In this document: one piece after another, positions 1-64,000 of the stretch
How the letters are laid out: the number at the start of each line of letters is the position of its first letter
Numbering within the stretch: position 1 is the first letter of the stretch
From: a virus
Direction: 5' to 3' (one strand)
IMG/VR virus record: IMGVR_UViG_3300042545_001167
Location: 1 to 64,000 of that record
Length of the DNA: 64,000 nt
Notes under the pieces: model-generated
What the model was told of the DNA's origin: nothing
Database searches by the model: none
The model's input: only the letters and a program-made list of their open reading frames with translations
Program-made: the position numbers and the translations under genes

Positions 1-82
1 AAGTCTCAAAAACTTCTTTTGCTTCAGAAGTCTTTGGAGATACACAGATAAATTCAGGTTTCTGAGCTTTCATAGAGATCAT
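1..82 (-). CDS. N-terminus of an unidentified protein, cut by the window edge
   Basis: A minus-strand reading frame starts at 82 and runs off the left edge; 27 residues are visible, beginning MISMKAQKPEFICVS. I chose the ATG at 82 rather than the in-frame ATG at 73 because a GAGG sequence lies about 11 bases upstream of it. It begins 25 bases after the stop of the metalloprotease-like gene and probably shares its transcript. The visible part is too short to suggest a function. Confidence 0.6.
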   Translation of the reverse strand, partial: MISMKAQKPEFICVSPKTSEAKEVFET

Positions 83-107
83 AGTTTGTTTAACCTCGAC
101 AAAGGTA

Positions 108-545
108 TTATAGTGAGTTTTGAGAGTTTGTCAAGTGCTCTAGATATTCTTCATAGAGCACTTCTTCCATCTGTCTTGCTTGTACTTCCCAAGGTTGCTC
201 TGAATAGTCTGTCTCCGTGTGGTCTATGCCCCTCCAGAGACGTTTACCGTACTTATCCTTAAGAGCACCCTTAACGTGTTGATAGACGTGCCAGAGTTCG
301 TGTAGAAGCGTCTTAGTGTAGTGCTCTGGTGTCATCCGATTGTGCATTTCAATCTCAAATGAACGAGGACGATAATCACAATCAGAAACCCATACCCAAC
401 CATAAACACTCTCACGACTTAAACCACGATGGTTTACAGAAATCTCTAGTTTATGCCTAGGAAAGTGTTTGGAAATAAACCAGTCTACAATGCGTTTACA
501 TCTACGCTTGCTATAATTGTATCCACTGGTGTATAATGTAAGCAT
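108..545 (-). CDS. SprT-like zinc metalloprotease-type protein, 145 aa
   Basis: The protein has a zinc-metalloprotease signature: His82-Glu83 and His86 in LLHELWHVYQ, with Glu120 (QPWEVQAR) downstream as a possible third ligand. The layout, a short basic N-terminal part followed by HExxH near residue 82, resembles small SprT/WLM-type domains. No signal peptide or membrane segment is visible, so it would act in the infected cell. Its ATG overlaps the stop of the upstream small ORF (TGATG), which suggests translational coupling. The substrate is unknown. An inactive structural relative is possible, but the motif is intact. Confidence 0.7.
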   Translation of the reverse strand: MLTLYTSGYNYSKRRCKRIVDWFISKHFPRHKLEISVNHRGLSRESVYGWVWVSDCDYRPRSFEIEMHNRMTPEHYTKTLLHELWHVYQHVKGALKDKYGKRLWRGIDHTETDYSEQPWEVQARQMEEVLYEEYLEHLTNSQNSL

Positions 546-649
546 CAGAACAGTGCGTTCAAAGTAACATCAGTAAGACGAACTCCCCAGTTCATCAGCA
601 CCATAAAACTACCAATAAAAATCAATCGGTCTAGGTTGGAGAACCGCAT
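545..649 (-). CDS. Small hydrophobic protein, 34 aa
   Basis: A 34-codon frame beginning MRFSNLDRLIFIGSF has one hydrophobic stretch (about residues 9-24) that could form a single membrane-spanning helix. Its TGA overlaps the ATG of the metalloprotease-like gene, a typical coupled phage gene junction, and this is the main reason to believe it is real. No strong ribosome binding site is visible; a GGTGGAG lies somewhat far upstream. No function can be assigned. Confidence 0.5.
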   Translation of the reverse strand: MRFSNLDRLIFIGSFMVLMNWGVRLTDVTLNALF

Positions 650-675
650 AGGGTCTTTGTGTGTCTCCACCTACT

Positions 676-705
676 ATAAAACCTCCCAAGTCGGTTTTGG
701 GAGGT
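676..705 (-). terminator. Intrinsic terminator ending the tail-fibre transcript
   Basis: On the minus strand a 9-bp stem, ACCTCCCAA paired with TTGGGAGGT, encloses a 7-base loop and is followed by TTTTA. It lies 24 bases after the stop of the LamG-type gene 729..1916, so it should end the long leftward late transcript and separate it from the small metalloprotease group. Confidence 0.8.
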
Positions 706-728
706 CAGTGGACAGTTTTTAAAGTGGA

Positions 729-1916
729 TCAGAGCCCGTATCTGGATTTAGTTGCTATGTAATTTTGTTGGATTTCTGATGCTGTGAGGACACGATTATG
801 CGCTATAAAATTAGATATTCTACCATTCCAATTTCTACCACCACCTCCCCAAGTTCCTAATCTTAAATATTGAGATGAATAATTAATTGGATTTGCTGCT
901 GCTCCACTGGAGTGAAATACTCCATTAATATAAGCACTTGCAACACTATTATTCCAAGTAAATGTAAGAAATGTCCAAGTATTTGCGGTCAAATTAAATA
1001 CTGATGTACCACTACCATTTGTTGCATTAATACAAGAAAAACTGTATTGATTAGTAGTTGTACTGTTTTGTTGACAAACAAAATTTTGACCTCCGGTATG
1101 ATTATTATCAAAAATATCCGCGTATTGAACTTGAGTTGAACCTGGATATACCCACAAAGAAATAGTAAAATTGGTATAATTAAAAAATGACCCCAAATTT
1201 ACATAATCATTCACACCATCAAAAACCAAAGAACCTCCATTAGACCCATTATAAGTTGGATAATTTACTAAAGTTCCATTATTAGAACCAACCAAATCTT
1301 TATAAACACTTCCACCATAATAAGATGAAGTAAATGGCGTTGGTGTTGTAGTTCCTGAAGGTACTCTTTCTACTTGTAGTCCATCCCACCAAATATTTTG
1401 ACCAGTTCCTCCACTATCTGGACCGTCTAATCTTGTATGAATATAAGCAATATCTGCGTTTGCCATAGTAATATAATGACTTACTCTGGTCCATTCAGTC
1501 GTTATATTAAAACCAACTGCAGATATTGCTAACCAAGCACCACCAACAAATCCAGTTCCAGCACTATTTGCACCAAAAATAAAAATCTGTCCTGTAGTAG
1601 CAACATCTGCTTTCACATATACACTTACAACCCAAGTTTGTCCATTTGCAGCAGGTGCAATATTCCAAACACCAGAGTTATAGCTTCCCAGATGTGGATC
1701 ATTTCCAGTTACTGCCATTTTCAATGGAGTATTGCCAACTGGAGAACTTATAGTATCTCTTGATATTGTTGATGCGTTTCCTGAACTACTATTATACCAA
1801 GCAAAAATATCAGTAGAATACTGAAACTCATTTTGAGAGTATGATTTCTTATTTGCAGCGTCTAATGCAAGAACTAGTCCACTTTCTAAAATGTCTGGAC
1901 CGGAGAACGCACCCAT
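729..1916 (-). CDS. LamG/concanavalin A-fold lectin-like virion protein, 395 aa
   Basis: The N-terminus (ESGLVLALDAANKKSY) matches those of the next two genes. It is followed by an additional jelly-roll-like region (about 70-200, ending in WWDGLQVERV) and a C-terminal LamG-type sandwich (about 225-395) with the typical phrases LVFDGVNDYV and FTISLWVYPG. LamG/concanavalin-like domains bind sugars, and in phage tails they usually act as receptor-binding or fibre-tip modules. It is the last gene of the leftward fibre block, just before a terminator. The family call is firm; adhesin function is inferred from fold and context. Confidence 0.8.
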   Translation of the reverse strand: MGAFSGPDILESGLVLALDAANKKSYSQNEFQYSTDIFAWYNSSSGNASTISRDTISSPVGNTPLKMAVTGNDPHLGSYNSGVWNIAPAANGQTWVVSVYVKADVATTGQIFIFGANSAGTGFVGGAWLAISAVGFNITTEWTRVSHYITMANADIAYIHTRLDGPDSGGTGQNIWWDGLQVERVPSGTTTPTPFTSSYYGGSVYKDLVGSNNGTLVNYPTYNGSNGGSLVFDGVNDYVNLGSFFNYTNFTISLWVYPGSTQVQYADIFDNNHTGGQNFVCQQNSTTTNQYSFSCINATNGSGTSVFNLTANTWTFLTFTWNNSVASAYINGVFHSSGAAANPINYSSQYLRLGTWGGGGRNWNGRISNFIAHNRVLTASEIQQNYIATKSRYGL

Positions 1917-1932
1917 TTTTAAGATTTTATTA

Positions 1933-1941
1933 GTATTTAGG
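1933..1941 (-). promoter_or_regulatory. Variant late-promoter motif CCTAAATAC
   Basis: This TAAATAC motif lies 17 bases upstream of the ATG at 1916 and overlaps the TAA stop of the preceding gene. It differs by one base from the clearer TATAAATA-type late promoters in the window, so I treat it as a probable weak late promoter. Confidence 0.4.
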
Positions 1942-2590
1942 TAAGACCAAACCTCCCTCTTAATGCATTATAGTTTTGTGTTAATTCAGTTGTAGATAAA
2001 ATTCTATTATAAACATAGATGAATGAAACTTCGCAAGTTGAATATTCTGATGCTCCTCCTCCCCACCTACCAACACTCAATCCATTAAATCCTGCTGACC
2101 CTGAAGTTGAGTTTGAAACTTTAACAGCATTATTTACATATAAACTTCTTAAGTCTGAACCATAGTTTTCTGTTGCAGCAAGTATTCTCCAGTTTGTATC
2201 ATTAGCACCAGCACCAACAGCACTTATCCAACCTTCGGCATAATAATTTTCTGTAGTAGAACCCCAATGACCTAATAACCAGTTATTAGTATTTGAAGTT
2301 ATTATCCTTCCTCTAGTTGCACCAGAATATCTTGCTGCTGCAATAATAGTGAAAGTAGATCCAGAATAATTCAAAGAACTTAAAGTTCCATACTGTGTTG
2401 AACCATTAAACTGAAGAACACCTCCATTTGTTGATGTAAATGTTGGACTGCCTGTTAAAGTCATATTATATCCATTACCACTCAAATCAGTCCAAGTGGT
2501 TCCAGAACCAGGATAAGACTTTGTATTGCCCGCATCAAGACACAGAACTAATCCATCAGTAACTGTGCGTGGATTATAAGCAATTCCCAT
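1937..2590 (-). CDS. LamG-fold lectin-like virion protein, 217 aa
   Basis: A single LamG/concanavalin-like domain. The N-terminus GLVLCLDAGNTKSYPGSG is shared almost exactly with the next gene, the core has VLQFNGSTQYGTL, and the end is FIYVYNRILSTTELTQNYNALRGRFGLT, the closing strand typical of phage LamG adhesins. A GAGGT element lies upstream of the ATG. The termini are nearly identical at DNA level to those of the neighbouring gene while the middle differs, which suggests duplication followed by diversification of the binding face. A tail-fibre or head-decoration lectin role is inferred. Confidence 0.8.
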   Translation of the reverse strand: MGIAYNPRTVTDGLVLCLDAGNTKSYPGSGTTWTDLSGNGYNMTLTGSPTFTSTNGGVLQFNGSTQYGTLSSLNYSGSTFTIIAAARYSGATRGRIITSNTNNWLLGHWGSTTENYYAEGWISAVGAGANDTNWRILAATENYGSDLRSLYVNNAVKVSNSTSGSAGFNGLSVGRWGGGASEYSTCEVSFIYVYNRILSTTELTQNYNALRGRFGLT

Positions 2591-2615
2591 TCTCTCTCAA
2601 TACCTCTTCGTTTTT

Positions 2616-2624
2616 GTATTTAGG
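2616..2624 (-). promoter_or_regulatory. Variant late-promoter motif CCTAAATAC
   Basis: The same nine bases as at 1933-1941, 25 bases upstream of the ATG at 2590 and directly after the stop of the preceding gene. Repetition of the motif and spacing in front of two paralogous genes supports a regulatory role. Confidence 0.4.
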
Positions 2625-3287
2625 TTAAATTGAGAAACGACCTCGGAGTGCGTTGAAGTTTTGTTGGATTTCTGATGCTGTGAGTGCTCTGTTGTATATC
2701 ATATAGTTACAAACAGTTCCGTTATTATATGAACCACTATAATAAAGTCCAGGATAAAATGAAGTGCTAACTGATGCTTTTTTTGTCACTTGATTCATAA
2801 CTTTAACAGCATTAAAATAAACATCATATTTTTCTGCTGCTGTTTTAACGATTACAATGTTATTAATGGAAAATGGAGAAACTGTGGTAGTATCATCTAT
2901 TTCTCCAGCGGCACCGCCGTAATAAGATACTCGATAAGTTAAAGTTGTTCCACTTAAAGATGCTCGCAAATGATTCTGACCTATTCCGCTCGCATTACTT
3001 CCAAATAATGCTCCATCACCCACCAACCATCCACTAAAAGTCTGTAAGTTTGAATTTGTTGCTGATTCAACAACTGCGGAAGTGGTAACATAGTCTGTAC
3101 TATCAAATATAATACTTCCTTTATTAGAACTACTATAAGTTGGTGTATTTACAAAAGTTCCATTATTACCATTACCACTCAAATCAGTCCAAGTGGTTCC
3201 AGAACCAGGATAAGACTTTGTGTTTCCTGCATCTAAACAAAGGACTAATCCTGATGTAGTTATAGAGGGTGAGTGAGCAAGTGCCAT
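2625..3287 (-). CDS. LamG-fold lectin-like virion protein, 220 aa
   Basis: Third member of the LamG group. It shares GLVLCLDAGNTKSYPGSG near the N-terminus and a closing ALTASEIQQNFNALRGRFSI, with a different central region (DYVTTSAVVESATNSN). About 50 bases encoding the N-terminal motif are identical to those in gene 1937..2590, pointing to recent duplication or gene conversion. The likely role is a sugar-binding virion adhesin; the ligand is unknown. Confidence 0.8.
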   Translation of the reverse strand: MALAHSPSITTSGLVLCLDAGNTKSYPGSGTTWTDLSGNGNNGTFVNTPTYSSSNKGSIIFDSTDYVTTSAVVESATNSNLQTFSGWLVGDGALFGSNASGIGQNHLRASLSGTTLTYRVSYYGGAAGEIDDTTTVSPFSINNIVIVKTAAEKYDVYFNAVKVMNQVTKKASVSTSFYPGLYYSGSYNNGTVCNYMIYNRALTASEIQQNFNALRGRFSI

Positions 3288-3301
3288 CTTTTATTTCCTT
3301 A

Positions 3302-3913
3302 TTAAAATTCCGTATCAAAAAAGAACAAATGAAACAATCTTGAAGTTTCTTTAGTGAATCCAAAATATTTAGATGCAGCGTGAGGACAATGACCATCCCA
3401 AATCACCAAGCGATTATAAACATTCGCAATTTTATCAATCTCTTCCCAAGGTGTTGCATCCAAATGTACTCCAGTTGGTGCTGCTTCTGCCCATACATTC
3501 ATAATGTCGGGATGGTCACAATGTCTTACTCCAGTTTTCTTATGTGCAAGTAATGATGTACCAGATTCATAAGGAGCATCTGGAGTTAGATAAACGACTC
3601 CAGCCCACTTCTGACTATCTGCGTGATAAACAAGTGCATCCTCTGCGGTACAATACTGAAATCTTCCGCACATTCCATAAGTTTCTCCCCAAGCACTAAT
3701 CTTTTTACCAATAATTCTTTCAAATGCTTCTTTAGTTTCTGGAATAAAATATTGGTCTTGAGTTCTTCTACCTCTGTGGTAATCAGAAAACTCATAATCT
3801 AACGATAATGCAAATCTACGAACGATATCTGGGTCATTGTAGAAATTATCCACCACAAATACTGATGGTTTTGGATTCTCTGCAAGTTTTTGTTCGTGAA
3901 GAGAATACATCAT
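3302..3913 (-). CDS. 2OG-Fe(II) oxygenase-like protein, 203 aa
   Basis: The jelly-roll oxygenase signature is present: His97-x-Asp99 (YHADSQ), a core strand GVVYLTPDAPYESGTSL, a distal His in GHCPHAASKYF (His175 or His178) and an Arg at 192 that could bind the 2-oxoglutarate carboxylate. Such enzymes hydroxylate proteins, sugars or small molecules with Fe(II), O2 and 2-oxoglutarate. It overlaps the stop of the methyltransferase/radical-SAM fusion by ATGA, so the two are co-translated and probably act on the same substrate, which I cannot identify. Confidence 0.7.
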   Translation of the reverse strand: MMYSLHEQKLAENPKPSVFVVDNFYNDPDIVRRFALSLDYEFSDYHRGRRTQDQYFIPETKEAFERIIGKKISAWGETYGMCGRFQYCTAEDALVYHADSQKWAGVVYLTPDAPYESGTSLLAHKKTGVRHCDHPDIMNVWAEAAPTGVHLDATPWEEIDKIANVYNRLVIWDGHCPHAASKYFGFTKETSRLFHLFFFDTEF

Positions 3914-6006
3914 TTGTGCTTTACTCCATTTTCACAGAAACGACACATATCAAAACAAGTATTTGGTTGAGGTGCAATGTCTTTATACTCTTGGTCCAAT
4001 AGGTTTCCGATAATAAACTTCAAACTATAATCCATACAGCATAGAGATACATCACCATTAGGAAGAACAATATTGTGATATAGGTGTTCATCACAACCAC
4101 AAGTTCTTGGTTCCTCTCCGTGATAGACTGATTTATAGCGGTCTTGAAGATTGAGAAGTTCTGGTTTTAGCATTGCTTCACCAACAAGATTTCCTGCACG
4201 ATTCCAGAAAGCAGGAACAATTGCTTCGGGGAATATGTGCTTAACATCGGGATGTACTTCACCCATTGCCATTGTATAGAAACCTCGAATATCCTTATGA
4301 ACTTCTTTGAATGCTTCTAGAACTTTAATGTAATTGTCTGTGATTGGATGTTTTGCAATTCTTTCTGCATCAGGTAGGTGTAGGACGAACTTACCATTTG
4401 GTCCCAAATCATAAGGTACATCTTTAATTCTATAAACATCATCAACTTTCATTCCAATTCCAGTTGTAAAGACTGCTATTCTGTGCCCCTTTTCGTGAGC
4501 ATATAGAAGCATATCAGTACAATCTTTATTCAACCAAGGTTCAGTAAATCCTGCGAAGGTTACACGAATTTCTTGTGGTAGTTTATCTACCATTTTTTTG
4601 AAGTTGTCTAGAGTTAGAAATCTAGTCTCATCCACATAAGATTTCTCAAGAATTCTCTGAGGGCAGAATGCACAATCTACTACACATCCTTTCTTGGGAA
4701 TTGATGTAGTAAATTCCATCGTAGCCCAAGGAGTGATGTTCCAGAAGTTTTCTAGTACTTCTGTATTATCAATATAAATTATGATTTCATTATATCGTTC
4801 TACTGCCCAGTCATCCCACATACTCCATTTAATATCAACATCATCGCAAGAATAGATTTCAACTTTATTAAAATCATTGAGATAAGTATCTCTAAATTCA
4901 ACAAATCTTTTCTTTTGGTCTGGTGTTGCTAGATGAAACTCTCCAGCAATCTTACGAACATTTTTTACAATCCAAGGACGATTCTCTTCATTGAAAATAT
5001 CATACTCACCACCTTCACAATCTACCTTAAGAAAATCAATTTTTTCAATATCATTTTCTTTTAGGAAAGTATCAAATCTAAGTCCATTTGTTGTTTGAAT
5101 CTTTTCCCAAGTTTCTGTACAGTCTTTATCATAAAGACCACCAGTTTCAAACTCACCATTTACTGATGCAATTCCTTTATTGATAAGAGTTACATTTTGA
5201 TGCTTTTCTAAATTCTGACTGAGTGTTTTGAACAAAGAACTCTGAGGTTCAAAACAATAAACTTGCTTTGGATTTTGTGTTAAAATTTTATATGTAAATG
5301 GTCCAACACTTGCACCAATATCTACAACCAAATCATCCTCATCCACTTTAAAGAATTTTTGATAGACATCTCTGGTAAAGACTTCATCGATTATAACCTT
5401 TTTGAACCATTTGTTTTGTTCAATTTCTCCCCAATCAAATTCTTTTTTGAAGAGTTTTAAATTATTCAAAACTGCTTGCTTATGCGATTCATTTAATTGA
5501 TTCCAATAATTTGTTTTGAGATCCAAAAACATTAAATGGCTGTCATCACAAAGTCCACACCACCAAGCAGATACTGCTCTTTCAAATAAAATTCCACAAT
5601 ATCCAAAATAATCAACCTTGAGTGGTAGTGGTTTTGCATTAAAATCAGAAACTTTTTCCCCAATAGATGCAATCAAATATGAATCGTGATAATTCTTTTC
5701 TCTTTCATAAAATCTTGAGAGTAGATAATATCCTTCAGGTCTCTTTGGATCTACTGCAATTGCACTTTGAAGAAGTCCTTTGACAGAATTGCTCCTACAT
5801 CCCTGAGAATCAAAGCATTCTGATGCAGAAAGCAGGCAAGCATACATTAAAGTTTTATCTTCTGTTCTTTCTGCGGTTCGGATATAATAAGAAATAGCAG
5901 ATGCAGTTTGCCCAATAGAATGATAATAAATTGCTAATTTGAAATTAATCTCTGGTTCTTCAGTATGATGTACATAATAATCTAGAAGTTCTTGTAGTTC
6001 ATTCAT
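3910..6006 (-). CDS. TPR - FkbM methyltransferase - radical SAM/SPASM fusion, 698 aa
   Basis: Three parts are visible. Residues about 1-200 are helical and TPR-like. Residues about 205-400 form an FkbM-type SAM methyltransferase, with VVDIGASVGP at 228-236, CFEP, and FLKVDCEGGEYDIF. Residues about 430-698 form a radical-SAM enzyme with a CX3CX2C cluster (Cys441, Cys445, Cys448 in GCVVDCAFC) and a Cys-rich SPASM-like end (TCGCDEH, LCCMDY, CFDMCRFCE). FkbM enzymes O-methylate sugars; radical-SAM/SPASM enzymes usually modify peptides or sugars. ATGA overlaps on both sides link it to the GH130-like and oxygenase genes. The joint reaction is unknown. Two separate SAM chemistries on one chain is unusual. 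Confidence 0.85.
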   Translation of the reverse strand: MNELQELLDYYVHHTEEPEINFKLAIYYHSIGQTASAISYYIRTAERTEDKTLMYACLLSASECFDSQGCRSNSVKGLLQSAIAVDPKRPEGYYLLSRFYEREKNYHDSYLIASIGEKVSDFNAKPLPLKVDYFGYCGILFERAVSAWWCGLCDDSHLMFLDLKTNYWNQLNESHKQAVLNNLKLFKKEFDWGEIEQNKWFKKVIIDEVFTRDVYQKFFKVDEDDLVVDIGASVGPFTYKILTQNPKQVYCFEPQSSLFKTLSQNLEKHQNVTLINKGIASVNGEFETGGLYDKDCTETWEKIQTTNGLRFDTFLKENDIEKIDFLKVDCEGGEYDIFNEENRPWIVKNVRKIAGEFHLATPDQKKRFVEFRDTYLNDFNKVEIYSCDDVDIKWSMWDDWAVERYNEIIIYIDNTEVLENFWNITPWATMEFTTSIPKKGCVVDCAFCPQRILEKSYVDETRFLTLDNFKKMVDKLPQEIRVTFAGFTEPWLNKDCTDMLLYAHEKGHRIAVFTTGIGMKVDDVYRIKDVPYDLGPNGKFVLHLPDAERIAKHPITDNYIKVLEAFKEVHKDIRGFYTMAMGEVHPDVKHIFPEAIVPAFWNRAGNLVGEAMLKPELLNLQDRYKSVYHGEEPRTCGCDEHLYHNIVLPNGDVSLCCMDYSLKFIIGNLLDQEYKDIAPQPNTCFDMCRFCENGVKHK

Positions 6007-6974
6007 TTGATAAAATCCTCAAACACTTTTTCTGGAAACTTAATAAGATATGCTGCATTGTCTTGAAATCCATAAGTCATTAGGAAATCAGAACCTTGTT
6101 GAATTAATCCAACACAAAATTCAACATCCCCTCCCATAATGGAAAAGTCATTTGTCCATTTAACTAGGTTAAAATTTTTATCCCAGAATACTACTCTATG
6201 GCGATATATTGCATCTTTTCTTCCAGTTCCACTTTTGAACAAATCAACTTCATGAGTAATTGCAACATAATAATCTCTCCAAGGAATGACCTGAGAACCT
6301 CCTCTAAGATCTCTTGGAATTGATTTATATTCTCCAGTGAACACTGTTTCGCAGGTTTTATCTTCTGGATTTACTTTAACAATTTCTGTTGGATTACTCC
6401 ACTTTATAAAATGATATGGTTTGTCTAGAATTGGCATCCAATTCTTTGAGCAATATTCGTCATCATTTCCTGGAGTTGGAATGCGAAATCTTGATGTTTC
6501 TACGACTTTATTATCAGAAACTTTGATTTCGCAAAGTTCCATTCTGCCAGTTCCAACAGTATCTAAATCTCTTCTAACTCCACAAGTATAAAGTTTCCCT
6601 TCCCATTCAAAGAGTCTTGCATCTTCAAGACCAACAAAGTCCCATTGGGGTTCGTATGTATCAAATTTTGAAGTATCTATTGCATTTATTCTAGTGATTT
6701 CATACTTATCATTGAGTTCCAAATAATAATTTTTAGTTCTCAGGTGCATATCATCTTCTGGATGAAGATATGTCAATGGTCCATATGGATGCTGGAAAAG
6801 TTTCTTTTCCGAATGATAAAATGTGTAATTGACTGCTCTGAGATTAACTAAAACCTTACCTTTATGAATATAAACCGATGGGTTCATAATACCCAACCCA
6901 TCATTTAAATGAGATGGAATTATGATTGGATGAATTGAACCACCATTATCTAAAGCAATTTTTGCAAAATTCAT
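6003..6974 (-). CDS. GH130-like five-bladed propeller (glycoside phosphorylase/hydrolase type), 323 aa
   Basis: The repeated blades match the beta-mannoside phosphorylase fold (GH130 and relatives): NPSVYIHKGKVLVNLRAVNY, GLEDARLFEWEGKLY, KNWMPI, an IKWSNPTEIVKV strand and MGGDVEFCVGLIQQG near the end. Members of this fold cleave or phosphorolyse beta-mannosides and are often encoded beside glycosyltransferases. Here it overlaps the FkbM/radical-SAM fusion by ATGA and is preceded by a good late promoter, so it belongs to a virion- or surface-glycan modification group. Whether it is catalytic or only sugar-binding cannot be decided from sequence alone. Confidence 0.65.
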   Translation of the reverse strand: MNFAKIALDNGGSIHPIIIPSHLNDGLGIMNPSVYIHKGKVLVNLRAVNYTFYHSEKKLFQHPYGPLTYLHPEDDMHLRTKNYYLELNDKYEITRINAIDTSKFDTYEPQWDFVGLEDARLFEWEGKLYTCGVRRDLDTVGTGRMELCEIKVSDNKVVETSRFRIPTPGNDDEYCSKNWMPILDKPYHFIKWSNPTEIVKVNPEDKTCETVFTGEYKSIPRDLRGGSQVIPWRDYYVAITHEVDLFKSGTGRKDAIYRHRVVFWDKNFNLVKWTNDFSIMGGDVEFCVGLIQQGSDFLMTYGFQDNAAYLIKFPEKVFEDFIK

Positions 6975-7005
6975 AATTTAATTATCAATTAAATCCTTTG
7001 ATACT

Positions 7006-7014
7006 GTATTTATG
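7006..7014 (-). promoter_or_regulatory. T4-like late promoter CATAAATAC
   Basis: A minus-strand CATAAATAC lies 31 bases before the ATG at 6974 and matches the TATAAATA-type late promoter of T4-like phages. It would drive the GH130-like, fusion and oxygenase genes as a late unit. Confidence 0.7.
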
Positions 7015-7022
7015 AGTGAGAT

Positions 7023-7406
7023 TCAACCTAATGAACTGTTCATATTATCCCATTTATATTCCTCTTCATTCCAAAAATATAAGTTTTCTGTATCTTCTGG
7101 ATAAGGAATTGGTGATTCCCATAAACAAGTATCTTCATTTAATATCCAACTTTCATATGGTTTTGGTGAAATAAAAGCATCTTTTTCATCGTCGTAAATA
7201 TATCCAACACCAGCATAATTTTTTCTAAAGGGAGTTCCACCATTATTATGATTCCCTCCTATAGTATTATATGAGGTTCTTTTACAAACCTGACCTCTAA
7301 AGTTTCCATAGTGTTCTTCCCAATTAATTCCATCTTCACCTTCATTTTTGCCAGTGATAACTTCAGTTACAATGTTATTTTCGTCTAAAAATGCATAATG
7401 GGCCAT
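7023..7406 (-). CDS. Conserved cyanophage protein of the tail-fibre region, 127 aa
   Basis: The protein begins MAHYAFLDENNIVTEVITGK and contains RKNYAGVGYIYDDEKDAF and SWILNEDTCLWESP. I recall this pattern from many T4-like cyanophages beside fibre genes, where it is annotated as hypothetical. It is acidic, rich in Trp and Tyr, with no signal peptide or membrane segment. It lies between the glycine-rich fibre gene and a late promoter, so a small structural or fibre-associated role is likely but not shown. Confidence 0.75.
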   Translation of the reverse strand: MAHYAFLDENNIVTEVITGKNEGEDGINWEEHYGNFRGQVCKRTSYNTIGGNHNNGGTPFRKNYAGVGYIYDDEKDAFISPKPYESWILNEDTCLWESPIPYPEDTENLYFWNEEEYKWDNMNSSLG

Positions 7407-7414
7407 AACTTTTC

Positions 7415-9187
7415 TTAATTAAATTGAATGTTTCCAGTTCCTAGAGTGAAAGTAGTTACTTTATTACTTCCTACAGTTTGTGTGGTGAAGGTTAGACCTC
7501 CTCCTGGATTACTTATAGTGTAAGTAGTCGAATAACTAAGAATAACGACACCTGAACCACCATTAGAACCAACTCCATTAGTTCCATCACCTACAGCAGC
7601 ACCACCACCGCCACCGCCAGTATTTGTAGTTCCTGAAATTGATGCTCTTGTTGGTGAAGTTCCGCCACCGCTGCCTCCCTGACCGCCACCGCCACTCCCG
7701 CCAGCACCGCCCTGAGATGTATAACTTGCACCAGCACCACCTCCTGCACGAGTAACTGCAGTTCCTGTTATACTTGAAGATAATCCATCTCCACCATTTC
7801 CACCAGTTCCAGATCCAGATGCTGTTGCACCAACTGTTCCAGCACCACCACCACCACCTGAACCATAGTTTGTTGATGTTGACCCTCTTCCACCATTATT
7901 ACCTTCTCCAGAAGTTCCAGTACCTGCAGTTGCAGCACCGACATATTCTTGAGAAGCACCACCACCAGAACCACCATTCGCACCGTTTAGGGAATATGCA
8001 TTAGCACCTTTTCCTCCACCAGTTGAAGTAATAGTTGAGAAGACGGAATTTCCTCCATTAGTTGCATTAGAGATTGCTTGATTTCCTGGAGTACTAAAGT
8101 TTGCAGAGGATGTACCGCCAGCACCACCTGCACCAACTGTTACAGTGTAGTTTGTTGCAGTACTGAAAGTAAATCCTGTTGCAGTTCTATAACCACCAGC
8201 ACCACCGCCACCTCCAATATATCCTCCCCCACCACCACCGCCAGCAATAACGAGGTACTGAACCACTGGTGATGGTGCTCCTTGGAGAGTTATTTTACAA
8301 TAACCATTACTAGTATTTACTCCACCAGTATTAGATTGATTTGTTCCATTATTGTACGAACCACCACCACCGCCACCCTGCAAGTCGGAGCAAGCACAGC
8401 TATTTAATCCACCGCCGCCGCCGCCACTATATCCACCGCCGGCGCCACCAGTGTAGTTAGCGGTTCCACTTCCTCCACCAAATCCACCATCTGCTCTTGT
8501 CCCTGTCCCTCCGGTTCCTCCGTTTATAAAGGAAAGCCCCGGATTTCCTTGTGCTGTAGTACCATTTCCAGTAAATCCACCGCCACCAGAACTTGCGGGT
8601 ACACATCCAGTTCCAGCACCCCCACCACCACCAGCAGTCCCTCCTGCTCCACCAGAACCACCATCTCCTTGATTTCCTGATGTGGAAGTTGTTCCATTTA
8701 ATCTAGAAGCAGTAATTACTCCTGAAGAAGAACCTCCTCCACCACCTGCTACAATTAATGGGACATTGGAATTTGTTGCAACAAAAGTTCCTCCTCCTCC
8801 ACCACCAAAACCTTGGCCACAATCAGCTGTTCCGTTACGACCTAATTGCCCTACAAGAATTTTAATAACATCTCCTTGAGTTAGTGAAAATGTTCCAATC
8901 ATTTTGGCACCATATCCCGGAGTAGTAGCAGTTCCCCCGCCAGCTGCTCCCGCAACTTCTATAGTATAGGTTCCAGTTCGTGGAACAGTCCATAGTTGAA
9001 TTCCACTTGATGTGGTAAAATATGATGCATTATTTAACCAAGAATTAGATGCAGTATCATATGAAGCTAGGAGATTTGCCGTTGAGGGTCCAATATTTCC
9101 AATTTGAGTTCCATTTGTAAACGTAAAAGTTGTAAATGGATATAATCCCAATTGTATAGAAGTAAAAAATAATTGATGTATTACCAT
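7415..9187 (-). CDS. Glycine-rich fibre/adhesin protein, 590 aa
   Basis: An N-terminal beta-rich module (GIQLWTVPRTGTYTIEVAGAAGGG) leads into long Gly-rich stretches (GGGGGG, GGSGGAGGTAGGGG) of the type seen in ALK-like Gly_rich domains and cyanophage fibre tips. Such segments form polyglycine-II bundles in known phage adhesins, so receptor binding is plausible. A longer frame reaches 9250, but that would overlap the previous gene; the ATG at 9187 is two bases past that gene's TAA and gives a clean start. It ends FTLGTGNIQFN. Several repeated CCACCACCGCC-type runs reflect the glycine codons. Confidence 0.8.
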   Translation of the reverse strand: MVIHQLFFTSIQLGLYPFTTFTFTNGTQIGNIGPSTANLLASYDTASNSWLNNASYFTTSSGIQLWTVPRTGTYTIEVAGAAGGGTATTPGYGAKMIGTFSLTQGDVIKILVGQLGRNGTADCGQGFGGGGGGTFVATNSNVPLIVAGGGGGSSSGVITASRLNGTTSTSGNQGDGGSGGAGGTAGGGGGAGTGCVPASSGGGGFTGNGTTAQGNPGLSFINGGTGGTGTRADGGFGGGSGTANYTGGAGGGYSGGGGGGLNSCACSDLQGGGGGGSYNNGTNQSNTGGVNTSNGYCKITLQGAPSPVVQYLVIAGGGGGGGYIGGGGGAGGYRTATGFTFSTATNYTVTVGAGGAGGTSSANFSTPGNQAISNATNGGNSVFSTITSTGGGKGANAYSLNGANGGSGGGASQEYVGAATAGTGTSGEGNNGGRGSTSTNYGSGGGGGAGTVGATASGSGTGGNGGDGLSSSITGTAVTRAGGGAGASYTSQGGAGGSGGGGQGGSGGGTSPTRASISGTTNTGGGGGGAAVGDGTNGVGSNGGSGVVILSYSTTYTISNPGGGLTFTTQTVGSNKVTTFTLGTGNIQFN

Positions 9188-9189
9188 AA

Positions 9190-9699
9190 TTAAGATAACC
9201 CAGCTCCACAAATTACAAAGGTATTTGATGCAACACATAAAATAGTACAAATTCCATATGAGGCAAGTGTTCTATTTCCAGTACTAGTAGTGCCAGCATT
9301 TCTCAAAGTTACGGAACCCTGAGTGATTGTCTGATTTGAACCAGAATCATTATAAACAGAAATTGTGTCACCTACACTAAAAACTGATGCAGGAACGGTT
9401 ACTCCGCCTGTAGTAATTGATATATGTTTTCCAGCATCTGATGCAATTAATGTATACGAAGTAGTTTTTGCATTTTGAGGAACATTTGATGGTCCTTGAG
9501 CACCTGTGGTTCCTTGAGCACCTGTGGTTCCTTGAGCACCTGTGGTTCCTTGAGCACCTGTTGCACCTTGAGCACCTGTTGCACCTTGAGCACCTGTGGT
9601 TCCTTGAGCACCTGTGGTTCCTTGAGCACCTGTGGTTCCTTGAGCACCTGTGGCTCCTTGATAAGTTGTACCTAAAAAACTTGAAAGAGAAGTAGGCAT
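9190..9699 (-). CDS. Collagen-like short fibre protein, 169 aa
   Basis: After [14 protein letters not shown] comes an uninterrupted Gly-X-Y tract of about 17 triplets, mainly GAQ and GTT, ending at [11 protein letters not shown] compact beta-rich C-terminal domain (about 70-169, [19 protein letters not shown]) follows. Collagen-like triple helices are common stiff shafts in phage fibres, and the C-terminal part would act as the trimerising or binding head. The DNA is a tandem 9- and 18-base repeat and may vary in copy number. A TAAATA motif lies just upstream at 9708-9716. Confidence 0.8.
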
Positions 9700-9700
9700 T

Positions 9701-12700
9701 TTATTGATTATTTAGATTACTTAGATGATTTTTAATTTTTTGCATTTCTTTTTGAGATTCTTTAAATGCCTCAATTAAAAGACCAATCAAACCATTATAA
9801 TTAACTGTCTTTTTGCCATTGATATTTAATATCAGTTCTGGTAAAACTTTTTCAACTTGTTGAGCAATAACACCAGATGAAGGAGCATTATTATCTACCC
9901 AGTTAAATGTTACACCGTCAAGTTTATTAATTTTTTCTATAGAATTTTGTATGATTTTAATGTTTGTTTTTTCTGTTTCATCAGATAATGATGTAAAAAT
10001 CGTAGCAGATAAGGTTCCTGTAGATGGATTAAATGTAAATTTTGATGATGAAACATTTGTTGCACTAGGTGTTCCTGTTGTAACATCAACAAATGTAGGA
10101 TATCTTGTTGCATTCGTGGAATTGTCATTTGTAATTGAGGAACTTCCGCTAGTTCCTGCTGTACCTTGAGCACCTGTAGTACCTGCTGTACCTTGAGCAC
10201 CATTGCTACCAACAAAACCAGCACTACCCTGAATACCTTGAGGACCACTTGGACCAGCATTAGCATAAACTTCCCAAGTACTTCCATCATAAACTATATC
10301 TGCAGTAATGCCTTTGATATTAAAAGTAAAATCATCAGTAATACCTTCAATTGTTGAACCATTTCTACCTAATGTTAGATTGGTTGTTGCCCAATCTGCA
10401 CCATCCGCAATTCTAATATTATGACCTATTGATGGTGTTGCTGGAAGTGTAATTGTAAAGGTTCCTCCAGAAGTGTCTGCAATTATGCTATCACCATTTA
10501 CTGCAGTATAGTTTGCAGTTTTTCTTACCCATCTATTAATAATTGCTTGTCCTACTACAACATCACCACCATAAGGTGCAAGAGAAACTGTCCCCGCAGC
10601 ACCTACATCAATACTAGGAATGCCAGAAACATCATTAACAGAGAAAATAGAACCAGTGGTAAGGTTATTAGTAATACTGAATAACTGCCCTGCAGAACCT
10701 TCAAAAGAAAGAGTGCCTGAATTTAAAGCGTCATAATGAACAATATCAATAATAGTACCGATTCCCACAGTACCTACACCAGATACTGCTCCAGTATATG
10801 TAAGACTGGTAGAACCATCTGGATTATTTGAACTATTCTTGTAAACGATTTGATTAGCAGATCCTGCTACTGGGCCTGTGATACCTTGGATACCTTGAGT
10901 TCCTGTGGTTCCTTGAGTTCCAAGAATACCTTGGATGCCCTGTGTTCCTGTAGTTCCTTGAGTTCCAAGAATACCTTGGATACCTTGTGTTCCCGTAGTT
11001 CCTTGAGTTCCAAGAATACCTTGGATACCTTGTGTTCCCGTAGTTCCTTGAGTTCCAAGAATACCTTGGATACCTTGTGTTCCCGTAGTTCCTTGAGTTC
11101 CAAGAATACCTTGGACACCTTGGATTCCTTGAGTTCCTTGGACACCTTGGATTCCTTGAGTTCCTTGGACACCTTGGATTCCTTGGACACCTTGGATTCC
11201 TTGAGTTCCTTGGACACCTTGGATTCCTTGGATTCCTTGAGTTCCTTGGACACCTTGAATTCCGGCAGCAAATGGAGTTGTCCAAGAAACACCAGCACCA
11301 GTAGCAATTAAAACACTACCTGCAGCACCTACATTTCCATAAAAGTCTCTTAAAGAACTATCAAGTTCTACTAATCCAACAAATGTAGAAGCACCAGAAA
11401 CTCTTACATCACCTTGAACCGTAAGTTTTGATGTTGGATTTGTGGTTCCTATTCCAATAGAACCTGCGTGATACATCTGTGAAGATGTATCAGAACTATA
11501 AATGGAATAACGGTTGGTTAGAGTTCCATTTACAATTGGAGTTGCTAGATATACACCATAATAATTTGTAAGTTGTCCTGTAAGTGCTACTGTTGGTGCT
11601 CCATAATATCCATAGTAATTGGTGAGAGTTCCAATACCAGTTCCTGATGCAGCACCAACCTGCATAAGGTTATAATGACCATATGCACTGGTTGATGATG
11701 CAGAGTAGTTTGCTGTTGCACCAATATTTGTTGTAGTAAAATTTCCATAAATGGTAGTTGCAGTTGCTTTTTGGACTCCTACAAGATTACGATTTCCATA
11801 CGCAAATCCAGTTACAACAGATTGGTCTACATTAGATCCTTGAAAAACGATGTTAGAAATTCCATAAAGCAAATTAGATGCATAAGAAGAAACATCAGTG
11901 GTGCTGTTTCTAGCAACATAATTATAAAATCCAATTCCAGTAAGTCTTGCAGCAGATGAAGTTCCTGCAACATTAGTAAGGTTATCAAGTCCATATAGAG
12001 TTGAATTATAACTTCCATTTGCAGAAGTTAATGCAGAACTGAATATTGCTGGTTCATAAGATCTAAAAGCAGTTTGAGAAGCATCAAAACTATATACAGT
12101 TTCTGGTTGAACTAATAAAGAAACATTTTGTGCAGTATAACTCTTACTGTCTAATGTATTGAACCAAACTGATTGAGTGCTTCCTATTGAAGTTTCTACC
12201 TTTGTGGTTCCATTAACTTGTAATTTTGTTGTTGCATTTGTGGTTCCTATTCCAACAGAACCAGAAACATAAGCACCACCAGTAACTTGAAGATCTTGAT
12301 CTGCTGTTCCTGTTGATGTTGCTGAACCTATTAATACAGGTCCGTTAGTGAATGTAGAACTCCCAGAAACACTCAATTGTGGAGTGCTTACTGTAGAATC
12401 AGTAACCTGCATTCCTCCAGCAGCAAGTCTAACTCCTAATGGAATTTGTGTAGAACCAATACCAACACCATAATTAAATATCCAAGCATCAGTATTGAGA
12501 CCAGTAAAGGAACCAGACTTAAACCACATTAACTGCTTATAGGTATCTGGTGTTACTTCTCCAGCAGAACTTAAACTAACTAATGGACTACCTTCTGTGG
12601 ATGCAATTGCAATACCACCCGTGTTAGCTGTTGTATCTGTAGAGGTATCATTACCAAGACCATCGGTAACAATACCAACTACAAGATCCTTATCTTTGAT

Positions 12701-14146
12701 TCTAAGTTCGTTAGATATAATATATGATGATGTACCCCCAATTGTGATATTTCCACCAACATAAAGATTAGAACCATCAAAAGTTAAATTGGTAGACCCG
12801 GTAGGATTATTTGATCCATCTTTATAAACAATTTGATTGGCAGAACCTGCTACTGGACCTGTGACACCTTGAATACCTTGAGTACCTTGGACACCTTGAA
12901 TACCTTGAGTACCTTGAGTACCTTGAGTTCCATCAGTTCCTTGAGTTCCTTGAGTTCCTTGAGTTCCAGTAGTTCCTTGGATACCTTGAGTACCTTGGAC
13001 ACCTTGAATACCTTGAGTTCCTTGAACACCTTGAGTTCCAGTAATTCCTTGGATACCTTGGATACCTTGAGTACCTTGGACACCTTGAGTACCTTGGGTT
13101 CCTTGAGTTCCATCAGTTCCTTGAGTTCCAGTAGTTCCTTGGATACCTTGAGTACCTTGGACACCTTGAGTACCTTGGGTTCCTTGAGTTCCTTGAGTTC
13201 CAGTAGTTCCTTGGATACCTTGAGTTCCTTGGATGCCTTGGGTTCCTTGAGTACCTTGGGTTCCTTGAGTTCCATCAGTTCCTTGAGTTCCAGTAGTTCC
13301 TTGGATACCTTGAGTACCTTGGACACCTTGAGTACCTTGGGTTCCTTGAGTTCCATCAGTTCCTTGAGTTCCAGTAGTTCCTTGGATACCTTGAGTTCCT
13401 TGGATGCCTTGGGTTCCTTGAGTACCTTGAGTGCCTGTGGATCCTTGAATGCCTTGGATACCTTGAGTTCCTTGGATACCTTGAGTTCCTTGGACACCTT
13501 GAGTTCCCTGAGTACCCTGAAGTCCTTGAGTGCCTTGAATACCTTGAGTGCCTTGAGTTCCTTGAATACCTTGCGTTCCTACAGATGCCGGCGCCGCCCA
13601 AGAAACACCAGCTCCAATAGCAATTAAAACACTACCTGCAGCACCTACATTTCCATAAAAGTCTCTTAAAGAACTATCAAGTTCTACTAATCCATTAAAT
13701 GTAGAAATTCCAGAAACCGTCAAACTATTGAATGTTGGAGTATCGGAAACCCTTATCGTTGCAATAGCACCTCCAGTAGTGGAAATAGCAATTATGTTAT
13801 TTCCTCTAAAGTCTAAATTTGTTACGCTACCAGCAGTTCCTACAATATTTCCTTCTTCTCTTACTACAATGCCATCAAGAGTTCCTGCACCTGCTTGAGT
13901 AACTGGTTGCCAACTCCAACCACCACTACCATCTGCAACAGGAACATATGTATTATTTCCGGGACTATTATTATTATCGTAGATTGCACCACGAATTCTA
14001 ACATTTCCATCAACATCTAATTCTTGTGTTGCATTTGTGTTTCCAATACCAACCTTACCAGTAACCTCAAGCACTGTCTGACTTTCGGTATATGAACTAA
14101 TACCAATCTTAAGATTTTTTTGACGATTACTGATGAACTTTGCCAT
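9701..14146 (-). CDS. Collagen-like tail fibre with S74 intramolecular chaperone, 1481 aa
   Basis: Layout: an N-terminal attachment domain with [17 protein letters not shown] repeats; a first Gly-X-Y shaft (about 186-430, mainly GTQ/GIQ/GVQ); a beta-rich middle; a second shaft (about 962-1089); a short third Gly-X-Y run near 1300; and a C-terminal Peptidase_S74 chaperone with the Ser1388/Lys1393 dyad in [10 protein letters not shown] followed by a coiled coil. S74 domains trimerise fibres and then cut themselves off just before the Ser, releasing about 94 residues. The flanks of the two shafts ([20 protein letters not shown] and [13 protein letters not shown]) are duplicated. It is a likely long host-recognition fibre. 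Confidence 0.9.
10880..11262 (-). repeat. Tandem Gly-X-Y coding repeat (second collagen shaft)
   Basis: Nine-base units encoding GTQ, GIQ, GVQ and GIL triplets, including several near-identical 63-base blocks ([15 protein letters not shown]). It lies inside the 1481-residue fibre gene and keeps the reading frame. Confidence 0.85.
11303..11378 (-). repeat. 76-bp direct repeat, copy A
   Basis: Seventy-six bases identical to 13619-13694 in the same gene. It encodes part of the module that precedes each collagen shaft, indicating recent internal duplication or ongoing conversion. Confidence 0.85.
12857..13590 (-). repeat. Tandem Gly-X-Y coding repeat (first collagen shaft)
   Basis: About 245 codons of GTQ/GIQ/GVQ triplets with occasional GTD. 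The regular nine-base period keeps other frames open, which explains the spurious long ORFs on both strands here. Confidence 0.9.
13619..13694 (-). repeat. 76-bp direct repeat, copy B
   Basis: Identical to 11303-11378; it encodes the module before the first collagen shaft. Confidence 0.85.
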
Positions 14147-14155
14147 TTCTTTATA

Positions 14156-14485
14156 TTAGTTAAGTGTTTCTAGAATACTTGCAATAAACTTCAAAGTAAT
14201 TCCATTACTACCTGATAGAACTAATTTATCTCCACTTTCTAATACTAATTTTCCTGCTAGAAGATTTGCAGTATCATTTGCTGAGATTGGATATTCCCTT
14301 AACATTTCAGTATCAGTAGAACTTCTACGATGAACTAAAGTTACATCTGCAGAAATTACTCCAATATTTGCAACTTGCGCTAAAAGGACGACACCCGTAT
14401 ATCCGACAGGTGCCGAATAAACCTCTGTTGGATTTGTATTTACAACTGTAGTAACTGTCTTGAATACGTTAAGTGCTAGTGCCAT
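14156..14485 (-). CDS. Small beta-rich virion protein, 109 aa
   Basis: It begins MALALNVFKTVTTVVNTNPTEVY and consists of alternating hydrophobic strands (YTGVVLLAQVANIG, VTLVHRR) with no signal peptide. I recall similar short proteins between fibre genes in T4-like cyanophages. The position between the collagen fibre and the beta-helix protein, with gaps of only a few bases, suggests a structural connector or fibre cap. The exact role is unknown. Confidence 0.7.
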   Translation of the reverse strand: MALALNVFKTVTTVVNTNPTEVYSAPVGYTGVVLLAQVANIGVISADVTLVHRRSSTDTEMLREYPISANDTANLLAGKLVLESGDKLVLSGSNGITLKFIASILETLN

Positions 14486-14489
14486 TTGA

Positions 14490-16352
14490 TTAATCTCCTC
14501 CTAGTGCGAGTATGAATGGTGTCATTGTTGAAAACAAACTCTTAGAATAGAATGTTCCACTAATGGTTCCTGTTTGCTGATTAATTACAACACCATCACC
14601 AATTCTAAAATTACCAGATTGGTCAGTTGAAGTAAATACTACAAGACCACCATTGAGAGAATCAGTTTCATTTCCTTGAATTGGTACACCACCATTTTGT
14701 GGAAGTGCAGCTGCAATGTTTGTTCCCGAACCAATATATTCAAGAGAATGTCCCGATGCTAATACTCTACTTTGCTTAAAGAAAGGAACTGTTGTTCCAA
14801 CGCCAATTGCATAAGGAACATTATCAGTAATAGTTATAGTACAGATTCCAGCAGAAATTGGTGTTGATGATTGTATTACGTAATAAGACGGAACAAGATT
14901 TGCTGTTCCTGTTGCCGAATTTATTCCAACATCGGGAGAATTGAAGGTTAGTACTGGTGCCGTTGTATAACCACGACCATTTGAGACCATTTCAACAGAA
15001 GTTACAGAACCATTTTTAACTTCTCCTACGGCAGTTGCAGGAATTCCCCAAGGCGTAGAAGGATTGTCAAAAGTAATATCAACATTCTGGGAGTAACCTG
15101 TTCCACCAGAACTTACAGTTACTCCACCAACAGTATAATAAAGAGTATCAAAGTAAATCACTTGACCGTCAAAAGGTCTTACTACATTTATTTTTACTAT
15201 TCCGCCTGACTGATAAGTATGTGATAAAGTAGAAACTCCGACATAAACTTCAAAAGAAGTTGGTGAAGGAACTCCTGCAACCTCAAAAATATATCCTTTA
15301 TTTCCTGAGGGATAAGTTACAATTCCTGGACCAGAAGAACAAGTAAATGCAAGTCCAACAATCGAAACTCCCATTCCAACATTGAAGTTATGATTTGAAC
15401 CTACCGTAATGGTGGTTAATCCAGTTACATTATTATAAGAAGCATTTGTTACATTTAAAGTTGGGACATTTAAATCTAGAACAAAAGTATCTGAATTCTC
15501 TGCAGATGCACTGGTAACAATACCAGTATATTTAAGGGGACCTCTTCCATCAGCAACTAGTGCATAATTTCCAAATGAAGAGTTGGAGTTTGTTAAATCA
15601 CAAGCAGCACCAGAACCACAATAAACTGCAGTCTCATTGCAAATTGTAAATAGTGATACTAACTGGGCATAACCTTCATTGGTAATTGAGCAACCAATAC
15701 CACCCTGATTGTATTGTGTATAAGAATCTAGGACCATTGACTTTAATGGTCCTATTGCCTTTGATCCATCAATCTTTAGTCCAATACTGTTTGGAATAAA
15801 GTTAGTGCAGTTCTGTATATAAGGTGACTGATTGAAATATCCTACTTGAGTTGGATTGAATGCAAAGATTGCTTTACCAGAATTCAGAGTGCCTGTATAA
15901 GACATCTCTGCAATATAATTTCCATTAGAAACATAGAACAAGTCTTGATTTGCATTCTGTGGAGATACTGATACTTCTCTTAAACTATCTCCAACAATTG
16001 ATACTTGCTCTGGAATAGTGAGAGGATTATTTTCTAGATAAGATCCAGCACTAATTTTAATAACTGTTCCTGTTGTTGCTGTTGTAAGTGCTGCTCCGAT
16101 TGTTCTTTTTGCGTCTCCAAGTTTTTTTCCTGTATTGGTGTCGCTTCCATCTTGCGTAACATAAAGTATATTAGTAACTGTTGCTCCAGCACCAAGTCTT
16201 ACAATATCGGTGCCGATACCTGCTCTTTCTCTACGGGCATATAACTCTGCATCATATGTATTAAGCCCAAGTTCTCCCAAAGGCAAATCACTTACCTGCG
16301 GCGATTTACCGGGAACTGCTGACCTTTTTATCTTAATATTTGGATCCGCCAT
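14490..16352 (-). CDS. Beta-helix tail-spike/fibre-type protein, 620 aa
   Basis: The N-terminus (IKIKRSAVPGKSPQVSDLPL, then GELGLNTYDAELYARR) resembles the attachment domain found at the start of phage receptor-binding proteins such as Mtd-type fibres. From about residue 62 it reads as a right-handed parallel beta-helix: ILYVTQDGSDTNTGKKL, TIGAALTTATTGTVIKISAG, then stacked strands including DLTNSNSSFGNYALVADG. The same beta-helix phrasing occurs in the 1944-residue protein at 37157, so the two are related. The likely role is a baseplate-attached spike. No hydrolase active site could be identified. Confidence 0.8.
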   Translation of the reverse strand: MADPNIKIKRSAVPGKSPQVSDLPLGELGLNTYDAELYARRERAGIGTDIVRLGAGATVTNILYVTQDGSDTNTGKKLGDAKRTIGAALTTATTGTVIKISAGSYLENNPLTIPEQVSIVGDSLREVSVSPQNANQDLFYVSNGNYIAEMSYTGTLNSGKAIFAFNPTQVGYFNQSPYIQNCTNFIPNSIGLKIDGSKAIGPLKSMVLDSYTQYNQGGIGCSITNEGYAQLVSLFTICNETAVYCGSGAACDLTNSNSSFGNYALVADGRGPLKYTGIVTSASAENSDTFVLDLNVPTLNVTNASYNNVTGLTTITVGSNHNFNVGMGVSIVGLAFTCSSGPGIVTYPSGNKGYIFEVAGVPSPTSFEVYVGVSTLSHTYQSGGIVKINVVRPFDGQVIYFDTLYYTVGGVTVSSGGTGYSQNVDITFDNPSTPWGIPATAVGEVKNGSVTSVEMVSNGRGYTTAPVLTFNSPDVGINSATGTANLVPSYYVIQSSTPISAGICTITITDNVPYAIGVGTTVPFFKQSRVLASGHSLEYIGSGTNIAAALPQNGGVPIQGNETDSLNGGLVVFTSTDQSGNFRIGDGVVINQQTGTISGTFYSKSLFSTMTPFILALGGD

Positions 16353-16383
16353 TCAATCCTCTCATTGATGGTATATACCGTAG

Positions 16384-16401
16384 AACTCTTATATAAGAGT
16401 T
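16384..16401. other. 18-bp perfect palindrome
   Basis: AACTCTTATATAAGAGTT is its own reverse complement and can form a 7-bp stem with an ATAT loop. It sits between the late promoter at 16406 and the ATG at 16352, i.e. inside the expected 5' untranslated leader, so it may stabilise the mRNA. No T-tract follows, which argues against a terminator. Confidence 0.5.
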
Positions 16402-16405
16402 TCTA

Positions 16406-16414
16406 TTATTTATC
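16406..16414 (-). promoter_or_regulatory. T4-like late promoter GATAAATAA
   Basis: A TATAAATA-type box on the minus strand, overlapping the stop codon of the small coiled-coil gene and lying about 54 bases before the start of the beta-helix gene 14490..16352. Confidence 0.7.
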
Positions 16415-16598
16415 AAAAATCTTCTTCTGTTTTTGTTCCTCTTTTTGGTTTCTTCAGTTTCTCAATTTCTGCACTCAAATCACTTACTGTAATATTGAGT
16501 TTTTCTACTTGAGTTTCTAATACGATATTTTGATTGAATAACTCAAAAGTTTTTTGTTGATACTTTGAAAGAACCAACTTCAAATCTTCTTCACTCAT
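16413..16598 (-). CDS. Small coiled-coil protein, 61 aa
   Basis: The sequence MSEEDLKLVLSKYQQKTFEL and the following 30 residues form a continuous heptad-like helix (about 5-49) with a basic tail and an acidic end (KPKRGTKTEEDF). Short coiled coils among fibre genes often serve as fibre-assembly or scaffolding factors; this is only an inference. The ATG directly follows a T7 run that ends a terminator hairpin, so ribosome loading must use the short AGAGATGG leader made from the embedded late promoter. Confidence 0.75.
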   Translation of the reverse strand: MSEEDLKLVLSKYQQKTFELFNQNIVLETQVEKLNITVSDLSAEIEKLKKPKRGTKTEEDF

Positions 16599-16628
16599 AA
16601 AAAAATAGACCCATCTCTGGGTCTATTT
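16596..16628 (-). terminator. Intrinsic terminator abutting a start codon
   Basis: On the minus strand a 10-bp stem (AAATAGACCC with GGGTCTATTT, loop AGAGAT) is followed by seven T residues that run straight into the ATG at 16598. It would end transcripts from the 680-residue fibre gene upstream. The upstream stem arm also contains part of the late promoter at 16623-16631. Confidence 0.8.
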
Positions 16629-16631
16629 ATT
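16623..16631 (-). promoter_or_regulatory. T4-like late promoter AATAAATAG inside the terminator stem
   Basis: The late box overlaps the 5' arm of the terminator hairpin. Transcripts starting about 6 bases downstream would lack that arm and so escape termination, while read-through transcripts from upstream would form the hairpin. Confidence 0.6.
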
Positions 16632-16647
16632 AGTTTTCAGTTAAACT

Positions 16648-18690
16648 TCAAAAAGTTCCAGCATCAATCGTAATGTTCTCAAGATTTCTTGTTGTTCCAG
16701 TGCAAGAAATAACTTGAGATGTTCCTGCACAGTCAGTCACCCACAGAGAACCAATTTCAATAGGAGCAAAGGTAGTTACTGAAAGTTGAGGAGTGTTTAC
16801 ATCAGTACCATCAGTATCAGAACCAAGAACACTTGCAAACTGGAATCTTGTTGCAGAATGTTCCCAAACAACAGCGGACTTCTTGGCACCTGATGCATTA
16901 TAATTAAAGAGAACTCCAAGGTCCCAAGTAGTTGATGACGATGGAACAGCTCCATCAACACGACCAAGTTCAATAGTACGATCTTCTACAGTTAATGCAG
17001 TTGTATTAACTTGAGTCGTGCTTCCATTTACATAAAGATTACCTTGAACAGTTAAGTCATCGGCAATTGTAACATCATTTGCCGCAAGAGTAATAGCTGT
17101 AGCACCGGTGCTTGATTTAATATCATTACCAGTAATTTGCAAATCACCAGCAATAGTTACATCTGCACCACTTAAAGTAATGGCAGTTGTGCCATCACTT
17201 GCCTGGATATCATTACCACCAACTTTAATATCACCATCAACTATCAAATTACCAGTAAAACGTCCATATTGTGTCGTAAAAGTATTTGTACCTGGATTGT
17301 AGTAAACGCCATCATCAGTATAAACAATCTCATTGGTTGAAGAACCATTATTTGAATTTACAAAGGTTAGATAATAATCTGCATTTGCACTACCCGCATC
17401 TACCGTCTTAACTTGGTCTGCAGAAGAAACATTACCAACTACAGAACCGTAGAAGGTTGTAGCAGATACTGAAGTATCACTAACAGTAACACCAGAACCA
17501 ACGGCCAGGCGAACTCCATTCGCCATTGTTGTGGTTCCAATCGCAACACCATAGTTAAAACCAAATGCATCAGTGCTGAATCCAAGAGTTCCACTCTTGA
17601 ACCACATCATTTGCTTGTATGTGCTTGGAAGAGTATTAATTCCAGAAGCATCAAAGTTTGCTAATGGAGTTCCTTCCGTTGATGCAATTGCAACACCTGC
17701 GTGATTTGCAGTTGTGTCATTTGGTGTAGAGGTCGTTGTATAACCAAGAACAATATCTTTGTTCTCGATAAAGACATCAGTTCCGCGAAGAGTAACTGTT
17801 GTTCCGCCAATATAAACATTACCAGTTACATCTAAATCACCAAGAACATCAAGATGTTGTGCGACTTCTACAAGTCCAATTATAGAATTAAGAGTTAATT
17901 TTCCTATTGTAGTATCAATTGTATTGCCATTACTAATACCAATCTGAACAGCATCAACAACTGCTCCCGTAGCAAATGTACCTACTCCGGCAAAGGATGC
18001 ATTATTCCATCTCTTTGATATATTTCCAAGATTATAAGTTGCATCATCACTTGGAATTAAGTTAGACTTAAATTCTCCAGCAACTACAATATCGTCAGTG
18101 TCACTATCACCAAGGTTAATCTGCCCACCATAAAATGTTGCCGTACCAATAAAATGTGATTGTCCAGTAACAGAAAGACCTGCACCAATAGTTACATTTT
18201 TGGCAATTCCTACTCCACCATCAATTTGAACCGCACCAGTATTAACATCACCAAGAGTATTGTCAGTAGTAGTAGTAAAAGCAACATTGTTTGAAAAAGT
18301 TCCAATCCCACTTACAAGATTAGTAATTGCTAATTCATCTAGAGCTGATGTCCAAGAAAGAACACCATTAGCATCTGTTGTGAGAACATCACCATTTACC
18401 GGAGTTGCTGGAAGTGTATAAGTTACAATTCCAGCAAGAGAATCTGGTGACTTTAGTGTGATATATGAAGTGCCATTTGAAGTTCCTTCTACAAGATTTA
18501 CGCCGCTACCTGTAGAAGCAGTTCCTTTGGTCCAATATCTATGAGAACCAAAGAACTTATTATTATTTGCAGAACTATCAATACCTACATAAAGGTCGTA
18601 TGAATCAGTTGTAAAACCAGGTTCACCTACCCTTAAACCGGGAAGATTAGCAAGAAGACCTCTCTTAAACTGTAAAACAGGAGCTGCCAT
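16648..18690 (-). CDS. Tail fibre/receptor-binding-type structural protein, 680 aa
   Basis: The N-terminus (LQFKRGLLANLPGLRVGEPG, then FTTDSYDLYVGID) has the form of the baseplate-attachment domain of phage receptor-binding proteins. The body consists of repeated beta modules of the VGIGTS/NVTIGAGLSVTG type (for example NDIQASDGTTAITLSGADVT and NDIKSSTGATAITLAANDVT, an internal duplication near 490-550). It ends NLENITIDAGTF, a C-terminal motif also seen in the 99-residue protein next to it. A virion fibre role is well supported by composition and context; the receptor is unknown. Confidence 0.8.
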   Translation of the reverse strand: MAAPVLQFKRGLLANLPGLRVGEPGFTTDSYDLYVGIDSSANNNKFFGSHRYWTKGTASTGSGVNLVEGTSNGTSYITLKSPDSLAGIVTYTLPATPVNGDVLTTDANGVLSWTSALDELAITNLVSGIGTFSNNVAFTTTTDNTLGDVNTGAVQIDGGVGIAKNVTIGAGLSVTGQSHFIGTATFYGGQINLGDSDTDDIVVAGEFKSNLIPSDDATYNLGNISKRWNNASFAGVGTFATGAVVDAVQIGISNGNTIDTTIGKLTLNSIIGLVEVAQHLDVLGDLDVTGNVYIGGTTVTLRGTDVFIENKDIVLGYTTTSTPNDTTANHAGVAIASTEGTPLANFDASGINTLPSTYKQMMWFKSGTLGFSTDAFGFNYGVAIGTTTMANGVRLAVGSGVTVSDTSVSATTFYGSVVGNVSSADQVKTVDAGSANADYYLTFVNSNNGSSTNEIVYTDDGVYYNPGTNTFTTQYGRFTGNLIVDGDIKVGGNDIQASDGTTAITLSGADVTIAGDLQITGNDIKSSTGATAITLAANDVTIADDLTVQGNLYVNGSTTQVNTTALTVEDRTIELGRVDGAVPSSSTTWDLGVLFNYNASGAKKSAVVWEHSATRFQFASVLGSDTDGTDVNTPQLSVTTFAPIEIGSLWVTDCAGTSQVISCTGTTRNLENITIDAGTF

Positions 18691-18711
18691 CTTCTTTATA
18701 CTCTTTTTTTA

Positions 18712-18720
18712 TTATTTATT
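18712..18720 (-). promoter_or_regulatory. T4-like late promoter AATAAATAA
   Basis: A TATAAATA-type box 21 bases upstream of the ATG at 18690, in the 33-base gap after the 99-residue gene. Confidence 0.65.
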
Positions 18721-18723
18721 GAT

Positions 18724-19023
18724 TCAAAAACTTCCTGCATCAAGATCAATTTTATCATCTAGGTCTACATCAAGTTCGTCAACAAAATTAGTAGGAAGAC
18801 CCGGTTGAGTCGTCTCAGTTGTTGATGCTGCAGATAAAACTTCATCTGGATTTACCGCAGTCCATTTTTTAGTTGCATTATCATACATTAATACATACTT
18901 GTCACTTTTTCCAACGATATCAACATCCAAAAGTTCGCTTAGGTTTCTTGCCATAATTACCCCCGAAGCTACTGTTGTTTTGATGTTAGTTCCTCTACCT
19001 GCAACTCTTACTTGGTAAGTCAT
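18724..19023 (-). CDS. Small conserved structural protein, 99 aa
   Basis: It begins MTYQVRVAGRGTNIKTTVAS and continues with LSELLDVDIVGKSDKYVLMYD, a phrase that resembles the start of fibre-module repeats. The acidic tail ends DLDDKIDLDAGSF. The final DAG(S/T)F is shared with the 680-residue fibre encoded next. It overlaps the preceding gene by ATGA. It is probably a virion or fibre-connection protein; no enzyme motif is visible. Confidence 0.7.
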   Translation of the reverse strand: MTYQVRVAGRGTNIKTTVASGVIMARNLSELLDVDIVGKSDKYVLMYDNATKKWTAVNPDEVLSAASTTETTQPGLPTNFVDELDVDLDDKIDLDAGSF

Positions 19024-19355
19024 ACGGAAGCAGTCTCCTCTACGATTACATTTCCTTCAACTACTTTTGAAATCATTCCACCACTAGTAGTCAAAATTAC
19101 ATCATAATAACATCTACCACTTGGAAGTGCTGCAGTAATTGTAGATCCCATCGAAATTTTTACTGTGCTATCTGCAACAGTAAGAGTTGTACTGAATGTA
19201 TGTGAAGTAGGTGACGACGGATGCTTTCTTAATTTAGCAGTCGCAATATTGTTAGTTAAATTCAATCCACTATTATCTTCAGCAGCTAACTGAAAAGTTT
19301 CCTCAAAATAAGTACCTTTATGTATTGTGAGATTAACTGCACTTACTGCTGCCAT
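19020..19355 (-). CDS. Small beta-sandwich virion protein, 111 aa
   Basis: A beta-rich protein with LTIHKGTYFEETFQL, ATAKLRKHPSS and GRCYYDVILTTSGGM. This strand pattern is typical of the N-terminal domain of baseplate-upper-type proteins and small phage tail proteins. It is followed with ATGA overlap by the 99-residue gene and preceded by a weak ACTAAATAT late-type motif at 19377. It marks the border between the glycan-modification genes and the fibre genes. The specific role is unknown. Confidence 0.7.
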   Translation of the reverse strand: MAAVSAVNLTIHKGTYFEETFQLAAEDNSGLNLTNNIATAKLRKHPSSPTSHTFSTTLTVADSTVKISMGSTITAALPSGRCYYDVILTTSGGMISKVVEGNVIVEETASV

Positions 19356-19379
19356 TAGATTGAATATATTTTTAAATAT

Positions 19380-19736
19380 TTAGTATACCTTTACTTCTCT
19401 GTAATCAGAATTACACAACTCATTAACTTCTTTTTTAATTCTTGCTCGTTCATCATTAGTGATATAAACACTACGAGCAAGTTCAATAAATTCATCATCA
19501 AACTGTTGTAATTTTTCTTTTTCTCTGAGTCTATCTTCTATTTTCCAAAGTTTTTTATTTACCTCTCTTAACTGATTCATATTATCCGTAGTATAAGAAG
19601 TTATAGTACTACGGATAACATTCAAATCATTCAGTTCTTTAGATACATATTCATCATTGGTGAACATAGATTTGATTTCTAAGATAGTAATCTTATCTAA
19701 AAGTTCTCCAACTGATATAGGAACTACTAACTTCAT
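19380..19736 (-). CDS. DUF6165-like protein of glycosyltransferase clusters, 118 aa
   Basis: It begins MKLVVPISVGELLDKITILEIK, the signature of DUF6165 proteins, which are mostly helical and commonly encoded beside glycosyltransferases. The rest is a predicted helical hairpin (REVNKKLWKIEDRLREKEKL). It overlaps the glycosyltransferase-methyltransferase gene by ATGA, so the two are co-expressed. The biochemical role of the family is not known to me; an accessory or regulatory partner of a glycosyltransferase is a reasonable inference. Confidence 0.75.
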   Translation of the reverse strand: MKLVVPISVGELLDKITILEIKSMFTNDEYVSKELNDLNVIRSTITSYTTDNMNQLREVNKKLWKIEDRLREKEKLQQFDDEFIELARSVYITNDERARIKKEVNELCNSDYREVKVY

Positions 19737-21268
19737 AGTGGATTATTCAAATCAAAGTTATTCTTGATAAACTCAATCAGATCCTTATTTTTTGAAGCAA
19801 CTCCAAGACCAAAAGTATGAGTAAATGTTACTTTTGGAAGATCAAGTTCATCAAAGAATTTCTTCACGCCATATTGATTTCCATTCAGTTCTTCAATACA
19901 AGTATCGTGGAATAGTATCACACCATTTTCTTTTACAAATGGACTCCAAGTTTCATAATCGTGCTTTACTGATTCATATGCGTGATCACCATCAATATGA
20001 AGAATGTCAATTTGCTTATCCCAAGTCTTTGCAACCTCATCAAAAAGTCCTTTGATGAAAGTCACATTGTCATTCATAAACAGTTTCTCTTGCTTATTAA
20101 GAACATACTCATAAGATCCGTGATTTCCGCCAGTAAATTGGTCTCCTTCAAAAGTATCAACACCATAAACTTGTCCAATACGAGGCATCGCAAAACAGAA
20201 AGTTGAGAATCCCCAATCAACTCCAAGATCCACAGTTACTTCTGGGTTGACTTGCGTTACTAACCACTCAGCAAATCTACGGTGACCTCTCCAGCAAGAA
20301 GGAATATCTTCAAGATTGGTTAAGAATAGTTTATCAATCGCATCAATTCTTTCTGGTGATGAAAGCATATCTGGATTGAAACCAGTTGCAAAGATTGTAA
20401 GATTGGGATTATTCAATCTCTTAGAAAGTTCAAACAAGTATTGGAATGCTTGAGATAAATGAGAACCTCCCATATTCATTCCTTCACTAACTGCGTGGAA
20501 TGCATAATTCATTCCTCGTTGCATATCACCCGTATTCAGTAGAATTTGACTACAACGAATAAAAGCAAGAATTCTAAAACTATCAAAGTAAGGTTTAGAT
20601 ACGTTTAGAAACTCTTGACCATATTCAAGTGCTTTTTGGAAATTTTGAACATTATAATAATGGTTGAAAATAAACCAAATCCAATACCAATTAGTTGGGT
20701 CTTTTTTATACTCCCTTTCGCAAATATTAAAATAGAATAATTCCTTATCTACAGTCTTATTAATCTTCTTAGTAATCTTAATGGTAGTATCTACACCAAC
20801 TTCATTCGGATATTCTTCTGTTGGAATAAAGTTTGGAACTTCGTGAACAGCATTCACCCAAGTATAATTCTTGGTTCTATGAAGACGAGTATGAACCTCA
20901 TTAGATTGAACAGGTTCATCACCACCATTATCATCATATCTCAAATGTCTGAATGTGGTAAATTCCCCAGCAATAACACCAAAACCTTCTGGATGAAACT
21001 CAGCAACATCCTCATTAAAATCAAGTGCAAATGCCCAATCAGTTTCTACATAAGAAAGTGCCTGATTTCTTGCAACTGAAAAATCAAACTCCTCACGAGT
21101 TTGTGGATGCTCATAAACTTTAACACCAGCATCTTTCAGCAGTTGAACTGTATCATCTGTACTTCCAGTATCAACTACAACTACATCATCAAACTTCTCT
21201 GCATTCTTGAGAAACTTTTCAATATTCTTTTCTTCGTTCTTTGCAATTGCGTATAGTGTAACTTTCAT
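19733..21268 (-). CDS. GT2 glycosyltransferase fused to a SAM methyltransferase, 511 aa
   Basis: Residues about 1-110 are a GT2-type GT-A fold (TLYAIAKNEEKNIEKFL, VVVVDTGSTDDT, FDFSVARNQAL, FALDFNEDV). A helical TPR-like linker follows. Residues about 320-511 are a class I methyltransferase of the Methyltransf_24 kind (VTVDLGVDWGFSTF, YGVDTFEGD, ILHIDGDHAYESVKHDY, ILFHDTC). The ATG at 21268 is preferred over an upstream frame extension because it forms an ATGA overlap with the previous stop. The enzyme would add and O-methylate a sugar. The DXD-like position reads DFNED, slightly atypical. Confidence 0.85.
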   Translation of the reverse strand: MKVTLYAIAKNEEKNIEKFLKNAEKFDDVVVVDTGSTDDTVQLLKDAGVKVYEHPQTREEFDFSVARNQALSYVETDWAFALDFNEDVAEFHPEGFGVIAGEFTTFRHLRYDDNGGDEPVQSNEVHTRLHRTKNYTWVNAVHEVPNFIPTEEYPNEVGVDTTIKITKKINKTVDKELFYFNICEREYKKDPTNWYWIWFIFNHYYNVQNFQKALEYGQEFLNVSKPYFDSFRILAFIRCSQILLNTGDMQRGMNYAFHAVSEGMNMGGSHLSQAFQYLFELSKRLNNPNLTIFATGFNPDMLSSPERIDAIDKLFLTNLEDIPSCWRGHRRFAEWLVTQVNPEVTVDLGVDWGFSTFCFAMPRIGQVYGVDTFEGDQFTGGNHGSYEYVLNKQEKLFMNDNVTFIKGLFDEVAKTWDKQIDILHIDGDHAYESVKHDYETWSPFVKENGVILFHDTCIEELNGNQYGVKKFFDELDLPKVTFTHTFGLGVASKNKDLIEFIKNNFDLNNPL

Positions 21269-21951
21269 AAGTATGTGCTCCAATCAATACAAGGTGATAA
21301 AAATTGTGAATGACAATGTGTAGAATAACCAGGAATACTTGAGATTAAATTCCTCCCTTTCTTATGTAGTTCTAAAAATTTACCGTGGTCTGCAGAAGGT
21401 TCAAATCCTGTTGAGAAGTGTCTATGAATTTCTTTATCTTCTTTGAGTGTTTTGAATTTTACTGCAAAAGTATTTGTTGTTGAAGGAGTTGGCATCCAAT
21501 GAGAATATTTTGTTGCTAGAACTTTAGTCATAAAGTCCTTATACATCTCCTGATACTTATCTCCGTGGTCGTACAAGGTTGCGTACTGAACTGGAAGAGT
21601 AAATGCATCTATGAGAGCCCTATCCCATTCTGGACGGTGTACATAGTCATCTTCAAGAAAATAGATGATTGTATCATCATCAAAGTCTTGAGAAAGAATA
21701 TGGTCTAGTGTCTTACAAAAACTAGAACTTTCTTTACCACAGTTAATTGTGATTGAACTTTCATCTTTGAGGAAAGTGTCTTCTTGCTTTCCATAACACT
21801 CATCAAAGATGATTGTGTAGTTGGTGGTTTCTTGGTTGAGTGTATTCTTGAAATTCTGGAATACCTTTTCTTTATCCCACCAATCTGGACGATTTGCTCC
21901 AGAAAGATTAACTTTGGATGTATAACAATGTCTTAAAAATACTTCAATCAT
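21265..21951 (-). CDS. Glycosyltransferase-like protein, 228 aa
   Basis: The core phrase DTIIYFLEDDYVHRPEWDRAL has the acidic EDD cluster expected of a metal-binding GT-A glycosyltransferase, preceded by a beta-alpha-beta start (YTIIFDECYGKQEDTFL). A later His-rich segment (SADHGKFLELHKKG) could line the active site. ATGA overlaps with both neighbours place it in one translational unit with the sulfotransferase and the GT2-methyltransferase fusion. Donor and acceptor sugars are unknown. Confidence 0.7.
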   Translation of the reverse strand: MIEVFLRHCYTSKVNLSGANRPDWWDKEKVFQNFKNTLNQETTNYTIIFDECYGKQEDTFLKDESSITINCGKESSSFCKTLDHILSQDFDDDTIIYFLEDDYVHRPEWDRALIDAFTLPVQYATLYDHGDKYQEMYKDFMTKVLATKYSHWMPTPSTTNTFAVKFKTLKEDKEIHRHFSTGFEPSADHGKFLELHKKGRNLISSIPGYSTHCHSQFLSPCIDWSTYL

Positions 21952-22730
21952 ATATTAAATTTATCATAAAGTTTAGTGTTTTCTTCACCAATCACTTCTT
22001 CAGGAGGTGGTGAAGTTCTTTGAAGTTTTGAACGAATTTGATGAAGATTATCAAGACCCCATTCGTGGTCTTTGTCTTCCTTGCAGGTATTTAGAATGTC
22101 CGAAAAATCGTGCGAATGAGATTCTATTCCCAGAAACTCATAGATTTTATTCAGTTCTCTTTCTGGTTTTTGTGTAAGATCATTATAATCTACTAGATGA
22201 ATATTTGATCTGTTATGTGTCAATCCATAAACCAAACTTTCATAAGGATCGCAGACATAATTCTTCCAAAGACATTCAATACGATTATCTGTTGTAATTG
22301 GTTTTCCTTCTCTTCTTAAATGAGCATCTACAAAATTATCTGCTTCATTATTTCTTTGAATGAGTAGAATGTAAGAAGCAAGAACTTCACTTATTCTGCG
22401 ATTGGTTGCTATAATCTTTGGAGTTTGATGTAGAAACTTTTCAATAGAAGGTACATTCTTACACCAACCACGATGCTTATCAAGGATGTAAGGTTTCTCT
22501 ACGTGATTATAAAAGTTTTCTAGAATTGAATTATAAGTATTGTATTGAATTTGTTGCTTATCATAAGTGTGTTGAAGATCTAGTTTAGAGAAACCTTCAT
22601 CAATCCAACAAAGCAAATCCGCAAGTGGCGATGTTGGAGTTGCTTGTAGTTTTGGATGTTGTGAAAGAATTGATCCAAGTAAAGTAGAACCTGATCTTGG
22701 AAGACCAGAAAGAAAAAATAATGTTTTCAT
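21948..22730 (-). CDS. Sulfotransferase family protein, 260 aa
   Basis: The PAPS 5'-phosphosulfate loop is clear at the N-terminus (LSGLPRSGSTLLGS, residues 8-21), and a 3'-phosphate-binding segment reads IATNRRISEVLASYILL near 107-123. The end is a typical sulfotransferase C-terminus (LNKIYEFLGIES). These enzymes move sulfate from PAPS to sugar or peptide hydroxyls. Its position in the glycan cluster suggests sulfation of a virion or surface glycan. Host PAPS would be required. Confidence 0.85.
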   Translation of the reverse strand: MKTLFFLSGLPRSGSTLLGSILSQHPKLQATPTSPLADLLCWIDEGFSKLDLQHTYDKQQIQYNTYNSILENFYNHVEKPYILDKHRGWCKNVPSIEKFLHQTPKIIATNRRISEVLASYILLIQRNNEADNFVDAHLRREGKPITTDNRIECLWKNYVCDPYESLVYGLTHNRSNIHLVDYNDLTQKPERELNKIYEFLGIESHSHDFSDILNTCKEDKDHEWGLDNLHQIRSKLQRTSPPPEEVIGEENTKLYDKFNI

Positions 22731-22746
22731 AATAAAGAATAATATT

Positions 22747-23934
22747 TTATTGGTAACTATCTATGTATGTGGTTGCTGCTGTATGAGATACACAAGCAAC
22801 TTGTTTCCAGTTGGTTCCTCCTGCGAATGTGGTGACTGGCGTGAGTCTAGTGCTTGTATTATTAATTCCTAGTTGTCCAGCACCATTATTCGCACCCCAA
22901 GTCCATAAAGTTCCATCAGTTTTGATTGCCGCACAATGACCACTACCAGCAGCAACTTGTTTCCAGTTGGTTCCTCCTGCAAATGTGGTGACTGGAGTGA
23001 GTCTTTGGGTTGTTGTATTGTCTCCTAGACTTCCATAATTATACCCCCAAGTCCATAAAGTTCCATCAGTTTTGATTGCCGCACTATGACCACTACCACA
23101 AGCAACTTGTTTCCAGTTGGTTCCTCCTGCAAATGTGGTGACTGGAGTGAGTCTTTGGGTTGTTGTATTGTCTCCTAGTTGTCCATTAGAATTATCTCCC
23201 CAAGTCCATAAAGTTCCATCATTCTTGATTGCCGCATTATAAAACGTATAAGACGCTTTAGCAGCAACTTGTTTCCAGTTGGTTCCTCCTGCAAATGTAG
23301 TAACTGGAGTGGATCTAGTGGTTGTTGTATTGTTTCCTAGTTGTCCACTACTATTATTACCCCAAGTCCATAGGGTTCCATCAGTTTTGACTGCTATTGT
23401 ATGATCATATCCACAAGCAACTTGTTTCCAGTTGGTTCCTCCTGTAAATGTTGTGACTGGAGTGTTTATTTGGGTTGGTGTATTGATTCCTAGTTCTCCA
23501 TAAGCATTGCGTCCCCAAGTCCATAAGGTTCCATCAGTCTTGATTGCTGCTGTATGTTTAACTCCACAAGAAACTTGTTTCCAGTTGGTTCCTCCGTTGA
23601 ATGTGGTGATTGGAATTTGACTGGATGAACCATCTACTCCTAGTTGTCCACTATAATTAACTCCCCAAGTCCATAAGGTTCCATCAGTCTTGATTGCTGC
23701 TGTGTGAAAACTTCCAGTAGCAACTTGTTTCCAGTTTGTTCCACCAGCAAATGTGGTGACTGGAGTGCGTCTATTGGTTGAATCATTGGTTCCTAAAAAT
23801 CCATTACCCTCGAAGGGGTCATCATTAGAACCCCAAGTAAATAAAGTCCCTTGCCTAAAAGCCTCAGCAGGTACAAAGACATCATCAAAAGAATATACTT
23901 GACCACCTTCCGTATAGTTGTAAAAAGTAGGCAT
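22747..23934 (-). CDS. RCC1-type seven-bladed propeller protein, 395 aa
   Basis: Seven repeats of the RCC1 pattern are visible, each with a TFAGGTNWKQVACG strand, a HTAAIKTDGTLWTWG strand and a GQLGDNTTTR loop. Seven TWG motifs imply a complete seven-bladed propeller. The N-terminal 30 residues (MPTFYNYTEGGQVYSFDD) are a separate attachment piece. In phages such propellers are thought to be surface-exposed adhesin or decoration domains; no nuclear RCC1 function is implied. It sits inside the glycan cluster, unlike the two paralogs at 28252 and 30163. The DNA repeats are nearly identical between blades. Confidence 0.85.
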   Translation of the reverse strand: MPTFYNYTEGGQVYSFDDVFVPAEAFRQGTLFTWGSNDDPFEGNGFLGTNDSTNRRTPVTTFAGGTNWKQVATGSFHTAAIKTDGTLWTWGVNYSGQLGVDGSSSQIPITTFNGGTNWKQVSCGVKHTAAIKTDGTLWTWGRNAYGELGINTPTQINTPVTTFTGGTNWKQVACGYDHTIAVKTDGTLWTWGNNSSGQLGNNTTTTRSTPVTTFAGGTNWKQVAAKASYTFYNAAIKNDGTLWTWGDNSNGQLGDNTTTQRLTPVTTFAGGTNWKQVACGSGHSAAIKTDGTLWTWGYNYGSLGDNTTTQRLTPVTTFAGGTNWKQVAAGSGHCAAIKTDGTLWTWGANNGAGQLGINNTSTRLTPVTTFAGGTNWKQVACVSHTAATTYIDSYQ

Positions 23935-23935
23935 T

Positions 23936-24304
23936 TTAGAGAACTTCCCAGATATGATTGTTTAAATACAAAACTGGAGTGTTCATCTTAATACTCCACT
24001 CCTTAAAATATTCTAATATATCTGTATTTATCTCTTTTCCCATTAAAGTCAATCTCAAATACTGACCATTCTCATTATTTTCAACAGAAGCAAGAACTCC
24101 GCATTTATCAGGTCTCAGTTCTTCTGATATTAATTCTTGAGACCAAGCACAAAAATACCCCTCACATACCTTCGGTCTTGCCTTATGAACACTACATCCA
24201 CTTTCACATAAGAATTTGCAGGACTTTCCACCACCAAACTCATAACCATAAGCACTTCCTTTTAACCAAGTGCAGCAAGCAGTACAGTCTCCACAGGGTC
24301 TCAT
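23936..24304 (-). CDS. YkgJ-like Cys-cluster protein, 122 aa
   Basis: The N-terminus has the CxxCxxCC signature (Cys4, Cys7, Cys10, Cys11 in MRPCGDCTACC) followed by further cysteines (KSCKFLCESGCSVH, VCEGYFC), as in YkgJ-family zinc/iron-chelating proteins. The function of the family is poorly defined. ATGA overlap with the next glycosyltransferase-like gene shows co-translation, so it may serve the glycan pathway, for example as a metal-binding partner of an oxygenase; this is inference. Confidence 0.75.
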   Translation of the reverse strand: MRPCGDCTACCTWLKGSAYGYEFGGGKSCKFLCESGCSVHKARPKVCEGYFCAWSQELISEELRPDKCGVLASVENNENGQYLRLTLMGKEINTDILEYFKEWSIKMNTPVLYLNNHIWEVL

Positions 24305-25005
24305 AAGTATTCTACCTCTTTAAAGTAATAAGTATAAGGTTCATAATCACTCATACCTTTCTTTAATGGAATTGGATGATTGTCTGCAATATAATCATCT
24401 TGTCCATATTCCATAAAAGATTTTGCTTTTGCATTCTTATTAGTTCCTATCCAGAACTCTCTATCAAAACGATAATCAGTATTCAAATAATTATGGTCTA
24501 GTGTTTGAATATAAGATGCATTTGCCCACCAGAAGTTTCCGCAATAACAACTTATACCCTCATTAGAAGTAATAGACCCATCGCCCCATATAGTTGGCCC
24601 TAGTGGTTTAAATGTCTGTCCAACACAATCATAATCATTTAGATACTCTACACATTCTTTCCATTTATCAATTACAAAATATTCCATCATCAATCTCCAA
24701 GAATTGGCAACAAGAGTTTCTTTACTTGTTCCCTTCATATGAAAATATAAAATCTTATAATCTGGATTTTCATATGCAAAGTTCTTGAGTGCAATTAGAG
24801 TTTCTGTTTCTTCTTTCCAGTTACTGTTATAAACAACTTTTGCTTTTTCCGGAACATTAAACATTTCCTGGTCACCATTCACTCCAATATGAATATAATC
24901 GGCAGCATCAATTAATCCAGAACAATACAACCTATGAATTTGAGATTGATAGACAAAAGCACTCATACCAGATTGAAAGGTATGATAGAAGATTGCAATT
25001 TTCAT
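24301..25005 (-). CDS. Glycosyltransferase-like protein, 234 aa
   Basis: The pattern YKILYFHMKGTS, then WRLMMEYFVIDKWKECVEYL and CGNFWWANASYI, is the one I know from a family of uncharacterised glycosyltransferase-like proteins encoded in surface-polysaccharide clusters. A beta-strand start (MKIAIFYHTF) supports a Rossmann-like fold. It overlaps its neighbours by ATGA on both sides. The substrate is unknown; activity is inferred from family and context. Confidence 0.65.
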   Translation of the reverse strand: MKIAIFYHTFQSGMSAFVYQSQIHRLYCSGLIDAADYIHIGVNGDQEMFNVPEKAKVVYNSNWKEETETLIALKNFAYENPDYKILYFHMKGTSKETLVANSWRLMMEYFVIDKWKECVEYLNDYDCVGQTFKPLGPTIWGDGSITSNEGISCYCGNFWWANASYIQTLDHNYLNTDYRFDREFWIGTNKNAKAKSFMEYGQDDYIADNHPIPLKKGMSDYEPYTYYFKEVEYL

Positions 25006-25769
25006 AATGAGAACCTATCTCCATCCATACCTTTGATTAAATCTAGACCAAGAACAGGAACATTTAGAATTTTATCCCTATCAATAAAATGATAGAAAGA
25101 GTGTTCAATATCAATTCCAGCAGTCAGTTGAATTGCTCTTTCCATATACTGAAAACTTCTTTGAAGAACACTAAAAATATCATTAAATAAGAATCTATCA
25201 AAGGACCACAACCCAGTCACGACACTTCCTTTGCACCCATAAAGAAGTGAGTAAATGTTTTCAATATCTTCAAATCTTTCCTCATAATCATAATACTTCA
25301 TCACATACTTATTTGTTAAAAACCTAGTCTTATAGTCATTAATATCAAAGTATTCGTTCAGTTTATATCTACCACTTAACTTGAATACTCTGGTTACATC
25401 ACTAAAGACATTATGTTCTACCATATGTTGAAGAACAAGTTCTAAACATCTACACTCAAGCATAGACTTTACAAATGTAAATTTATCTGGGTCTCTATGA
25501 ACATTTTCATAGAGTGACTTCATATATGGGTCATTTCCACACTCAAGAAATAAATCAGACTTTTCTCTTAAGATGTCTTTGTATTCTTCTTTAATAGAAG
25601 TTTCTGATGCTTCATAGATTAAAACATAAGCATCAGGAGATTTATCTCTAATAGATTGAATGGTGTCTAATGTCTGCTGAAATCTTTCTTCTGCTTTGAA
25701 AGCACTTATATGTTCTTCGTTGAAATGATTGATTGCAGACCCAACTAAAAACAAAAACTTATAGTTCAT
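25002..25769 (-). CDS. Putative glycosyltransferase-like protein, 255 aa
   Basis: It begins with a beta strand (MNYKFLFLVGSAINHFNE) and contains FVKSMLECRCLELVLQHM followed by VTRVFKLSGRYKLNEYFD. A SGRY phrase after a hydrophobic strand is seen in WaaL-independent glycan-decorating transferases of GT-A type. No DXD motif is obvious. It lies within an overlapping chain of glycosyltransferase-type genes, which is the strongest argument for its role. Confidence 0.5.
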   Translation of the reverse strand: MNYKFLFLVGSAINHFNEEHISAFKAEERFQQTLDTIQSIRDKSPDAYVLIYEASETSIKEEYKDILREKSDLFLECGNDPYMKSLYENVHRDPDKFTFVKSMLECRCLELVLQHMVEHNVFSDVTRVFKLSGRYKLNEYFDINDYKTRFLTNKYVMKYYDYEERFEDIENIYSLLYGCKGSVVTGLWSFDRFLFNDIFSVLQRSFQYMERAIQLTAGIDIEHSFYHFIDRDKILNVPVLGLDLIKGMDGDRFSL

Positions 25770-26439
25770 AAAAACACGATGAATGATGTGGAATGATTTT
25801 TTGGTCTTCTAATATATTATTTACACGAGTTGTCCAAAGGTCTGGAATTGAATCTTTAAATCTACTAATTCTAAAATAATGCCAGGTTGCTGGATATAAA
25901 GTTCCTGTTCCATACATTCCATAACCAGAAAGTTTATATTCTTCAGGACCATCATAACCAACTGGATACATTAACTGATAAGACATTCCAATTTGGTCTG
26001 CTCTTAAAGTTAAAAGTTGTGCAGTATCTATCTGTACTCCATTTTGCATAAACCAAGAAAAGTCTGGATTACCTAATGTATTCCAAGCATCTTTTGTTAC
26101 AATCAAACAAGAAGCAGCCGCATAGATGTGATTTCTCATTTGTGTATGAGAAATATTTTGAGCATTGCCCACAAATGATTGATTTTCTACTGCCCAGGAA
26201 TATGCTTTCTCCAGAAGTTCTTTGTTGTGAGGAAGACAATCAATATCCAAAAAACAAGCAACCTCTTCCTTTTCCATCACAGAAGTCATAAACTTTCCGT
26301 GAGCAGTATAAACACCCTCATAATCAGTAAATTCTTCACTATGATATTGAACTTCAATACCTATATGATTACAAACTTTTTTATGGTCTTCTATCAGTTG
26401 CTTAGGAAGGTTATCTGTATAAAATGTATGAAATTTCAT
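25759..26439 (-). CDS. GT-A-type glycosyltransferase-like protein, 226 aa
   Basis: The stretch AHGKFMTSVMEKEEVACFLDIDCLPHNKELL contains a DID motif in the position of the GT-A metal-binding DXD, after a hydrophobic strand. Later segments include CLIVTKDAWNTLGNPDF and the aromatic-rich end LYPATWHYFRISRF. It overlaps the next gene by 11 bases and the previous by ATGA. It probably transfers a sugar to the growing glycan; donor unknown. Confidence 0.65.
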   Translation of the reverse strand: MKFHTFYTDNLPKQLIEDHKKVCNHIGIEVQYHSEEFTDYEGVYTAHGKFMTSVMEKEEVACFLDIDCLPHNKELLEKAYSWAVENQSFVGNAQNISHTQMRNHIYAAASCLIVTKDAWNTLGNPDFSWFMQNGVQIDTAQLLTLRADQIGMSYQLMYPVGYDGPEEYKLSGYGMYGTGTLYPATWHYFRISRFKDSIPDLWTTRVNNILEDQKIIPHHSSCFYEL

Positions 26440-26894
26440 AGGTAATCTGTATTAAAACTAATAATAATTCGTTCTTCTGTTTCTTCTTCTGTATAATGAA
26501 CCAAATCACTTGAGAAGATGACTAATAATCCTGGATAAGGATTGATTGATGTATCTGGAAATATTAAAGGAGTTTTTCCAGAAATATAAAATGCTCCACT
26601 TACAATACTTTCTTCGTGCTTATGTGCTTTGAGTTTATTTCCTGGTTGTGAAATATTGAACCAACTGTTGATAAACTTGAGTGGAGGAATCTCATACTTA
26701 TTGCAATACAATCTCACATATTGTTTGATTGTATTTTTTAATCCAGTTAATTCTGGATACATTAGAACAGGCATTCCGTGATTATAAGTAGAAGCACCTT
26801 TGCTTACAAGTCCGTGAGAATTGGTTTCTATCTGTAAAAGTTTACTCTTAATAGTATTGAGATTCAGAAAAGATAAATCATACTCCTCTATCAT
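26436..26894 (-). CDS. 2OG-Fe(II) oxygenase (PF13759-like), 152 aa
   Basis: The sequence FINSWFNISQPGNKLKAHKH followed by SGAFYISG, PGLLVIFSSDLVHYT and ERIIISFN matches the putative 2OG-Fe(II) oxygenase family common in cyanophages. Iron ligands would be His91 or His93 with an acidic partner (Glu94) and His133; Arg142 would bind 2-oxoglutarate. Lying in the glycan cluster and overlapping the next gene, it probably hydroxylates a sugar or a protein of the tail; the target is not known. Confidence 0.75.
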   Translation of the reverse strand: MIEEYDLSFLNLNTIKSKLLQIETNSHGLVSKGASTYNHGMPVLMYPELTGLKNTIKQYVRLYCNKYEIPPLKFINSWFNISQPGNKLKAHKHEESIVSGAFYISGKTPLIFPDTSINPYPGLLVIFSSDLVHYTEEETEERIIISFNTDYL

Positions 26895-28227
26895 TCATAA
26901 ACTCTCCAAACTCTTTAATTGGTGCATCCCAGGTTCTTGGTTTCTTTTGTCTGAATAGATGAACATTATCCCCATACCACATAGATTTTCCTGTTGAACT
27001 TGTCCAAACATAATATTCCATAATAGGAACAAAGACACAGACTTCTTTACCTAATGATGCTGCAACGTGAGATACAAAACTACAAGAAGTCACAACCATA
27101 TCAAGGTTCTTAATGATAGAGAATGTATCAGCAAATTCTCTACCTTGAACTGATAGTGATTGTTTGATTTCTGGATACTCATTAGCATCCTTATTATCAC
27201 TATGAGTTTGTAATGAATATAACGAGTATCCTTTATTTCCAAGAACACTCATATAGTCTTTAAGTTCTACACTTCTAAATGAGTTCTGTTCAAATCCAGA
27301 ACTAGATGCCCAGAACATTCCAATTTTGTATTCAGTATCTTCCTGCATCCATTTCCATTTCTCATCATACTTTGGAATGGTTTGAAGATAAGGTTCTTGT
27401 CCCAAATCTTCTATTGTTAGATTGAGATAATAAGGAAGTGCAAGTCCATAAACCCAACAGGAATCTTTAGGAAACTCTGGATTGTCATAAACACAAACAG
27501 CATCATATCCATTATGTTGAAAGAGTTCTACAAGTTCTCTTCTGGTTGAACTCCAGATAGGTTTCATTCCAAGTTCTTTGAGATGCTTCATAAACCTGAT
27601 ATGAATCACTTCATCACCAGCACCACATTCATTATCTACAATAATAGTTCTTCCAGGTGTGATGGTTCCATCCCATTTCTCATATTCAGGAAGTTTTCTA
27701 TTCTTATATGCTTCTACTTCTCCTGCTTTGAGAAAATGTTGAAGTCCTGTACGAATATCATTCTTGCGGAAATAATGTCCAGATAAGTTGTGATATGCTT
27801 TTCTTTCAATTTCTTCTGGTAGTTTCTTTTGAAGAAGATTGAATAAAAGTTTTTCTGATTTTTCTTTTTGATTAATTGCAGAATAAGCAAAAGTTTCCTC
27901 AAGAAGAAGTTCAGTATCTTGAGGATTTTGTGATTTGATTTTTGAAATTTGTGTTATTGCTTTTTCTGGATAGTTGTTTTGATTATAAGCATTAATCAAA
28001 TTCTTTGTAGTGATATAAAGTTCTTCTTTTGACTTTGCTAATTTAAGACCTTTTTCTCCATACTCAATTGCTTTGGAGAAGTTCTTGAGTTCAAAGAAGC
28101 ACTTTGCAATCTCATCATATTGTGAGAATACTTGTGCTCTTTTACCAAAAGCATCTAGAAGTTCAAATGTAAGTTGATGTTCTTGAAAGGAATATAATGT
28201 TTTTGCAACTAACTCAATGGGGTTCAT
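26878..28227 (-). CDS. TPR plus GT-B-type glycosyltransferase, 449 aa
   Basis: Residues about 1-190 are TPR helices (AKCFFELKNFSKAIEYGEKG and similar units). Residues about 195-449 resemble a GT-B C-terminal half of the GT9/GT41 kind: GRTIIVDNECGAGDEVIHIR, KPIWSSTRRELVEL and DMVVTSCSFVSHVAASLG, the nucleotide-sugar binding phrase. It is the first gene of the leftward glycan cassette and overlaps the oxygenase gene by 17 bases. TPR-GT-B proteins often glycosylate proteins, so a virion protein may be the acceptor; that is inference. Confidence 0.75.
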   Translation of the reverse strand: MNPIELVAKTLYSFQEHQLTFELLDAFGKRAQVFSQYDEIAKCFFELKNFSKAIEYGEKGLKLAKSKEELYITTKNLINAYNQNNYPEKAITQISKIKSQNPQDTELLLEETFAYSAINQKEKSEKLLFNLLQKKLPEEIERKAYHNLSGHYFRKNDIRTGLQHFLKAGEVEAYKNRKLPEYEKWDGTITPGRTIIVDNECGAGDEVIHIRFMKHLKELGMKPIWSSTRRELVELFQHNGYDAVCVYDNPEFPKDSCWVYGLALPYYLNLTIEDLGQEPYLQTIPKYDEKWKWMQEDTEYKIGMFWASSSGFEQNSFRSVELKDYMSVLGNKGYSLYSLQTHSDNKDANEYPEIKQSLSVQGREFADTFSIIKNLDMVVTSCSFVSHVAASLGKEVCVFVPIMEYYVWTSSTGKSMWYGDNVHLFRQKKPRTWDAPIKEFGEFMNDRGV

Positions 28228-28247
28228 ATAAAATAATGTATTTGAAG

Positions 28248-28256
28248 GTATTTAGA
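28248..28256 (-). promoter_or_regulatory. Variant late-promoter motif TCTAAATAC in a small hairpin
   Basis: The motif lies 21 bases before the ATG at 28227 and overlaps the TAA stop of the RCC1 gene. It is the centre of an 18-base inverted repeat (28245-28262, stem AAGGTAT). It may start the glycan-cluster transcript. Confidence 0.45.
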
Positions 28257-29499
28257 TACCTTGTAAATCATCTGAAGTTCTTATTGCCGACATGTTCACT
28301 GCATTAGAAGAAATTTGTTTCCAATTAGTTCCTCCGAATATTATGACTGGTGAACATATTGGGGTTATTGCGCTACTAGTTCCTAACTGACCATAAGCAT
28401 TGCGACCCCAACCCCACAAAGTTCCATCAGTTTTGATTGCTGCCGTAGTCCCTTCTCCCATAGAAACTTGTTTCCAGTTCGTTCCTCCAGCAAATGTAGT
28501 TACTGGAGTAAGTTTAATACTTACATCACTGCCAGTCCCCAAAGTTCCGGAATTAACTCCCCAAACCCATAAAGTTCCATCAGTTTTGATTGCAGATGAA
28601 GAAAATCCACCTTCGCAAGAAACTTGTTTCCAGTTGGTTCCTCCTGCAAATGTTGTGCCTGGTGTAGGTCTATTAGTTGTATTATTGGTTCCCAGTTGCC
28701 CTAAATTATTATACCCCCAACCCCACAAAGTTCCATCGGTTTTGATTGCTGAAACAAATTGTCCTCCACAAGAAACTTGTTTCCAGTTGTTTCCTCCTGC
28801 AAATGTGGTGACTGGAGTCACTCTATTGGTTGTTGTATTGTCTCCGAGTTGCCCATAAGCATTGCGACCCCAAGTCCATAAAGTTCCATCAGTCTTGATT
28901 GCTGCAGTGCATCCCATGAATACATCATATGGATTACATCCACAAGAAACTTGTTTCCAGTTGGTTCCTCCTGCAAATGTGGTGACTGGAGTGAGTCTAG
29001 TGGATGATGTATTGTCTCCTAGCCGACCATTACTATTAAGTCCCCAAGTCCATAAGGTTCCATCAGTTTTGATTGCTGCAGAATGACTACGAGAAACAGA
29101 AACTTGTTTCCAATTGGTTCCTCCAGCAAATGTTGTGGATGGTGAGGGCCATGAAAAAGACCCACCGTTATTATTCCCCAGAATCCCGTCTTGTCCCCAA
29201 CCCCAAGTCCATAGTGTTCCATCAAGTTTGATTGCTCCAGTGATGGCATTACCGACACCTGAACAAGAAACTTGTCTCCAATTTGCTCCTCCCCCAATAG
29301 TTGTAACTGGAGTCACTCTATTGGTTGTTGTATTGTCTCCGAGTTGTCCAGCACTGTTACGACCCCAACTCCATAATTCTGGAGTAATCAACTGATTTGC
29401 AATCTGCGGATACACAGTCATCAAGTATTCTTTGGTAATTAATACATTACCTAAATCAAGACCACTACTGTTTTTAAAGTTGGTATTAGGATTAGGCAT
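28252..29499 (-). CDS. RCC1-type seven-bladed propeller protein, 415 aa
   Basis: Seven WSWG/WTWG/WGWG/WVWG motifs spaced by about 50 residues, each with TFAGGTNWKQVSCG and AAIKTDGTLW, give a complete RCC1 propeller. The N-terminus MPNPNTNFKNSSGLDLGNVL is an anchor segment. I place the start at the ATG at 29499, not the upstream TTG: the ATG forms an ATGCCTAA overlap with the stop of the preceding gene, exactly as in the paralog at 30163. It is probably a surface-exposed adhesin or decoration of the tail. Confidence 0.85.
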   Translation of the reverse strand: MPNPNTNFKNSSGLDLGNVLITKEYLMTVYPQIANQLITPELWSWGRNSAGQLGDNTTTNRVTPVTTIGGGANWRQVSCSGVGNAITGAIKLDGTLWTWGWGQDGILGNNNGGSFSWPSPSTTFAGGTNWKQVSVSRSHSAAIKTDGTLWTWGLNSNGRLGDNTSSTRLTPVTTFAGGTNWKQVSCGCNPYDVFMGCTAAIKTDGTLWTWGRNAYGQLGDNTTTNRVTPVTTFAGGNNWKQVSCGGQFVSAIKTDGTLWGWGYNNLGQLGTNNTTNRPTPGTTFAGGTNWKQVSCEGGFSSSAIKTDGTLWVWGVNSGTLGTGSDVSIKLTPVTTFAGGTNWKQVSMGEGTTAAIKTDGTLWGWGRNAYGQLGTSSAITPICSPVIIFGGTNWKQISSNAVNMSAIRTSDDLQGI

Positions 29500-30145
29500 C
29501 TCCAACTACTCCAGGTCTTTTTATAGCAGGAACAATCTCTACTTCATAAACTTCTTCTTTAGTTTCACAAGCATCAATCTCTTGAAGTTTTGCAAGTTCC
29601 CAATCATATGCTTCTTGGACTTTTGTATCCACTGCTTGAATAATGGTTTGTAAATCTTCTGTTGTAATTTGCAACCAAGTTCCATTATCAAACTTAAAGT
29701 TATGAGGTCCAGGTCCAGCAATATATTTTGCAATAAGTGCTAGACGATTTTCTCTATCTGTTGATACTGTAATTCCAGAATTATTAATAGTAACTTCAAT
29801 TGATGTATTTTCTCTTCTTTGTCTTTCTGGTTTTACACCTAATTTATATTCTTCTTTAATTTGCCCAAGTGTTTTATCTTCAACAGTATAAACAAAGACT
29901 ACTTCATCATCTGCAATTGTATGACTTGTTTGAGATGCTGTTTGAAATCTTGGATTATACTCTGGGATCTCATTTCTTGCAGGAAGAATCTTAATATCCT
30001 CTGTGATCACAATAGGAACATTTTGATAATCTTGTGAAGTCACTCTATAATCTACTTCAAGTTCTTCTAGTTCATCATTAATCATTCTATAGTTGAATGC
30101 GATTGGTCCTAAAAGTAATTCCTGACCATTAACGAGTGCGTACAT
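29492..30145 (-). CDS. DUF4376-like fibre-associated protein, 217 aa
   Basis: The C-terminal half (residues about 90-215) has the DUF4376 pattern, with FKFDNGTWLQITTEDLQTII and VDTKVQEAYDWELAKLQEID, a helical domain often found at the ends of phage tail fibres. The N-terminal part (VNGQELLLGPIAFNYRMIND) is beta-rich. It is flanked by two RCC1 propeller genes and preceded by a strong late promoter; a fibre or fibre-chaperone role is likely. Confidence 0.75.
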   Translation of the reverse strand: MYALVNGQELLLGPIAFNYRMINDELEELEVDYRVTSQDYQNVPIVITEDIKILPARNEIPEYNPRFQTASQTSHTIADDEVVFVYTVEDKTLGQIKEEYKLGVKPERQRRENTSIEVTINNSGITVSTDRENRLALIAKYIAGPGPHNFKFDNGTWLQITTEDLQTIIQAVDTKVQEAYDWELAKLQEIDACETKEEVYEVEIVPAIKRPGVVGDA

Positions 30146-30158
30146 ATGACTTTTTTAA

Positions 30159-30167
30159 TTATTTATG
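30159..30167 (-). promoter_or_regulatory. T4-like late promoter CATAAATAA
   Basis: A clear TATAAATA-type box 13 bases upstream of the ATG at 30145, overlapping the TAA stop of the RCC1 gene 30163..31377. The spacing to the ATG is short, which would leave a very short leader. Confidence 0.65.
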
Positions 30168-31377
30168 CGATGAAGTAGGTAGGATCAGTGCCTGATGTGA
30201 TTGCGCCTTTAGAGGTCCTGCCAGATGTAGCCTGTTTCCAGTTGGTTCCTCCTGCGAATGTGGTTACTGGTGTGTTTCTTTGTGTTGCATCATTAGTTCC
30301 CAACATCCCCGTGCCTAAATCTGCGCCCCATGTCCATAGAGTTCCATCAGTTTTAATTGATATCATACTAAATGTCGTTGATGATCCACCAATTCCAACA
30401 GCAACTTGTTTCCAGTTAGTTCCTCCTGCGAATGTAGTGACTGGAGTGCATCTTGCAGTTGTGTTATTGATTCCTAGTTGCCCATAAAGATTACGGCCCC
30501 AAGTCCATAAAGTTCCATCGGTTTTGATTGCTGCCATATTGCCCGGACTAACATCAACTTGTTTCCAGTTGGTTCCTCCTGCGAATGTTGTGACTGGAGT
30601 TGATCTTTTATTTGTGTCATTGGTTCCTAGTCCTCCATAAGAATTATCTCCCCAAACCCATAAAGTTCCATCAGTTTTAATTGCTGCACTGCAACCAAGA
30701 AATGAAGCGCCGGAAGAAACTTGTTTCCAGTTGGTTCCTCCTGCGAATGTTGTGACTGGAGTGTATCTGAATATTGCATCATTAGTTCCCAAAGTTGCAT
30801 CATTACCACCCCAAACCCACAAAGTTCCGTCAGTTTTGATTGCTGCCATACTACTACCATATCCTAAAGAAACCTGTTTCCAGTTGGTTCCTCCTGCGAA
30901 TGTGGTTACTGGTGTGTTTCTTTGTGTTGTATCATTGGTTCCTAATACTCCTGCAGTATTGTCTCCCCACACCCACAAAGTTCCATCTGTCTTAATTGCT
31001 GCTGTTCTTTTATAACCACAAGAAACTTGTTTCCAGTTGGTTCCTCCTGCGAATGTTTGAACGGGAACTAATCTATTGGAAGCTAAATCGTTTGTTCCCA
31101 GTGCTCCACCAAAACGTCCTCCCCATACCCACAAAGTTCCATCAGTTTTCACTGCTGCTGCATGTCCATATCCATAAGAAACCTGTTTCCAGTTGGTTCC
31201 TCCCTCAAATGTAGTGACTGGAGTGGATCTATTGGATGTTGCATTATTTCCTAACCGTCCATTAAATCCTTCTCCCCAAGTCCATAAAGTATCACCAACC
31301 CATTGGTCAATTAACCAATACTCACTCACAAAGTAATTTTCTAAATCTCCTTCTGGAGAATTAAACTGATTAGGCAT
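30163..31377 (-). CDS. RCC1-type seven-bladed propeller protein, 404 aa
   Basis: Seven WTWG/WVWG motifs with the same TFAGGTNWKQVS and AAIKTDGTLW phrases as the other two propellers. The N-terminus is MPNQFNSPEGDLENYFVSEY, followed by the first blade at about residue 30. The ATG overlaps the stop of the S74 fibre gene through ATGCCTAA. The fold is clear; the ligand is unknown. DNA blocks of about 40 bases are almost identical between blades and between the three RCC1 genes. Confidence 0.85.
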   Translation of the reverse strand: MPNQFNSPEGDLENYFVSEYWLIDQWVGDTLWTWGEGFNGRLGNNATSNRSTPVTTFEGGTNWKQVSYGYGHAAAVKTDGTLWVWGGRFGGALGTNDLASNRLVPVQTFAGGTNWKQVSCGYKRTAAIKTDGTLWVWGDNTAGVLGTNDTTQRNTPVTTFAGGTNWKQVSLGYGSSMAAIKTDGTLWVWGGNDATLGTNDAIFRYTPVTTFAGGTNWKQVSSGASFLGCSAAIKTDGTLWVWGDNSYGGLGTNDTNKRSTPVTTFAGGTNWKQVDVSPGNMAAIKTDGTLWTWGRNLYGQLGINNTTARCTPVTTFAGGTNWKQVAVGIGGSSTTFSMISIKTDGTLWTWGADLGTGMLGTNDATQRNTPVTTFAGGTNWKQATSGRTSKGAITSGTDPTYFIA

Positions 31378-32986
31378 CTAATTTTCTCTCCAGTTCTTCA
31401 ATACGAACTTGTTGTTCTTTGATTGCTTCAATTAAAAGTCCAACCATATTGGAATAACTTACTGACTTAATGCCATCGCTATTGGTCTCAACGAGTTCAG
31501 GAAGTACTTTTTCTACTTCCTGAGCAATCAAACCAAGTGAAGGTTTATTGTTATTTATCCAATCAAACCTAACTCCATCAAGTTGTTTCGTAATTTCAAT
31601 CGGATTTTCTATAGGTCTTACGTTAGTTTTTTGAGTTGCGTCTGATAGTGATGTAAATTGAGTTGCTGCTAGGTTTCCAGATAGTGGATTAAATTGGAGA
31701 TTTGTTGAAGAAACATTTGCTGCAGAAATAGATCCTGATGTAGAGTCAGTAAATGTAAGATACCTAGTTGCATTTGTTGAGATATCATCGCTTATTGTTA
31801 CTCCACCTCCACCACCTCCACTAATATTAATAGTTGCGATTCCAGAACTAACTGTTACAGTAGAAATTCCCGAACCTCTAAAGTCTAAGAATGTTGCTCC
31901 AGTTCCTACTGTTCCTCCAGCAGTTGCAATTCCGACACCAGCAACAAGTCCAGTTAAGTTTGCGCCAGAGCCAGAGAATGATAATGCGGTAACAACGCCA
32001 GTAAAACTTGCGGTAGTTCCAAATAAGGATGCTGTATAAGTTGTTATTCCAGAGAAGGTAGAAACACCAGAAACATTTAATTGTGCAACAGATGCAATAC
32101 CACCCATAACTGATGTAGCAATACCACTAGAAGTAGCATAAGTTGCTGTACCACTAGAGGTTGCATAAGTAGCAATACCACTTATAGGAACATTTGTTAA
32201 TCCAGAACCATTTCCAACAAATGATGCTGCGGTTATGATACCAGTAGTATTAACTGATGCTGCTGCCGTAAGTGCAGAAGAAATTCCAGCACTAGTTGCA
32301 TAAGTTGCAATACCACTAGAGGTTGCATAAGTTGCTATACCAGCACTAGTCGCATAAGTTGCAGCAGTAGAAATTCCTGCAGTTAATGCATAAGTAGCAG
32401 TACTAGAAATACCACTAGAGGTTGCATAAGTTGCTATACCAGAATTTATGGCATAGACAGCAGAAGAAGCAGAAATATTAGTAAGTTTAGAACCATCACC
32501 ATAATAAGTTACAACACCACTTGTACTTGTGGCAGTTACAATACCAGAAAATATTTTTACCGTCCCAATTGTTGCAATACCAGTGATATTGGCATTAAGT
32601 GCAGTAAACCCACTAAAGGATATACTACCCCCAATATCCAACTTTCCAGTAACACTTGTATCGCCTTGAACATAAAGTGCTGTTTGTCCTGTAGAGACTG
32701 AAGAACGAACATCTAATAAGTAGTTTGGCAGTGCTGTTCCTACACCAACAGAACCACTACCTAATGCTGTAAGAACCGTTCCATTCGTTCCGACGTTTAG
32801 TTCGTTTATAACAGTTGAGATTCCTGTTAGATAAGAATCTGTTGCAATAAACCTACCACGTAGATCTAATTCCACTCTTGGAATAGTAGAACCTATGCCA
32901 ACATTTTTAGTTTGACCGCTTACAATAAGAACGTCAGAATTAACTTCTAATCCGTCTTTTATAACAAACGCTTTTTTAATTGCCAT
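31370..32986 (-). CDS. Tail fibre with S74 intramolecular chaperone, 538 aa
   Basis: N-terminal attachment domain (MAIKKAFVIKDGLEVNSDVL), then VGIGST repeats, a long Ala/Thr/Ser-rich repeat region (about 170-300, units GIATYATSS), a Gly-rich hinge (GGGGGGV near 397) and a C-terminal Peptidase_S74 domain. The Ser448/Lys453 dyad in SLSDATQKTN is intact, so autocleavage before Ser448 should release a 91-residue chaperone ending in a coiled coil. It is homologous at both ends to the 1481-residue collagen fibre. It is a likely trimeric receptor-binding fibre. Confidence 0.9.
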   Translation of the reverse strand: MAIKKAFVIKDGLEVNSDVLIVSGQTKNVGIGSTIPRVELDLRGRFIATDSYLTGISTVINELNVGTNGTVLTALGSGSVGVGTALPNYLLDVRSSVSTGQTALYVQGDTSVTGKLDIGGSISFSGFTALNANITGIATIGTVKIFSGIVTATSTSGVVTYYGDGSKLTNISASSAVYAINSGIATYATSSGISSTATYALTAGISTAATYATSAGIATYATSSGIATYATSAGISSALTAAASVNTTGIITAASFVGNGSGLTNVPISGIATYATSSGTATYATSSGIATSVMGGIASVAQLNVSGVSTFSGITTYTASLFGTTASFTGVVTALSFSGSGANLTGLVAGVGIATAGGTVGTGATFLDFRGSGISTVTVSSGIATINISGGGGGGVTISDDISTNATRYLTFTDSTSGSISAANVSSTNLQFNPLSGNLAATQFTSLSDATQKTNVRPIENPIEITKQLDGVRFDWINNNKPSLGLIAQEVEKVLPELVETNSDGIKSVSYSNMVGLLIEAIKEQQVRIEELERKLDA

Positions 32987-33013
32987 AGGTGGAGAACGCC
33001 AACCTTATTTTAA

Positions 33014-33022
33014 GTATTTATA
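33014..33022 (-). promoter_or_regulatory. T4-like late promoter TATAAATAC, leftward
   Basis: A perfect late box for the S74 fibre gene starting at 32986 (27 bases away). It lies 7 bases from an opposing late box. Confidence 0.8.
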
Positions 33023-33029
33023 ATAAAGA

Positions 33030-33038
33030 AATAAATAC
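33030..33038 (+). promoter_or_regulatory. T4-like late promoter AATAAATAC, rightward
   Basis: It faces the oxygenase gene starting at 33068. It is back to back with the leftward late box at 33014-33022, making a compact divergent late promoter pair. Confidence 0.75.
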
Positions 33039-33067
33039 GAATATGAACAATTTTAAAATTCACATTT

Positions 33068-33637
33068 ATGTCTTATCCATTGGTAATTAGAAATTTTATT
33101 ACAGAAGAAGAAAATGATTATTTTTTAAACTGGATAGAAGAAAATAAATCTTCATATGATCAACATATAAGTTCAGAAGATTACTGGTCCAAAAGATGCA
33201 TATATTATTCTTCAATTAAGGAAGAAGAAGTTAGAGAAAAATTAATTAAGTTAATTGTATCAATTAGAAGTGTTGTAGAGAAAACTTCTATATCTGACCA
33301 AAAACTTTTTATAGAATATCCACAATTTGTTAGGTGGGAAAATAAAGTAGAACTTACTCCACATGCAGATAATATTGAGCAAGATGGAGTTACTCCAAAC
33401 TCATCTCCTTGGAGATCGCACGGAAGTGTTCTTTATTTTAATAGTTCTTTTGTTGGTGGAGAATTATATTATCCAAATTTGAATATAGAAGTTAAACCAG
33501 AACCAAGAATGCTAGTTGTTCATCCAGCAGATTTAAAATTCACACATGGAGTTAAAAAAGTTGAGAGCGGCGTTAGGCAGACATTAAGCGTTTTTTTGAC
33601 TTATGATCCACATGCCGCTCCCGTTTATAACGATTGA
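33068..33637 (+). CDS. Prolyl-4-hydroxylase-type 2OG-Fe(II) oxygenase, 189 aa
   Basis: All expected catalytic positions are visible: His99-x-Asp101 in LTPHADN, distal His160 in LKFTHGVKKV and Arg170 in GVRQTLSVF, with the core strand GSVLYFNSSFVGGELYYPNL. This is the layout of the prolyl-4-hydroxylase alpha-subunit group. It is the only plus-strand gene between 1 and 61 kb and has its own late promoter. Its stop lies 4 bases from the stop of the Hint/polyproline fibre gene, making that proline-rich protein a natural candidate substrate. The substrate is inference; the fold call is strong. Confidence 0.85.
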   Translation: MSYPLVIRNFITEEENDYFLNWIEENKSSYDQHISSEDYWSKRCIYYSSIKEEEVREKLIKLIVSIRSVVEKTSISDQKLFIEYPQFVRWENKVELTPHADNIEQDGVTPNSSPWRSHGSVLYFNSSFVGGELYYPNLNIEVKPEPRMLVVHPADLKFTHGVKKVESGVRQTLSVFLTYDPHAAPVYND

Positions 33638-33641
33638 ATTT

Positions 33642-36600
33642 TTATTTGCCTGTTGGTGGTGGTGAGACTAGTTTATTGTGAGATAATAAGTTTTCTGAGA
33701 TATAGGTGTGACCACCATCAACTTGAATTGCAACAACCTTTCCAGGTTCTGCACTTTCAATTTTTATAATTGTATGCCCAGAAATAATATCACCAACTTT
33801 TAAACTACAAGCTAAAACCCAACCACTTTCTTCACTATAAAATGTATGAGTAGGTGAGCAGGTAAATTCAACATGATCAAAGATAATTTTCAATCTTTCA
33901 GAATCAACTTGCTTAACATAATCAATTAAGTATTCACCCCATTCTAAAGTATGTTCATGTCGAGTTGTAATTAAATCACCAACTTTTAGATCACCTGCAT
34001 TCTTTTGAGTTCCATCTGCCATTAAGATCTTTGTCCATGGAGCAGGACAGGATGTAATTGGTGGTGATGGATTCGTTACAGGTGGATTCGTTACTGGTGG
34101 AGTAACTATCTTTAAATTGTGAGATAATAATCCTTCACAGATATAAGTGTGAGCACCCTTAATTTGAATTGCAACGACATCTCCATATTCATAATCATCA
34201 ATTTCAAGTAAGGTATGTCCACTTATAATATCCCCAATTACCATATCACAAACTCTAGTCCAACCTTTATTTTCAACATACATTTTATGAGATGTTGAGC
34301 AGACCAAATCTTTGTGGTCAAATTTCATTTTAAATCTATCTTCTTGAACGATAGAAACTTTTAATACAGAGTATTCACCCCATTCTAAAGTGTGTTCATC
34401 TTGAGTTTTTATTAAATCACCAACTTTTAGATCACCCGCATTCTTAAGAGTCCCGTCAGACATTAATATCTTTGCCCATGGTGCAGGACAAGATGGTGCC
34501 AGTGATGGTGGCGCAACTGGTGGCGCAACTGGTGGCGCAACTGGTGGCGCAACTGGTGCGGGTGGCTTTGGCGCTTTTGGTGGTGGTGCTTTTGGTGGTG
34601 GCGGTGGCGGTGGTGGTGACACAAATGCTAACAAGGGGTCTTGCTGTGTTCGTGGGAGAACAAATGGAGGTGGTGGCGGTGATTTTGGCGGTGGTGGCGG
34701 TGGTGGAGGAGGATTTCTTCTGTTGTGCGATAATAATCCGTCACTAATAAAAGTATGTGCATCATCAACTTCAATTGAAACAACATCACCATATTCAACA
34801 CTCTCCACACTTATTAATTTTTGATTACTTACAACATCACCAATTGCCATATCACAAACTCTAGTCCAACCTTTATTTTCAACATACATTTTATGAGTTG
34901 GAGAAAAAATAACCTTAGCATTATCAAAAGTAAGTTTTAATCTTTCCGACTGTAAGGTTGAATTATGTGTAATTGGATACTCTCCCCATTCTAAAGTATG
35001 TTCATGTTGAGTTTTAATTAAATCACCAACTTTCAAATCTCTAGCATTTTTTTGAGTCTTATCTGACATCAAAATCTTTGGAAATGGATTAAAAATTGGC
35101 AGTGGAGATTCTGTTAATTCAATCTTCACTGTACGCGATAACAATCCTTCACCAATAAAAGTATATGCCTCATCAACTTCAATAACAATAACATCTCCAC
35201 TTTCAGCAGGTTCTACTGACAATAGTTTTTGATTACTTATAACATCACCAATTACCATATCGGTAACTAATATCCAACCTTTACCATCAACATACATTTT
35301 ATGAGTTGGAGAGCAAGTAAAGTTAGACTCTTCAAAAGTGAGTTTTAATCTTTCTGAAGGACTTACTTTTTTATAAGTAATTGGATACTCTCCCCATTCT
35401 AAAGTATTTTTATGCTGCGTTTTAAGAATATCTCCAACCACTAAATCGCCTGCATTCTTAAGAGTTCCATCTGCCATTAAGATCTTTGTCCATGGAGCAG
35501 GACAAGATGGTGGTGGTGGCGGCGGTGGTGGAGGAGGTGGTGGGGGTGGTACATATTCGCGAATTACAACTTTTCCAAGACCGGCATTACCACCTTGTTG
35601 CGTAGAAGTAATTATTACAGACCCATCACTATATCCACTTCCACCTCCACCACCTCCACCGTTACCACCATTGCCGCCAGTTGCACCACTGCCGCCATTG
35701 CCTCCAGAATTTATTCCTTGTCCTGCAGTGCCATTAATTCCATATCCTGGTTTATATCCTCTTGCAATTGTTGCCGTATTTGTACTTACTCCTGCAGTAG
35801 GTGTATAGTACTTTGTATTTCCAACATCAGCACATGCAGAAAATCCTAGAGTGGCCCAATATTCACCTTTAGTGCAAGGTAGTACTCTACCTCCGTTGGG
35901 AGCAATTGCTAAAGTATCTCCAGATTTAAGTGTTACGAATTGAACACTAGAACCAAATATACCATTTGAGGGTAATGTTCCTGCAGCATAAAGACTTCCA
36001 CCAGACCCACTGGCAGTAAGACCTGCTACGTTAACGCCACCACCGTCACCGCCACTACCATTTTTTCCTGCATTTCCTCCTCCACCAGCAACAGCAATTA
36101 ATTTTGCTTTTTTATATAGAAAAACACCTCCACCATTTTTAGTTAGAGAAAGAGGCGTGACAGCATATTCTTCATTTTTATTTAATGTTAATCTGATTGT
36201 AGATACTCCACCTCTTCCTCCAACAAAAGTTCCATAATCTGCTCCAGCAGTTCCGTACATATCAATATATGCCTCAATACTTAGTTCTGGTGCATAAAAT
36301 GTAAGAATACTTCCAGGTGGTATTTGATCTGGATTTATTGTATATGGACCTTGAGTAACAATATTCCAAGAATATAATAGTGCCTCAGTACTGTTATCAT
36401 CCGGAATTACTTCAACGTTAAGTATTTTTCTAGGAGCAACTACATCAAGATTGGCATTATTTGTATATAATGGAGAGTTTGAAGCAGTGGGATGAGTAAT
36501 TTTTGCTCTAACAGTATTAATCCCAATATTTGGTAAAGAAATTAAAAGTTCATTTGTTTTAGAACCTTGTATAGTTGCACTGTCCGAAAGATCAGAACCA

Positions 36601-37145
36601 TTTAATTGCCATTGATAAGAAATATTTCCTTGACTAGTATCTGTAATTGATGCATTAGTAACAAATCTTGTATATGAGTTTTGTCCAATAGTACTAATGC
36701 CAGGTTGTTTTGTTACCGATAATGTTGGATAGACTGTTAAAACTGCACTACTAGATGAAATTGGATCATTTATTGCATTTCCAGTTGATCTGGCAGTACC
36801 AACTGTAATTGGATTTTCTCCATATGCAGATGGTATATAATCTGCATTTAAATAAAACTGTTTATTATGATCAGTTGGACTAACGACATTAGAAATAGTT
36901 AATGTCGTAGTTGCAGATCCAGTTACATTTGCACCATCAGTTAATGGTCCATTTTGATCATACCATCGATAAGAAATATATCCAGTGGGTATTGCAGGAT
37001 TTGGTGGAGTTTGTATGGGAAATGTTGCTGTTGCAATACCGATAAAAGTTGCAGATCCACCATTAGTAGTTGCTGCTCCAACTGGATTTGTAGTAAATGA
37101 TAGAATTGGACCGTTTAGATCTAAAGTTGTCTGTTTGTTTAACAT
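33642..37145 (-). CDS. Fibre protein with four Hint (intein-like) domains and polyproline linkers, 1167 aa
   Basis: Residues 1-240 are Ig-like beta modules. About 300-530 is a Gly-rich adhesin segment related to the protein at 7415. A run of 14 prolines leads to four Hint domains of exactly 125 residues each: 548-672, 684-808, 886-1010 and 1033-1157. Domains 3 and 4 have the complete set: Cys1 (SCPAPW), block B CSTSH/CSPTH, block F HTYI and a terminal LLSHN. Domain 1 has Cys548 but ends LLSRT and has Tyr for the block F His. Domain 2 has Ile684 for Cys but keeps HTF and LLSHN. The residues after HN are Arg, Leu and Lys, so cleavage rather than splicing is expected, as in bacterial-intein-like domains. 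AAGGAGAT precedes the ATG. Confidence 0.9.
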   Translation of the reverse strand: MLNKQTTLDLNGPILSFTTNPVGAATTNGGSATFIGIATATFPIQTPPNPAIPTGYISYRWYDQNGPLTDGANVTGSATTTLTISNVVSPTDHNKQFYLNADYIPSAYGENPITVGTARSTGNAINDPISSSSAVLTVYPTLSVTKQPGISTIGQNSYTRFVTNASITDTSQGNISYQWQLNGSDLSDSATIQGSKTNELLISLPNIGINTVRAKITHPTASNSPLYTNNANLDVVAPRKILNVEVIPDDNSTEALLYSWNIVTQGPYTINPDQIPPGSILTFYAPELSIEAYIDMYGTAGADYGTFVGGRGGVSTIRLTLNKNEEYAVTPLSLTKNGGGVFLYKKAKLIAVAGGGGNAGKNGSGGDGGGVNVAGLTASGSGGSLYAAGTLPSNGIFGSSVQFVTLKSGDTLAIAPNGGRVLPCTKGEYWATLGFSACADVGNTKYYTPTAGVSTNTATIARGYKPGYGINGTAGQGINSGGNGGSGATGGNGGNGGGGGGGSGYSDGSVIITSTQQGGNAGLGKVVIREYVPPPPPPPPPPPPPPSCPAPWTKILMADGTLKNAGDLVVGDILKTQHKNTLEWGEYPITYKKVSPSERLKLTFEESNFTCSPTHKMYVDGKGWILVTDMVIGDVISNQKLLSVEPAESGDVIVIEVDEAYTFIGEGLLSRTVKIELTESPLPIFNPFPKILMSDKTQKNARDLKVGDLIKTQHEHTLEWGEYPITHNSTLQSERLKLTFDNAKVIFSPTHKMYVENKGWTRVCDMAIGDVVSNQKLISVESVEYGDVVSIEVDDAHTFISDGLLSHNRRNPPPPPPPPPKSPPPPPFVLPRTQQDPLLAFVSPPPPPPPPKAPPPKAPKPPAPVAPPVAPPVAPPVAPPSLAPSCPAPWAKILMSDGTLKNAGDLKVGDLIKTQDEHTLEWGEYSVLKVSIVQEDRFKMKFDHKDLVCSTSHKMYVENKGWTRVCDMVIGDIISGHTLLEIDDYEYGDVVAIQIKGAHTYICEGLLSHNLKIVTPPVTNPPVTNPSPPITSCPAPWTKILMADGTQKNAGDLKVGDLITTRHEHTLEWGEYLIDYVKQVDSERLKIIFDHVEFTCSPTHTFYSEESGWVLACSLKVGDIISGHTIIKIESAEPGKVVAIQVDGGHTYISENLLSHNKLVSPPPTGK
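34506..34553 (-). repeat. Four tandem 12-bp repeats encoding Pro-Val-Ala-Pro units
   Basis: Four perfect copies of TGGTGGCGCAAC (plus-strand reading) encode the APPVAPPVAPPVAPP linker before the third Hint domain. Perfect tandem copies suggest slippage-driven change in linker length. Confidence 0.85.
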
Positions 37146-37156
37146 ATCAATCTCCT

Positions 37157-40100
37157 TTAGTTAACAAAGTTTTGTCCGTCAACGAAACCGTACCAAGATA
37201 CTCCACCATCAAAAGTCTTGAATGAATATATATCCGCTCTATTTGCAGTTGGTGTTATGGTTGGCAGAACACCACCACCAGGCCAATAAACCGGTAAAAT
37301 TCCTCCACTAGAATTTCTAAAGTCATCAATATCAACCAGATATCCACCAATTGCATTTTGTGCAATTTTAATAACAAATGAACTTGCTCCAGATGGTGCA
37401 TTAATAATCGTAAATTGATTAACTGTTTCCGATAATGTAAAATCGAATGACTGTGCCTGAGACAGATCAATTGTGACAATATTAGACGAACTTGAGATTG
37501 TTTGAACAACTTCGGAATATGTCTTAAATCTTGTATGCCCCTCAATGTCAAGTTTTGCTCTTGGTACTGCTGTTCCAATACCAATTAATGGACCATTAGT
37601 TGTGAGCGTAGTTCCAGCACTACCAACTATAAGATTTGTTGTAGTAACAATACCTGCTCTAATTTGACCCGATGTTGACTTTAGATCAAATGCCGTTGCG
37701 GTTAGCATTCCGCTTACAAATACATTATTTGCGGTGATAATTCCAGCAAATACTGCCTCTCCATTAACATAAAGTGTCGTTGCAGATGTTCCAACAGGAC
37801 CAACTTCAAGATTAAATCTAGGAACTGATGTACCAATACCAACAGTACCCAATAATGTATTATAAATTCCACCACTAATTTGAGACCACCCGGCAGCACT
37901 TACATTTATATTTGTTAATCCACTTCCATCGCCAGAGAAGTAAGAACCGTAGCAAGTGCCGATGAAATTTGTACTGCCATTTATCTGAAGTTTAAATTGA
38001 TTTGCACTGGTTCCAATGCCAACACCACCACTTGAATTAATGGAAACAATTGAAGATCCACCACCAACCTGAAGAAGATTGGAACCGGGACTTGTGGTTG
38101 CAATACCAACCTGATCAAAGAGAGCAATATTTAAATCTTTGGAAAGGCTGACAGCACCAAAACGATACCATTCATTGTCAGTAGTATAAACCCATCCAAG
38201 ATATCCACCCTTCGTTGGATTTTGATAGTAAATTACATCTCCAGGATTACCCGAAAGTATTGGTGTAGTAACTCCAACGGTATATTTTCTAGAAACTGTA
38301 GCATCGCCCTGCAAGAACAGCGAGAATGCTTCAATACCTTTATTGGAAGTTGATGTTATCTTATTTCCAAATACAACAGGTCCATTAAACTCAGAAATTG
38401 ATTTGCCATCACTACCACCATCAACACGAATTGAACGACTAAATGTTCCTTGAACTGGAGTAATAACATTTAATCCAGGAAGTCCTCCAATATCTTCACC
38501 AGTTACAGTTTGGACAGGAGTATCAAAGATTTCTTCTTGACCTGTAACTGAACTCAATCTCTTATTTCCTGAGTATGAAATACCCTTATCATTCATACCA
38601 GTATAGAAGTTAATACCACCATCTTTTCTGGTTGATTGTGCAAGGAGTTCCTCTATTGAAGAAATCTGACGATCTTGTTTATCTGGGAATGCAGTTGAAT
38701 AGTTACCAGGACCAAATCCAACATATTCAAATGTATGACCAGATGCACGAATGATTGAATGCCTACGGAACTCAATTGGATTGGCATAAATTCTTCTTAC
38801 AACAGAGTTGACTGAATGACTAACTGCTTTTGTTCCAAGAACTCCACGGAAAACATAAATTGGATTTGTTGGAGTACTTGGAATAGTTGTTTTTACTCTC
38901 ACGATTTCTTCGTCAATTACCAAATAATCACCAATTTTAATATCAAGATTTTCAATATTTTGAATGTTAATCTGGTCCGTAAGTGCATCTGGAATAAGTG
39001 CTGATAAAGTAGTTGTAATTCCAGCATAAGTTGGAATCATTCTGCCATTTAAATTTTCATTATCAACTGTAATTGTACCACCATTTGATGTTACACCTTC
39101 GCGATATGCATAAAGAGTTCCTGCTGCTGAAGGAGAAAATGTTCCAACACCAATCGTAACGGAGAATGAATTTAGATTGAGATTTTCTTTGACAACAAAA
39201 TCTCCGTTATATATTTCTTCAGTAGATCCTATTAAACGAATCTTATTATCAACCTTTAACCCATGACGGTTAGAAGTTGTAATAGTTGCAATTCCAGAAT
39301 TATTATCATATGCCAATGAACTAACTCTAATTGCTTCTCCAGTTAGGTCAGCAAATGCATTTAATGTAAATTGCGTTCCAATACCAAGTGTTGAACCAAC
39401 TGAAATTGAAGATGCAGAAGAAACTGCAAATCTATACCCAGCTCCAACAGTAACATTTGTAATTCTATAAAGATCATTAAATGTAGAATAACCTTCGGAG
39501 GATACTCCAGAAATTCTGATAGTATCTCCAACATTATTATAGATTTGAGTAACTGTTACTACTGCCGGAGAATATCCTGTGGTTGTTGCAACACCTACAA
39601 CAGAAAGAGTATTTCCAATTCCATAAGAAGACCCACCATCCATGATTACAATATCAGAAATAGATCCTGATCCATCTACTGATATTTTGGCAGTAGCGAA
39701 GGCACCTGTAGCAGATCCAGCAAATCCAACAAGACTTGCATTATATAAACTTGTAGCACTTCCATACCCATATCCAGATCCAGCATTAGTAATACTGACT
39801 TGTGTGATACGATTTAATCCATGATCAATAGCAGTATGTACAGTATGTGTAGATGCATCTGTTGAAGTAATATCTGTAATAGCAATGCCTACATTACTAT
39901 CCGATAGAACTTTGGAGATTGTTTCTTTTGTAATACTCTTACGGACATCATTAACTACAACTTCACCAATTACTGATGAAGATGCAAACGATTGAGTCTC
40001 ATCTGGATCTGATTCTGGATTATCACGATTTGTTTGCGGATAAAGTTCTTTTACTGGTTGAGAATATTTTTCCTCAGTAAAAGGATCAACACTTGGGGAA

Positions 40101-42991
40101 TTGGAGGAATTTAGAACAGTTAAGTAATAGACACCATCTTGTTGCCCTGCAATATATTTTTGTGCTTCTTGAGTTTTGAGATTATAATAGGTATTCTTAT
40201 ACTTACTTCTTTTAAAATATGGAAGAGAAGAATCTCTTGCTGAAATATCATTTGTTAATGCACCTGGATCAGTGTCTAAAGCAAATGTAAATACTTTAGC
40301 ATTTGTAATTGTACTTACTACATAAGTTCCATTATATCCAGAATTACTTGCACCAATTACATTATTTGAACTTTTAATATTAAAAAATGTGACTTCAGAT
40401 CCTACTGATAAATTATGAGGAAGTTCTGTAGTGATATATGCAATACCTGCTTGCCACTGGGCATCAGCAACGAATCTAAAGTTTCTTTGCTGATTTACAT
40501 TTGAAATAGAACCAGCACCAAAATAAGTTTGAATTTCTCCGCTAGTTGCTCCAATAGTGGTATTAGATTCTTGAATAACAAATCCATCACTTGGTGGTCT
40601 TGCATACAATCCAGAAGATGCGGGAATTACATATCTTAGACGATAAATCGTATCATTTGCATTTCTTGAATCTTGCTTACGATTGATATATGTTCTAGGA
40701 GTTGCTGCACCAAGAATAGTTGAACCAAAACTTACGATTGCTGGATAAATCTTATTATCAGTTTCACTGTTTGATACCTGAATATACCATTGTGAATTAT
40801 TGTAATCAAACTGAACTGGGTGTCCAATGTCCCCAGAATTCTTATCAGATACTCTACTTACAACACTTAAAATACCACCTTTGTTGTTAATTAAAATCTC
40901 ACTTGCACTGATGGCATCGTTTTGAGTTTTTGCAAGTTTCAGTTGCGTAGTTGTTGTAAGTCCACTGCTTGCATTACTACTCGTAATTGCATAATAAACT
41001 GTATTTGGCAACAAACCATCAGGAAGTTGTCCATTATCACTCAATATGCGAACTGATTCTCCATTTATAAATGTATGATTTTGTGTTAATGAAAGTGTAT
41101 TGCTGGAAATATTATTAATACCAGAAATACTACGACTTACATAGAATTTCTTCTCAGAAGTTGTCTGAGATCCAGGCATTACAATACGAGCACTATATTC
41201 TGATGCAGTGCTTCCTGCTGAAATTATAACTTTTAGAGTATCATTTTCTCTAGCACCAATACGATATCCTTCTAGAACATTTTCTGGTGCAACATCAGAG
41301 TTTGTTTGATTATAAAGATAGAGATATCCTGTTGAAGCAACCCCAACGGTCTTACTTACGTCAATTGAATTAAATTCAATTGCGGTTTCAACCTTTGGAA
41401 TTTCTTTTGGTGGAATAATATGAGTGATATAACCAAGATCATCTTGAGGAAATGCATTTCTTCTAAAACCTGAAGCAACAAGTGCCTTTGCTCCAAAGTT
41501 AGAGTTTGAGTTGGTAACTGAAAAGTCACCACCACTTTCTACAGCAAAATGTTCAGCATAACCAATCGCAAAGATTGAAACATTCTGAACAAATGCATCA
41601 TTAATTGCCTTAATATGGAAATTCCTATATGTGGGTTTAAAGATTGCTCTTGAATTTGTACTAATTGTCTCATTTCCAGGAACTGTAGTATCATCATAAG
41701 TTCCCGTAGATGAATTGTACAATACAAACGCATTATCATCTTTCTGCAATCCAATACCCGTGAATTGGGCAATAACCATTGATTTAAATCCTGATGCCTT
41801 ATCACCATCAGCAAGAACTCCGCACATTCCATAAACAGAACGTAAAGAGATGTTAAAGATGTATGGAGATGCTGAAGTTACAGTATCGGAAGTAAGTGAT
41901 AAAGTTGACCCAGTTGATGATGGGAAAGCAACCAATGGGGCATTTTGAACTTGATATTTAATTACAGTGTCACTTAATTTTTCAGTTACAACAAATTGTC
42001 CGTTATAACCTTCTGCAATAATACCAGAAATTCTGAATGGAGTATCTACATCAAGGCCAGATACGCCAGATTCAGTAGTAACTGTAATTATTTTTGATGG
42101 AGTAATTCCATTACCAGAAATAATACTTGAAATACCAACAGATGCTCCAGTAGAACCTACAATACGATATTCATCAATCTTGGGTTGAATATCAATGCTA
42201 GATGAAGGATAATCTGGTTCAATTGCACGACCAGATGATTGTCCATATGCAAGTCCAACTTTCTCATAATACATATCCAGGTCAGTACGATCTGTTGAAT
42301 ATGTTTGAAAAACATCATCAATATTTACATCATTTACTCCATCAGCATATTCAAAGCAAGATAATTTGTGATGAGAGAAGTTAGGTACAAAAAGATTTTC
42401 AGTGTAATCAAGATAGCACTGTCCATTTGGATCGGCATCAAATAAAGAAAACTGCCATATATAACATCCGCCGGTTACACGGAAAATAGTCGATCTTTCA
42501 ATATTATCGTTAGTTGGATTGGGAACATACTTTGGACGAATTTTAGTCTTTCTTAAATCGAGTCCAACAATTGAAGTACCACGAGGAATAATAACTCCTC
42601 CATGAATACTATTCATTTTATAAAGTACGTTATCTGATGTAGTGAGATCAAAGTTTGATGTTAAATCCCAAGCAGGAAAATTATTACTTGTAGAACCATT
42701 CCTAAGTCTAAAATTATTTGAACCATCAGGAATCCATCCTGGACGATTATCTATAACGTGATCGCCTGGATATAGAAGAATTGTTGTTTTACCAAATCTA
42801 TCATTATTCAGTCCTCTTTGGTAAGAGAATCTTGATGCCTCAATTAGTGCTCTTTGAATCGTTTTAAATGGACGAGTCAGTGAGTTTCCTTGATTCTCAA
42901 TACTATCCGTAGAATCAAGACTGTTTGGATCAACATATATGATTGTACCACGAACAGACTTTAGAAAATTATCTAAACGAGAGAGACCCAT
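37157..42991 (-). CDS. Giant beta-helix tail/baseplate structural protein, 1944 aa
   Basis: The N-terminus (MGLSRLDNFLKSVRGTIIYV, then NSLTRPFKTIQRALIEASRF) is a form I recall from a large virion protein present in most T4-like cyanophages. A right-handed beta-helix is visible around 100-560 (HGGVIIPRGTSIVGLDLRKT, FAVESGGDFSVTNSNSNFGA), then many small beta modules (GIGTSVPRFNLEVG, GSGLTNINVSA) to the C-terminus. A strong late promoter precedes it. It is probably a baseplate-attached spike or fibre; its middle is related to the 620-residue beta-helix protein. Catalytic residues are not apparent. Confidence 0.85.
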   Translation of the reverse strand: MGLSRLDNFLKSVRGTIIYVDPNSLDSTDSIENQGNSLTRPFKTIQRALIEASRFSYQRGLNNDRFGKTTILLYPGDHVIDNRPGWIPDGSNNFRLRNGSTSNNFPAWDLTSNFDLTTSDNVLYKMNSIHGGVIIPRGTSIVGLDLRKTKIRPKYVPNPTNDNIERSTIFRVTGGCYIWQFSLFDADPNGQCYLDYTENLFVPNFSHHKLSCFEYADGVNDVNIDDVFQTYSTDRTDLDMYYEKVGLAYGQSSGRAIEPDYPSSSIDIQPKIDEYRIVGSTGASVGISSIISGNGITPSKIITVTTESGVSGLDVDTPFRISGIIAEGYNGQFVVTEKLSDTVIKYQVQNAPLVAFPSSTGSTLSLTSDTVTSASPYIFNISLRSVYGMCGVLADGDKASGFKSMVIAQFTGIGLQKDDNAFVLYNSSTGTYDDTTVPGNETISTNSRAIFKPTYRNFHIKAINDAFVQNVSIFAIGYAEHFAVESGGDFSVTNSNSNFGAKALVASGFRRNAFPQDDLGYITHIIPPKEIPKVETAIEFNSIDVSKTVGVASTGYLYLYNQTNSDVAPENVLEGYRIGARENDTLKVIISAGSTASEYSARIVMPGSQTTSEKKFYVSRSISGINNISSNTLSLTQNHTFINGESVRILSDNGQLPDGLLPNTVYYAITSSNASSGLTTTTQLKLAKTQNDAISASEILINNKGGILSVVSRVSDKNSGDIGHPVQFDYNNSQWYIQVSNSETDNKIYPAIVSFGSTILGAATPRTYINRKQDSRNANDTIYRLRYVIPASSGLYARPPSDGFVIQESNTTIGATSGEIQTYFGAGSISNVNQQRNFRFVADAQWQAGIAYITTELPHNLSVGSEVTFFNIKSSNNVIGASNSGYNGTYVVSTITNAKVFTFALDTDPGALTNDISARDSSLPYFKRSKYKNTYYNLKTQEAQKYIAGQQDGVYYLTVLNSSNSPSVDPFTEEKYSQPVKELYPQTNRDNPESDPDETQSFASSSVIGEVVVNDVRKSITKETISKVLSDSNVGIAITDITSTDASTHTVHTAIDHGLNRITQVSITNAGSGYGYGSATSLYNASLVGFAGSATGAFATAKISVDGSGSISDIVIMDGGSSYGIGNTLSVVGVATTTGYSPAVVTVTQIYNNVGDTIRISGVSSEGYSTFNDLYRITNVTVGAGYRFAVSSASSISVGSTLGIGTQFTLNAFADLTGEAIRVSSLAYDNNSGIATITTSNRHGLKVDNKIRLIGSTEEIYNGDFVVKENLNLNSFSVTIGVGTFSPSAAGTLYAYREGVTSNGGTITVDNENLNGRMIPTYAGITTTLSALIPDALTDQINIQNIENLDIKIGDYLVIDEEIVRVKTTIPSTPTNPIYVFRGVLGTKAVSHSVNSVVRRIYANPIEFRRHSIIRASGHTFEYVGFGPGNYSTAFPDKQDRQISSIEELLAQSTRKDGGINFYTGMNDKGISYSGNKRLSSVTGQEEIFDTPVQTVTGEDIGGLPGLNVITPVQGTFSRSIRVDGGSDGKSISEFNGPVVFGNKITSTSNKGIEAFSLFLQGDATVSRKYTVGVTTPILSGNPGDVIYYQNPTKGGYLGWVYTTDNEWYRFGAVSLSKDLNIALFDQVGIATTSPGSNLLQVGGGSSIVSINSSGGVGIGTSANQFKLQINGSTNFIGTCYGSYFSGDGSGLTNINVSAAGWSQISGGIYNTLLGTVGIGTSVPRFNLEVGPVGTSATTLYVNGEAVFAGIITANNVFVSGMLTATAFDLKSTSGQIRAGIVTTTNLIVGSAGTTLTTNGPLIGIGTAVPRAKLDIEGHTRFKTYSEVVQTISSSSNIVTIDLSQAQSFDFTLSETVNQFTIINAPSGASSFVIKIAQNAIGGYLVDIDDFRNSSGGILPVYWPGGGVLPTITPTANRADIYSFKTFDGGVSWYGFVDGQNFVN

Positions 42992-43019
42992 CTTATTTTA
43001 TTATAAGTTCCGTTATGGA

Positions 43020-43028
43020 TTATTTATC
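43020..43028 (-). promoter_or_regulatory. T4-like late promoter GATAAATAA
   Basis: A late box 29 bases before the ATG at 42991, just downstream of the terminator that closes the early tRNA unit. Confidence 0.75.
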
Positions 43029-43032
43029 ATAC

Positions 43033-43056
43033 AACAAAACCTCCACAAGGGAGGTT
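43033..43056 (-). terminator. Intrinsic terminator of the early tRNA/small-gene unit
   Basis: On the minus strand the 7-bp stem AACCTCC/GGAGGTT with a 5-base loop is followed by TTGTTGT. It lies 25 bases after the stop of the Mom-like gene and directly before the late promoter of the giant fibre gene. Confidence 0.75.
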
Positions 43057-43080
43057 CTGAAGCACACGGAAGGGATTTGG

Positions 43081-43710
43081 TTAAGTATCGCCTTTAATAT
43101 TATACCATTCTTGTTCTTTCCAAGTCAACTGTTGTTTAAGTTTTTTGTCGAAAACCATAAGATACCGATGTTTACGACTCCTATCACGCCACTCACCATC
43201 AGCACCTTTGACACTACCTCGTGAATGTTTAGTTCCATCAGCATAGTAGAAATCTTTTTTAGCGTCAGTTAAACCGTAGTACTGAAAATTACAAGCTCTG
43301 TATATAATTCCAGAGTGGTGATTAGAGTCAGCGTAACTAAGAACAGCACGAACCGTGGCATCTTTTCTAAACCTCTTAATACATCTACTTACAAACCAAG
43401 ATGTGATATTATATTCTTCTTTCTGAACTTCTGGATGAATACAGAGACGGGAAAGTTCAAATAAACCTTCTTGCTCATCTCTCTTCAATCCAAAAGCACC
43501 TACGGCAATTTCTGGAACTGGGAGACCAGTAAAAATGCAAACACCAAGGCAGTTGCCAATCCTAAGGACATCTGTGAAACAATTGCGGTAAAGTCCATAA
43601 TTGAAACCTGATTTAAAATCTTTGGATTTGTCTTTTAGATAATGGTGAGTATAAAGTAAGTTTTTTACTTCATCCTTTCCAACTTTATCTATATAAAAAT
43701 CCGATTTCAT
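43081..43710 (-). CDS. Mom-like/GNAT-type acyltransferase, 209 aa
   Basis: The segment FELSRLCIHPEVQKEEYNIT, then VRAVLSYADSNHHSGIIYRA and CNFQYYGLT, follows the pattern of Mu Mom and related GNAT-fold acyltransferases, which modify adenine in DNA. The N-terminal YTHHYLKD and VAVGAFG-like strand (PEIAVGAFGLKRDEQEG) fit as well. The gene lies at the end of an early-promoter unit, as expected for a protein acting on DNA or host components before packaging. DNA modification is an inference; protein or RNA acylation is possible. Confidence 0.7.
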   Translation of the reverse strand: MKSDFYIDKVGKDEVKNLLYTHHYLKDKSKDFKSGFNYGLYRNCFTDVLRIGNCLGVCIFTGLPVPEIAVGAFGLKRDEQEGLFELSRLCIHPEVQKEEYNITSWFVSRCIKRFRKDATVRAVLSYADSNHHSGIIYRACNFQYYGLTDAKKDFYYADGTKHSRGSVKGADGEWRDRSRKHRYLMVFDKKLKQQLTWKEQEWYNIKGDT

Positions 43711-43720
43711 TTAAGTATTA

Positions 43721-43894
43721 TTACTCATTTTGTTTGCATTCTAACATATATTCTACAGTATTTGCTACATCATTCATAGCATCACGAAGAAATGGTTGTT
43801 GTCCTGATTCTTGTCTGCGAATAGGACGCGAACTGTCAGTAAGAGTCCAACGCCATTGTTTCATGGACTCGCAATACCAAAGATTAATGTTCAT
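43721..43894 (-). CDS. Small conserved cyanophage protein, 57 aa
   Basis: Beginning MNINLWYCESMKQWRWTLTD, it is Trp-rich with a helical second half (LRDAMNDVANTVEYMLECKQ). I recall similar short proteins beside tRNA genes of cyanophages. It occupies the gap between the tRNA-Thr gene and the Mom-like gene with no overlap of either, and its stop is 11 bases before the next ATG. Function unknown. Confidence 0.65.
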   Translation of the reverse strand: MNINLWYCESMKQWRWTLTDSSRPIRRQESGQQPFLRDAMNDVANTVEYMLECKQNE

Positions 43895-43916
43895 TTTGGA
43901 GTTATAAAGAACTCAA

Positions 43917-43988
43917 AGCCCCCGATCTGATTCGAACAGACGACCAACGGTTTACAAAACCGTTGCTCTACCACTGAGCTACAAGGGC
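43917..43988 (-). tRNA. tRNA-Thr (anticodon TGT)
   Basis: A full cloverleaf: acceptor GCCCTTG/CGGGGGC, D arm GCTC/GAGC, anticodon stem ACGGT/ACCGT with loop TTTGTAA, five-base variable loop and T arm GTCTG-TTCGAAT-CAGAT. The anticodon TGT reads ACA. The 3' CCA is not encoded. It probably compensates for the phage's A-ending codon use. Confidence 0.9.
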
Positions 43989-43990
43989 AT

Positions 43991-44260
43991 TTAATCAACA
44001 GGCAACATTTCTGGATTTTCCAGTTCAAGTTCAAACAACATTGGATGACACTCTTCATCAATCAAATAGAATGATGTTCTGTATAAATCCTCTGGTTCAA
44101 ATCTTCTTTCTGTATCTGCTAATTTGATTAGTTCCAGATCATAAATTGAGTCGTCTGGAAGTTCGTCAAAAGTAAAAGGAACTTGATTTATAAAGTACAT
44201 CAGAACAATTTGTGCTCCTTGATTATACCAACAATACCTGGCATCAATTCTGTACTTCAT
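43991..44260 (-). CDS. Small protein between tRNA genes, 89 aa
   Basis: The protein starts MKYRIDARYCWYNQGAQIVL and is acidic towards the end (FELELENPEMLPVD). There is no membrane segment or known motif. It lies between two tRNA genes on the same strand with no overlap, and a TAAATA motif precedes it (44282-44290). The coherent composition and tight placement support a real gene; I cannot assign a function. Confidence 0.65.
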   Translation of the reverse strand: MKYRIDARYCWYNQGAQIVLMYFINQVPFTFDELPDDSIYDLELIKLADTERRFEPEDLYRTSFYLIDEECHPMLFELELENPEMLPVD

Positions 44261-44309
44261 AGGAACTTTTCCTACTTTTGTTTATTTAGAGGAAGTTTAT
44301 ATCCTCTAA

Positions 44310-44382
44310 TACCCGTGGTCAGATTCGAACTGACGCTGGAACGATTTTAAGTCGTTTGTCTCTTCCGCTGGACTACACGGGC
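44310..44382 (-). tRNA. tRNA with anticodon TAA (Leu), short variable arm
   Basis: Acceptor GCCCGTG/CACGGGT (one G-T end pair), D arm GTC/GAC, anticodon stem AACGA/TCGTT with loop CTTAAAA, variable loop CCAGC and T arm GTCAG-TTCGAAT-CTGAC. Anticodon TAA reads UUA (Leu), and the loop is the same as in T4 tRNA-Leu. The variable loop has only 5 bases, although tRNA-Leu is normally class II with a long arm. CCA is not encoded. Confidence 0.8.
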
Positions 44383-44383
44383 A

Positions 44384-44406
44384 TAAAAAACTCAGAGAAG
44401 ACTGAG
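44384..44406 (-). terminator. Small intrinsic terminator overlapping a stop codon
   Basis: The stem CTCAG/CTGAG with loop TCTTCT is followed by six T residues, two bases before the 5' end of the TAA-anticodon tRNA. The stop codon of the 59-residue gene lies in the stem. The tRNA behind it would need read-through or RNA processing. Confidence 0.65.
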
Positions 44407-44571
44407 TTGATTGCTACATTCTACCATATAAGTAGCAGGATGTAAACGGCAGTATTCATTAAAGGTAATCTTCATTTCTTTATTTGTAAGATTACAGTTT
44501 TCTGCTGCCTTTGGAATGTTCCACTTTGCTGTGAAAAGCATTTCCATTGATTCTCTTGTTTCTGGACGCAT
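44392..44571 (-). CDS. Small conserved cyanophage protein, 59 aa
   Basis: The protein MRPETRESMEMLFTAKWNIP continues with KAAENCNLTNKEMKITFNEY, a short helix-turn-helix-like layout (two helices around NLTNKEM). I recall near-identical small proteins in T4-like cyanophages. It ends inside a terminator stem and lies downstream of a near-consensus early promoter. DNA binding is conceivable from the helical pattern but not shown. Confidence 0.7.
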   Translation of the reverse strand: MRPETRESMEMLFTAKWNIPKAAENCNLTNKEMKITFNEYCRLHPATYMVECSNQLSLL

Positions 44572-44630
44572 TTTAAAAAAAGTATCGTGTGAGAATTTTT
44601 ACCGGGTTTTTTTACCCCCAAAAATGAAAC

Positions 44631-44813
44631 TTAAAGTGGATTTGCGTATGAGAGAGTACTTTCATCAAGTGTTGAACGAACAAATTCTAGCACATTCATA
44701 AACTCATCAACAGTATCACAGGACACTTGCTTTTCTGTCCCTTCACTAGAATAAAGATACACGGTACGCTTAATAGGGTCTACGACACAGCGGGTCAGGT
44801 ACTCGCCTTGCAT
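44631..44813 (-). CDS. Small early protein, 60 aa
   Basis: It begins MQGEYLTRCVVDPIKRTVYL and continues with a strand-rich half and a helical half (VDEFMNVLEFVRSTLDES). It is the first gene behind a near-perfect sigma70 promoter, so it is probably made early by the host RNA polymerase. No motif is recognised. I recall similar sequences in cyanophages, annotated as hypothetical. Confidence 0.7.
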   Translation of the reverse strand: MQGEYLTRCVVDPIKRTVYLYSSEGTEKQVSCDTVDEFMNVLEFVRSTLDESTLSYANPL

Positions 44814-44839
44814 TCGGTTCGTTTCGTGATTACCTAGGT

Positions 44840-44869
44840 ATCATAGCAGGTCCTGGAGAGGCGTGTCAA
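44840..44869 (-). promoter_or_regulatory. Near-consensus sigma70 early promoter
   Basis: On the minus strand TTGACA, an 18-base spacer and TATGAT are followed about 26 bases later by the ATG at 44813. It would drive the small-gene/tRNA/Mom-like unit. The -35 box overlaps the TGA stop of the structural gene 44866..45609, so early and late units abut without a gap. Confidence 0.85.
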
Positions 44870-45609
44870 GCCCTTATACCATTAATCACATATTGAGAAT
44901 TGTCACCAGGATAATCGGCAGGACTTGTTCCTTGATATTCTGAAATATTCTTATCAACATCCTTTCTTTCTCCATAGACAACATAAGAACAATTAACAGC
45001 ACCACCTGCATTATTTTTTACAATAATCTTGGTCCCCCACTCAATTTTTTCCACGAAGAGTTCTTGATAGCACCCAATAGGGGTTAGAGTTACGCCCACA
45101 GTTTCAATATCAACCAAATCTTTCCAATAATCTGGAAGTTCTATAACATTTCCATTAGAAAGTTTTCCCCTAAAATAAACTTCTGCCTCTGGACCTTCTA
45201 CGCAGATATATCTGAGTCTATATCCTTCCTTTGAGGGATGAGAAATATCAAAAGACTTTTTGCTATTTACATCACTAACTAAACTTGACCAAGCAGCACC
45301 TGCAAATGAAGGGGCAGATATTGTTCCAGTGGCAGTAATATTGCCATTAAAATTAGTTTGTGTTGCATTAAAATTGAAAACAGGAATGTTCCCATAACTT
45401 GCTTCAAGCGTTACATTAGCAGTGCTTGTTCCTGCAAGATGCATATACACATAATCATTCGGAGAAGATAATGTGTTTACAAGAATCATTCCAACATCGT
45501 CTGGAAAAGTTAAGTCAGTAAATTGTAAAGAAAAATCATCATTATCTCTATATTCAAAATCAAATCCTGGTCCCGTAAAGGAACCTGATTTTTGGAATGT
45601 AATTGCCAT
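44866..45609 (-). CDS. Virion structural protein, paralog pair member 1, 247 aa
   Basis: N-terminal beta-rich half (SFTGPGFDFEYRDNDDFSLQ) and a C-terminal domain (about 120-225) with DISHPSKEGYRLRYICVEGP, IELPDYWKDLVD and VTLTPIGCYQ. The same C-terminal domain is found in the next protein upstream and, as I recall, in phage and bacterial fibre-like proteins. The ATG overlaps the preceding stop as TAATG. It is probably a baseplate or tail-fibre component. Confidence 0.75.
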   Translation of the reverse strand: MAITFQKSGSFTGPGFDFEYRDNDDFSLQFTDLTFPDDVGMILVNTLSSPNDYVYMHLAGTSTANVTLEASYGNIPVFNFNATQTNFNGNITATGTISAPSFAGAAWSSLVSDVNSKKSFDISHPSKEGYRLRYICVEGPEAEVYFRGKLSNGNVIELPDYWKDLVDIETVGVTLTPIGCYQELFVEKIEWGTKIIVKNNAGGAVNCSYVVYGERKDVDKNISEYQGTSPADYPGDNSQYVINGIRA

Positions 45610-46268
45610 TATTCTTGAACCTCTACTTCTAATCTAGGAATATCTTTTCTTGTAGCAAAAATATGATAAAAACAATGAATTGGCATACCAGGTTTTGCTT
45701 GCAAGTATACCTTACTCTCATCGATTCTTTTTACAATAACGTCTTGATGAGAACCAATCGGAGTTAATGAAACCGTAATTGTAGTTTCATCCACCAAATC
45801 TTTCCAATAACGAGGAAGTTCAATATAATCTCTATTTAAAACTTTTCCTCGAACATAAACACCATTCTCTGGTCCTTCCAAACATCCATAAATTAATTTC
45901 TTTCCTTGTTCTGAAGGGTGATCAATTAAGAAATGTTTGTCTGGACAATAAAAGTGTTTGCAATAAATTGTTTCTGCTTCTATGTATTTTGATTTCAATA
46001 AAACATCAACGCGAACAAAATTTTGAAACCTTGAATAAAGTCTTGCCCATAAAGAATATAGTGGAGACTTAGATTCAGAATTAAAAGTTTGACCAACCAT
46101 TAAAGTTGCATCAACTTTTCCAAATTGCTGAGCTGCACCAACCTGCATTGGTCCTTCAACAAATGCAGAACCATTAATTTTAGAGGGACCAACTCCAAGT
46201 GAAGGAGGTAATCCTGCACCTACCATTAATTGACCGCCAACTGCAACATCGTCTTGACAAGATGACAT
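45609..46268 (-). CDS. Virion structural protein, paralog pair member 2, 219 aa
   Basis: The C-terminal domain (about 115-215; FLIDHPSEQGKKLIYGCLEG, IELPRYWKDLVD, VSLTPIGSHQ) is homologous to that of the 247-residue protein, while the N-terminus (VGGQLMVGAGLPPSLGVGPS) is different, with a repeated VG-type strand pattern. It lies in the baseplate region between the spike-like gene and its paralog, which suggests two variants of one attachment module. Confidence 0.75.
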   Translation of the reverse strand: MSSCQDDVAVGGQLMVGAGLPPSLGVGPSKINGSAFVEGPMQVGAAQQFGKVDATLMVGQTFNSESKSPLYSLWARLYSRFQNFVRVDVLLKSKYIEAETIYCKHFYCPDKHFLIDHPSEQGKKLIYGCLEGPENGVYVRGKVLNRDYIELPRYWKDLVDETTITVSLTPIGSHQDVIVKRIDESKVYLQAKPGMPIHCFYHIFATRKDIPRLEVEVQE

Positions 46269-46279
46269 TTATTTTCTCC

Positions 46280-46906
46280 TTAAAAAATTTCTTGACTTAC
46301 TTGGAATCTTCTTCCACCAACTTTAGAATCTTTTACTGCACAAGCGTCAGTAACTCCTCTAATTATTGAACCGTACATACTTAAGCAACTATTTGCTGCA
46401 ACTTCAACCTTTCCACTAGATGCTATTTTACAGAAACTTGAGGCATTTATCAAGACCTTTTTGGCGTCCATTTCAATAGAACCGCCTTTTGCATTCATAC
46501 GAATATTTCCTTTACTTCCACCCTCCCCAATTGCAACTAATTCAATATCAGTACCCTGAAGTCTCAGTTTTCCATTACTAGCAATGATACAAACATTACC
46601 ATTCACAGCATTTATAAACAGAGTATCTTCTGCTTCATTCTTATCAAGACCACATTGAATTTGAAAATTACCAGGAGATGTTATTGAGGTACATCCTTTT
46701 CTTGGGCCATCTTTATCTAAAGTGATTTGATGACGACCATCAGATGCTTGAAGTTGTACGTCAGCAGTCACATCCCCTTGTTTCGAAACATGACCAAAGT
46801 TAATTGAACCATGGTCATTTCCATAACTAATTTCAGTATAATTTTGTTTTGATGTAGTGTTATTTACTCTCGTATTATTTGGTTTACTATTTGGAGGAAT
46901 TGCCAT
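46280..46906 (-). CDS. Spike-like beta-helix virion protein (gp5 C-terminal-like), 208 aa
   Basis: After a polar N-terminus, residues about 85-185 are short regular strands (LFINAVNGNVCIIASNGKLR, GGSIEMDAKKVLINASS, GKVEVAANSCLSMYG) typical of the triple-stranded beta-helix needle of T4 gp5 and VgrG. T4 carries this needle as the C-terminal part of gp5; here gp5 at 51096 lacks it. This protein could therefore be the separate needle. That is inference from fold and neighbourhood. A TTAAATAG late-type motif precedes it. Confidence 0.65.
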   Translation of the reverse strand: MAIPPNSKPNNTRVNNTTSKQNYTEISYGNDHGSINFGHVSKQGDVTADVQLQASDGRHQITLDKDGPRKGCTSITSPGNFQIQCGLDKNEAEDTLFINAVNGNVCIIASNGKLRLQGTDIELVAIGEGGSKGNIRMNAKGGSIEMDAKKVLINASSFCKIASSGKVEVAANSCLSMYGSIIRGVTDACAVKDSKVGGRRFQVSQEIF

Positions 46907-46943
46907 CAGAAATGTGAATTCAATGTAGTACTATTTAATAGAG

Positions 46944-49900
46944 TTAAATTAGATTCTCTGGAGTTCCTGGAATATTGAGACGTGGATCATTACTTGTAAC
47001 ATCCGTACCAGATCTTTCAATTGCACTTGCAGGAGTAGTTACCTTAGTAGTAATACTCTCCTGAAGAGTATTATAGACACGAATTGGTGTACCAATTGTC
47101 TTATAGTATCCCGCATACTTAACACCTCCATCATAATATACTGCACCATAATATGCACGACCATCGACATATCCAGTTTGCTTGAGACCAACCAAATCAG
47201 TAACTTGAATAATATTATTTGGAGATATTGCCGGATCTAAAGGATCTCTTATTACTTCAAAGACTGGTGTAAACTTTGCATTTACTCCGGTTTCTGATGG
47301 AAGAGTGATTCTTGGGTAACTTGTAAAAGGTGTGCCAGAATCATCAACAGTCACTGTATTAATAACACCAAAGGCATTGCAGGTATAACTCAATTTTGCA
47401 CCATTATCTGGTGTAATTTTAAGTTGATCGCCACCACAATTATAATTGATTCCACCATTATCAACAAGTACTTCTTTCAATTTAACAATAACTGGATATC
47501 CAATTGTAGGATCTTGTGGTGCAAGATATCCGTTACCAGGTTCATCTATAATAATTTTTTCTACTACGCCCTTACCACTAATTTTCTTTGGACAGGGTGG
47601 AGAAATTAAAACCGCAGAAACTCCAATCGGATTTTCTGTCCAAGATTTTGATGAACTATCTCTTACAGATATATCCTTTTCAATAACCAAGGAAGTTCCT
47701 GTTGGATTATTTGAAAACTTATTGGTTCTATCTTTGATATTCGTCAGTTCAATTACAATATCATATGTTCCTGCAGTTATATTTGTTTGAATTGTTGCAG
47801 GATCTCCATAAAAATCTGTGGTCTTTTGAACTTGTTTATCACCAATTTTAAGAACACCAATATTATCTGCCTGAAATCTAACTCTGTAATCCCCATCTTC
47901 AGGAAATTTTACGTTTTTCCAAGTTAAAGTAAACGTTCCATTTATTCTTTCGTCAGGTTCGGATATACTCTTAAATACTTTTGGAGAGACTGAATACTTA
48001 TTCATAAAGTCTCCCCAGCCCTTACCTGTTGAACCACCTGTGGTTTGAATGTGATGAAAAATTTCTGGACCCTGATATATTACACCATCCTTTGATGTAC
48101 CAGAAGAAACAGAACTTGACGTAACTGAATTTTTTGCAGTTTGTTCTATTTTAGAAATTTCAAGTTTGATATTTTCATCAGTTCCAGCAGCATCAAATAG
48201 AGATAACTTATTATTGAAAACTTTTGGAGTTCCTGCACCAACTGTAGCACCTAATATTTGTATTGGTCCATAAATTTTACCTCCAGTAAATTTACCAGAC
48301 TTTTTAATGGTCTCTTCTTTTGGGATACTAAAATATGCAATAGAATCTCTTTGAGATATACCAGTTCTAGTAAACATTAACTTACCACCGTCTGAAGGAA
48401 TAATAACTTCCTTCGCAGCAAGACCAGCGATGTAAGGTGCGTCATTGACATCCATCACAAAAGAAATTTCGCCAGATCCAAATCCAGATACATCCAAATA
48501 ATAATCTTTTCCTTTCTGAATAAACTTTGCCTTTATATTAGAAGATGTAGATGCCAGAGGAGATTGCCAGTCAAGAGTACTAAAGATTTTTTGATTTATT
48601 GTTGAGAAAGATTCGGAAGAATAATTTTCAACCTCAACTTTTATCGTATGATTACCTTCTTCCAATAAAACTTTTTCCGAACCACTAGTTTTCCCAACTC
48701 TTCTTGATAGATCCAGAACTAAATTTCCATCAACATAAATTTTTGCAATATCATCAACCTCTCCACGAACCTTATAATATCCTCTAAAAGGAGCATTGAC
48801 ATTCCAAGAATTTGAATAAGATATTCCACCACTATCACTTCCAGGAGTGTCTAATGGTTTTACTGGAGATAGTGCATATCTATTCAAAAATTTAGACCAT
48901 TTGGGAAAACGAACTGGATACCAATTTTCCTTTGCACTTGGAAATCTTGTAGACCAAATAGGATTTGGTGGACATCTACCTTCTTGTACAGGAGGTTTTT
49001 CTTGAGGAACAGGTTGTGGTGGAGCATCAATTGTTACTGAAATGCCCATTGGATTTTGATTCCAAGATTTTGATGATACAACTGTACCTGTAGCAATATT
49101 TGAAACTGTAGATTTTTGTGGTTCTACGTTATCAATTTCAAACTTAATATTTGCATCATCTCCTTCAGCATCTCTGAGTTCAAGTTTTTTTGAACCAGAT
49201 AGTTTTGGAGGAAGACCTGTTGGATTTTGGTTGATTATTTCAATAGGACCATAAGTTTTACCTCCAGCAAATTTACCAGACTTTTTAATGGTCTCTTCTT
49301 TTTCATATGCATTTGGAAAATATTGTCCGTTGATACTTACAGTTGACTTTCTTTTTAATGAAATAGTACCACTTTCAGAAGGAACTCTAATTTCTGATGC
49401 TGCTATTCCTGCAATATAGTAGGCATCATTCACATCCATTTTAAATGTTATATTTACTACACCTGTTCCACCAACTTGAATATAATATTGACCTTTCTTC
49501 TCAATAATTTTTGCTTCTGGTAGTACATAATCTTTAGGATTCTGAGTAGTAATTGATGCAACACTTGCGGTAGATGCTGACGTATTAATTGAAGTTGTGG
49601 TTGCATTTCCTTTCACATTTGTAATAAGAAACTTGATATTTTCATCAGTTCCAGCAGCATCATATAAAGCAATTTTGTTGCTATTTACAGTTGGTTTTGC
49701 AACTCCAATAGTTGCTCCTAATATTTGTATTGGACCATAAGATTGACCTCCAGTAACATTAATAGTCTTCTTAATGTTTTCTACTTTAGGTGTGCCAGTT
49801 GCCCTTGTAAATTTTACTTTGCCCTTATCCGAAGGAATAATAATTTCTCTCGCAGCAAGTCCTGCAATATAAGATGAATCATCAATTTCCATTAATAAAT

Positions 49901-51047
49901 CTACTTCACCAGTGCCACTTCCAGTAACATCGAGATAAAAATCATTTCCTCTCTTTGCAAATTTAGCATTTATTTTAGAAGTGACTGAAGTTGTTGTTGA
50001 AGTATTTGTTGTTATTGGAATATTCAATAAGTCAATTCTAATAAGATAAACACCAGATTTTAATGTTTTTTGAATTGGCTGCACCGAATCATTAAATCCT
50101 TTTAAATCGGAGATTAAATCACCATCAATATACAGTTTTGCAAGATTATCACATAGTCCTCTAAAAACATATTCGCCATCATACGGAAAATTTTCTTCCC
50201 ATTCAAATGTAAATATTCTTCCTGCAAAATCACTACCAGCAACATTTGAAGGAGCAACTGGAGAAATTGCATAAGAATTCATAAAGTCATTCCAAGTAGG
50301 AAATGTCACCTCATAAGAAGAAAAATCTTTGCCTAAAGAACTAATTCTTACTGGTAGTTTTTTTCTTGTTGTCCAAAAAGGATTTTTATATTTTGTAAGT
50401 GACTCTTGATACTTTTCAATCTCATTTTGAATGGGATCTTTTGCCGTGCTTGTGTATGAATCTGGGTCCCAATCACCTAAATTTTCTCCATTGGGTCCGT
50501 ATTTTATACCATATCCAACATCAGTATCCTCACATAATTCATATTCTTCAAAGTCTTCTTCTCCCTCAAAGGTTTCATATTCTTCTACAGTTTCGCCAAG
50601 AATTGCTCTTAATACTGAACCAGTTCCATATTGACATTCATCTTTTGCTTGAGTAATTGGAGGGAACTGATATCCAAATCCACCGCTTACCAAATCTACT
50701 GCAAGAATCGCACCATCTTCTCCTACAACTGGATTTCCTACAGCACCTACTCCACCGCCACCAAAAATTTGAATCTTTGGTGGACCGCATTCTTTTATTT
50801 CTTGATATCCACCACAAGTGCTTGTTGTAGATACAATGTCATTTGTAGTTAATAAATTAACTTCATTAATAGTTAAGTACTTAATATTATTGCTACCATC
50901 CCTAAAAACAAATACTGTTCCAGGATTTTTGTACGCATAATCATTTGCTTGACAGACTGTAATGCCATCAACAAACCCAAGAGATGGATCAACATATCCA
51001 ACTCTAATAGAATCTATACTAATTGGTGTATTAAAACTATTTGGCAT
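46944..51047 (-). CDS. Large modular baseplate-region protein with PA14-like units, 1367 aa
   Basis: The N-terminus (SIRVGYVDPSLGFVDGITVC, FVFRDGSNNIKYLTINEVN) is one I recall from large cyanophage virion proteins encoded beside gp5. Three PA14-like units follow, each with a Trp/Phe-rich start and a DGEYVFRGLCDNLAKLYIDG-type core (compare RGYYKVRGEVDDIAKIYVDG and DGDYRVRFQADNIGVLKIGD). They are interleaved with three copies of a roughly 130-residue module (IAGLAAREIIIPSD, GPIQILGATIG, LYDAAGTDENIKF). PA14 domains usually bind sugars. The role in the tail is unknown; host-glycan contact is plausible. Confidence 0.75.
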   Translation of the reverse strand: MPNSFNTPISIDSIRVGYVDPSLGFVDGITVCQANDYAYKNPGTVFVFRDGSNNIKYLTINEVNLLTTNDIVSTTSTCGGYQEIKECGPPKIQIFGGGGVGAVGNPVVGEDGAILAVDLVSGGFGYQFPPITQAKDECQYGTGSVLRAILGETVEEYETFEGEEDFEEYELCEDTDVGYGIKYGPNGENLGDWDPDSYTSTAKDPIQNEIEKYQESLTKYKNPFWTTRKKLPVRISSLGKDFSSYEVTFPTWNDFMNSYAISPVAPSNVAGSDFAGRIFTFEWEENFPYDGEYVFRGLCDNLAKLYIDGDLISDLKGFNDSVQPIQKTLKSGVYLIRIDLLNIPITTNTSTTTSVTSKINAKFAKRGNDFYLDVTGSGTGEVDLLMEIDDSSYIAGLAAREIIIPSDKGKVKFTRATGTPKVENIKKTINVTGGQSYGPIQILGATIGVAKPTVNSNKIALYDAAGTDENIKFLITNVKGNATTTSINTSASTASVASITTQNPKDYVLPEAKIIEKKGQYYIQVGGTGVVNITFKMDVNDAYYIAGIAASEIRVPSESGTISLKRKSTVSINGQYFPNAYEKEETIKKSGKFAGGKTYGPIEIINQNPTGLPPKLSGSKKLELRDAEGDDANIKFEIDNVEPQKSTVSNIATGTVVSSKSWNQNPMGISVTIDAPPQPVPQEKPPVQEGRCPPNPIWSTRFPSAKENWYPVRFPKWSKFLNRYALSPVKPLDTPGSDSGGISYSNSWNVNAPFRGYYKVRGEVDDIAKIYVDGNLVLDLSRRVGKTSGSEKVLLEEGNHTIKVEVENYSSESFSTINQKIFSTLDWQSPLASTSSNIKAKFIQKGKDYYLDVSGFGSGEISFVMDVNDAPYIAGLAAKEVIIPSDGGKLMFTRTGISQRDSIAYFSIPKEETIKKSGKFTGGKIYGPIQILGATVGAGTPKVFNNKLSLFDAAGTDENIKLEISKIEQTAKNSVTSSSVSSGTSKDGVIYQGPEIFHHIQTTGGSTGKGWGDFMNKYSVSPKVFKSISEPDERINGTFTLTWKNVKFPEDGDYRVRFQADNIGVLKIGDKQVQKTTDFYGDPATIQTNITAGTYDIVIELTNIKDRTNKFSNNPTGTSLVIEKDISVRDSSSKSWTENPIGVSAVLISPPCPKKISGKGVVEKIIIDEPGNGYLAPQDPTIGYPVIVKLKEVLVDNGGINYNCGGDQLKITPDNGAKLSYTCNAFGVINTVTVDDSGTPFTSYPRITLPSETGVNAKFTPVFEVIRDPLDPAISPNNIIQVTDLVGLKQTGYVDGRAYYGAVYYDGGVKYAGYYKTIGTPIRVYNTLQESITTKVTTPASAIERSGTDVTSNDPRLNIPGTPENLI

Positions 51048-51085
51048 TTTTAGTAGTATTATATTTCAAAGTCTTTCCATTAACC

Positions 51086-51094
51086 TTATTTATC
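51086..51094 (-). promoter_or_regulatory. T4-like late promoter GATAAATAA
   Basis: A late box 38 bases before the ATG at 51047, located in the gap after gene 5. Confidence 0.7.
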
Positions 51095-51095
51095 A

Positions 51096-52796
51096 TCAAC
51101 ATCCTAATTGGACATTTACATCCTGAACATTTGTGGATGGAGTTGCAAATTGAACATTACCAATTTTTGGTGCCTTAAAGGAAATTTGTGCCTGATAGTC
51201 AACATTCGGGAATTTGGGAATCTGACAATCTTTAGCGTCACCACTTCCAATTTGAAGTGTATAATAGGATGATGCTGCACAATTTGGAGTTATATCACAC
51301 CCAAAAATAGAGATACTTATATTTTGAAAACTTAGTGCGGAGGTTAAACTTGAACTTATAGAATTAATCAATTCATTAACGCTACCTATTACCGATGATA
51401 CTTCGTTTAGTTCCCCAACAATATCGCCCAAGAATCCATTAATGCTTGCTAAGACATCATCAATTCCCTGATTCATAGCATCCATATTTGCAGAAATTAC
51501 CTTACCAGTTAAAGATTCAACAGAACATATAGGTGTTGTAGGTGAAGAAGTTTCTGGTGGAATTGTTTTTGTATCGAGTTCGCCATCAAGAATTCCTTGG
51601 ATTAATGCACAAAGGTTATTAGTAATTTTTTGATATAGGCAGTATATTAATTGAGTAATCTTTTCTTTGATGTCTAAGTACCTATGTCTCTGATTTGGAT
51701 ACATCAAACTGACAGTTGGAGACATTGCTTTATTAATTTTCTTCAAAACATATTCCATAATTTTATCAAAGATTGTTTTCATATACTTTGCAATTTCGCA
51801 AGCAGCATTTGAAATTAATGTTTGAATTTGTGAAAGGATATCAGTAGCAGCATCGATATAACTTACTAAAGCATTTAATTTTTTATTAATATCATTTGTT
51901 AGATTTTCAATCACAACTTGCATTGCTTTTAATGCAGAATTTGTAACATCACAAGGCGACATTAGAACAACCTTTCTATGATAAAGATCATTCTTCTTTA
52001 CGTCAGCAACACTTTGTTGATGAGGATTATCGGGTTGCTCTATTGTTGCTCCAGGTCTTGCTGAAGATGTTGAAGAGTTTGCCTGCTCACAACGATTTTT
52101 GATTCCGTTTTGAACCGCATTCTTGACAAACTCATCAAAAGCATTACCAGTTAAATTTCTTGCGTTTGCTTCCGCAGATGCACTTTGAATATCTTGCAAC
52201 TGTGCTTTCGTTGCTTTTCCATACGGAAGTCCATACTTATCCAGAGTAACCCCAGATACTATGGGCGAACATTCCTGTGATTGTTCAGAACCTTTTGGTT
52301 TAGTAATTGCAAGATTTTTATCTGCAACTGAAATGTTTGGATCAGGATTAGGATCATCTACACGATTATATCCAGTTAAAGGAACAAATCCCTTATCGCC
52401 AGTTTTAACACCAAGTTGAGTTTGGGCGTTGTTACCAAGAACTCCCATAATAACTGGAACTTGTTGGTCAGGTCCATCCAAGAAAAATCCAAATACAAAA
52501 TTTCCTTGTCTTAATGCAGAAGTTGCAGAAGAACCTGACTGACCACCACCAGCAGTCACAGGATACATTACCTGTGCCCAAGGAAGTTGTTCCGAAGGAA
52601 GTATGGTACTCTCTTGGTCGTGAAGACCAATGATTCTTACTTTATACCTACGACCCCACCCAACAATTTGATCTTTATTTTCAAACTTTCCAGGAAGAAT
52701 ATTATCTCTCCAAGTGGAATCCTCAGCAATTTGGCCAATCCACCAATTGAAATCTGCACCCAAAAATCCAGAATTAAATAATGTTCCTTCAGACAT
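51096..52796 (-). CDS. gp5: Baseplate hub protein gp5 without visible lysozyme domain, 566 aa
   Basis: The N-terminal OB-fold region of T4 gp5/VgrG type is clear (GRRYKVRIIGLHDQE, LPWAQVMYPVTAGGG, FVFGFFLDGPDQQ). The rest is a long helical region (about 240-400, NLTNDINKKLNALVSYID) and a C-terminal beta part. The T4 gp5 lysozyme catalytic pattern is not seen; the hydrolase-like domains here are in the two tape-measure-like proteins. The start at 52796 is preferred over an upstream TTG because the ATG lies two bases past the previous stop. Confidence 0.8.
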   Translation of the reverse strand: MSEGTLFNSGFLGADFNWWIGQIAEDSTWRDNILPGKFENKDQIVGWGRRYKVRIIGLHDQESTILPSEQLPWAQVMYPVTAGGGQSGSSATSALRQGNFVFGFFLDGPDQQVPVIMGVLGNNAQTQLGVKTGDKGFVPLTGYNRVDDPNPDPNISVADKNLAITKPKGSEQSQECSPIVSGVTLDKYGLPYGKATKAQLQDIQSASAEANARNLTGNAFDEFVKNAVQNGIKNRCEQANSSTSSARPGATIEQPDNPHQQSVADVKKNDLYHRKVVLMSPCDVTNSALKAMQVVIENLTNDINKKLNALVSYIDAATDILSQIQTLISNAACEIAKYMKTIFDKIMEYVLKKINKAMSPTVSLMYPNQRHRYLDIKEKITQLIYCLYQKITNNLCALIQGILDGELDTKTIPPETSSPTTPICSVESLTGKVISANMDAMNQGIDDVLASINGFLGDIVGELNEVSSVIGSVNELINSISSSLTSALSFQNISISIFGCDITPNCAASSYYTLQIGSGDAKDCQIPKFPNVDYQAQISFKAPKIGNVQFATPSTNVQDVNVQLGC

Positions 52797-52798
52797 AA

Positions 52799-53011
52799 TC
52801 AATAATCATATACTCTACATTCCAGTGCTTCAGGATTTGAATCACAATAAAGTTCCAAAGAAGATGGATCGTGATGATCTTCTGGATGGTTCTTAACCCA
52901 CTTTTCTAATGCTTCCAATTCCTCTTCAGTATGACGACGAGATTGTGGAGAAATTAAAGGATCGTCAAGAAGTTTTTTATCATACTCTATATGCTTTTCT
53001 ACACTATCCAT
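52799..53011 (-). CDS. Small conserved protein next to gp5, 70 aa
   Basis: The sequence MDSVEKHIEYDKKLLDDPLI with HTEEELEALEKWV and the end NPEALECRVYDY is acidic and mostly helical. I recall the same short protein upstream of gene 5 in other T4-like cyanophages. Its stop lies two bases before the ATG of gp5. It is possibly a hub-assembly factor, but no function is known to me. Confidence 0.7.
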   Translation of the reverse strand: MDSVEKHIEYDKKLLDDPLISPQSRRHTEEELEALEKWVKNHPEDHHDPSSLELYCDSNPEALECRVYDY

Positions 53012-53045
53012 TTTAGTGATTGTATTGTACTACTATTTAACAAAC

Positions 53046-54395
53046 TTAAATTGCATTATAAGTTGGAGATCCCTTTTTACCTACAGAATCCCTTACTAAT
53101 GTAAGTTTTGTATACCCACCCTGAGCCTTATTAATATAATGACATAAATCTGCAATAAGATATGAACCACTATGAAGAGTTCCTAACTCTTGTCCAGGAA
53201 CACCAGCATCAATGAAAACCAAATCTCCTGCGTGCAAACTAAAATCAGCAACTATTGTAATCGTTGTTCTTGTACTAAACAACTGATTATATCTCATTGT
53301 CGATTGATTCAAGATATTTTTGGGGTCAAAGTTTTTTAATTTTGATTTTTCTATTTGCTGTTTTGTATCACCTGTAGGAAGAGCACCAGTATCAATCAAC
53401 ATATATTGAGTTCTTGTAAAATTGGTTTTAAACTCTGGATTAAACTTTGGAAGTTCTTTCCCAGCAAGTTTAAGATTTCCTTCAGTAATCTCAGTTTTTG
53501 GTAACACTACCTCATAGTAACAGTTAAATGGATCAAACAGTATTGTTTTTGTTGAGTATGTTCCTATTTCAAGTTTTGTTTGAACATTTCCACTTACGTC
53601 ATCAACATTATGCTCCAATATTTTTGCACTATATCCAGGTGGAATATTTTGCCCAGAACCATCTGGAGTCTGATTGTAAATTAAACTTTTAATGTCCTTT
53701 TTATTACCAGTTTTTGAATCTGTAGTAGATAAAAGATTATCAACAGATTTGAATTTAAATCCATCAGATGTCTCATAGAAAAAATAACCTGCAGTATTTC
53801 CTGGTTGAATTCCTTTTGGTACTGCTTTTTTTGACAACCAGATGGCAGCATAAAAAGGTTTCTTATTATTGCCTATAAAATTATAAGTATTATTAGTTTC
53901 TTCAATATCAATATTTTTTTGAGTGTTCAAATATTTTGAATCAGTCAAAATTCTTGAAATATGATCAGATATTTTTCCATCAAATCTAGTATTAATTCTT
54001 ATTTGATGATTTAAGATTCCTTCTTTAGAAATTAAATCAAGTCCTACAAAAGACTTTGTGGTGTCTTGTTTTACTGGGGTTATTTTATTAACATACAAAG
54101 TTAGTTTTAATTCAACATTATTAGCATCTTTTATTGCCAAAGATACTTTTTCTTGTCCAACAATAGGCAATCCCTCAAGAATTGTCTTTTGTTTGCCATC
54201 CTTTTCAATAGATGTACCAGCATCAACATACATTACAGATGCTCTGATCGTTTCCTGCAAGACACTTTCATAGTAGTAGATGTCAGTCCAAACATCTCTA
54301 ATATCTGCATTTGTTTTTTGATCATTTGAAATCACATTGATGGTTGGAACATCAATACTTCTAACGTCTCTTGTAGTTAATACTTGATTATTCAT
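53046..54395 (-). CDS. gp27: Baseplate hub protein, gp27-like, 449 aa
   Basis: It sits directly before gp5 in the order expected of the hub genes. Sequence features include IRDVWTDIYYYESVLQETIR, ISDHISRILTDSKYLNT, a NKKPFYAAIWLSKKAVP segment and a GYFFYETSDGFKFKSVD strand pair, the pattern of gp27/gpD-type hub rings that form the trimer above the spike. Length is close to T4 gp27 (about 390). The gp27 assignment rests on context and pattern rather than alignment. Confidence 0.75.
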   Translation of the reverse strand: MNNQVLTTRDVRSIDVPTINVISNDQKTNADIRDVWTDIYYYESVLQETIRASVMYVDAGTSIEKDGKQKTILEGLPIVGQEKVSLAIKDANNVELKLTLYVNKITPVKQDTTKSFVGLDLISKEGILNHQIRINTRFDGKISDHISRILTDSKYLNTQKNIDIEETNNTYNFIGNNKKPFYAAIWLSKKAVPKGIQPGNTAGYFFYETSDGFKFKSVDNLLSTTDSKTGNKKDIKSLIYNQTPDGSGQNIPPGYSAKILEHNVDDVSGNVQTKLEIGTYSTKTILFDPFNCYYEVVLPKTEITEGNLKLAGKELPKFNPEFKTNFTRTQYMLIDTGALPTGDTKQQIEKSKLKNFDPKNILNQSTMRYNQLFSTRTTITIVADFSLHAGDLVFIDAGVPGQELGTLHSGSYLIADLCHYINKAQGGYTKLTLVRDSVGKKGSPTYNAI

Positions 54396-54417
54396 AAGAC
54401 TTTATTTCCTACACTAT

Positions 54418-57147
54418 TTAATGGCCCATATAAGTTGAATCATAATCAGAATCTACTGCAGAAGACCCTCCTGGCAGCATTCCACCACCAACAGGAACTG
54501 GTACAGGAACATATGATACTTGTGGTGCAGGAACTTTGACTTTAATTCTTTGTCTTCCACCTGCCTCATATCCTGCATAGAACTGAAGAATACTCATCAG
54601 TTGTTTTGCTGAATTTTTTCTTTGTGCAACACTTTCAGTTTGGTTGATTATATCAAAGAAATCAATTCCAAAAGCATCTACAGAATCTTTATCAATAATA
54701 TATTCGCCGGGGTGTGTTCTTACAATTCCACCCTTTCCAGTCGAACCACCACCAAAGAATGCTACGTGGACATGATTGTAGTGTGTGCTAGCAGCAATTG
54801 GAGGAACTTTCTTTCCATCCTTTATACTAAATCCAAGTGGAGTATAAAAAATTTCTTTTGCTGTGGCACCATATCTCTTGATTAGTTCTTTAGCCAGAGA
54901 AAGTTGTTGTGGTGTTCCATTACCAACACTGTCATTTGAAAAATCCATTGCTCTTCCATCATAATGATAACTATCCGGATTATCTTTCCTTACATGAGAA
55001 TATAAAGGAACTCCCATACTTTCAGCAAGACTTTTTACTACAGAAAGATTTCCTGCACCAGCACCAAGAGCAACACCGGTTGGAATATTATAACCACTCT
55101 TAGTTTTATATTTTTCCAAACTAGCAAGATATTCTCTGTGTATTCTTGGACCTTCTGTATTTTGAATATATTCTGCAGGTCTTTCCCATTTTCTCATAAA
55201 CCAATCTGCTGCTTCTTGTGGAGAAGAAAATTTTGTAGAGAGATATTGTTGTCCAGGTTCACCCGGTTCTCTCAGTGCATAATCTATTTGCCCCTTCCAG
55301 TTTGTTGCATAATCAGGAACTGCCTTTAGGAAAGCATCTTTTCTTCCACCACTTGAATATTGGAATAGACCAACTCCAGGTCCTCCAGCTTCAGAAACTC
55401 CAGGTCTAAATCCACTTTCTCTGGATATGTTTGCCATAAGACCTAATGCATGAGTGTCACTCATTCCCTTTGAGAGAAGGTATTGATATATTTCGCCCTG
55501 AAGTCCTTCTGGAGAATATTGTCCACCAACATCTGGAGTGGTAGATGGAACATTTTCTTTCTTTTCACCTTCAGCAGGTTTTAGCATCATCTGCTTCATC
55601 AAATCTTGGATACTTCCTTCAAGTTGTGATGAAATATTATCTTGCAGAGACTTGGCAATTACTTGAGTTAAGTCTTCACCCCGTAAAAACATATCGGCAT
55701 TTACTTCACCACCACTAGCAAATGCACCACCTCTCAATACACCAGAACTGAATGTCATATTCATCCAGGCATTAAGTCCTTGTGCAGCAATACTATAGTC
55801 TAATGGTGTTGGTTTTTGACCAACTAATGCCTTGTCCCTGAGAGATAATAGTGCTCCAAAGAATGGTGCATTCTTAATTTTTTCATTGGATTTTTTAATA
55901 TATCCAAGAGGATTTACTTGCTTATTTTTATCTTTACCTTGAGGAGATGGAAAAACTTTTTCAACATTTTTTTGACCACCAATGTCAGCACCTGGTTTTA
56001 ATTTTGTTGGTTGTGCAGTTACTCCTCTCTTTTTAGTTTTGGAAACTCCTCTTTTTGCAGGACCACCAGTAAACTTTCCACCTCTTGTTATTGCTCCACC
56101 TTGAGCACGACCTTGAACTTTTGGTTTTTGTGGGGTTTTATTTCCAAAAAAAGTATCGTATAAAAGTCCACCTAACCAATCACCAACACTACCACCGGCA
56201 ATACCACCAACAATATTTCCAAAGAAAGGAATTGCAGAACCAAGTGTTACACCAAGAACCGCTCCAAGTGTAGCACCAATAGATTTAAATGCTGCTCTTC
56301 CAAGTGGTTCTTTAAAAATAAAATAATTTATTGCAAAATCAATAAGACCTCCAATTATAGGAATTGCTTTTAAAAGTGGTCTTGCGGCCCTGAGTGCTAC
56401 TTTTGCACCGCCCCTACCAAGTGTTCTTATTAATGTTCTTTTGCCGAATCTTGATGCTGTTTGACCAGATCCTGATGAGGGAACACCGCCAGATGGTTCA
56501 GTTTTAGGCCTATCAAATGAGGGTAATTGTGTTGCGGCAATTGCAGCAATAATAACTGCATTAACAGCATTATTAAATCCATCAAAAATTTTAACTGCAT
56601 TATCCCCACCCACGGTCTTTAGAAATCCACGAGTTTGTTTTGATGCTTCATCTGTTTTTTGAATAAAAGTTCCCAGTGCATCAATCAATCCTACAGAAAA
56701 ATCTGCAGCAAATTCAACACCAGTACTAACTACTTTTACTACTCCAAGTAACTTTGGAAGATTTGGAAGCATCTTAACAACAAATCTTCCAAGTAAAACT
56801 GCGAAGATAATATTTTTAATTCTTTCTAAAAATCCCAATTTGGGAACCCCAGGAACTTTAACTTTTTCTGTTCCTGGTTGTTCTTTTTTTGTTTCAAGTT
56901 CTGCTTCTTTTTTTGAAAATTTATCCCTCTCTTCTTGTTTTCTTTTTTTGGTTATTTCTACTTGCTTTAATAAAGTAGAACTTTTGATCAAGTTTTTTAC
57001 TTCTATAACTTGAGTTTTAATAACTACCAAATCACCTTTTTGAGGTCCAATATTGTTTGATACACTAATTTTTTTAATTGCAAAGGAGGAACCACCTAGA
57101 AGTTTTGTTGGATTGATTTTTGCAGGTGCTAGTGCTTTTGGTTCCAT
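54418..57147 (-). CDS. Tape-measure-type hub protein with lysozyme and M15-like peptidase domains, 909 aa
   Basis: Coiled N-terminus (about 1-110), hydrophobic central segments (about 110-330, ending in AIPFFGNIVGGIAGG), a Phage_lysozyme2-like domain (about 540-690; ANISRESGFRPG with Glu577) and an M15-type peptidase-like domain (about 695-800) with zinc ligands His728 and Asp735 in HYDGRAMDF and His794 in HYNHVHVAF. It ends with the tape-measure-type phrase VRTHPGEYIIDKDSVDAFG. It could set tail length and cut peptidoglycan glycan and peptide strands during injection. Confidence 0.8.
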   Translation of the reverse strand: MEPKALAPAKINPTKLLGGSSFAIKKISVSNNIGPQKGDLVVIKTQVIEVKNLIKSSTLLKQVEITKKRKQEERDKFSKKEAELETKKEQPGTEKVKVPGVPKLGFLERIKNIIFAVLLGRFVVKMLPNLPKLLGVVKVVSTGVEFAADFSVGLIDALGTFIQKTDEASKQTRGFLKTVGGDNAVKIFDGFNNAVNAVIIAAIAATQLPSFDRPKTEPSGGVPSSGSGQTASRFGKRTLIRTLGRGGAKVALRAARPLLKAIPIIGGLIDFAINYFIFKEPLGRAAFKSIGATLGAVLGVTLGSAIPFFGNIVGGIAGGSVGDWLGGLLYDTFFGNKTPQKPKVQGRAQGGAITRGGKFTGGPAKRGVSKTKKRGVTAQPTKLKPGADIGGQKNVEKVFPSPQGKDKNKQVNPLGYIKKSNEKIKNAPFFGALLSLRDKALVGQKPTPLDYSIAAQGLNAWMNMTFSSGVLRGGAFASGGEVNADMFLRGEDLTQVIAKSLQDNISSQLEGSIQDLMKQMMLKPAEGEKKENVPSTTPDVGGQYSPEGLQGEIYQYLLSKGMSDTHALGLMANISRESGFRPGVSEAGGPGVGLFQYSSGGRKDAFLKAVPDYATNWKGQIDYALREPGEPGQQYLSTKFSSPQEAADWFMRKWERPAEYIQNTEGPRIHREYLASLEKYKTKSGYNIPTGVALGAGAGNLSVVKSLAESMGVPLYSHVRKDNPDSYHYDGRAMDFSNDSVGNGTPQQLSLAKELIKRYGATAKEIFYTPLGFSIKDGKKVPPIAASTHYNHVHVAFFGGGSTGKGGIVRTHPGEYIIDKDSVDAFGIDFFDIINQTESVAQRKNSAKQLMSILQFYAGYEAGGRQRIKVKVPAPQVSYVPVPVPVGGGMLPGGSSAVDSDYDSTYMGH

Positions 57148-57151
57148 TTAC

Positions 57152-59293
57152 TTATCTTACTCCATATATCTTTGCATTTCTGACTGCATTATTAGATGCA
57201 TGAACATTACTAAATGATGGTACTTGAGGAGAACCACCAAGACCACCTACAGATGGTTTTGTTGAACTTGGAACAGCAACTTCATAAACTATTTCTGGCA
57301 TAAAATTAGTTGGTGCAGAAATATTTCTTTGAGATGATCTAGATTTTGAAGCAGAGAAAGTCATTGTTGGAATTGATGATGACTTTCTCTGAGAAGAATC
57401 TGGAGAAAGTCCACCTGCAAATCTTGGTTTAGGTTTGGAAACTGGTTCTGCTTTTGCTGGTTGATTTAATCCAAACATAGATGCAATACCAGTTCCAACT
57501 TTCTGCAGAATATTTGGTTGCTGACCTTTTGGTTTTGGTTTTGATGCAATATTTGCAGATGAACTTGAATTTAATATTCTTTTAGCCGCTGCCATTCTTG
57601 CAGATTCGTGCGGTACGCTTGGTGCTTCATATCCAAGCATAAAATTCTTGGTTGCTTCACTTAAATTTTTTGAACCTAACCAAGCACTCTTCGTTTCTCT
57701 TCCCCAAGGAAGTTGAGGTCTTCCTTGAGAGTCTGGATTGCCAGTATCCATTTCATACTTAACATAATCCATTTGTTGCTTCAGGTTATTAAAAACTCCA
57801 GGACCATATCTCTTTACTGCAGTATCCCATCTTCCAGGAGTTTCCCATTGTGCCACTCCTCTACCAGGACCTCCACCGTCTTGAGCAGTATTTGGTTTTA
57901 ATCCAGGTGCCTCAATTGAGAAATTGCCAAGAGCAGCAGCAATATGATAAGGTTTTGCTGATGGGAAATTTAATTTGAGTTGATTGTATGCAATTTTTTC
58001 ATTTCCGCCCAATGGAGGATCAACACTACGAGTTCCAATCTGCCCACCACCTGCAGCATAAGTTGTTCCAGTAATCATTCTTGGTCTGTTTGTTCCTCCA
58101 CCAGAAGCATTCATTGCCTCTAAAGTGCTTGTACCGTACTTCTGGACAGCACCACGCGACATAACAAATTCACCATCACTCAACATTGCGGGAATTTTAT
58201 CTACACCCTTTTGTCCACTGATGTATCCAGGTCTTGTACCACCACCAAAAAATCCAAATAATTTTTTAAAGTTTGCAAGTCCACCACCAGCAAATTTAAC
58301 TCCACCAAAATCTTCAATGCCTTTACTCAGTGCCATAGTACCGGCAACTGCTGTACCAATTTCTAATCCAGCACCTAATAGTTTCCCACCTCTACCGCCA
58401 AGGAATCCTGCAACCTTACCAGCACCTCTCAATCCTGCTCTTGCTGCCAATCCTGCTGCTGCTTGAACAAGTCTTAAAGTTCCCCTGATTAGAAGTGAAG
58501 ATAAACCTCCAATAAATTTACCAAGACCTGTTCCAAATCTTAGATACAGTGCAAGTAGTTTTGGCCAATGTTCACCAAGAAACTTAAAGATGCTCTTGAC
58601 TTTTTCTTGATTATCTTTATTACCAAACCATTCAATTAGTTTTACAATAGACCTTCCAATAAAAATAGCAATGATTGCATCAATAATTTTATCAAGTAAT
58701 GACTTGATAGGTGCCAACATCTTTTGTGCTGCACCAAGTGCCTTAGTAAATCCTTTTTCTAAAAGTGCTTCTGCTCCTGCTCTTTTTTCCTTTTCACTCT
58801 GTATTCTTTCTCTTTCTAATATCTTTTTCTGAATTTTATTCTGTTCTGTTAAATTGGCAATGATTTGAGATAGAGCATTTTTAATATTATTAATATCATT
58901 TGCCCCAGACATATTATCAATCGCTGAAGGCAATGCCAATCTTTTAGTTGATATTCCCTTAAGTAATTTTTGTTTTCCTAATTGGATTCCTACAGCACTT
59001 CCTTTTTTAAAACTTTCTACACTAATTTTTTTTGGTTTAAATCTACCTTTCTTTGATTTTACTCTCTTCCATTCATTTGTGATTAATTCTGTTTCCAAGG
59101 TTGAATATCTAGTTTTAGACATTCTGGAAGCAACCATTGCTTCTTTTAAATGTCCAGAATATTCATCATAGGACAATTCATATTCATCCTGAAGACCAAG
59201 CAGTTCTAAAATCCTTTCATCAATTTTTTCAGTAGATACCTTCTTCCCATTAGAGAGAACTAGAGAACTAATTTTAGAAGGATTGACCGCCAT
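57152..59293 (-). CDS. Tape-measure-type hub protein with lysozyme-like domain, 713 aa
   Basis: Helical N-terminus (KRVKSKKGRFKPKKISVESF), membrane-like central stretches (about 200-330), the tape-measure motif KIPAMLSDGEFVMSRGAVQK, and a Phage_lysozyme2-like domain from Gly429 to about 575 (AALGNFSIEAPGLKPN with the candidate catalytic Glu461; GRGVAQWETPGRW). It resembles the 909-residue protein in layout, so the two are probably paralogous hub/tape-measure proteins that share the gp29-like role. The start overlaps the small ORF at 59274 by 20 bases. Confidence 0.8.
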   Translation of the reverse strand: MAVNPSKISSLVLSNGKKVSTEKIDERILELLGLQDEYELSYDEYSGHLKEAMVASRMSKTRYSTLETELITNEWKRVKSKKGRFKPKKISVESFKKGSAVGIQLGKQKLLKGISTKRLALPSAIDNMSGANDINNIKNALSQIIANLTEQNKIQKKILERERIQSEKEKRAGAEALLEKGFTKALGAAQKMLAPIKSLLDKIIDAIIAIFIGRSIVKLIEWFGNKDNQEKVKSIFKFLGEHWPKLLALYLRFGTGLGKFIGGLSSLLIRGTLRLVQAAAGLAARAGLRGAGKVAGFLGGRGGKLLGAGLEIGTAVAGTMALSKGIEDFGGVKFAGGGLANFKKLFGFFGGGTRPGYISGQKGVDKIPAMLSDGEFVMSRGAVQKYGTSTLEAMNASGGGTNRPRMITGTTYAAGGGQIGTRSVDPPLGGNEKIAYNQLKLNFPSAKPYHIAAALGNFSIEAPGLKPNTAQDGGGPGRGVAQWETPGRWDTAVKRYGPGVFNNLKQQMDYVKYEMDTGNPDSQGRPQLPWGRETKSAWLGSKNLSEATKNFMLGYEAPSVPHESARMAAAKRILNSSSSANIASKPKPKGQQPNILQKVGTGIASMFGLNQPAKAEPVSKPKPRFAGGLSPDSSQRKSSSIPTMTFSASKSRSSQRNISAPTNFMPEIVYEVAVPSSTKPSVGGLGGSPQVPSFSNVHASNNAVRNAKIYGVR

Positions 59294-59450
59294 TTGCTTG
59301 TTGTTTGAGTTTCTCTTCTTCCAGATGTTGCTTCAATAATTCAACATAAACATCCCTTTCCCAAGGAATCATATTTTCAATCTCTGTTAATGAGTATTTA
59401 TGATACTGCATTAAAGCAAAGTTAAGTCTGAAGTAGTTCTCAAGGTCCAT
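59274..59450 (-). CDS. Small helical protein, possible frameshift extension of gp26, 58 aa
   Basis: The 58 codons read MDLENYFRLNFALMQYHKYS, then EIENMIPWERDVYVELLKQH and an acidic-basic helix. This resembles the T domain of tail-assembly chaperones, which recruits the tape-measure protein. In T4 gene 51 lies at this place between gene 26 and the hub genes. The frame continues open upstream without a stop into the end of gene 26. It may be translated only as a gp26 fusion by -1 slippage at 59468-59474, or also from its own ATG, which lies in a hairpin and lacks a clear Shine-Dalgarno sequence. Confidence 0.75.
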   Translation of the reverse strand: MDLENYFRLNFALMQYHKYSLTEIENMIPWERDVYVELLKQHLEEEKLKQQANGGQSF

Positions 59451-59474
59451 ATGGACCAGTGCTATGCGAAAAAA
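59444..59474 (-). promoter_or_regulatory. Candidate -1 ribosomal frameshift signal
   Basis: On the minus strand T TTT TTC lies in the gp26 frame (codons TCT TTT TTC), followed after 10 bases by the perfect inverted repeat GGTCCATATGGACC. Sliding back one base continues CGC ATA GCA CTG GTC CAT into the small ORF before the gp26 TAG would be read. Heptamer, spacer and stem match the usual composition of -1 frameshift sites in phage tail-chaperone genes. Confidence 0.6.
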
Positions 59475-60181
59475 GATGCTAACCCTTCTAGAACTACTTC
59501 ACTCTCTACTTTAGTTTTTGGATTTGTAACTGTAATTTTATGAGAAAGTCTTGGCATTGTTTCAAAGAATTTTTCAATTTCTTTGAACTGAGCAGAATTC
59601 ATCTGCTCTAAAAATTCAAGAAGTTCTTTTTTAGTTACATCAGATGCTGCCCACACTTCATCTTCAGTATAAATTTTATCAATACAAGATGCAATCAATT
59701 CAAATGATTGATCCATTGCATTATCATTTTTAAAATCAAAATTAGTCTTAATAAATTGATCCAATGAAGGATACTTCATTTCCATTATAATAGTAGGATC
59801 TACTTTAATTTTATTTGTATGAGTTTCTTCCTTTTGAACTTTAATGTCGTCTAGATTGATACTGACGGCAACATTAGTTTCTTCGTCGTCAGGACAAATA
59901 ACATTAACTTCGATTTCTTCTCCTACCGACTTTCCACGAATATTTAAGAACAAATATTCAATATCAAAAGTAGGAAGAGATTCTACCTTAACACCTTTTG
60001 TGATAATGCAATTTTTAATTACTGTCTTAATAGCAGTAGTAATTTGCTTAGTATCTTCACTCTCTAAAGCAATTACTAGTACCTTTTCTTCTTTTACTAG
60101 AAATGGTCTGTATTGAACTGTTTCCCCTGTTGATGGCAATTCAAGTTGATAAATTGGCGTACTAATCTTTGGTAAAGGCAT
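59462..60181 (-). CDS. gp26: Baseplate hub/tail-assembly protein gp26, 239 aa
   Basis: The N-terminus (MPLPKISTPIYQLELPSTGE, then YRPFLVKEEKVLVIALES) and the central CPDDEE, MKYPSLDQFIKTN and FFETMPRLSHKI match the T4 base-plate family (PF12322). Its placement before a small helical ORF and the tape-measure-type genes follows the 26-51-(27-29) logic of T4. Near the end the sequence GLASFFA* contains the slippery heptamer, so a minority product of about 302 residues may also be made. Confidence 0.8.
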   Translation of the reverse strand: MPLPKISTPIYQLELPSTGETVQYRPFLVKEEKVLVIALESEDTKQITTAIKTVIKNCIITKGVKVESLPTFDIEYLFLNIRGKSVGEEIEVNVICPDDEETNVAVSINLDDIKVQKEETHTNKIKVDPTIIMEMKYPSLDQFIKTNFDFKNDNAMDQSFELIASCIDKIYTEDEVWAASDVTKKELLEFLEQMNSAQFKEIEKFFETMPRLSHKITVTNPKTKVESEVVLEGLASFFA

Positions 60182-60209
60182 AATGTCCTATAGAAAATTT
60201 CAGGTATGA

Positions 60210-60218
60210 TTATTTATT
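60210..60218 (-). promoter_or_regulatory. T4-like late promoter AATAAATAA
   Basis: A late box 28 bases before the ATG of gene 26 at 60181. Confidence 0.7.
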
Positions 60219-60225
60219 CTCAAAA

Positions 60226-61074
60226 TCAAAGATTAAGATTTGCTGCCTGTTGCAAATTAATAGAATTTCCAGATAACTGAGATGCTGACAAAGAAACTCC
60301 ACCAATTGTTTGGTTTGGAATAATCTGTGGATTTGTAAATACAGATTGATTGAATATTAAACTATTTGCTGCCGCAAGTTGTTGTGGACTTGATCCATTT
60401 ACATTAGTATTTGGGGTAATGACAGGATTTACAACATATCTAAGATATGTAAGAGAAACTGTACATTTTAATAAGGAAGCAGTATCGTAAGATACAGGTA
60501 TTGAAGAAACACTGATAGGGAATACTTTTACAAAAGTATACTCCAAAGACCCACCAGTATAGTTTGAGTTTTTACCAGTTCTTTCAAATTTTGTAACTTT
60601 CATTCCATCAGCAACATATCCACCACTTGGATTTTTTCCACCAGTTCCCTCAGGATAGTTCATTCTATAAAAATAATTACTACCAGTTGTTCCCACTCTA
60701 CCACCTTCTTTTTCTGAAATATTTTCCCCAACAATATATTTCATCCAGGTTTCAAAGTATCTGATAGGAAGATAATTTTCTGCATCAACATAAAAACTTA
60801 AATCAATTCTATCATCATATAATCTTCTATATACATGTCTTTCAGTTACTCCTGTAAAATCATTATTGATTTCGTGAGTTGCTAGACTTGACCCAGGAAG
60901 AGAAGCCTCAGAACACAATAAATTTAATTTGATTTGATCATACTTGACTCCATTACTCGACAAATAATCTGACGTTAATCCACCAGGTCTTGGAATACTT
61001 ACCTCAAAATGAGAGGTAAGAGCAGGTTGTAGAAGGTTTGCCTTAATTTGGTCTACTGTCCTATTAGTAGGCAT
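60226..61074 (-). CDS. gp54: Tail-tube-fold protein, probably baseplate tube initiator gp54, 282 aa
   Basis: The protein has the tail-tube pattern seen in T4 gp19/gp54: N-terminal HFEVSIPRPGG, CSEASLPGSSLATHEINNDF, then DRIDLSFYVDAENYLPIRYF, a WMKYI helix and the closing VFPISVSSIPVSYD. The neighbourhood (gp26, gp48, gp4, gp53) favours gp54 over the major tube gp19. It is the last leftward gene before the direction switches at 61 kb. No late promoter is seen ahead of it. Confidence 0.65.
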   Translation of the reverse strand: MPTNRTVDQIKANLLQPALTSHFEVSIPRPGGLTSDYLSSNGVKYDQIKLNLLCSEASLPGSSLATHEINNDFTGVTERHVYRRLYDDRIDLSFYVDAENYLPIRYFETWMKYIVGENISEKEGGRVGTTGSNYFYRMNYPEGTGGKNPSGGYVADGMKVTKFERTGKNSNYTGGSLEYTFVKVFPISVSSIPVSYDTASLLKCTVSLTYLRYVVNPVITPNTNVNGSSPQQLAAANSLIFNQSVFTNPQIIPNQTIGGVSLSASQLSGNSINLQQAANLNL

Positions 61075-61075
61075 C

Positions 61076-61084
61076 TATAAATAC
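61076..61084 (+). promoter_or_regulatory. T4-like late promoter TATAAATAC, rightward
   Basis: A perfect late box located between the two divergent genes, 32 bases before the gp4 ATG at 61117. It should transcribe gp4, the 128-residue protein and perhaps gp48 and gp53. Confidence 0.8.
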
Positions 61085-61116
61085 TTTTTGATCCGTTATA
61101 TTATGTAGTAAGGATA

Positions 61117-61560
61117 ATGGCAGAAAGTATTAAAAGCAAATACAAACCATCATTTCCACAAAAGTATAAAGGTGATCCTAATAATATCATATGCAGAAGT
61201 AGTTGGGAAAGACGATTTTGTCATTGGTGCGATTTAAACGAAAATATTATTGAATGGGGAAGTGAAGAATTTTGGATTCCATATCTTTCTCCAGTTGATA
61301 ATAGGGTTCATAGATATTTTCCAGACTTTATAATTAAAGTAAAAGAAAGTACTGGACAGATTAAAACATATGTGATTGAAGTCAAACCAAAAAGACAAAC
61401 GGAACCTCCAAAGAAAAAAACAAGAGTGACTAAATCATATCTTTATGAAGCAAAAACATATGCAGTCAACCAGGCAAAGTGGAAAGCTGCAGTTGAATGG
61501 TGCGAAGATAGGAGATTGGAGTTTAAGGTGATAACCGAAAACGAATTAGGCATCAAGTAA
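61117..61560 (+). CDS. gp4: Head completion protein gp4-like (TnsA-type nuclease fold), 147 aa
   Basis: The phrases YKGDPNNIICRSSWERRFC, NIIEWGSEEFWIPYLSP and RYFPDF match T4 gp4/head-completion proteins. The residues Glu31, Asp70 and the Glu88-x-Lys90 pair (VIEVK) have the spacing of a TnsA/PD-(D/E)XK nuclease. In T4 gp4 prepares packaged heads for tail joining. An AAGGA site precedes the ATG, and the stop overlaps the next ATG (TAATG). Confidence 0.85.
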   Translation: MAESIKSKYKPSFPQKYKGDPNNIICRSSWERRFCHWCDLNENIIEWGSEEFWIPYLSPVDNRVHRYFPDFIIKVKESTGQIKTYVIEVKPKRQTEPPKKKTRVTKSYLYEAKTYAVNQAKWKAAVEWCEDRRLEFKVITENELGIK

Positions 61561-61946
61561 TGGCACAAGGATTTGGACAGTATGTTGGATCTACTCCAAG
61601 AGTCAGAGAACTTAAAAAAAGAATTGATAAAGCAAATACAAAAGATCCAGAAGACTTAATGCTCATCATCATGGATGTTCTTAAGGAAGAAGTTTTATAT
61701 CCAGAACCAGGAAAATTCTATACCTTTATATACAATCCAAAAACACCAAATATTAGATATGACCAGCACCCACTAATTGCCTGCATGGAGTTACAAAAAT
61801 GGGGATTTAAGGCAATCAATTTTCATTGGAGAAAATCTAGAAACTATACTTGGGAAGAAATTGCAGGAAAACTTCATGTTGTTAAATATGAAGAACTTGA
61901 TGAATTACTCTCAATACCTTATGCAAAATTTCGTCTAAATAAATAA
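61560..61946 (+). CDS. Conserved protein of unknown function in the gp4-gp48 region, 128 aa
   Basis: It begins MAQGFGQYVGSTPRVRELKK with a helical start, then YPEPGKFYTFIYNPKTPNIR and GFKAINFHWRKSRNYTWEEI. I recall similar proteins beside gp4/gp48 in cyanophages but not a function. It is translationally coupled to gp4 (TAATG overlap). Its TAA is part of the next late promoter. A baseplate- or head-completion-related role is the simplest guess. Confidence 0.65.
   Translation: MAQGFGQYVGSTPRVRELKKRIDKANTKDPEDLMLIIMDVLKEEVLYPEPGKFYTFIYNPKTPNIRYDQHPLIACMELQKWGFKAINFHWRKSRNYTWEEIAGKLHVVKYEELDELLSIPYAKFRLNK
61938..61946 (+). promoter_or_regulatory. T4-like late promoter AATAAATAA
   Basis: A rightward late box overlapping the stop of the preceding gene and lying 72 bases before the gp48 ATG. 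Confidence 0.6.
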
Positions 61947-61994
61947 AAACTATGTGTCAATGTTTAGAACAATAAGACAACATATTCTAAACAT

Positions 61995-62011
61995 CCTCTC
62001 TTCTGGGGAGG
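61995..62011 (+). promoter_or_regulatory. Hairpin over the gp48 ribosome binding site
   Basis: CCTCTC pairs with GGGAGG across a five-base loop, so the strong GGGGAGG Shine-Dalgarno of gp48 (7 bases before its ATG) is folded into a stem. This may hold back gp48 translation. Confidence 0.5.
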
Positions 62012-62018
62012 TATCTTA

Positions 62019-63389
62019 ATGCCAGCAACGAGTTATAGTTTTAAAGATGGTTCTTCTCCTGGTGCCAAAGGATATACAAGCGACCCCTTTCGAGTAAAAG
62101 TTGGAAATACTGTAACCAATTACACAGTAAAAACTGATGCGAATGTAGATAAAGATGGTAATATTATTGCGTCAAAATTGACATTACAAGATACTGTAAC
62201 TGCAAGAAGTGGAAAAACAGAAAGGGCTCTTGCAGTTTCTTTTGATGGTGGAAGAAATTGGTACGATCCCTCTTCTGGTGGAAAATCTAATCTAGTTCCA
62301 CTTAAACAGGAAATTTTAACAGCAGAACAAATTAAAGCATTAAAACCTGGAGGATCATTATATACAGGATCTAGACAAGCTGGGCAAACATCTGCACAAA
62401 AAGCAGAAGCAAGCAAACCTCAACAAGAACAATTGGGAGTTGGAAATGTTGCGGAATTGCCGAAAAAAGATGAACAATCAAAAAACTTTGAGGAGACAGA
62501 GAACGAAGTTAATAAAGGTCCTGCGGAAGGAACAAGAGAAAATTACAATGGAACAACTATATTAAAATATCCAGAAAATCTTCAATTAGAACACCAAGAT
62601 TGTATAAAATTTAGCATATTTAAATATGATCCAAGGGGATTGGGTCTTGTAGAAAATAGAGAGAGAAGAAGACTAAACAAAAAAACTCCAATAGGAACAA
62701 TTGTTCTTCCCGTCCCTGCAGGAATTAGTGATTCGAATACTGCCGATTGGCAAAAAGATGATCTAGATCTTGCAACTGCAGGAATTTCAGACTTCATTAC
62801 ACAATTTGTCTCTAAGGGCAAAGATGCGGGTGTTGCATCGGCAAAAGAAACACTTGGTGCATTGAGTGATACTGATTCAAAAACTCTTGCATCAATCGTT
62901 GCAGTAAAAACTGCCCAAGCAGTAACCAATACAAATGTTCTTTCAAGAGCATATGGGCAGGTCTTAAACCCAAACTCAGAACTATTATTCAGTGGACCAT
63001 CATTGAGAACCTTTAGTTTCTCATTTAGGTTATCACCAAGAAGTGAAAGTGAAGCAAAGATAGTTAGAACTATTATCAGATACTTCAAACAGGCAATGTC
63101 AGTTCAAAGAAGTCAATCCATTCTTCTTCTAAGAGCACCAAATACTTTTGGTATAGAATACCTAACTAGTGGTCAAAATTCACACCCATACTTAAATAAA
63201 TTTAAGGAGTGTGCATTAACTCAATGCAATGTTAATTACACTCCTGATGGACAGTACATGACTTATGCTACTGAAAAATCAATGACTTCTTATGAGATGC
63301 AATTACAATTCCAAGAACTTGAGCCAATCTTTAATGATGATTACACTGACGCTGATAATGGTAAATCAGATTCAAACATAGGTTACTAA
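62019..63389 (+). CDS. gp48: Baseplate tail-tube cap gp48, 456 aa
   Basis: The C-terminal part (about 310-440; LLFSGPSLRTFSFSFRLSPR, IVRTIIRYFKQAMSVQRS, TYATEKSMTSYEMQLQFQEL) matches gp48-type tube cap proteins that sit on the baseplate hub and start tube growth. The N-terminal 170 residues are extra (T4 gp48 has about 364 in all), with Lys-rich repeats and the segment RALAVSFDGGRNWYDPSSGG. The order gp4 - x - gp48 - gp53 fits a baseplate module. Confidence 0.8.
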   Translation: MPATSYSFKDGSSPGAKGYTSDPFRVKVGNTVTNYTVKTDANVDKDGNIIASKLTLQDTVTARSGKTERALAVSFDGGRNWYDPSSGGKSNLVPLKQEILTAEQIKALKPGGSLYTGSRQAGQTSAQKAEASKPQQEQLGVGNVAELPKKDEQSKNFEETENEVNKGPAEGTRENYNGTTILKYPENLQLEHQDCIKFSIFKYDPRGLGLVENRERRRLNKKTPIGTIVLPVPAGISDSNTADWQKDDLDLATAGISDFITQFVSKGKDAGVASAKETLGALSDTDSKTLASIVAVKTAQAVTNTNVLSRAYGQVLNPNSELLFSGPSLRTFSFSFRLSPRSESEAKIVRTIIRYFKQAMSVQRSQSILLLRAPNTFGIEYLTSGQNSHPYLNKFKECALTQCNVNYTPDGQYMTYATEKSMTSYEMQLQFQELEPIFNDDYTDADNGKSDSNIGY

Positions 63390-63390
63390 A

Positions 63391-64000
63391 ATGGCAAATC
63401 CATATTTCCGTCAAGTTCCAAATCTTGATTATGTTAGCAGACTTCCAAATGCTAAGATAGGAGACTATATTCAAGTAAAAAATCTTTTCAAGAAAGGAAA
63501 ATTAAGAGAAGATATTTTTCAGAACTTAGCATTCTTTGAGAAATACAAGATTCTTGGAGATAACAGACCTGATAATGTTGCATTTGAAGTCTATGGAGAT
63601 TCAACATTAGATTGGGTAGTTCTTCTATCAAATAATATTGTAAATATTCAATCAGAATGGCCATTAACACAAAATTCATTTGATGATTGTCTTTTTAACA
63701 AGTATATGCAACAAGATGATTATACTGAAGAAGATGTTTATAATTCAGTCTACAATGGAATACATCACTACGAAACAACCGAAGTAAAAAATAGTCAAGG
63801 AGTAGTCATTGTTCCTGCAGGTCTCCAAGTCTCTTCAGACTATTCAGTAAGTTATTATGATTACTTTATTGACAATCAAGTTGATAGTGGAAATATTGCA
63901 GTGCCTGTCACCAATTATGAGTATGAAGAAAGATTGAATAATGATAAAAGAAATATCTACCTTCTCAAATCTACGTACTTAAATATTATTCTTGATGATA
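63391..64000 (+). CDS. gp53: Baseplate wedge protein gp53, cut by the right edge
   Basis: The visible 203 residues start MANPYFRQVPNLDYVSRLPN and include FFEKYKILGDNRPDNVAFEV, WVVLLSNNIVNIQSEWPL, the pattern of T4 gp53-type wedge proteins that link the wedges around the hub. The ATG follows the gp48 stop by one base. The C-terminus lies beyond the window, so total length cannot be given. Confidence 0.85.
   Translation, partial: MANPYFRQVPNLDYVSRLPNAKIGDYIQVKNLFKKGKLREDIFQNLAFFEKYKILGDNRPDNVAFEVYGDSTLDWVVLLSNNIVNIQSEWPLTQNSFDDCLFNKYMQQDDYTEEDVYNSVYNGIHHYETTEVKNSQGVVIVPAGLQVSSDYSVSYYDYFIDNQVDSGNIAVPVTNYEYEERLNNDKRNIYLLKSTYLNIILDD

Follow-up and report, generated by a model that had tools for sequence, protein, structure and literature searches.

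BtrN, the radical-SAM enzyme to which the protein described here comes closest in fold, stands alone in an antibiotic cluster. In phages, radical-SAM genes have been reported to pile up in T4-like marine genomes (12 in one of them), their role being left unstated in the accessible part of that account (PMC5332604), and 2OG oxygenases and mannose genes are known from cyanophages, according to the available sections of a second one (PMC9602691). The text at hand on the host-recognition cluster of pelagimyophages and cyanomyophages describes a structural region that is hypervariable and in which fibres, glycosyltransferases and "radical SAM" cassettes occur (PMC7029224). A precedent for TPR-guided glycosylation is provided by FlmG, the TPR half of which binds flagellin and is needed for flagellin O-glycosylation, as stated in the excerpt available (PMC7591256). 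In the literature that could be covered (most subscription journals fall outside its scope and several papers were available in part), no account of the fused, shuffled enzymes presented below was found; within these bounds it is these enzymes that are new, radical-SAM genes, 2OG oxygenases and mannose genes being already known in such phages.

The locus lies in a window of 64,000 nt (positions 1 to 64,000 of the IMG/VR virus record IMGVR_UViG_3300042545_001167), which is a tail region by its baseplate, tail-tube and fibre PHROGs. Its relevant features are the following:

729..3287, minus strand: three ConA/LamG-type fibre-like proteins, candidate substrates or receptor binders, directly downstream of the cassette (PF13385, PHROGs virion families)
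3302..3913, minus strand: 2OG-Fe(II)-oxygenase-like protein (DUF6445), 203 aa (PF20043)
3910..6006, minus strand: TPR-FkbM-radical SAM fusion protein, 698 aa, ATG start
3913..4176, minus strand: auxiliary-cluster (Twitch/short SPASM) end of the fusion, residues 611-698, with Cys 636/638, 656, 688 and 691 (PF13186, Cys counts, alignment with the C-terminal half of BtrN)
4177..4752, minus strand: radical-SAM core of the fusion, about residues 419-610, CX3CX2C at 441-448 (PF04055; BtrN fold)
4762..5439, minus strand: FkbM methyltransferase domain of the fusion, about residues 190-415 (PF05050 and TIGR01444 above cut-offs)
5440..6006, minus strand: TPR arm of the fusion, residues 1-189 (fold search: TPR solenoids)
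6003..6974, minus strand: first gene of the cassette, predicted GH130-fold (mannoside phosphorylase / beta-mannosyltransferase-like) five-bladed propeller, 323 aa (AF2 and fold search)
9701..14146, minus strand: 1481-aa collagen-like fibre protein (G-T/I-Q repeats), candidate substrate, upstream of the cassette

The carrier of this cassette is a water-dwelling phage, and the fusion gene sits amid tail-fibre genes. Altogether, the locus is read here, at roughly even odds (about 0.5), as a cassette of T4-like phages (cyanophages and their kin) that is modular, comprises several enzymes for glycan tailoring and has as its docked acceptor most likely the virion fibre or its glycan. That the parts share one glycan-tailoring path is in itself probable, since their families or folds (GH130, FkbM, BtrN-like) point to action on sugars and they are tied together by fusion and overlapping genes. 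The fibre is proposed as acceptor because cassettes lie close to fibre genes, a TPR arm is present and FlmG offers a precedent.

The initial annotation had proposed that two separate uses of SAM are joined in one chain with a TPR arm, and this is borne out by profiles for both catalytic parts and by predicted fold for the arm. The FkbM domain scores 44.1 bits with Pfam PF05050 (cut-off 22.7) and 68.5 bits with TIGR01444 (cut-off 37.7), and the radical-SAM domain also has profile support through PF04055, which is borderline overall (28.8 bits in the protein scan, just below the cut-off of 29.5, and 33 bits, above it, when the phage record was searched). The TPR_17 profile (PF13431) reaches 21.2 bits in the window protein, below its cut-off of 24.4, and 24.5 bits in the relative from Synechococcus phage DSL-LC02. 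Residues 1-189 are predicted to fold as a TPR solenoid, with matches including human OGT at Z up to 16.7, a value that helical repeats can attain without kinship; OGT and SPY stand high in the fold-match lists of the fusion protein. The AlphaFold2 model of the fusion, built with 28 aligned sequences as input, has a pLDDT of 87.2 and a pTM of 0.49, so that its single domains can be trusted and their relative placement cannot, and the VIA fold-match list, being filled by TPR rows, says little on the FkbM fold. No match was found in a PDB sequence search with the whole fusion protein. A protein identical over the full length is encoded by two IMG/VR contigs, and a third one encodes the first 233 residues. 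For four pairs of relatives, dN was far lower than dS in each of the three domains, and lowest in the radical-SAM part; the open reading frame is therefore not a product of chance, and a chimeric assembly was ruled out by the identical copies on further IMG/VR contigs together with purifying selection in every domain.

Within the radical-SAM half, the CX3CX2C cluster motif noticed earlier at C441, C445 and C448 is kept in 31/31 aligned rows, and the C-terminus is Cys-rich as had been described, with seven Cys from 636 to 691. Among these, C636 and C656 are kept in 30/31 rows and C638, C688 and C691 in 26/31, and all five are present in the 25/25 near full-length rows that remain when six short or distant ones are dropped (L245 twice, L246, L247, L004 and the truncated L121), C684 being kept in 21/25 of these near rows and lost in 4/25. 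A full SPASM domain, with two auxiliary clusters, has the seven-Cys pattern CX9-15GX4C ... CX2CX5CX3C ... C. Here the first part of this pattern fits and beyond C657 there are just C684, C688 and C691, and given this incomplete set and the variable loss of C684 the protein is read as a Twitch-type enzyme with a single auxiliary cluster. Hence, the earlier label "radical-SAM/SPASM" stands as regards radical SAM, and the SPASM profile PF13186 does score above its cut-off (25.7 bits; cut-off 21.5), whereas the auxiliary site is reduced and BtrN/Twitch-like instead of a full seven-Cys SPASM.

Residues 419-695 of the model match BtrN (4m7t) with a Z of 16.1 and an rmsd of 3.6 over 215 aligned residues at 18% identity. 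BtrN is also retrieved by Foldseek (E 2.6e-7) and by a profile of 31 sequences (E 2.6e-4), and in the profile alignment the Cys around C636 and C656 line up. The sugar-nucleotide enzyme DesII (4e-5) and the peptide enzyme SuiB (4.9e-5) are both weaker matches by Foldseek than BtrN. Based on Cys conservation and the structural model, this half is read as a BtrN/Twitch-like enzyme with one reduced auxiliary-cluster site; a BtrN-like fold at such low identity does not fix the reaction.

The coupling through gene overlaps noted earlier, with a GH130-like propeller on one side and an oxygenase on the other, is upheld: a 4-nt ATGA overlap is found at both ends of the fusion gene, with the GH130-like gene upstream and the DUF6445 gene downstream, and both neighbours are supported, the former by fold and the latter by PF20043 (31.7 bits; cut-off 24). 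The AF2 model of the GH130-like protein (pLDDT 86.9, pTM 0.88) matches a mannan phosphorylase (9fj8) with Z 23.9, the GDP-Man-dependent MPT-2 (6q4z) with Z 18.7 and GH43 proteins with Z 17-18, its identity to GH130 phosphorylases and MPT being 11-17%. Residues E117, D118 and R120 of a GLEDAR-type motif, as well as R134-D136, are kept in 34/34 rows. The window protein has no Pfam match, PF04041 included, and is for this reason classed as GH130-fold and not as a GH130 member; PF04041 matches 13/34 of its relatives, weakly (E up to 1; best 4.2e-4). In the oxygenase-like protein, the HxD...H...R set of metal and 2OG ligands (H97, D99, H178 and R192) is kept in 23/23 rows. PDB sequence searches with the GH130-like protein and with the oxygenase-like protein gave no match. 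A scan for promoters and terminators gave results near chance (41 found versus 37.1 expected, and 3 versus 5.3), and no long repeats were found within positions 3000-7100.

Among 50,697 phage records, one full-length relative of the fusion protein was detected, in Synechococcus phage DSL-LC02 (57.5%), where the three genes recur together and are encoded on the other strand from the neighbouring fibre genes; the genome of this phage is metagenome-assembled, according to the accessible text of its description (PMC10611076). Synechococcus phage S-SCSM2R, with WH7803 as listed host, encodes a GH130-like gene together with a fusion of TPR, module A and oxygenase that has no radical-SAM part. In IMG/VR, a direct query with the fusion protein yielded 11 loci, and alignment queries yielded 225 relatives for the radical-SAM part, at least 583 for the TPR arm and at least 586 for the GH130-like protein; the survey reported below took the best 80 loci per query and is thus a sample. 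With so many relatives, a unique oddity was ruled out. A bacterial origin was also discarded: in a scan of genome_contigs, 6 relatives were detected, of which no more than 2 exceed 60% identity, one on a 3.5-kb contig and the other (L244, a "WOR-3 chromosome") beside what reads as a T4-type family-B DNA polymerase, and therefore probably phage DNA.

Nine modules were defined by home-made HMMs (2-6 seeds each) and run on all ORFs of at least 100 aa in the surveyed loci; with so few seeds, rare architectures represented by one protein each are provisional. In the best 80 loci per query, 404 different proteins carry at least one module, and about 30 complete multi-module architectures were obtained by hand count. 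The TPR-FkbM(B)-rSAM order of the window protein is shared by 16 different complete proteins, itself included, and the same sample holds 6 complete TPR-A-FkbM-rSAM, 5 TPR-A-rSAM, 7 TPR-rSAM, 8 GH130-rSAM and 7 GH130-FkbM-rSAM proteins and 28 with radical SAM alone, many of which adjoin other modules. Direct fusions were seen for GH130-rSAM, TPR-rSAM, FkbM-rSAM, TPR-oxygenase and GT25-oxygenase. Concerning module A, the label "FkbMA" was dropped (Pfam matched 0/2 segments, NCBIfam 0/1, and hhalign to FkbMC gave 30.7% probability), and it merely looks like a methyltransferase. A GH130-like module is present in 62/67 viral radical-SAM loci (best 80 loci per query, identical-protein loci merged, with L004, L015 and six genome_contigs loci left out); among the five others, L037, L042, L077 and L078 have too little upstream DNA and L079 is a true absence. 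In the same best 80 loci per query, the spacing from GH130 to TPR is -41 to +43 nt at 85/86 junctions, and the genes overlap at 67 of these. A tree built from 57 radical-SAM domains requires no fewer than 15 switches between its 7 architectures, as obtained by a quick method, with several long or open branches and with 5'-cut ORFs and distant and near-identical rows left out.

These results, which came from the search for the fused architecture in other genomes proposed in the initial annotation, show the modules recurring fused or adjacent in one operon and not as unrelated stand-alone genes. The earlier remark that no phage pathway was known to use this combination does not hold in the sense of a one-off, the combination being common in uncultured T4-like phages. 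Variable islands gather unrelated genes, and the substrates of BtrN and DesII are small molecules; a cassette that makes a small molecule or a sugar nucleotide, or modifies DNA, could on these grounds have landed beside fibres simply because variable genes land there. The TPR arm found in most variants and the fused or overlapping state of the genes tell against this idea, which is regarded as very improbable.

The placement in a tail-fibre region noted earlier is confirmed by the baseplate, tail-tube and fibre PHROGs and by the adjoining ConA-type proteins, PF13385 being found in two of the three (in one of these just below the cut-off). In loci for which 3 kb or more of the 4 kb of flank is available, and with regular expressions for collagen-like or S74-type fibre genes as markers, a fibre gene lies within 2 kb of 25/43 radical-SAM cassettes and 14/42 cassettes without radical SAM, and of 0/54 NrdB and 0/46 ThyX controls (Fisher 6e-12 and 7e-11, respectively, for the radical-SAM cassettes); irrespective of flank, the counts are 34/68, 20/66, 0/74 and 0/68. 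Since cassette and fibres lie within one hypervariable region, proximity alone does not establish an enzyme-substrate relation. The marker is absent within 2 kb in 18/43 radical-SAM loci, and no conserved fibre neighbour common to all cassettes was seen, the neighbours being fibres, sheath-like, glycosyltransferase-like and other genes as named by our own reading. In several loci the cassette is collinear with fibre genes at short spacing, and some cassettes lie instead amid glycosyltransferase, sulfotransferase-like or other genes. The phage record itself encodes a GDP-mannose dehydratase (E 1.4e-155) and a fucose-synthase-like gene with a sugar C-methyltransferase between them, a set that may represent the phage's own sugar supply, as well as a WavE-like gene.

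Part of this evidence is compatible with a cassette that acts on the LPS/O-antigen of the infected host, remodelling the envelope so as to block superinfection or grazing, and that leaves the virion untouched. This corresponds to the view expressed for glycosyltransferases of the same pelagimyophage hypervariable region in the portion of that work available (PMC7029224), and both the cassettes beside glycosyltransferase or sulfotransferase-like genes and the GDP-fucose-type gene set and WavE-like gene of the phage record would agree with it. The strong fibre-gene adjacency, the collinear short spacing with fibres in several loci and the TPR arm, which suggests a protein partner, point in the other direction, and envelope remodelling is considered possible and rather unlikely.

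The composition of collagen-like repeats, taken from 47 genes in the vicinity of cassettes, bears on what would be modified on a fibre, with Thr making up 42% of X and 33% of Y, Gln 54% of Y, and Lys absent from the ten commonest residues at either position. Glycosylation of Thr is a named route to collagen stabilisation, BclA being a glycosylated bacterial example, according to the sections available of PMC3368898. It may also be envisaged that the fibre polypeptide is itself the target of the radical-SAM and oxygenase modules (hydroxylation, epimerisation or cross-links, in a RiPP-like manner), the product being used by the sugar enzymes. Peptides are the substrates of many SPASM enzymes, the fold matches include SuiB, and a GT25-oxygenase fusion (L194) recalls the collagen hydroxylase-glycosyltransferase pairs, collagen-like fibres being nearby. 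Against this, BtrN is the closest fold, with a Foldseek E-value about 200-fold better than that of SuiB, and the lysyl route known from animal collagen does not match repeats in which Lys is not among the ten commonest residues at X or Y; modification of the polypeptide is thus held to be improbable.

Tailoring of a fibre-borne glycan, the preferred reading, can be outlined as five steps. The GH130-fold enzyme, judging by its predicted fold, would transfer, or phosphorolytically trim, a beta-mannosyl-type unit, and the TPR arm, also a fold prediction, would by analogy with FlmG dock the acceptor, most likely the virion fibre or its glycan. The FkbM domain, in line with its family, may then O-methylate the sugar, and the BtrN-like radical-SAM domain, with its likely cluster Cys, could abstract a hydrogen from a sugar carbon, either converting an alcohol to a ketone with the help of the auxiliary cluster or bringing about an epimerisation. 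Finally, the DUF6445 oxygenase, considering its family and metal-ligand pattern, would hydroxylate or oxidise another position. Fusion and re-fusion of the modules might keep these steps on one held substrate and make the decoration at the host-recognition surface changeable.

A more ambitious version can be put forward tentatively and is, on balance, doubtful: assembly-line-like recombining chains would hydroxylate, mannosylate, O-methylate and radical-oxidise sugars on the phage's own Thr-rich collagen-like tail fibres, creating at the host-recognition tip a viral "glycan alphabet" that is diversified by module shuffling and not by point mutation, and including what would be the first radical-SAM enzyme of viral origin to take part in virion glycosylation. 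The cassette gives the radical-SAM genes of T4-like marine phages a context: beside fibres, they form part of a translated unit that also comprises methyltransferases, oxygenases and a mannosyl-type enzyme. If the proposed function is true, the chemical decoration of phage fibres and its effect on host range become testable, as a version of the set is present in S-SCSM2R, for which a laboratory host is named, and new carbohydrate radical enzymes would be on offer.

Compared with the described systems, the phage proteins combine familiar parts in an unfamiliar manner. With BtrN, the AdoMet-dependent 2-deoxy-scyllo-inosamine enzyme (an aminocyclitol enzyme) of the butirosin pathway (PDB 4m7t/4m7s), the radical-SAM domain has in common the CX3CX2C core and one reduced auxiliary-cluster domain, and it differs in being fused to TPR and FkbM domains and in sharing just 18% identity. 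The FkbM domain passes the cut-offs of both profiles of its family, but lies between TPR and radical-SAM domains. The fold of GH130 mannoside phosphorylases and GDP-Man-dependent mannosyltransferases is common to the first gene of the cassette (Z 23.9 and 18.7), whereas the phage gene runs into the TPR gene within 43 nt in 85/86 junctions of the best 80 loci per query. As in FlmG and the OGT/SPINDLY-type glycosyltransferases, a TPR arm is placed ahead of sugar-acting catalysis, but the phage chain has no glycosyltransferase domain, its predicted catalysis consisting of methyl transfer and radical chemistry. Lastly, the host-recognition cluster of pelagimyophages and cyanomyophages is likewise a hypervariable structural region, and the GH130-TPR-FkbM-rSAM-oxygenase fusions are not described in the accessible part of its account (PMC7029224).

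The DUF6445 2OG-Fe(II)-oxygenase-like protein of the cassette (window 3302-3913) matches the PHROG family phrog_1644, titled "minor coat protein", a name also borne by its RefSeq cyanophage relatives. The protein carries an HxD...H...R pattern, which suggests that this designation is wrong. Among the phage relatives, the oxygenase gene of Synechococcus phage DSL-LC02 (L002, 14136-14729) is labeled "FkbM family methyltransferase" in the database and the fusion of Synechococcus phage S-SCSM2R (L003, 5998-7863) "cytochrome c-type biogenesis protein CcmH/NrfG"; both annotations look like misnomers.

Two window genes are located between the cassette and the large collagen-like fibre:

7415-9250, 611-aa Gly-rich protein
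9190-9699, 169-aa collagen-like protein with GATGAQGTT repeats

At window 10850-13627, on both strands, the collagen-like repeats carry long ORFs in other frames, which are probably repeat by-products rather than genes. Beyond the window, at about 89-94 kb of the same phage record, a GDP-fucose-type sugar gene set is found together with a C-methyltransferase and a WavE-like gene.

Relatives of the radical-SAM module were also detected on bacterial contigs. On one stretch (L244, CP070705.1 143497-160321) of the chromosome of a "WOR-3 bacterium" MAG, such a relative is accompanied, by our reading, by a T4-type DNA polymerase and by ORFs that resemble glycosyltransferases; judging from this sequence, the stretch is likely phage DNA inside the MAG. 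The pairing seen there recurs in L079, a viral radical-SAM locus devoid of the GH130-like module. A 16.7-kb bacterial locus (L245, CAMTMP010000004.1) bears three distant radical-SAM paralogs.

Oxygenase modules are joined to glycosyltransferases, as GT25-oxygenase and FkbM-GT25-GT17-oxygenase chains, in three loci with relatives of the cassette modules:

L194, 13346-14764, GT25-oxygenase chain
L009, 11096-14095
L011, 8356-11319

Cyanophage S-SSM7 (L413, 204356-216850), in which a DUF6445 relative is flanked by GT11 and GT25 genes, is another case of sugar context. In the fused chains listed above, the pairing of GT25 with a hydroxylase brings to mind the collagen-modifying enzymes of giant viruses.

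Follow-up and report, generated by a model that had tools for sequence, protein, structure and literature searches.

A probable -1 ribosomal frameshift at the end of cyanophage gene 26 predicts short and long forms of a tail-assembly chaperone

The window analysed here, the whole stretch of 64,000 nucleotides, is part of a virus record of 116,709 bases from IMG/VR (IMGVR_UViG_3300042545_001167) that resembles T4-like cyanophages. A tail-tube-like gene, gp26 and a tape-measure-type gene follow one another on its minus strand, and a short gp51-like reading frame spans the junction of the latter two. The locus comprises the following features:

61074..60226, minus strand: tail-tube-like gene, just before gp26
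59462..60181, minus strand: gp26, putative short tail-assembly chaperone, 239 codons plus TAG, with a PF12322 domain
59483..59486, minus strand: AGGG in the codons GAA GGG, a Shine-Dalgarno-like candidate 5' stimulator that ends 8 nt before the heptamer
59468..59474, minus strand: slippery heptamer T TTT TTC in the gp26 frame, of the canonical form X XXY YYZ
59462..59464, minus strand: gp26 stop codon TAG, one codon past the heptamer
59274..59468, minus strand: -1-frame extension, consisting of an R-I-A-L-V-H linker, a 58-codon gp51-like domain and a stop, with a predicted fusion to gp26 of 302 residues
59444..59457, minus strand: stem-loop GGTCC-ATAT-GGACC, a candidate 3' stimulator that starts 10 nt after the heptamer
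57152..59293, minus strand: tape-measure-type gene, 713 aa, matching phrog_35029, phrog_9570 (tape measure) and PF18013 (tail lysozyme)

The 3' end of gp26 reads GAA GGG TTA GCA TCT TTT TTC GCA TAG. The -1 frame, already open before the heptamer is reached, stays so as far as 59274. Within this frame lies an ORF of 58 codons (59450..59274, minus strand), whose ATG is partly within the hairpin loop. The start of the tape-measure-type gene at 59293 sits inside this small ORF and overlaps the end of the extension. The first-pass annotation had pointed to the heptamer at the gp26 end, the stem 10 nt further on, the open -1 frame and the 58-codon ORF overlapping the tape-measure-type gene, and all of these were confirmed in the sequence. 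The gene pair is placed right before the tape-measure-type gene, as in the G/GT kind; in Cr30, the annotated tail tape measure protein comes one small ORF after the pair. Further along the minus strand, the 713-aa protein (57152-59293) has a tape-measure-like neighbour of 909 aa (54418-57147). Each of the two matches PF18013, phrog_35029 and phrog_9570, which suggests that they form a tandem pair.

Gp26 matched PF12322 with E=4.9e-76 (255.7 bits; curated cut-off 24.5) and phrog_150 with E=1.8e-81. For the 58-codon ORF, the matches were phrog_634 (E=8.5e-27), a family named 'baseplate hub assembly catalyst', and the C-terminal end of phrog_150. Joined in the predicted 302-aa fusion, the two cover positions 5-281/282 of phrog_150 (E=1.4e-92), and the fusion likewise matches phrog_634. 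The corresponding proteins of T4 show the same division: gp26 of T4 (208 aa) consists of just the PF12322 domain, whereas its gp51 (249 aa) carries the domain together with the phrog_634 extension in frame and, like the fusion, matches phrog_150 end to end. Thus, T4 encodes the short and the long form as two genes. These are separate genes, as had been proposed; however, they are divergent paralogues on opposite strands (L090:10803-12229) and not separate versions of the two ORFs described here. The window's gp26 is the only copy of PF12322 in the record of 116,709 bases, and no second PF12322 gene with an in-frame extension (the T4 two-gene layout) was found there, although the record may be incomplete.

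An AlphaFold2 model of gp26 (pLDDT 84.7) gave no significant match to the PDB in Foldseek. Its weak matches (E above 1) include 2ob9, the HK97 tail-assembly chaperone, as well as 3klu and 3fgx, which we take to be relatives of 2ob9; none of the three was among the matches listed in the structure search with a model of a T4-like gp51. As the PDB matches were weak, structure comparison was dropped as proof of a chaperone fold. Searching the sequences of PDB entries by profile yielded no match, and NCBIfam gave no relevant family.

The sequence T TTT TTC occurs 21 times in the window, fewer than in shuffles; it is not enriched there, and its rarity was dropped as evidence. Since the heptamer sequence alone is not rare, the evidence lies in its position, register and conservation. 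Conservation was assessed on 127 loci in all, some of them near-duplicates. The close set holds 78 IMG/VR relatives with 71-100% protein identity, which are mutually non-independent, and 71 distinct gp26 genes among them were used for codon counts. The remote relatives, among them phages at 25-40% identity, are Cr30, pf16, Moby, P19, D482, phiM9, Milchi, P-SSM2, syn9, S-SM1, S-SM2, S-SKS1, P-HM2, S-H34, ACG-2014d, Melnitz-2, DLP6, phi-ST2 and Vibrio phage 1.244.A, and a further 30 IMG/VR contigs that include a few near-duplicates. An IMG/VR scan with gp26 of Vibrio D482 as query found no relatives.

All 78 close loci carry an identical T TTT TTC with a stop one codon past it and a -1 frame open into the gp51-like domain. 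The pattern extends to the remote phages: T TTT TT(C/T/G) stands in register in 126/127 loci, every heptamer-bearing locus has its stop 0 or 1 codon past the heptamer, and the -1 frame is open in all 126, either into a recognisable gp51-like domain or, where truncated, up to the contig end. The comparison of gene 26 ends that the first-pass annotation had suggested thus revealed conservation of both the heptamer and the out-of-frame extension. The sole exception is the Ackermannviridae-like Vibrio phage 1.244.A (L086), which is without a clean heptamer. This phage has a TAATG overlap, and it possibly uses reinitiation instead of a slip.

Within the heptamer, Phe237 and Phe238 are encoded by TTT TTC in 71/71 distinct close gp26 genes; Phe codons elsewhere in these genes are 74% TTT and 26% TTC. 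On the gene tree, both heptamer Phe columns show 0 changes, compared to 14-23 changes at 6/10 other conserved Phe columns. Of the remaining conserved columns, 148 and 206 also have 0 changes and two others 3-4, so that the invariance of the heptamer Phe codons by itself is not unique in gp26. Codon 236 changed 17 times on the tree among AGT, TCT, GGT and GAT, ending in T every time, as the heptamer needs. Taken together, codons 234-236 and 239 vary in the close loci around a fixed heptamer.

Upstream of the heptamer, each of the 71 distinct genes has AGGG in one of two registers (GAA GGG or GAG GGN), with 8-9 nt between its end and the heptamer. GAA was never paired with GGA, GGT or GGC (p=2.7e-13 in a Fisher test that makes no correction for ancestry), and among 3655 codon pairs, E232 and G233 are the most strongly associated at their third bases (normalised mutual information 0.70; mean 0.05). 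In addition, gp26 has two minima of mean anti-Shine-Dalgarno pairing energy, and one of them lies just upstream of the heptamer. From these codon patterns, AGGG appears to be preserved by synonymous compensation. The signal could also reflect shared ancestry: on the tree, the association comprises no more than 3 independent contrasts with good support, all same-direction or neutral. Nevertheless, the 3655 codon pairs all have this tree in common, and E232/G233 still ranks first among them. A Shine-Dalgarno-like 4-mer of some kind is present in many remote phages, though not always as AGGG.

Downstream, the 5-bp stem folds with -8.3 kcal/mol (z -2.3). Its covariation comprises changes on both sides in 5/5 pairs, a score reached by 0/500 shuffles. 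By inspection, the stem is absent in many remote phages.

The extension itself bears marks of translation in the -1 frame. In close relatives, the linker Arg is kept in 75/76 distinct junctions with its third base free, and a base change that is synonymous for this Arg is non-synonymous in the gp26 frame. The linker preceding the ATG is therefore conserved as protein in the -1 frame. Furthermore, Aeromonas P19 and its relatives, the loci L031, L092, L096, L105 and L111-L119, Melnitz-2 and ACG-2014d have no ATG, GTG or TTG close to where the extension begins. In these lineages, the full extension could be expressed only through a change of frame. The public records of Aeromonas P19 (L084) and Synechococcus ACG-2014d (L127) have no annotated gene at the extension.

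A frameshift is supported by the heptamer that nearly all loci keep in register, by the open -1 frame, by the start-less extensions, by the full-length family matches of the fusion and by the two-gene equivalent in T4. From the sequences, we consider it very likely (probability about 0.92) that a -1 slip yields gp26 and a gp26-gp51 fusion as the short and the long tail-assembly chaperone. The fusion of about 302 residues before the tape-measure-type gene, as predicted by the first-pass annotation, is supported by the 126/127 heptamers, the extensions devoid of a start and the span of phrog_150. In this mechanism, ribosomes reaching the end of gene 26 would meet U UUU UUC, where a minority would slip back by one base, bypass the TAG and read RIALVH and the gp51-like helical domain. 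The products would be gp26 as the short chaperone, comparable to lambda gpG, and, in the minority, the long gp26-gp51, comparable to gpGT; the two forms would presumably coat the tape-measure protein and recruit tail-tube subunits. The frameshift cassette of E. coli dnaX consists of an SD-like element, a heptamer and a 3' stem; the slip here is probably aided in the same way, by pairing of AGGG with 16S rRNA and by the 5-bp downstream stem. We infer the occurrence and rate of the slip, the roles of the stimulators and the chaperone function of the products; a fixed ratio of gp26 to fusion, as had been put forward, is carried over from lambda by analogy and may apply here.

The gp51-like domain could instead be a small protein in its own right, made by ribosomes that terminate at the end of gp26 and reinitiate at the ATG of the small ORF; the poly-T would then be incidental, the Phe-Phe pair would be kept for the protein, and there would be no fusion. 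This would fit the ATG found at the start of the small ORF in 74/78 close loci, the TAATG- or TGATG-type overlaps in Cr30, D482, phiM9 and phi-ST2 and the annotation of two genes in public records. However, the start is missing in many lineages, and amino acids leave unexplained why the nucleotides of the Phe codons, and the T in front of them, do not vary. The conservation of the linker before the ATG in the -1 frame and the in-frame fusion of the extension in T4 argue in the same direction. The first-pass annotation had named relatives that lack the heptamer and have a strong ribosome-binding site for the small ORF as evidence against a frameshift; only one locus of 127 is without a clean heptamer, and the Shine-Dalgarno match of the small ORF is weak (mean 2.4 nt vs 3.5 for gp26). 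We therefore regard translation of gp51 solely from its own ATG as highly improbable. The same ATG may also act alongside the frameshift, with the slip making the fusion and the ATG adding a free gp51-like peptide in cyanophages. Its conservation in the close loci and its position partly in the hairpin loop would be in line with such a dual use, but a Met at that position is not kept in P-SSM2, syn9, S-SM1 and P-HM2, and we consider the additional peptide rather unlikely.

The same fusion protein would also result if RNA polymerase slipped on the T6-T7 run and added one U, and the T run is indeed conserved. Yet, this run is only 6-7 T long, its register against the gp26 codons agrees with slippage of tandem tRNAs, and the flanking elements that covary, AGGG and the stem, are of a translational type. 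There is thus very little probability that polymerase slippage, and not the ribosomal frameshift, accounts for the fusion.

A more far-reaching version of the ribosomal frameshift would be that AGGG-16S pairing, U UUU UUC and the covarying stem form a three-part, dnaX-like cassette tuned to set the chaperone ratio, and that in T4 a gene duplication, giving gp26 and gp51, took the place of such a slip. We propose this tentatively, at somewhat less than even odds.

Frameshifting of the lambda G/GT type in long-tailed phages was reportedly described by Xu, Hendrix and Duda in 2004. Frameshifted tail-assembly chaperones are widespread, with T4 named as an exception, and lambda G/GT makes a short protein and a minority long form by a -1 slip just before the tape-measure gene (PMC5009743). 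In Vandenendeviridae/Andersonviridae (phage Adele), the chaperone gene that precedes the tape-measure gene has a conserved -1 slip at a poly-T (PMC12846349). With regard to T4-like phages, Vladimirov et al. 2022 (Virology) is cited in the PRFect paper for separate short and long chaperone genes (PMC10885494) and in the Adele paper for poly-T slip sites (PMC12846349). Frameshifted tail-assembly chaperones, including T4-like ones, are thus already known as a kind, and the link between the T4 hub-assembly genes and the general chaperone system, which the first-pass annotation had drawn, is not new, as Vladimirov, Gautam and Davidson reportedly identified the chaperone genes of T4-like phages in 2022. 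A search of the open-access literature, a scope outside which Vladimirov 2022 lies, found no paper on frameshifting specifically in cyanophage gene 26. The two flanking elements, the compensated AGGG and the covarying 5-bp stem, are apparently new, as no earlier description of either was found in the open-access literature. The frameshift would explain why T4-like cyanophages have a tiny gene for a 'hub assembly catalyst' next to gene 26: it would be the tail of a frameshifted chaperone, which public records annotate as a separate gene or omit.

The proposed system resembles lambda G/GT in producing a short form and a minority long form by a -1 slip before the tape-measure gene, but differs in its protein family (PF12322), its U UUU UUC slip site and its candidate flanking stimulators. 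The Adele locus likewise has a -1 slip at a poly-T before the tape-measure gene; there, however, the motif is GTTTTT and the phages belong to a different group. The likeness to dnaX is one of layout only, with an SD-like element, a heptamer and a 3' stem, the stem here being short (5 bp) and its spacer 10 nt. With the T4-like gp26/gp51 chaperones of Vladimirov 2022, the locus shares the protein family (PF12322, phrog_150, phrog_634), and in contrast to the two paralogous genes of T4, it would make do with one gene and a slip.
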